Positions 1 to 8,791 of a DNA stretch of 8,791 bases are shown in pieces; position 1 is the stretch's first letter, and every line of letters begins with the position of its first letter. The notes below the pieces were generated by a model. That model had not been told where the DNA came from. It made no database searches and worked only from the letters and a program-made list of their open reading frames with translations. This stretch comes from a bacterium. Lineage in GTDB: Bacteria; SM23-31; JAUVVT01. The DNA is taken from contig JAUWXV010000157.1 of the NCBI GenBank assembly GCA_030616165.1, positions 1 to 8,791 on the forward strand. Reading direction: 5' to 3'. Made by a program: the position numbers and the translations under genes.

Positions 1-1
1 G

Positions 2-868
2 TTAAGGAGGACATCCAATGCTAAGGTTCTGATGGACCTCGAAAAAGCGGATATTAGTGATCTGCTTGCAAGTGGATATAAAATGCCGGAGGTTTTTGTA
101 TCAAAAGGGCGGGATGGAAAAACCGATATCTGGGGAATTATTTACCGGCCAACCAACTTTGATCCTTCAAAAAAATACCCTGTTCTTGAAGATATATACG
201 CCGGACCCCATAAATCCAATGTACCTAAGTACTTCATTCCTTATTTCAGGAATTTTTCCGGTTTGGCAGAATTAGGTTTTATCGTGGTTCAGATTGATGG
301 AATGGGAACATCAAACCGCTCCAAAGCTTTTCATGATGTCTGCTTTCAAAATCTGAAAGATGCCGGTTTCCCTGACCGTATCCCATGGATAAAGGCTGCT
401 GCAGAAAAATATCCATATATGGATACAAGCAGGGTTGGAATTTTCGGAACCTCTGCAGGTGGTCAGAATTCTTCAGCTGCATTACTGTTTTTTCCGGAAT
501 TTTATAAAGTTGCAGTTTCATCTTGTGGCTGTCATGATAACCGGATGGATAAGATATGGTGGAATGAGCAGTGGATGGGTTACCCTATCGGACCTCATTA
601 TTCAGAAAGTTCAAATGTTGACAATGCCCATAGATTACAGGGGAAACTTCTTCTTTTGGTGGGTGAAATGGATGATAATGTAGATCCTGCCTCAACCATG
701 CAGGTTGTTGACGCACTGATAGATGCAGAAAAAGAATTTGAACTGGTTGTCCTGCCCGGCATGAAACATACCGGGGGAGGAAAATACGGAGAGAGAAAAA
801 GAAGGGATTTTTTTGTAAAGCATCTTATTGGTTTTGACCCGCCTGACTGGAACAGGAAAAATGAGTAA
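2..868 (+). CDS. S9 family peptidase (DPP4/prolyl oligopeptidase type), C-terminal catalytic part, 5' partial
   Basis: This is the alpha/beta-hydrolase catalytic domain of a serine peptidase that removes dipeptides or cuts after proline in short peptides; Bacteroidota homologues are usually exported. The frame is open to the left edge with no stop from base 2, so the Met codon at 32 is probably internal and the N-terminal beta-propeller lies outside the window. Counting from that Met, the nucleophile motif GTSAGG puts Ser at 141, the acid motif GEMDDNVDP puts Asp at 214 (the DDN matches the DPP4 Asp-Asp-Asn), and MKHTGGG puts His at 246, so the triad is complete and in family order. The strand preceding the oxyanion region reads [11 protein letters not shown]. 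The protein ends in FDPPDW plus a short charged tail, a natural family end. The stop is followed within about eight bases by integrase-derived sequence, so the downstream neighbourhood has been rearranged. The exact subfamily (DPP4 or other S9B/S9C) cannot be fixed without the N-terminus. Confidence 0.9.
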
Positions 869-898
869 CAGCTGCACATACTTTGCGTCACTCATTTG

Positions 899-920
899 TG
901 GCATAGCCATCCCCATGGGA
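899..920 (+). repeat. 22-base twin mini-hairpin insertion in integrase remnant, copy 1
   Basis: Two adjacent 11-base hairpins, each with a 4-base stem and 3-base loop: TGGC-ATA-GCCA (899-909) and TCCC-CAT-GGGA (910-920). They split the Ala codon of HSF-A-THLL; deleting exactly these 22 bases rebuilds GCA ACA CAT and restores the reading frame. As it stands the insert adds an in-frame TAG and a frameshift. The same insert with three base differences lies at 4501-4522. Confidence 0.8.
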
Positions 921-1003
921 CAACACATTTACTTGAAAACGGGACTGATCTGAGATATATTCAGGTACTGTCAGGCCACAGTTCACCCAAGACGACCGGG
1001 ATT

Positions 1004-1018
1004 TCCCAAAGGGACAGG
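1004..1018 (+). repeat. Short palindromic in-frame insertion in integrase remnant copy 1
   Basis: Fifteen extra in-frame bases encode SQRDR between KTTGI and YTR, where related integrases go directly from KTTxI to YTH. The first 11 bases, TCCC-AAA-GGGA (1004-1014), form a hairpin with a 4-base stem and 3-base loop, the same form as the two hairpins at 899-920. The last four bases (CAGG) are not explained by the hairpin. Confidence 0.5.
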
Positions 1019-1111
1019 TACACCAGGGTTTCCACAAAGAATTTGAAAAACATCAGGAATCCTTTGGATAATTTGCAATTAAATATTTAAATTTACATCT
1101 TTATAGAGTGG

Positions 1112-1156
1112 ATATAAACCTACTATGTTTAGCCAAACGTTACCTGCAAGGCTAAA
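1112..1156 (+). repeat. Conserved repeat after integrase remnant, copy 1 (GTTTA...ACGTTACCTGCAAGG), within a hairpin
   Basis: Bases 1112-1151 align with 4759-4799 at roughly 32 of 41 positions, including ATATAAAC, GTTTA and ACGTTAsCTGCAAGG (14 of 15). TTTAGCC (1128-1134) and GGCTAAA (1150-1156) form a perfect 7-base stem around a 15-base loop holding most of the conserved motif. It lies 22 bases after the remnant's stop. The rest of the gap to the next gene (1157-1338) is AT-rich and shows nothing I can name. Confidence 0.6.
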
Positions 1157-1338
1157 AACCGTATCCTGACAGTTTGTGACCTGATTTTGTTTTGTTCGGC
1201 AAATGCCATTCCGATTAAACCAAATTATTATACTATTCGGCATCATAATTCCACGACTCTGCATTTTATATTTTTTATTGAATCCAACCTTGTTTTTCTT
1301 TGATCTTAATTTAATGTAAAACCATAAAATTTAAGACA

Positions 1339-2184
1339 ATGAAAAAAAAATTGAATTCAGGTTTGGCAGGATTACTAGTGAGCCTGCTGGTTATTGTACC
1401 TTCCGTTTCTAACGGGCAAAGTGAAAAAACAGTTATAAAAAAGTATTTAAGGGAACTAACCACTGTTCCGGTTAGTAATACACTGCAAAAATACAGAATG
1501 ACAGCTGTTTACACCAACAGGGATCTTTATGGGACCTTTACCGGGAAAACAAAAGTTACCGGCGATTATACCAGGGGTCTTGAAAATGGTTTTGTTATCT
1601 GGAACAATATTTATATCTCCAGTTCAAACAATTTCTCAGAGCCTTTTCCGACAGGGACAAATCAGGAATATATGGAGAATATAAAATATGTTCCTTCTCC
1701 GAAAATGCTCGATGTCCAGGCTTTTAAAGATTTTCCCGCAGGTACGGAAGCTGTGTTTTCCAGAAATCTAATCTGGGATATGATGGCAATAGAAGGATTT
1801 GCCTGGGACCATACAGACTCTTTAGAATTAAACATGATCTATCGAATTCCTATAAAAAACGGGGAATTTAACATGTCAGATATTGGTACTTACTCTCACG
1901 CTGAAATTCAATTGTGCTGGACAGGTATTTCGGCGATTAATGATGAATTATTTGCAGTTATTGAATACAGGGCACTTGATAATAAGGTTGAATTATCAAT
2001 GGAGAATTTAAAAACGAAAGGAACTGAACAATATTGGGGTACCATATGGGTTTCACTTAAAACCAGGTTGATAGGGTGCGCTGTTATGTATGGCGGCTCA
2101 ATGCAGGAAATTGAGGTAACGGGTTTGGATAACAAATTTCTGGTTAAGACAATCAGGGAATTATGGGTTGAGAAAATTCAGTAA
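1339..2184 (+). CDS. Secreted protein of unknown function with signal peptide
   Basis: I do not recognise a family. The 281-residue product opens with KKK, a hydrophobic stretch (about residues 8-20) and the polar end SNG, with probable signal peptidase I cleavage before Gln27. No lipobox Cys is present, so it should be a free periplasmic or exported protein rather than a lipoprotein. The mature part is rich in aromatic, Thr and Asn residues (YGTFTGKTKVTGDYTRG near 64-80, WNNIYISSSNN near 88-98), which suggests beta structure. There are only two mature Cys (about 193 and 247). No catalytic motif is visible. It ends 20 bases before the histidine kinase gene on the same strand, so the two may be cotranscribed and functionally linked, for example as a sensed or regulated envelope protein; that link is inference. 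The start is the only Met that includes the whole signal peptide. No convincing promoter was found upstream; TTTCTTTG near 1302 only partly fits the -7 pattern. Confidence 0.8.
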   Translation: MKKKLNSGLAGLLVSLLVIVPSVSNGQSEKTVIKKYLRELTTVPVSNTLQKYRMTAVYTNRDLYGTFTGKTKVTGDYTRGLENGFVIWNNIYISSSNNFSEPFPTGTNQEYMENIKYVPSPKMLDVQAFKDFPAGTEAVFSRNLIWDMMAIEGFAWDHTDSLELNMIYRIPIKNGEFNMSDIGTYSHAEIQLCWTGISAINDELFAVIEYRALDNKVELSMENLKTKGTEQYWGTIWVSLKTRLIGCAVMYGGSMQEIEVTGLDNKFLVKTIRELWVEKIQ

Positions 2185-2199
2185 GATCAAGTAACTTTG
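2168..2199 (+). promoter_or_regulatory. Possible Bacteroidota-type promoter immediately before the kinase gene
   Basis: TTG (2168-2170), a 21-base spacer and TAACTTTG (2192-2199) match the Bacteroidota pattern TTG-N17-23-TAnnTTTG. Transcription would start at or within a base or two of the kinase ATG (2205), giving a leaderless message. The -33 part lies inside the coding end of the upstream gene. It may be chance. Confidence 0.35.
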
Positions 2200-2204
2200 T
2201 AATT

Positions 2205-3254
2205 ATGAAAACGATCGATCTTGAAACAATTATTGACCAGCGGAGATTGTATTCTCATATCGCATTTTTCCTTATTTCGTTATTGATTGTGGTTTTTTCT
2301 GCACTGGCCAGAAACTATTCATCATCAATCAGGGATCAACTTGAATTTGCTATTCTGATCTTCATATATCTGGAAGCATTCATTTTTCTTGCCAGGAAGA
2401 TATTCCTGCGTCTGGGTCCGGATACTACAAGTAAGGAGTTTCTCCGGAATATACTATCCCGGTTTCTTATTTTTTATATTGCCTGTTTTTTTTCTGCGCT
2501 GGTTATTTTTATCATATTTCGCTACTTTAATTATTGGATGAATGACCTGGACCTAACCAGGGTAATTTACAACTTCTTTCATTCTGAATTTAATTCATGG
2601 TTTAAGTCAATAATAAAGGGTTTGTCCTTTGGTGCAGTAATATTTCTCTTTGTGCAATGGATGGATGCCTTAAAGAGAGAGCGGAAACTGAAGGAAGAAA
2701 GCCTGATTTTTCAAAACGAAACACTCAAAAATCAGGTAAATCCACATTTCTTGTTCAATAGTCTGAACACTGTTTCATCATTAATCAGTACAAAACCCGA
2801 AGTTGCCGAAAGGTTTATAAGCAGATTATCTTCAATTTACAGGTATATTCTTGAGAACAGCCAGAAGGATAAAGTTCCCCTTCAATCTGAATTAGCATTT
2901 ATCAGCGATTATTTTGATCTTCATAAGATAAGAGACGAAGAAAAAATATTACTTACCATAAATGCCCCCGATGCAGGTAATTTCGGGATTCTTCCTGTTT
3001 CGCTTCAGATTCTTATAGAGAATGCCATCAAGCATAACAAGGCAACACGAGAAAATCCATTAAAGATTTCAATTTTTATTGAAAATCAGCAGATTATTGT
3101 AAAAAACAATCTTCAGAAAATGGCCTTACAATTAAAATCGACAAAAATGGGACTTAAGAACCTTGCTGAACGTGTCAGACTTATAACAGGGGAAGTGCTT
3201 ATTATTGAAGAAACAAATACTGATTTTATTGTAAAAGTACCTTTATTGTTATGA
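2205..3254 (+). CDS. LytS-type membrane sensor histidine kinase
   Basis: This is a sensor kinase that passes phosphate to a LytTR regulator. The 349-residue protein has four predicted membrane helices (about 18-36, 47-67, 84-107 and 137-153) and then a short coiled linker rich in Lys and Glu. The histidine-kinase box of the His_kinase (LytS/YehU) family follows: NQVNPHFLFNSLN, phospho-acceptor His181. The ATP-binding domain shows the N box (LQILIENAIKHN, 268-279) and a G-box equivalent (KMGLKNLAERVRLITG, about 314-329). No extracellular sensor domain or PAS domain is evident, so sensing is probably by the membrane segment or a partner. Its stop overlaps the next gene's start in ATGA, the usual sign of translational coupling, and that gene is its cognate regulator. 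The length is typical of the Bacteroidota group. The signal is unknown. No ribosome binding site precedes the start, but a promoter-like element ends six bases before it. Confidence 0.93.
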   Translation: MKTIDLETIIDQRRLYSHIAFFLISLLIVVFSALARNYSSSIRDQLEFAILIFIYLEAFIFLARKIFLRLGPDTTSKEFLRNILSRFLIFYIACFFSALVIFIIFRYFNYWMNDLDLTRVIYNFFHSEFNSWFKSIIKGLSFGAVIFLFVQWMDALKRERKLKEESLIFQNETLKNQVNPHFLFNSLNTVSSLISTKPEVAERFISRLSSIYRYILENSQKDKVPLQSELAFISDYFDLHKIRDEEKILLTINAPDAGNFGILPVSLQILIENAIKHNKATRENPLKISIFIENQQIIVKNNLQKMALQLKSTKMGLKNLAERVRLITGEVLIIEETNTDFIVKVPLLL

Positions 3255-4009
3255 ACATACTTATAATTGAAAATGAAAAACCGGCTGCTGATAAGCTTGG
3301 ACGTCTTTTACAAAAAATAGATGAGAATATTACAATTGTCGGAGTTATCGAAACAGTTGAAGGGACTGTAAACTGGTTGCAAAACAATCAGTCTCCTGAT
3401 TTGATTTTAATTGATATTCAACTTGACGATGGTATATGTTTTGAAATATTTGAGACAATAAAAGTTGATACTCCGGTAATTTTTACAACAGCTTACAATG
3501 AATATGTATTGCGGGCTTTTAAAGTAAATAGTGTTGATTACCTTTTGAAGCCCATTGAGGAAGAAGCTCTACGCAAAGCACTGGATAAATTCAAAACTCT
3601 CCATTTTAAATTGCCAGGTGATATCTTAAAGCAACTTTTCAGTGAATTAAACAAACAATATAAAAACCGTTTCCTTATTAAAATTGGGTTACATTACAGG
3701 TCGATTCAGGTAAATGAAATATGCTGTTTTTATATTCTCGAACGCGCTACATTTATTAGAACATTCTCAGGTAAAGAATATTCCATTGATAATTCTCTCG
3801 ATTACCTCCAAAAAATAGTTGACCCTGATAAATTTTTCAGGATTAACAGAAATTATTTGGTAAACATTAATGCAATTAGCGATATTTTAAGTTATTCATC
3901 GAGCAGGTTGCAATTAAGGTTAAATGAGAAGATACAATCTATTAATGAAGATTATTTAGTAGTGAGCAGGGAAAAAGTAAACGAGTTTAAAAAGTGGATA
4001 GATAAATGA
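3251..4009 (+). CDS. LytTR family response regulator
   Basis: This is a two-domain transcription regulator of 252 residues. The receiver domain (about 1-115) has the phospho-acceptor in LILIDIQLDDG (Asp55), the conserved Thr80 of FTTAYNEY and Lys100 of VDYLLKP. The acidic pocket that is usually Asp/Glu-Asp reads IIENEKPA, so the second acid (position 8) is Asn; this may weaken magnesium binding. The C-terminal LytTR DNA-binding domain (about 148-250) carries its hallmark FFRINRNYLVN near 196-206 and ends in VSREKVNEFKKWI. It is translationally coupled to the kinase gene by a four-base overlap (ATGA) and is its obvious phosphorylation partner. Target promoters cannot be read from the window; LytTR proteins commonly bind paired direct repeats, and the neighbouring secreted-protein gene is a reasonable but unproven target. 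No terminator hairpin with a T run is visible after the stop. Confidence 0.95.
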   Translation: MNILIIENEKPAADKLGRLLQKIDENITIVGVIETVEGTVNWLQNNQSPDLILIDIQLDDGICFEIFETIKVDTPVIFTTAYNEYVLRAFKVNSVDYLLKPIEEEALRKALDKFKTLHFKLPGDILKQLFSELNKQYKNRFLIKIGLHYRSIQVNEICCFYILERATFIRTFSGKEYSIDNSLDYLQKIVDPDKFFRINRNYLVNINAISDILSYSSSRLQLRLNEKIQSINEDYLVVSREKVNEFKKWIDK

Positions 4010-4078
4010 ATATTTTTATAAAATACGGCCAATAAACTGCAATAATCGATTGTCTTGATTAACGAATAAAGGGATTGA

Positions 4079-4110
4079 TTGTATATGTGGATTAAAGAGG
4101 AATATATTTG
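4079..4110 (+). promoter_or_regulatory. Possible promoter upstream of integrase remnant 2
   Basis: TTG (4079-4081), a 21-base spacer and TATATTTG (4103-4110) fit the Bacteroidota TTG-N17-23-TAnnTTTG pattern with the same spacing as the element before the kinase gene. It points into the decayed integrase and could be a relic. A 10-base direct repeat AACGAATAAA (4061-4070 and 4113-4122) brackets it; its meaning is unknown. Confidence 0.3.
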
Positions 4111-4194
4111 ACAACGAATAAATACAAAATAAAAAAGCCCAGCAGGTAATTGAGTAGGCGGCTGATGGGATTGTTGCCCCGCCAATGCGCCTCT

Positions 4195-4217
4195 CCCCGA
4201 TACACTTCGTTACGGGG
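4195..4217 (+). repeat. 23-base imperfect palindrome inserted after the integrase Arg box
   Basis: CCCCG (4195-4199) and CGGGG (4213-4217) pair around ATACACTTCGTTA, in which AC/GT can pair inside a mismatched internal loop. It lies where relatives have only five residues between MRLS and KLSDID; here there are thirteen, an excess of about 24 bases. The insertion limits are uncertain because the host gene is decayed. Confidence 0.5.
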
Positions 4218-4231
4218 CAGGCACACCACTC

Positions 4232-4245
4232 CCGAAAGCTTTCGG
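4232..4245 (+). repeat. Perfect 14-base palindrome CCGAAAGCTTTCGG
   Basis: The sequence is fully self-complementary and overlaps the codons for KLS in KLSDIDSDR of the integrase remnant. It lies 14 bases after the 23-base palindrome. It could be coding sequence that happens to be symmetric, or part of the same cluster of palindromic insertions. Confidence 0.45.
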
Positions 4246-4500
4246 ATATTGACTCAGACAGGATGTTAATTAAAATAAAGGGGTCAAAAGGAAACAAGGG
4301 CAGGTATATTCAGTTATCGGAGGTGGTATTACAGAAGTTGCGGTTGTATTATAAAGGATTCAAGCCTAATGAATGGGTTATTGAAGGCAGGAACGGGAGA
4401 ACTTACAGTGCCACATCGGTTGCGAAGGTAGTAGAGCAGGCTGCCCTGCGATCGGGAATTGAGAAAAGAGTTACTCCACATATGTTAAGGCACAGTTTTG

Positions 4501-4522
4501 TGGCATAGCCATCCCTACGGGG
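4501..4522 (+). repeat. 22-base twin mini-hairpin insertion in integrase remnant, copy 2
   Basis: TGGC-ATA-GCCA (4501-4511) followed by TCCC-TAC-GGGG (4512-4522, outer pair a T-G wobble). It splits the Ala codon of HSF-A-TH at the same base as in copy 1; removing it rebuilds GCC ACA CAT. Compared with 899-920 the first hairpin is identical. The second differs at two loop bases and one outer stem base, so the 4-3-4 hairpin form is kept. Confidence 0.8.
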
Positions 4523-4584
4523 CCACACATTATTTATAGATGGGTACAGATCTCCGGTATATTCAGGAGTGGTCAGGTCATAAT

Positions 4585-4608
4585 TACCTTCGGTGAGGGT
4601 TTCGCCGT
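4585..4608 (+). repeat. About 24 extra in-frame bases with hairpin in integrase remnant copy 2
   Basis: Between GHN and the K-TTQIYTH codons there are eleven codons where relatives have three. The extra bases include ACC-TTC-GGT (4586-4594), a 3-base stem and loop that extends to a 4-3-4 hairpin with a T-G wobble (4585-4595). CGG (4591-4593) and CCG (4605-4607) can pair alternatively. They contain an in-frame TGA. The exact borders are uncertain. Confidence 0.45.
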
Positions 4609-4758
4609 TTTCTAAAAACGACGCAGATATACACTCATATATCGGAGTAAAATTTTCGTAAATTCATGAATCCATTGGATAGTTTATTTAATGAAGAAAA
4701 ATAAAAAAAGTGTACATACTCCTCTATTTTGAAGGTATATATACACTTGATATAATAA

Positions 4759-4804
4759 ATATAAACACAATAGTGTTTACACATACGTTAGCTGCAAGGT
4801 GAAA
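4759..4804 (+). repeat. Conserved repeat after integrase remnant, copy 2 (AGTGTTTA...CGTTAGCTGCAAGG)
   Basis: Aligns with 1112-1151 at about 32 of 41 bases; ACGTTAGCTGCAAGG (4785-4799) differs from copy 1 at one base. TTT(A)CAC (4776-4782) can pair with GTGAAA (4799-4804) with one bulge, keeping the motif in a hairpin loop as in copy 1. AGTGTTTA (4772-4779) and CGTTAGC (4786-4792) recur at 8752-8773. Confidence 0.6.
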
Positions 4805-4932
4805 ATAAAAACGGGTTGACTGAAAATGACCTTTGTAAAGAAATGAGAAAATTGAAAATCAAGAGTGACTGGATAGATGAAAAGACAGAATAAAAAAAAA
4901 TATTTACCAACGTGAATTTGCCAGCAGCACAA

Positions 4933-4992
4933 CAAGCAAATTTGCAATTCACACACTGGCAAACACACAATCCCAAAATTACAAAAGAGCTT
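4933..4992 (+). repeat. Direct repeat flanking the inositol cluster, left copy
   Basis: About 60 bases from CAAGC to AGCTT align with 8510-8567 in the same orientation. Shared blocks are CAAGCaAATTTGCAATTCA (one mismatch), ACACACAA and CAAAAGAGCTT, with a net two-base length difference. It overlaps the inverted repeat 4917-4963. The two copies bracket the four-gene cluster. Confidence 0.65.
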
Positions 4993-5028
4993 GCTTTTGC
5001 CAACCCACAAAAAGTAAGTAAATTTTAT

Positions 5029-5065
5029 TACCTTTGCAGCCTTTTGAACACTCTATAAAGTTCAA
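5029..5065 (+). promoter_or_regulatory. Possible promoter -7 element and leader hairpin of the inositol cluster
   Basis: TACCTTTG (5029-5036) fits the Bacteroidota -7 pattern TAnnTTTG, 85 bases before the synthase ATG. No TTG lies at the usual 17-23 base distance upstream (the nearest, 4997-4999, is 29 away), so the match is partial. In the leader, TTGAAC (5044-5049) and GTTCAA (5060-5065) form a perfect 6-base stem with a 10-base loop. A second small hairpin, CTTAA-CTGT-TTAAG, lies at 5073-5086. Neither is followed by a T run. Confidence 0.4.
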
Positions 5066-5120
5066 GCCCCAACTTAACTGTTTAAGAAGGGAATTAGAAT
5101 AACTTAAAATTGATATCTAC

Positions 5121-6269
5121 ATGAAAAAAATTAAACTAGCGATTGTCGGAATTGGAAACTGTACCAGTTCATTAGTTCAAGGAATTGAATATTACAAAAA
5201 CAAAAGCGAGAAAAATGCAATCGGATTGATGCATTGGGATATAGGAGGTTATATGCCTGGTGATATTGAAGTGGTTGCTGCTTTCGATATTGATAAAAGA
5301 AAAGTAGGTAAAGATGTGTCTGAGGCTATTTTTGAGCTTCCTAACTGCACTACCGTTTTTTGTAAAGATGTACCAAAAGCAGGAATTAGGGTAAAAATGG
5401 GGAAAATTTTGGATGGTTTTTCTGACCACATGAAAAATTATGACGATAAACACACCTTCGTTATAAGTGATGAACAAGAAGCATCAGAAGAAGATGTAAT
5501 CAATGTATTAAAAGAATCAGGGGCTGAAATTTTAATTAATTATCTTCCGGTAGGCTCCGAAGATGCAACAAAGTTTTATGCTGATTGTGCTCTTAAGTCA
5601 GGTTTGGCATTCATCAATAACATGCCTGTATTTATAGCCAGCAATCCTGAATGGGCAGAAAAATTTAAAGACAAAGGCCTACCCATAATTGGGGATGATA
5701 TAAAAGCTCAGGTTGGTGCAACAATTACTCATCGAGTTTTGGCTGATCTTTTTAATAAAAGGGGGGCGAAAATTGAAAGGACTTATCAGTTAAATACAGG
5801 TGGTAATACGGACTTCCTTAATATGCTGAACAAAGACAGGCTTGCTTCCAAAAAAGTATCTAAAACCGAAGCAGTACAGTCAGTCCTTGCAGAAAAGCTT
5901 GATGATGATAACATTCATATTGGTCCCAGCGATTATGTGCCCTGGCAAAAAGACAATAAGATTTGTTTCCTTAGAATCGAAGGAAAACTTTTTGGTGACG
6001 TACCTATGAATTTAGAATTGCGGTTGTCTGTTGAAGATTCTCCAAATTCGGGAGGAGTATCCATTGACGCAATTAGATTATGCAAGCTTGCTCTTGAAAG
6101 AGGTCAGGGAGGTATTCTTTATGGACCATCAGCCTTTCTTATGAAGCACCCGCCAAAACAATTTACAGATGATGAGGCCTATAAGTTGACGAAGAAATTC
6201 ATAGCCGGAAAAAATAGCACATCAATTAAAACTCTATCAGAATCAGTCTCAGTAGTAAATAAGAATTAA
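5121..6269 (+). CDS. ino1: Inositol-3-phosphate synthase (myo-inositol-1-phosphate synthase)
   Basis: The enzyme uses bound NAD to cyclise glucose-6-phosphate to inositol phosphate, the first committed step of inositol synthesis, in the cytoplasm. The 382-residue product matches the short prokaryotic form (mycobacterial Ino1 type, about 365 residues) rather than the eukaryotic one (over 500). Visible motifs: the nucleotide-binding GIGNCTS (10-16), the family signature GDDIKAQVGATI (191-202), LNTGGNTDFLNM (224-235), the active-site Lys stretch SKKVSKTE (243-250) and SPNSGGVSID (307-316) near the C-terminus. It is first in the cluster; its stop is eight bases before the next start, indicating one operon, and the next enzyme uses its product. 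No Shine-Dalgarno site is seen. A possible promoter element and two hairpins lie in the 85-base leader. No key residue appears lost. Identification is firm; the stereochemical numbering of the product is from family knowledge. Confidence 0.96.
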   Translation: MKKIKLAIVGIGNCTSSLVQGIEYYKNKSEKNAIGLMHWDIGGYMPGDIEVVAAFDIDKRKVGKDVSEAIFELPNCTTVFCKDVPKAGIRVKMGKILDGFSDHMKNYDDKHTFVISDEQEASEEDVINVLKESGAEILINYLPVGSEDATKFYADCALKSGLAFINNMPVFIASNPEWAEKFKDKGLPIIGDDIKAQVGATITHRVLADLFNKRGAKIERTYQLNTGGNTDFLNMLNKDRLASKKVSKTEAVQSVLAEKLDDDNIHIGPSDYVPWQKDNKICFLRIEGKLFGDVPMNLELRLSVEDSPNSGGVSIDAIRLCKLALERGQGGILYGPSAFLMKHPPKQFTDDEAYKLTKKFIAGKNSTSIKTLSESVSVVNKN

Positions 6270-6277
6270 AAAAGGGG

Positions 6278-7606
6278 ATGAAATGTTTAATCATTGCAGC
6301 AGGCCGTGGATGCAGATTATCTAGCAAGGGGAATTCAAAACCACTTGTTCCGCTTTTGGGATTGCCCCTCATTGAACGTACAATACTAACTGCAAAAAAA
6401 GGCGGTATTAATGACTTTTACGTTGTAACAGGTTATGAAGGAGAGAAAGTAAGGCGTTATCTCGATAAGTTAGGCCAGAGAACAAACATCAATATCACTC
6501 ATATTATCAATGAAGAATGGGAAAAGGGTAACGGTATTTCCGTGCTCAAAGCAAGGGACTTGATCAAAGAGCCATTTATTCTGTTGATGGCAGACCATCT
6601 TTTTGACTATTCCATTCTGGAAGGTCTAAAAAAAGAACAAATTTCTGAGGATGAAATTATCCTTGCTGTTGATCGCAATATTGAATCAAACAAATTTGTT
6701 GATATTGATGATGTTACAAAAGTTCTTATAGAAGACAATAATAAGATAACAGCAATTGGGAAAAACATCAGCAATTATAACGCTTATGATACTGGAATTT
6801 TTCTTTGTTCTCCTGTTCTTTTTTATGCTATTGAAGATAGTTTTTTATCCACTGGTGATAGCACTCTTTCCGGAGGAATAATGATACTTTCCGGTAACGG
6901 CAATGCCAAAACATTTGATGTCCAAGATAGTTACTGGATCGATGTTGATGATGAAAAAGCATTTAGCAAAGCGGAAAACTTACTTATTAGCAATTTAAAA
7001 AAGGCTTCTGACGGGCCTGTTTCAAGATATTTAAACAGGCCTCTGTCTATACGATTAACAAGATTGTTTTTAAACACAAAAATTGTACCCAACCATATTT
7101 CAATATTGGCTTTTATATTAGGGGTATTAGGTGCCGGATTCTTCTTTTTAGGAGGATATATTAATTTAATTATAGGGGGGATTATAGCTCAAATAGCATC
7201 TGTTATTGATGGATGTGATGGCGAAATAGCCAGATTGAAGTTTAAAGCTTCTGAGTTTGGAGGATGGTTTGATGCTGTTTTGGATCGTTATGGAGATGCT
7301 TTTCTTCTTTTTGGGTTGACTTACCATGTTTATTGGATTGATGGCAGGTTCCTGTACATTATCATAGGATTTTTGGCAATTATCGGAACATTTATGAACA
7401 GTTATACAGCAGATAAGTATGATGGATTGATGCAAAAAAAACTCAAGCCAGGAATGCACTATTTCAGGATAGGACGTGACGTTAGAACATTCATCATATT
7501 TCTTGGAGCGCTGGTAAATCAACCTCTTTTAATCCTTATTTTAATTGCTTTTATAACGAATGCAGAAAATGTGAGGAGGGTATTAATTTTATATAAGAAT
7601 GGATAA
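6278..7606 (+). CDS. Bifunctional CTP:inositol-1-phosphate cytidylyltransferase / CDP-inositol phosphotransferase (IPCT-DIPPS type)
   Basis: Two enzymes are fused in 442 residues. The N-terminal nucleotidyltransferase (about 1-235) begins LIIAAGRGCRL with the SKPLVPLLG site (20-28). It carries GNGISVL (84-90) and MADH (104-107), as in the Archaeoglobus-type inositol-phosphate cytidylyltransferase; it would make CDP-inositol. The linker DGPVSRYLNRPLS (245-257) is characteristic of this fusion. The C-terminal half is a multi-helix membrane CDP-alcohol phosphotransferase with a complete motif D-x2-DG-x2-AR-x8-G-x3-D-x3-D (Asp311, Asp314, Gly315, Ala318, Arg319, Gly328, Asp332, Asp336; local DGCDGEIAR). 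In hyperthermophiles this fusion joins CDP-inositol to inositol-1-phosphate, giving phosphorylated di-myo-inositol phosphate. AAGGGG lies just before the start, which is unusual for this phylum. The gene overlaps the next by eight bases. The acceptor here could instead be another alcohol or a lipid, since the motif does not define it. Confidence 0.9.
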   Translation: MKCLIIAAGRGCRLSSKGNSKPLVPLLGLPLIERTILTAKKGGINDFYVVTGYEGEKVRRYLDKLGQRTNINITHIINEEWEKGNGISVLKARDLIKEPFILLMADHLFDYSILEGLKKEQISEDEIILAVDRNIESNKFVDIDDVTKVLIEDNNKITAIGKNISNYNAYDTGIFLCSPVLFYAIEDSFLSTGDSTLSGGIMILSGNGNAKTFDVQDSYWIDVDDEKAFSKAENLLISNLKKASDGPVSRYLNRPLSIRLTRLFLNTKIVPNHISILAFILGVLGAGFFFLGGYINLIIGGIIAQIASVIDGCDGEIARLKFKASEFGGWFDAVLDRYGDAFLLFGLTYHVYWIDGRFLYIIIGFLAIIGTFMNSYTADKYDGLMQKKLKPGMHYFRIGRDVRTFIIFLGALVNQPLLILILIAFITNAENVRRVLILYKNG

Positions 7607-8171
7607 GATTAATTTAGTAAAAGGAAAAATTGAAGAGGTAATTAAAGGATCATCTGTTCCTGAAGATCCCATCCATTCAAAAAACACGTTGGAATGGTTG
7701 CTGAAACTAAAGCCCGGTGCTGACGAGAGTCTAACAATAGCTGCTTTAGGACATGATATTGAAAGAGCTATTGAGAAGCGGAAAGTGAGGCGACAGGATT
7801 ACAAAGATTACGATGCATTTAAAGATGCCCATGCCTTAAACAGTGCTAATGTCATTGCAGAAATTATGCAAGCTTGCGACATTGATAAAAAAATGATTGA
7901 TGAGGTGTTTTTTCTGGTACGGCATCATGAAACCGGAGGTACAGATCGGGTTGATATTCTGAAGGATGCAGATAGCATCTCGTATTTTGATGTAAATTTG
8001 CCTCATTATTTTTTACGTAATAATCTAATAGAGACAAAAAGACGGTGCTTGTGGGGATACAAAAGATTATCCGATGTAGGGAAAAAGATTGTCGCAGAAT
8101 TGAATTATAAAAATAAAGAGGTTGAGTCCCTTTTGAAGGTATGTATTGCTGAATGTGAACAAACAATGTAA
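7599..8171 (+). CDS. HD-domain metal-dependent phosphohydrolase-like protein
   Basis: The 190-residue protein has the HD-superfamily metal site: DPIHSKNTLEWL (His26), AALGHDIERA (His52-Asp53), VRHHETGG (His109-His110) and LKDADSISYF (Asp123). His78 in DAHAL is an extra candidate ligand. No second domain or membrane segment is visible, so it should be a small cytoplasmic hydrolase. Its start lies within the last codons of the fusion gene (eight-base overlap), so the two are translationally coupled. HD proteins cleave phosphate mono- or diesters or nucleotides. The DIP route needs a phosphatase for the phosphorylated intermediate after the fused enzyme, and this is the only hydrolase in the cluster, so that role is a reasonable inference. 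A turnover or regulatory nucleotide hydrolase remains possible. I do not recognise a named subfamily. Confidence 0.8.
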   Translation: MDKINLVKGKIEEVIKGSSVPEDPIHSKNTLEWLLKLKPGADESLTIAALGHDIERAIEKRKVRRQDYKDYDAFKDAHALNSANVIAEIMQACDIDKKMIDEVFFLVRHHETGGTDRVDILKDADSISYFDVNLPHYFLRNNLIETKRRCLWGYKRLSDVGKKIVAELNYKNKEVESLLKVCIAECEQTM

Positions 8172-8181
8172 ACATAATCCT

Positions 8182-8382
8182 ATGGCCCATTCAGAGAATA
8201 TGACTCAAAAATCAGACTATCAGCTTAGGTGGATTGCAGCAAACAAAGCTACCTACCCTAGGAATCAAATAAAGGCTGCTCTTGAAGAATTAAAAAAAAG
8301 AGAAATAGTAAAGACGAAATTAGAAGATATTAAGAACAATTTTAAAAAGTTGTGGGATAGTATTTATCGATTCTTTAAATGA
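8182..8382 (+). CDS. Small helical protein of unknown function
   Basis: The frame can start at 8146, which would overlap the HD gene by 26 bases. The residues before 8182 (MLNVNKQCKHNP) look unlike the rest, so I prefer 8182 (66 residues); 8200 is also possible. The product has a motif-like segment, DYQLRWIAANKATYPRNQIKAALEELKKR if read across 8209 onward, resembling short helical segments often found in Bacteroidota proteins. A Lys-rich amphipathic helix ending in WDSIYRFFK follows. There is no signal peptide, clear membrane helix or catalytic motif. It is last in the inositol cluster, on the same strand, ten bases after the HD stop. It may be a small membrane-associated or partner protein; the function is unknown. 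Confidence 0.55.
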   Translation: MAHSENMTQKSDYQLRWIAANKATYPRNQIKAALEELKKREIVKTKLEDIKNNFKKLWDSIYRFFK

Positions 8383-8509
8383 ATGGGCAAAGACTGCAAA
8401 GCATTAAAGTGGTTTGGAGTATTGGAATTGGAATGTTTCATTACAATAAAACAATTTAAAAGAAAAATTAAGGAAATGTTTAGTTAACGAATTAGTCTAA
8501 CCCTATTTG

Positions 8510-8567
8510 CAAGCACATTTGCAATTCATACGAGCAGACACACAAGTCAAAAATTGCAAAAGAGCTT
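8510..8567 (+). repeat. Direct repeat flanking the inositol cluster, right copy
   Basis: Same orientation as 4933-4992, sharing CAAGC, ATTTGCAATTCA, ACACACAA, CAAAAGAGCTT and similar spacing. The middle part (ACGAGCAGA against ACACTGGCAAA) has diverged. The palindrome GCAAATTTGC of the left copy is GCACATTTGC here. Confidence 0.65.
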
Positions 8568-8636
8568 ACAAAGCCTACCCGAAAATTATGGCAAACCCAA
8601 AACAAAATTTTTAAAAAAAGTATAATGACAACGGAG

Positions 8637-8682
8637 AACGCCCAGCAGCCAACATGCAATAAACCCAAGCCAGTAGGGCGTT
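8637..8682. repeat. 46-base inverted repeat AACGCCC...GGGCGTT
   Basis: Perfect 7-base arms at 8637-8643 and 8676-8682 surround a 32-base loop, followed by TTATAAG. The loop is long and mostly unpaired and the T run is short, so an intrinsic terminator is doubtful. It is close in size to the inverted repeat at 4917-4963 (47 bases) on the other side of the cluster. Confidence 0.5.
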
Positions 8683-8751
8683 TTATAAGACAAATAGTAG
8701 TTGAAAATAAAATTTTGTATATTAAGAAAAAATAGAAATATGAACCTGGCC

Positions 8752-8773
8752 AGTGTTTATTGCCACCGTTAGC
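8752..8773 (+). repeat. Third copy of the AGTGTTTA...CGTTAGC repeat
   Basis: AGTGTTTA (8752-8759), seven bases, then CGTTAGC (8767-8773). This matches 4772-4792, where the spacer is six bases, and more loosely 1125-1144. Here no integrase sequence precedes it, and the downstream TGCAAGG of the other copies is absent. Confidence 0.5.
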
Positions 8774-8791
8774 AAAAATGCTCTTTTAGAC

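Follow-up and report, generated by a model that had tools for sequence, protein, structure and literature searches.

A 22-nucleotide double-hairpin repeat, apparently mobile in bacteria of the FCB group, splits two integrase remnants at the same codon

Introduction

The described repeats to which the 22-nucleotide sequence analyzed here appears closest are the SDRs, a class of very small mobile repeats in Nostoc punctiforme and its relatives. Elhai and colleagues, in Genome Research in 2008, reportedly distinguished several SDR families of 21–27 nt with a shared secondary structure backed by compensatory change. These repeats are said to be mobile without a gene of their own and to be nested in other repeats, one family occurring only inside the palindromic octamer HIP1. 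Elements so small carry only structure. The 22-mer matches the SDRs in size, in covariation, in nesting within palindromes and in the evidence of insertion from filled and empty sites, but it is found in the FCB group, not in cyanobacteria, has the target TTN^NAA, and also occurs in tRNA T-loops, at an intron joint and in coding genes. The SDR class is mentioned in the REP literature as well (PMC3116915).

The second group that invites comparison comprises the REP and REPIN sequences with their RAYT transposases (PMC3116915, PMC3733652, PMC6006769), which, like the 22-mer, are short, palindromic and dispersed. By definition, a REP hairpin has the tetranucleotide GTAG or CGTC at its foot (PMC3733652), and the RAYT genes of subclass 2.6 in Bacteroidota have atypical hairpins at their flanks (PMC6006769). 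Whereas a REP is a single hairpin of 5–13 bp that ends in such a foot, the 22-mer consists of two abutting 4-bp hairpins, is inserted exactly at TTN^NAA, and is itself nested within REPs: its copies often occupy the loop of a REP-like hairpin, in some cases adjacent to a RAYT-type gene. MITEs resemble the 22-mer in being small, non-autonomous and dispersed, but the 22-mer has neither terminal inverted repeats spanning the element nor a target-site duplication.

An earlier note on this DNA, made from the sequence alone, had drawn two further likenesses, which fit less well. Rickettsia palindromic elements are likewise palindromic inserts inside coding genes, but they measure about 100–150 nt and keep the reading frame, whereas insertion of the much shorter 22-mer disrupts the frame and introduces an in-frame TAG. 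The byps of Magnusiomyces mitochondria are also short hairpin inserts in coding sequence. Tolerance in essential genes would be expected of a bypassing element, yet every gene found hit here is dispensable or spare, and for the inserts in tRNA copies, introns and intergenic DNA translational bypass is not an option. Better supported is the suggestion in the earlier note of a small palindromic element that hits repeatedly. Our reading, to which we assign a probability of about three in four on the basis of sequence comparison, is that FCB bacteria carry the 22-mer as a double hairpin that is non-autonomous and apparently mobile, inserts exactly at TTN^NAA and would be moved in trans.

Two copies of the 22-mer in the window

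The window, that is, the whole stretch of 8,791 nucleotides that was analyzed, contains the following features, all on the forward strand.

877–1090, forward: tyrosine integrase C-terminal remnant 1 (HTLRHSF / ...), split by copy 1; PF00589
896–923, forward: target of copy 1, TTG (896–898) ^ CAA (921–923), from the sequence and the family target consensus
899–920, forward: 22-nt double-hairpin element, copy 1, TGGCATAGCCATCCCCATGGGA; TGGC-ATA-GCCA / TCCC-CAT-GGGA
4236–4690, forward: tyrosine integrase remnant 2 (...VTPHMLRHSF / ATHYL...), split by copy 2; PF00589, E 1.5e-13
4498–4525, forward: target of copy 2, TTG (4498–4500) ^ CCA (4523–4525), from the sequence and the family target consensus
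4501–4522, forward: 22-nt double-hairpin element, copy 2, TGGCATAGCCATCCCTACGGGG; TGGC-ATA-GCCA / TCCC-TAC-GGGG

Direct reading of the sequence bears out what the earlier note reported of the two 22-mers at 899–920 and 4501–4522. They differ at three positions, namely element positions 16 and 18, both in loop 2, and position 22, where A in one copy and G in the other gives a T-G wobble. Both split the same Ala codon of the HSF-A-TH box in tyrosine integrase remnants, the PF00589 matches spanning 920–1003 in remnant 1 and 4236–4499 in remnant 2. Removal of the 22-mer restores the frame, for copy 2 yielding ...VTPHMLRHSF-A-THYL in a 119-aa frame that runs through the joint and for copy 1 as judged by reading. 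The target of copy 1 is the center of a six-base dyad within Phe-Ala-Thr, and the coincidence of codons follows from the fact that Phe-Ala-Thr, as TTT GCA ACA, contains the TTG^CAA target. Both remnants are truncated and show further decay: only about 7 codons are left upstream of copy 1 (877–898), and the N-terminal part of remnant 2 is gone, its 3' limit at 4690 being approximate.

The two copies are identical at 19/22 element positions, and their flanks are 62–67% identical. In their own genome (3.74 Mb), a search tolerating two mismatches finds no others; outside the window, a loose pattern with one mismatch retrieved only doubtful look-alikes, all of them lacking a clean TTN^NAA flank. 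The same genome also encodes integrases in which the box is uninterrupted (L265 and L266), so that intact genes lacking the insert do exist, as the earlier note had thought worth checking.

Several other features of the window deserve mention in their own right. A histidine kinase (PF06580) and a LytTR response regulator form a pair at 2205–4009. Genes for inositol-1-phosphate synthase, a fused nucleotidyltransferase/CDP-alcohol phosphatidyltransferase and a DUF4202 protein lie in a row at 5121–8171, an arrangement that resembles a pathway for a phospho-inositol compound. This block is flanked by a diverged direct repeat, 80–91% identical, at 4933–4998 (CAAGCAAATTTGCAATTCACAC...) and 8510–8572 (CAAGCACATTTGCAATTCATAC...), which is a candidate dispersed repeat.

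A dispersed family in FCB bacteria

Across about 85,000 genomes, an exact pattern of 18 fixed bases matched at 73 loci, compared with about 7.5 expected by chance as estimated for random sequence of equal size. The family pattern reads T-NN-C-ATA-G-nn-A-TCCC-NNN-GGG-R. Nearly all of the loci belong to the FCB group, including Ignavibacteria, Balneolaceae, other Bacteroidota, KSB1, Calditrichota and LCP-89; outside this group there is one deltaproteobacterial metagenome-assembled genome (MAG), and the other scattered matches are about as numerous as expected by chance. The varied contexts of the 73 loci show that the 22-mer is not a product of decay private to the genome of the window.

When up to two mismatches were allowed, as many as 25 copies per genome were found across 27 carrier genomes, whereas a control with the reversed pattern almost always gave 0; some genomes hold 20–28 copies, the maximum of 28 being reached with the stem-1 positions free. 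The family is carried by 24 of the 395 Bacteroidota genomes in an even sample. One carrier, Tangfeifania diversioriginum DSM 27063, is a cultured isolate, and the family is therefore not a metagenome artefact. The 128 non-redundant copy contexts have unrelated flanks, and most copies are intergenic. About a dozen loci were left out by judgement as chance or doubtful matches. The 22-mer was not found in five genomes of the same class as that of the window (G001–G005), nor in the viral contigs scanned, and a search for the sequence in the papers accessible to the analysis returned no match bearing on it.

In the MAG named Deltaproteobacteria (genome G111, locus L044), a tolerance of two mismatches brings up about ten family-like copies, which represent either real spread beyond the FCB group or a mislabelled bin. 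The look-alike at L115 was judged to be a chance match.

Covariation in the first stem

The element consists solely of two abutting hairpins with 4-bp stems and 3-base loops. Covariation was assessed with stem-1 positions 2, 3, 9 and 10 left free, using matches from 20 genomes; stem 2 (CCC/GGG) was fixed by the search pattern and is uninformative in this respect. Stem 1 takes many forms (TGGC/GCCA, TGCC/GGCA, TCCC/GGGA, TCGC/GCGA, TCAC/GTGA, TACC/GGTA and TTCC/GGAA), and among the 45 distinct sequences 99.0% of the stem-1 cells pair, compared with 85.2% after shuffling, with 38 double-changed cells as opposed to 14.9 in the shuffles. This count with stem 1 free is unbiased, whereas the perfect pairing of the fetched copies (128/128) is biased by how these copies were chosen. 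As isolated RNA, the two window copies fold no better than shuffled sequences (z -0.5 and -0.7), and because these isolated hairpins are weak, the structural case rests on covariation and not on folding energy.

Target consensus, empty sites and filled sites

The insertion point is the center of TTN^NAA, often inside the loop of a larger palindrome. The flanks of 84 non-redundant copies give the consensus Y-T-T-N^V-A-A (frequencies: T 0.49 at -3, T 0.64 at -2, A 0.73 at +2, A 0.63 at +3), and those of all 128 copies give a similar one; the target and stem statistics were obtained from strict-consensus copies only, so that degenerate copies are under-sampled. Positions -1 and +1 are complementary at a frequency of 0.40 in the 84-copy set, compared with 0.26 expected (7 of 2000 shuffles), and more weakly so in the 128-copy set (0.34 vs 0.26). 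Strong flanking stems (score >=16) accompany 17.5% of the copies but only 1.0% of random positions, examples being TTAACCCACGACTT^AAGTCGTGGGTTAA at L028 and CCCTTAGGGTTTTG^GAAACCCTAAGGG at L118. Minimum-energy folding shows a modest enrichment of location in hairpin loops, 0.42 vs 0.31, and the strength of the flanking stems, together with covariation, was relied on in its place. A guide-like rule linking the stem-1 type to the flanking bases was sought in the 128 copies, and no clear one emerged.

Comparison of empty and filled sites revealed exactly 22 extra bases, with neither duplication nor loss of the target. At L021, an interrupted tRNA-Arg copy adjoins an intact tRNA-Arg(tct), the T-arm reading GTGGTTC[22]GAGTCCAC when filled and GTGGTTCGAGTCCAC when empty; tRNA T-loops present TTC^GAA as the target. 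At L150, the insert lies in the T-arm of a 3' tRNA-Ser fragment, with intact tRNA-Ser(cga) and tRNA-Ser(gga) at the same locus. REP-like hairpins of the form GGGCT^AAAGCCC are both filled and empty around a single gene at L183, and there are several further pairs of this kind beyond these three.

Downstream of the intact tRNA-Ser genes at L150, 3' tRNA-Ser ends recur whose T-loop holds an insert resembling the 22-mer; these ends are possibly remnants of attachment sites.

Genes and RNAs interrupted by the 22-mer

The targets include REP-like hairpins, spare tRNA T-loops, the joint between domains 5 and 6 of a group II intron, insertion sequence (IS) transposases and integrases; none of the genes found hit is needed for life, all being dispensable or spare. 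Joining the flanks gives long open frames in the integrases of the window (4501), L047 and L068 (294 aa), the latter two being divergent integrases from other genomes split at the identical base of the box, and an integrase N-terminus is interrupted at L059. The strict pattern yielded no more integrases split at this box in the 395 Bacteroidota genomes. Among the IS transposases, that of L051 has a joined frame of 236 aa with an rve domain and that of L062 one of 393 aa; the names given to L062 and to the nucleotidyltransferase-like gene hit at L060 come from reading the sequences, as their pieces have no Pfam match. A tRNA-Arg(ccg)-like gene, possibly also a spare copy, carries the insert at L018.

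In the group II intron of Tangfeifania (L048), the copy sits between domains V and VI; the RF00029 match spans the insert (30.9 bits, the gathering score being 40), and RVT_1 and GIIM domains are encoded upstream. The contexts at L052, L069 and L109 are similar to this site.

The window itself, in which Rfam found no match, contains at about 4146–4231 an antisense fragment that aligns with the 3' end of the L048 intron, and at about 4195–4217 a different hairpin, CCCCGATACACTTCGTTACGGGG, takes the place of the 22-mer of L048.

The earlier note had also mentioned, as speculation, removal or bypass during expression; on that reading the 22-mer would be skipped or spliced out and the integrases would still work. 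The exact restoration of the frame, the otherwise open integrase of L068 and the two-hairpin shape speak for such bypass, but the interrupted genes comprise integrases, IS transposases and a single nucleotidyltransferase-like gene, the tRNA matches are spare or truncated with an intact tRNA alongside (L021, L150), the window integrases are truncated and further decayed, and most copies are intergenic. Removal or bypass is thus unsupported, since the 22-mer brings a frameshift and a stop and is found only in dispensable or duplicated genes; we consider it very improbable, and the interrupted integrase genes of the window are simply broken.

Separate insertion or common descent of the window copies

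The earlier note had weighed repeated insertion against inheritance from one already interrupted repeat. Repeated hits on the box by a very small palindromic element gain support from the dispersal of the 22-mer, from the exact empty sites and from L047 and L068, which are split at the same base. For the window pair, and perhaps L047 and L068, the rival to consider is descent from a single integrase in which one insertion took place before the disrupted gene multiplied as a repeat. The two copies share a contig, the same base and related flanks (62–67%) in a genome without others, and L047 has the CAT loop and the A end in common with copy 1. However, the flanks differ by about 35% while the elements differ at 3/22 positions (P ~0.025 under equal divergence), with only 1/16 stem positions changed (P ~0.010 under equal divergence). 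Furthermore, L068 is an otherwise open 294-aa integrase with 54% protein identity and 52–63% flanking DNA identity to the window copy; a broken gene would not stay open, which makes a break before the divergence of the two unlikely. The presence of the 22-mer in tRNA copies, introns and transposases also indicates that re-insertion is normal for this element. We therefore regard inherited decay as unlikely and favor separate insertions for the two window copies, with descent or conversion possible for this pair. The location of the only two copies of this genome 3.6 kb apart, both in integrases, is odd for independent hits and counts against our reading.

How the element might move

Mobility is inferred from the comparison of sites, which furnished the dispersal, the covarying structure, the target consensus, the empty/filled pairs differing by 22 nt and the interruption of otherwise open genes. 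We propose that the 22-mer inserts once and exactly at the center of TTN^NAA, with a preference for the loop of an existing palindrome. Movement would take place in trans at the DNA level, the folded single strand probably entering the tip of an extruded hairpin; a three-way junction in which every base is paired can arise from the inserted element and the target arms, as at L028, and the layout of this junction would be identical on both strands. In the window, the element would have struck two integrase genes at the TTG^CAA of the His-Ser-Phe-Ala-Thr-His box.

At each kind of site the insert has one fixed orientation, sense in 4/4 tRNA cases and 4/4 integrase cases and antisense in the 4 intron-like cases, and relative to neighboring co-directional genes the count is 20 vs 17. 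This pattern favors a DNA target with an asymmetry of its own over insertion into transcripts. Insertion at the RNA level, whereby the 22-mer would enter the hairpin loops of transcripts and return to DNA via reverse transcription, is a route that Elhai and colleagues reportedly proposed in 2008 for the Nostoc repeats. It would fit the group II intron and the tRNA T-loops and integrase box with their uniformly sense inserts, but the copy in the L048 intron and those in the similar contexts at L052, L069 and L109 are antisense, as are those within L051 and L059, and no bias is seen with respect to neighboring genes. Such a route appears improbable, even more so than inherited decay, and insertion at the DNA level is favored.

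As to the enzyme, only candidates can be named, the RAYT kind of Y1 HUH transposases. It is conceivable, if doubtful, that the 22-mer is a REPtron passenger, with a RAYT-type Y1 transposase, such as those of the Bacteroidota subclass 2.6, recognizing and moving the double hairpin. Y1_Tnp is present in 17 of the 18 element genomes, at a mean of 6.7 per genome (17 genomes, that of the window excluded) compared with 3.0 in 30 element-free genomes (p 0.0007, phylogeny being uncontrolled), and a copy lies no more than 250 bp away at 3 of the 30 Y1 loci retrieved, where 0.07 would be expected. Nevertheless, Y1_Tnp has no match in one element genome, G114, a GTAG or CGTC foot is absent from the left flank (-4 to -1), and the hairpin neighboring the Y1 gene at L183, GGGCTAAAGCCC, is empty on both sides of the gene and filled once. 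The latter pattern implies that the 22-mer is nested in a REP and is not itself one, and because it is so nested beside the gene at L183 and L168, the link to Y1 may be indirect. A tentative alternative, to which we give about the same weight, is a dedicated DNA-level mechanism by which, throughout the FCB bacteria, the strand in folded form would be placed at the tip of an extruded palindrome without target duplication.

At L183 and L168, a RAYT-type gene is flanked by REP hairpins of the GGGCTAAAGCCC type, some of which are empty while another holds the 22-mer.

Implications

At 22 bases, the element is, to our knowledge, about as small as any mobile element reported. What is new here is a family in another superphylum, with a defined target, TTN^NAA, and strong covariation. 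The side-by-side filled and empty sites, the defined target, the covariation and the availability of a cultured isolate make the mechanism testable. For those who annotate genomes of the FCB group, an exact 22-base frameshift in a gene or tRNA may be an element and not a sequencing error. A dedicated DNA-level mechanism, if it exists, would differ in kind from transposition by the known transposases, and it could be common to the SDRs of cyanobacteria.
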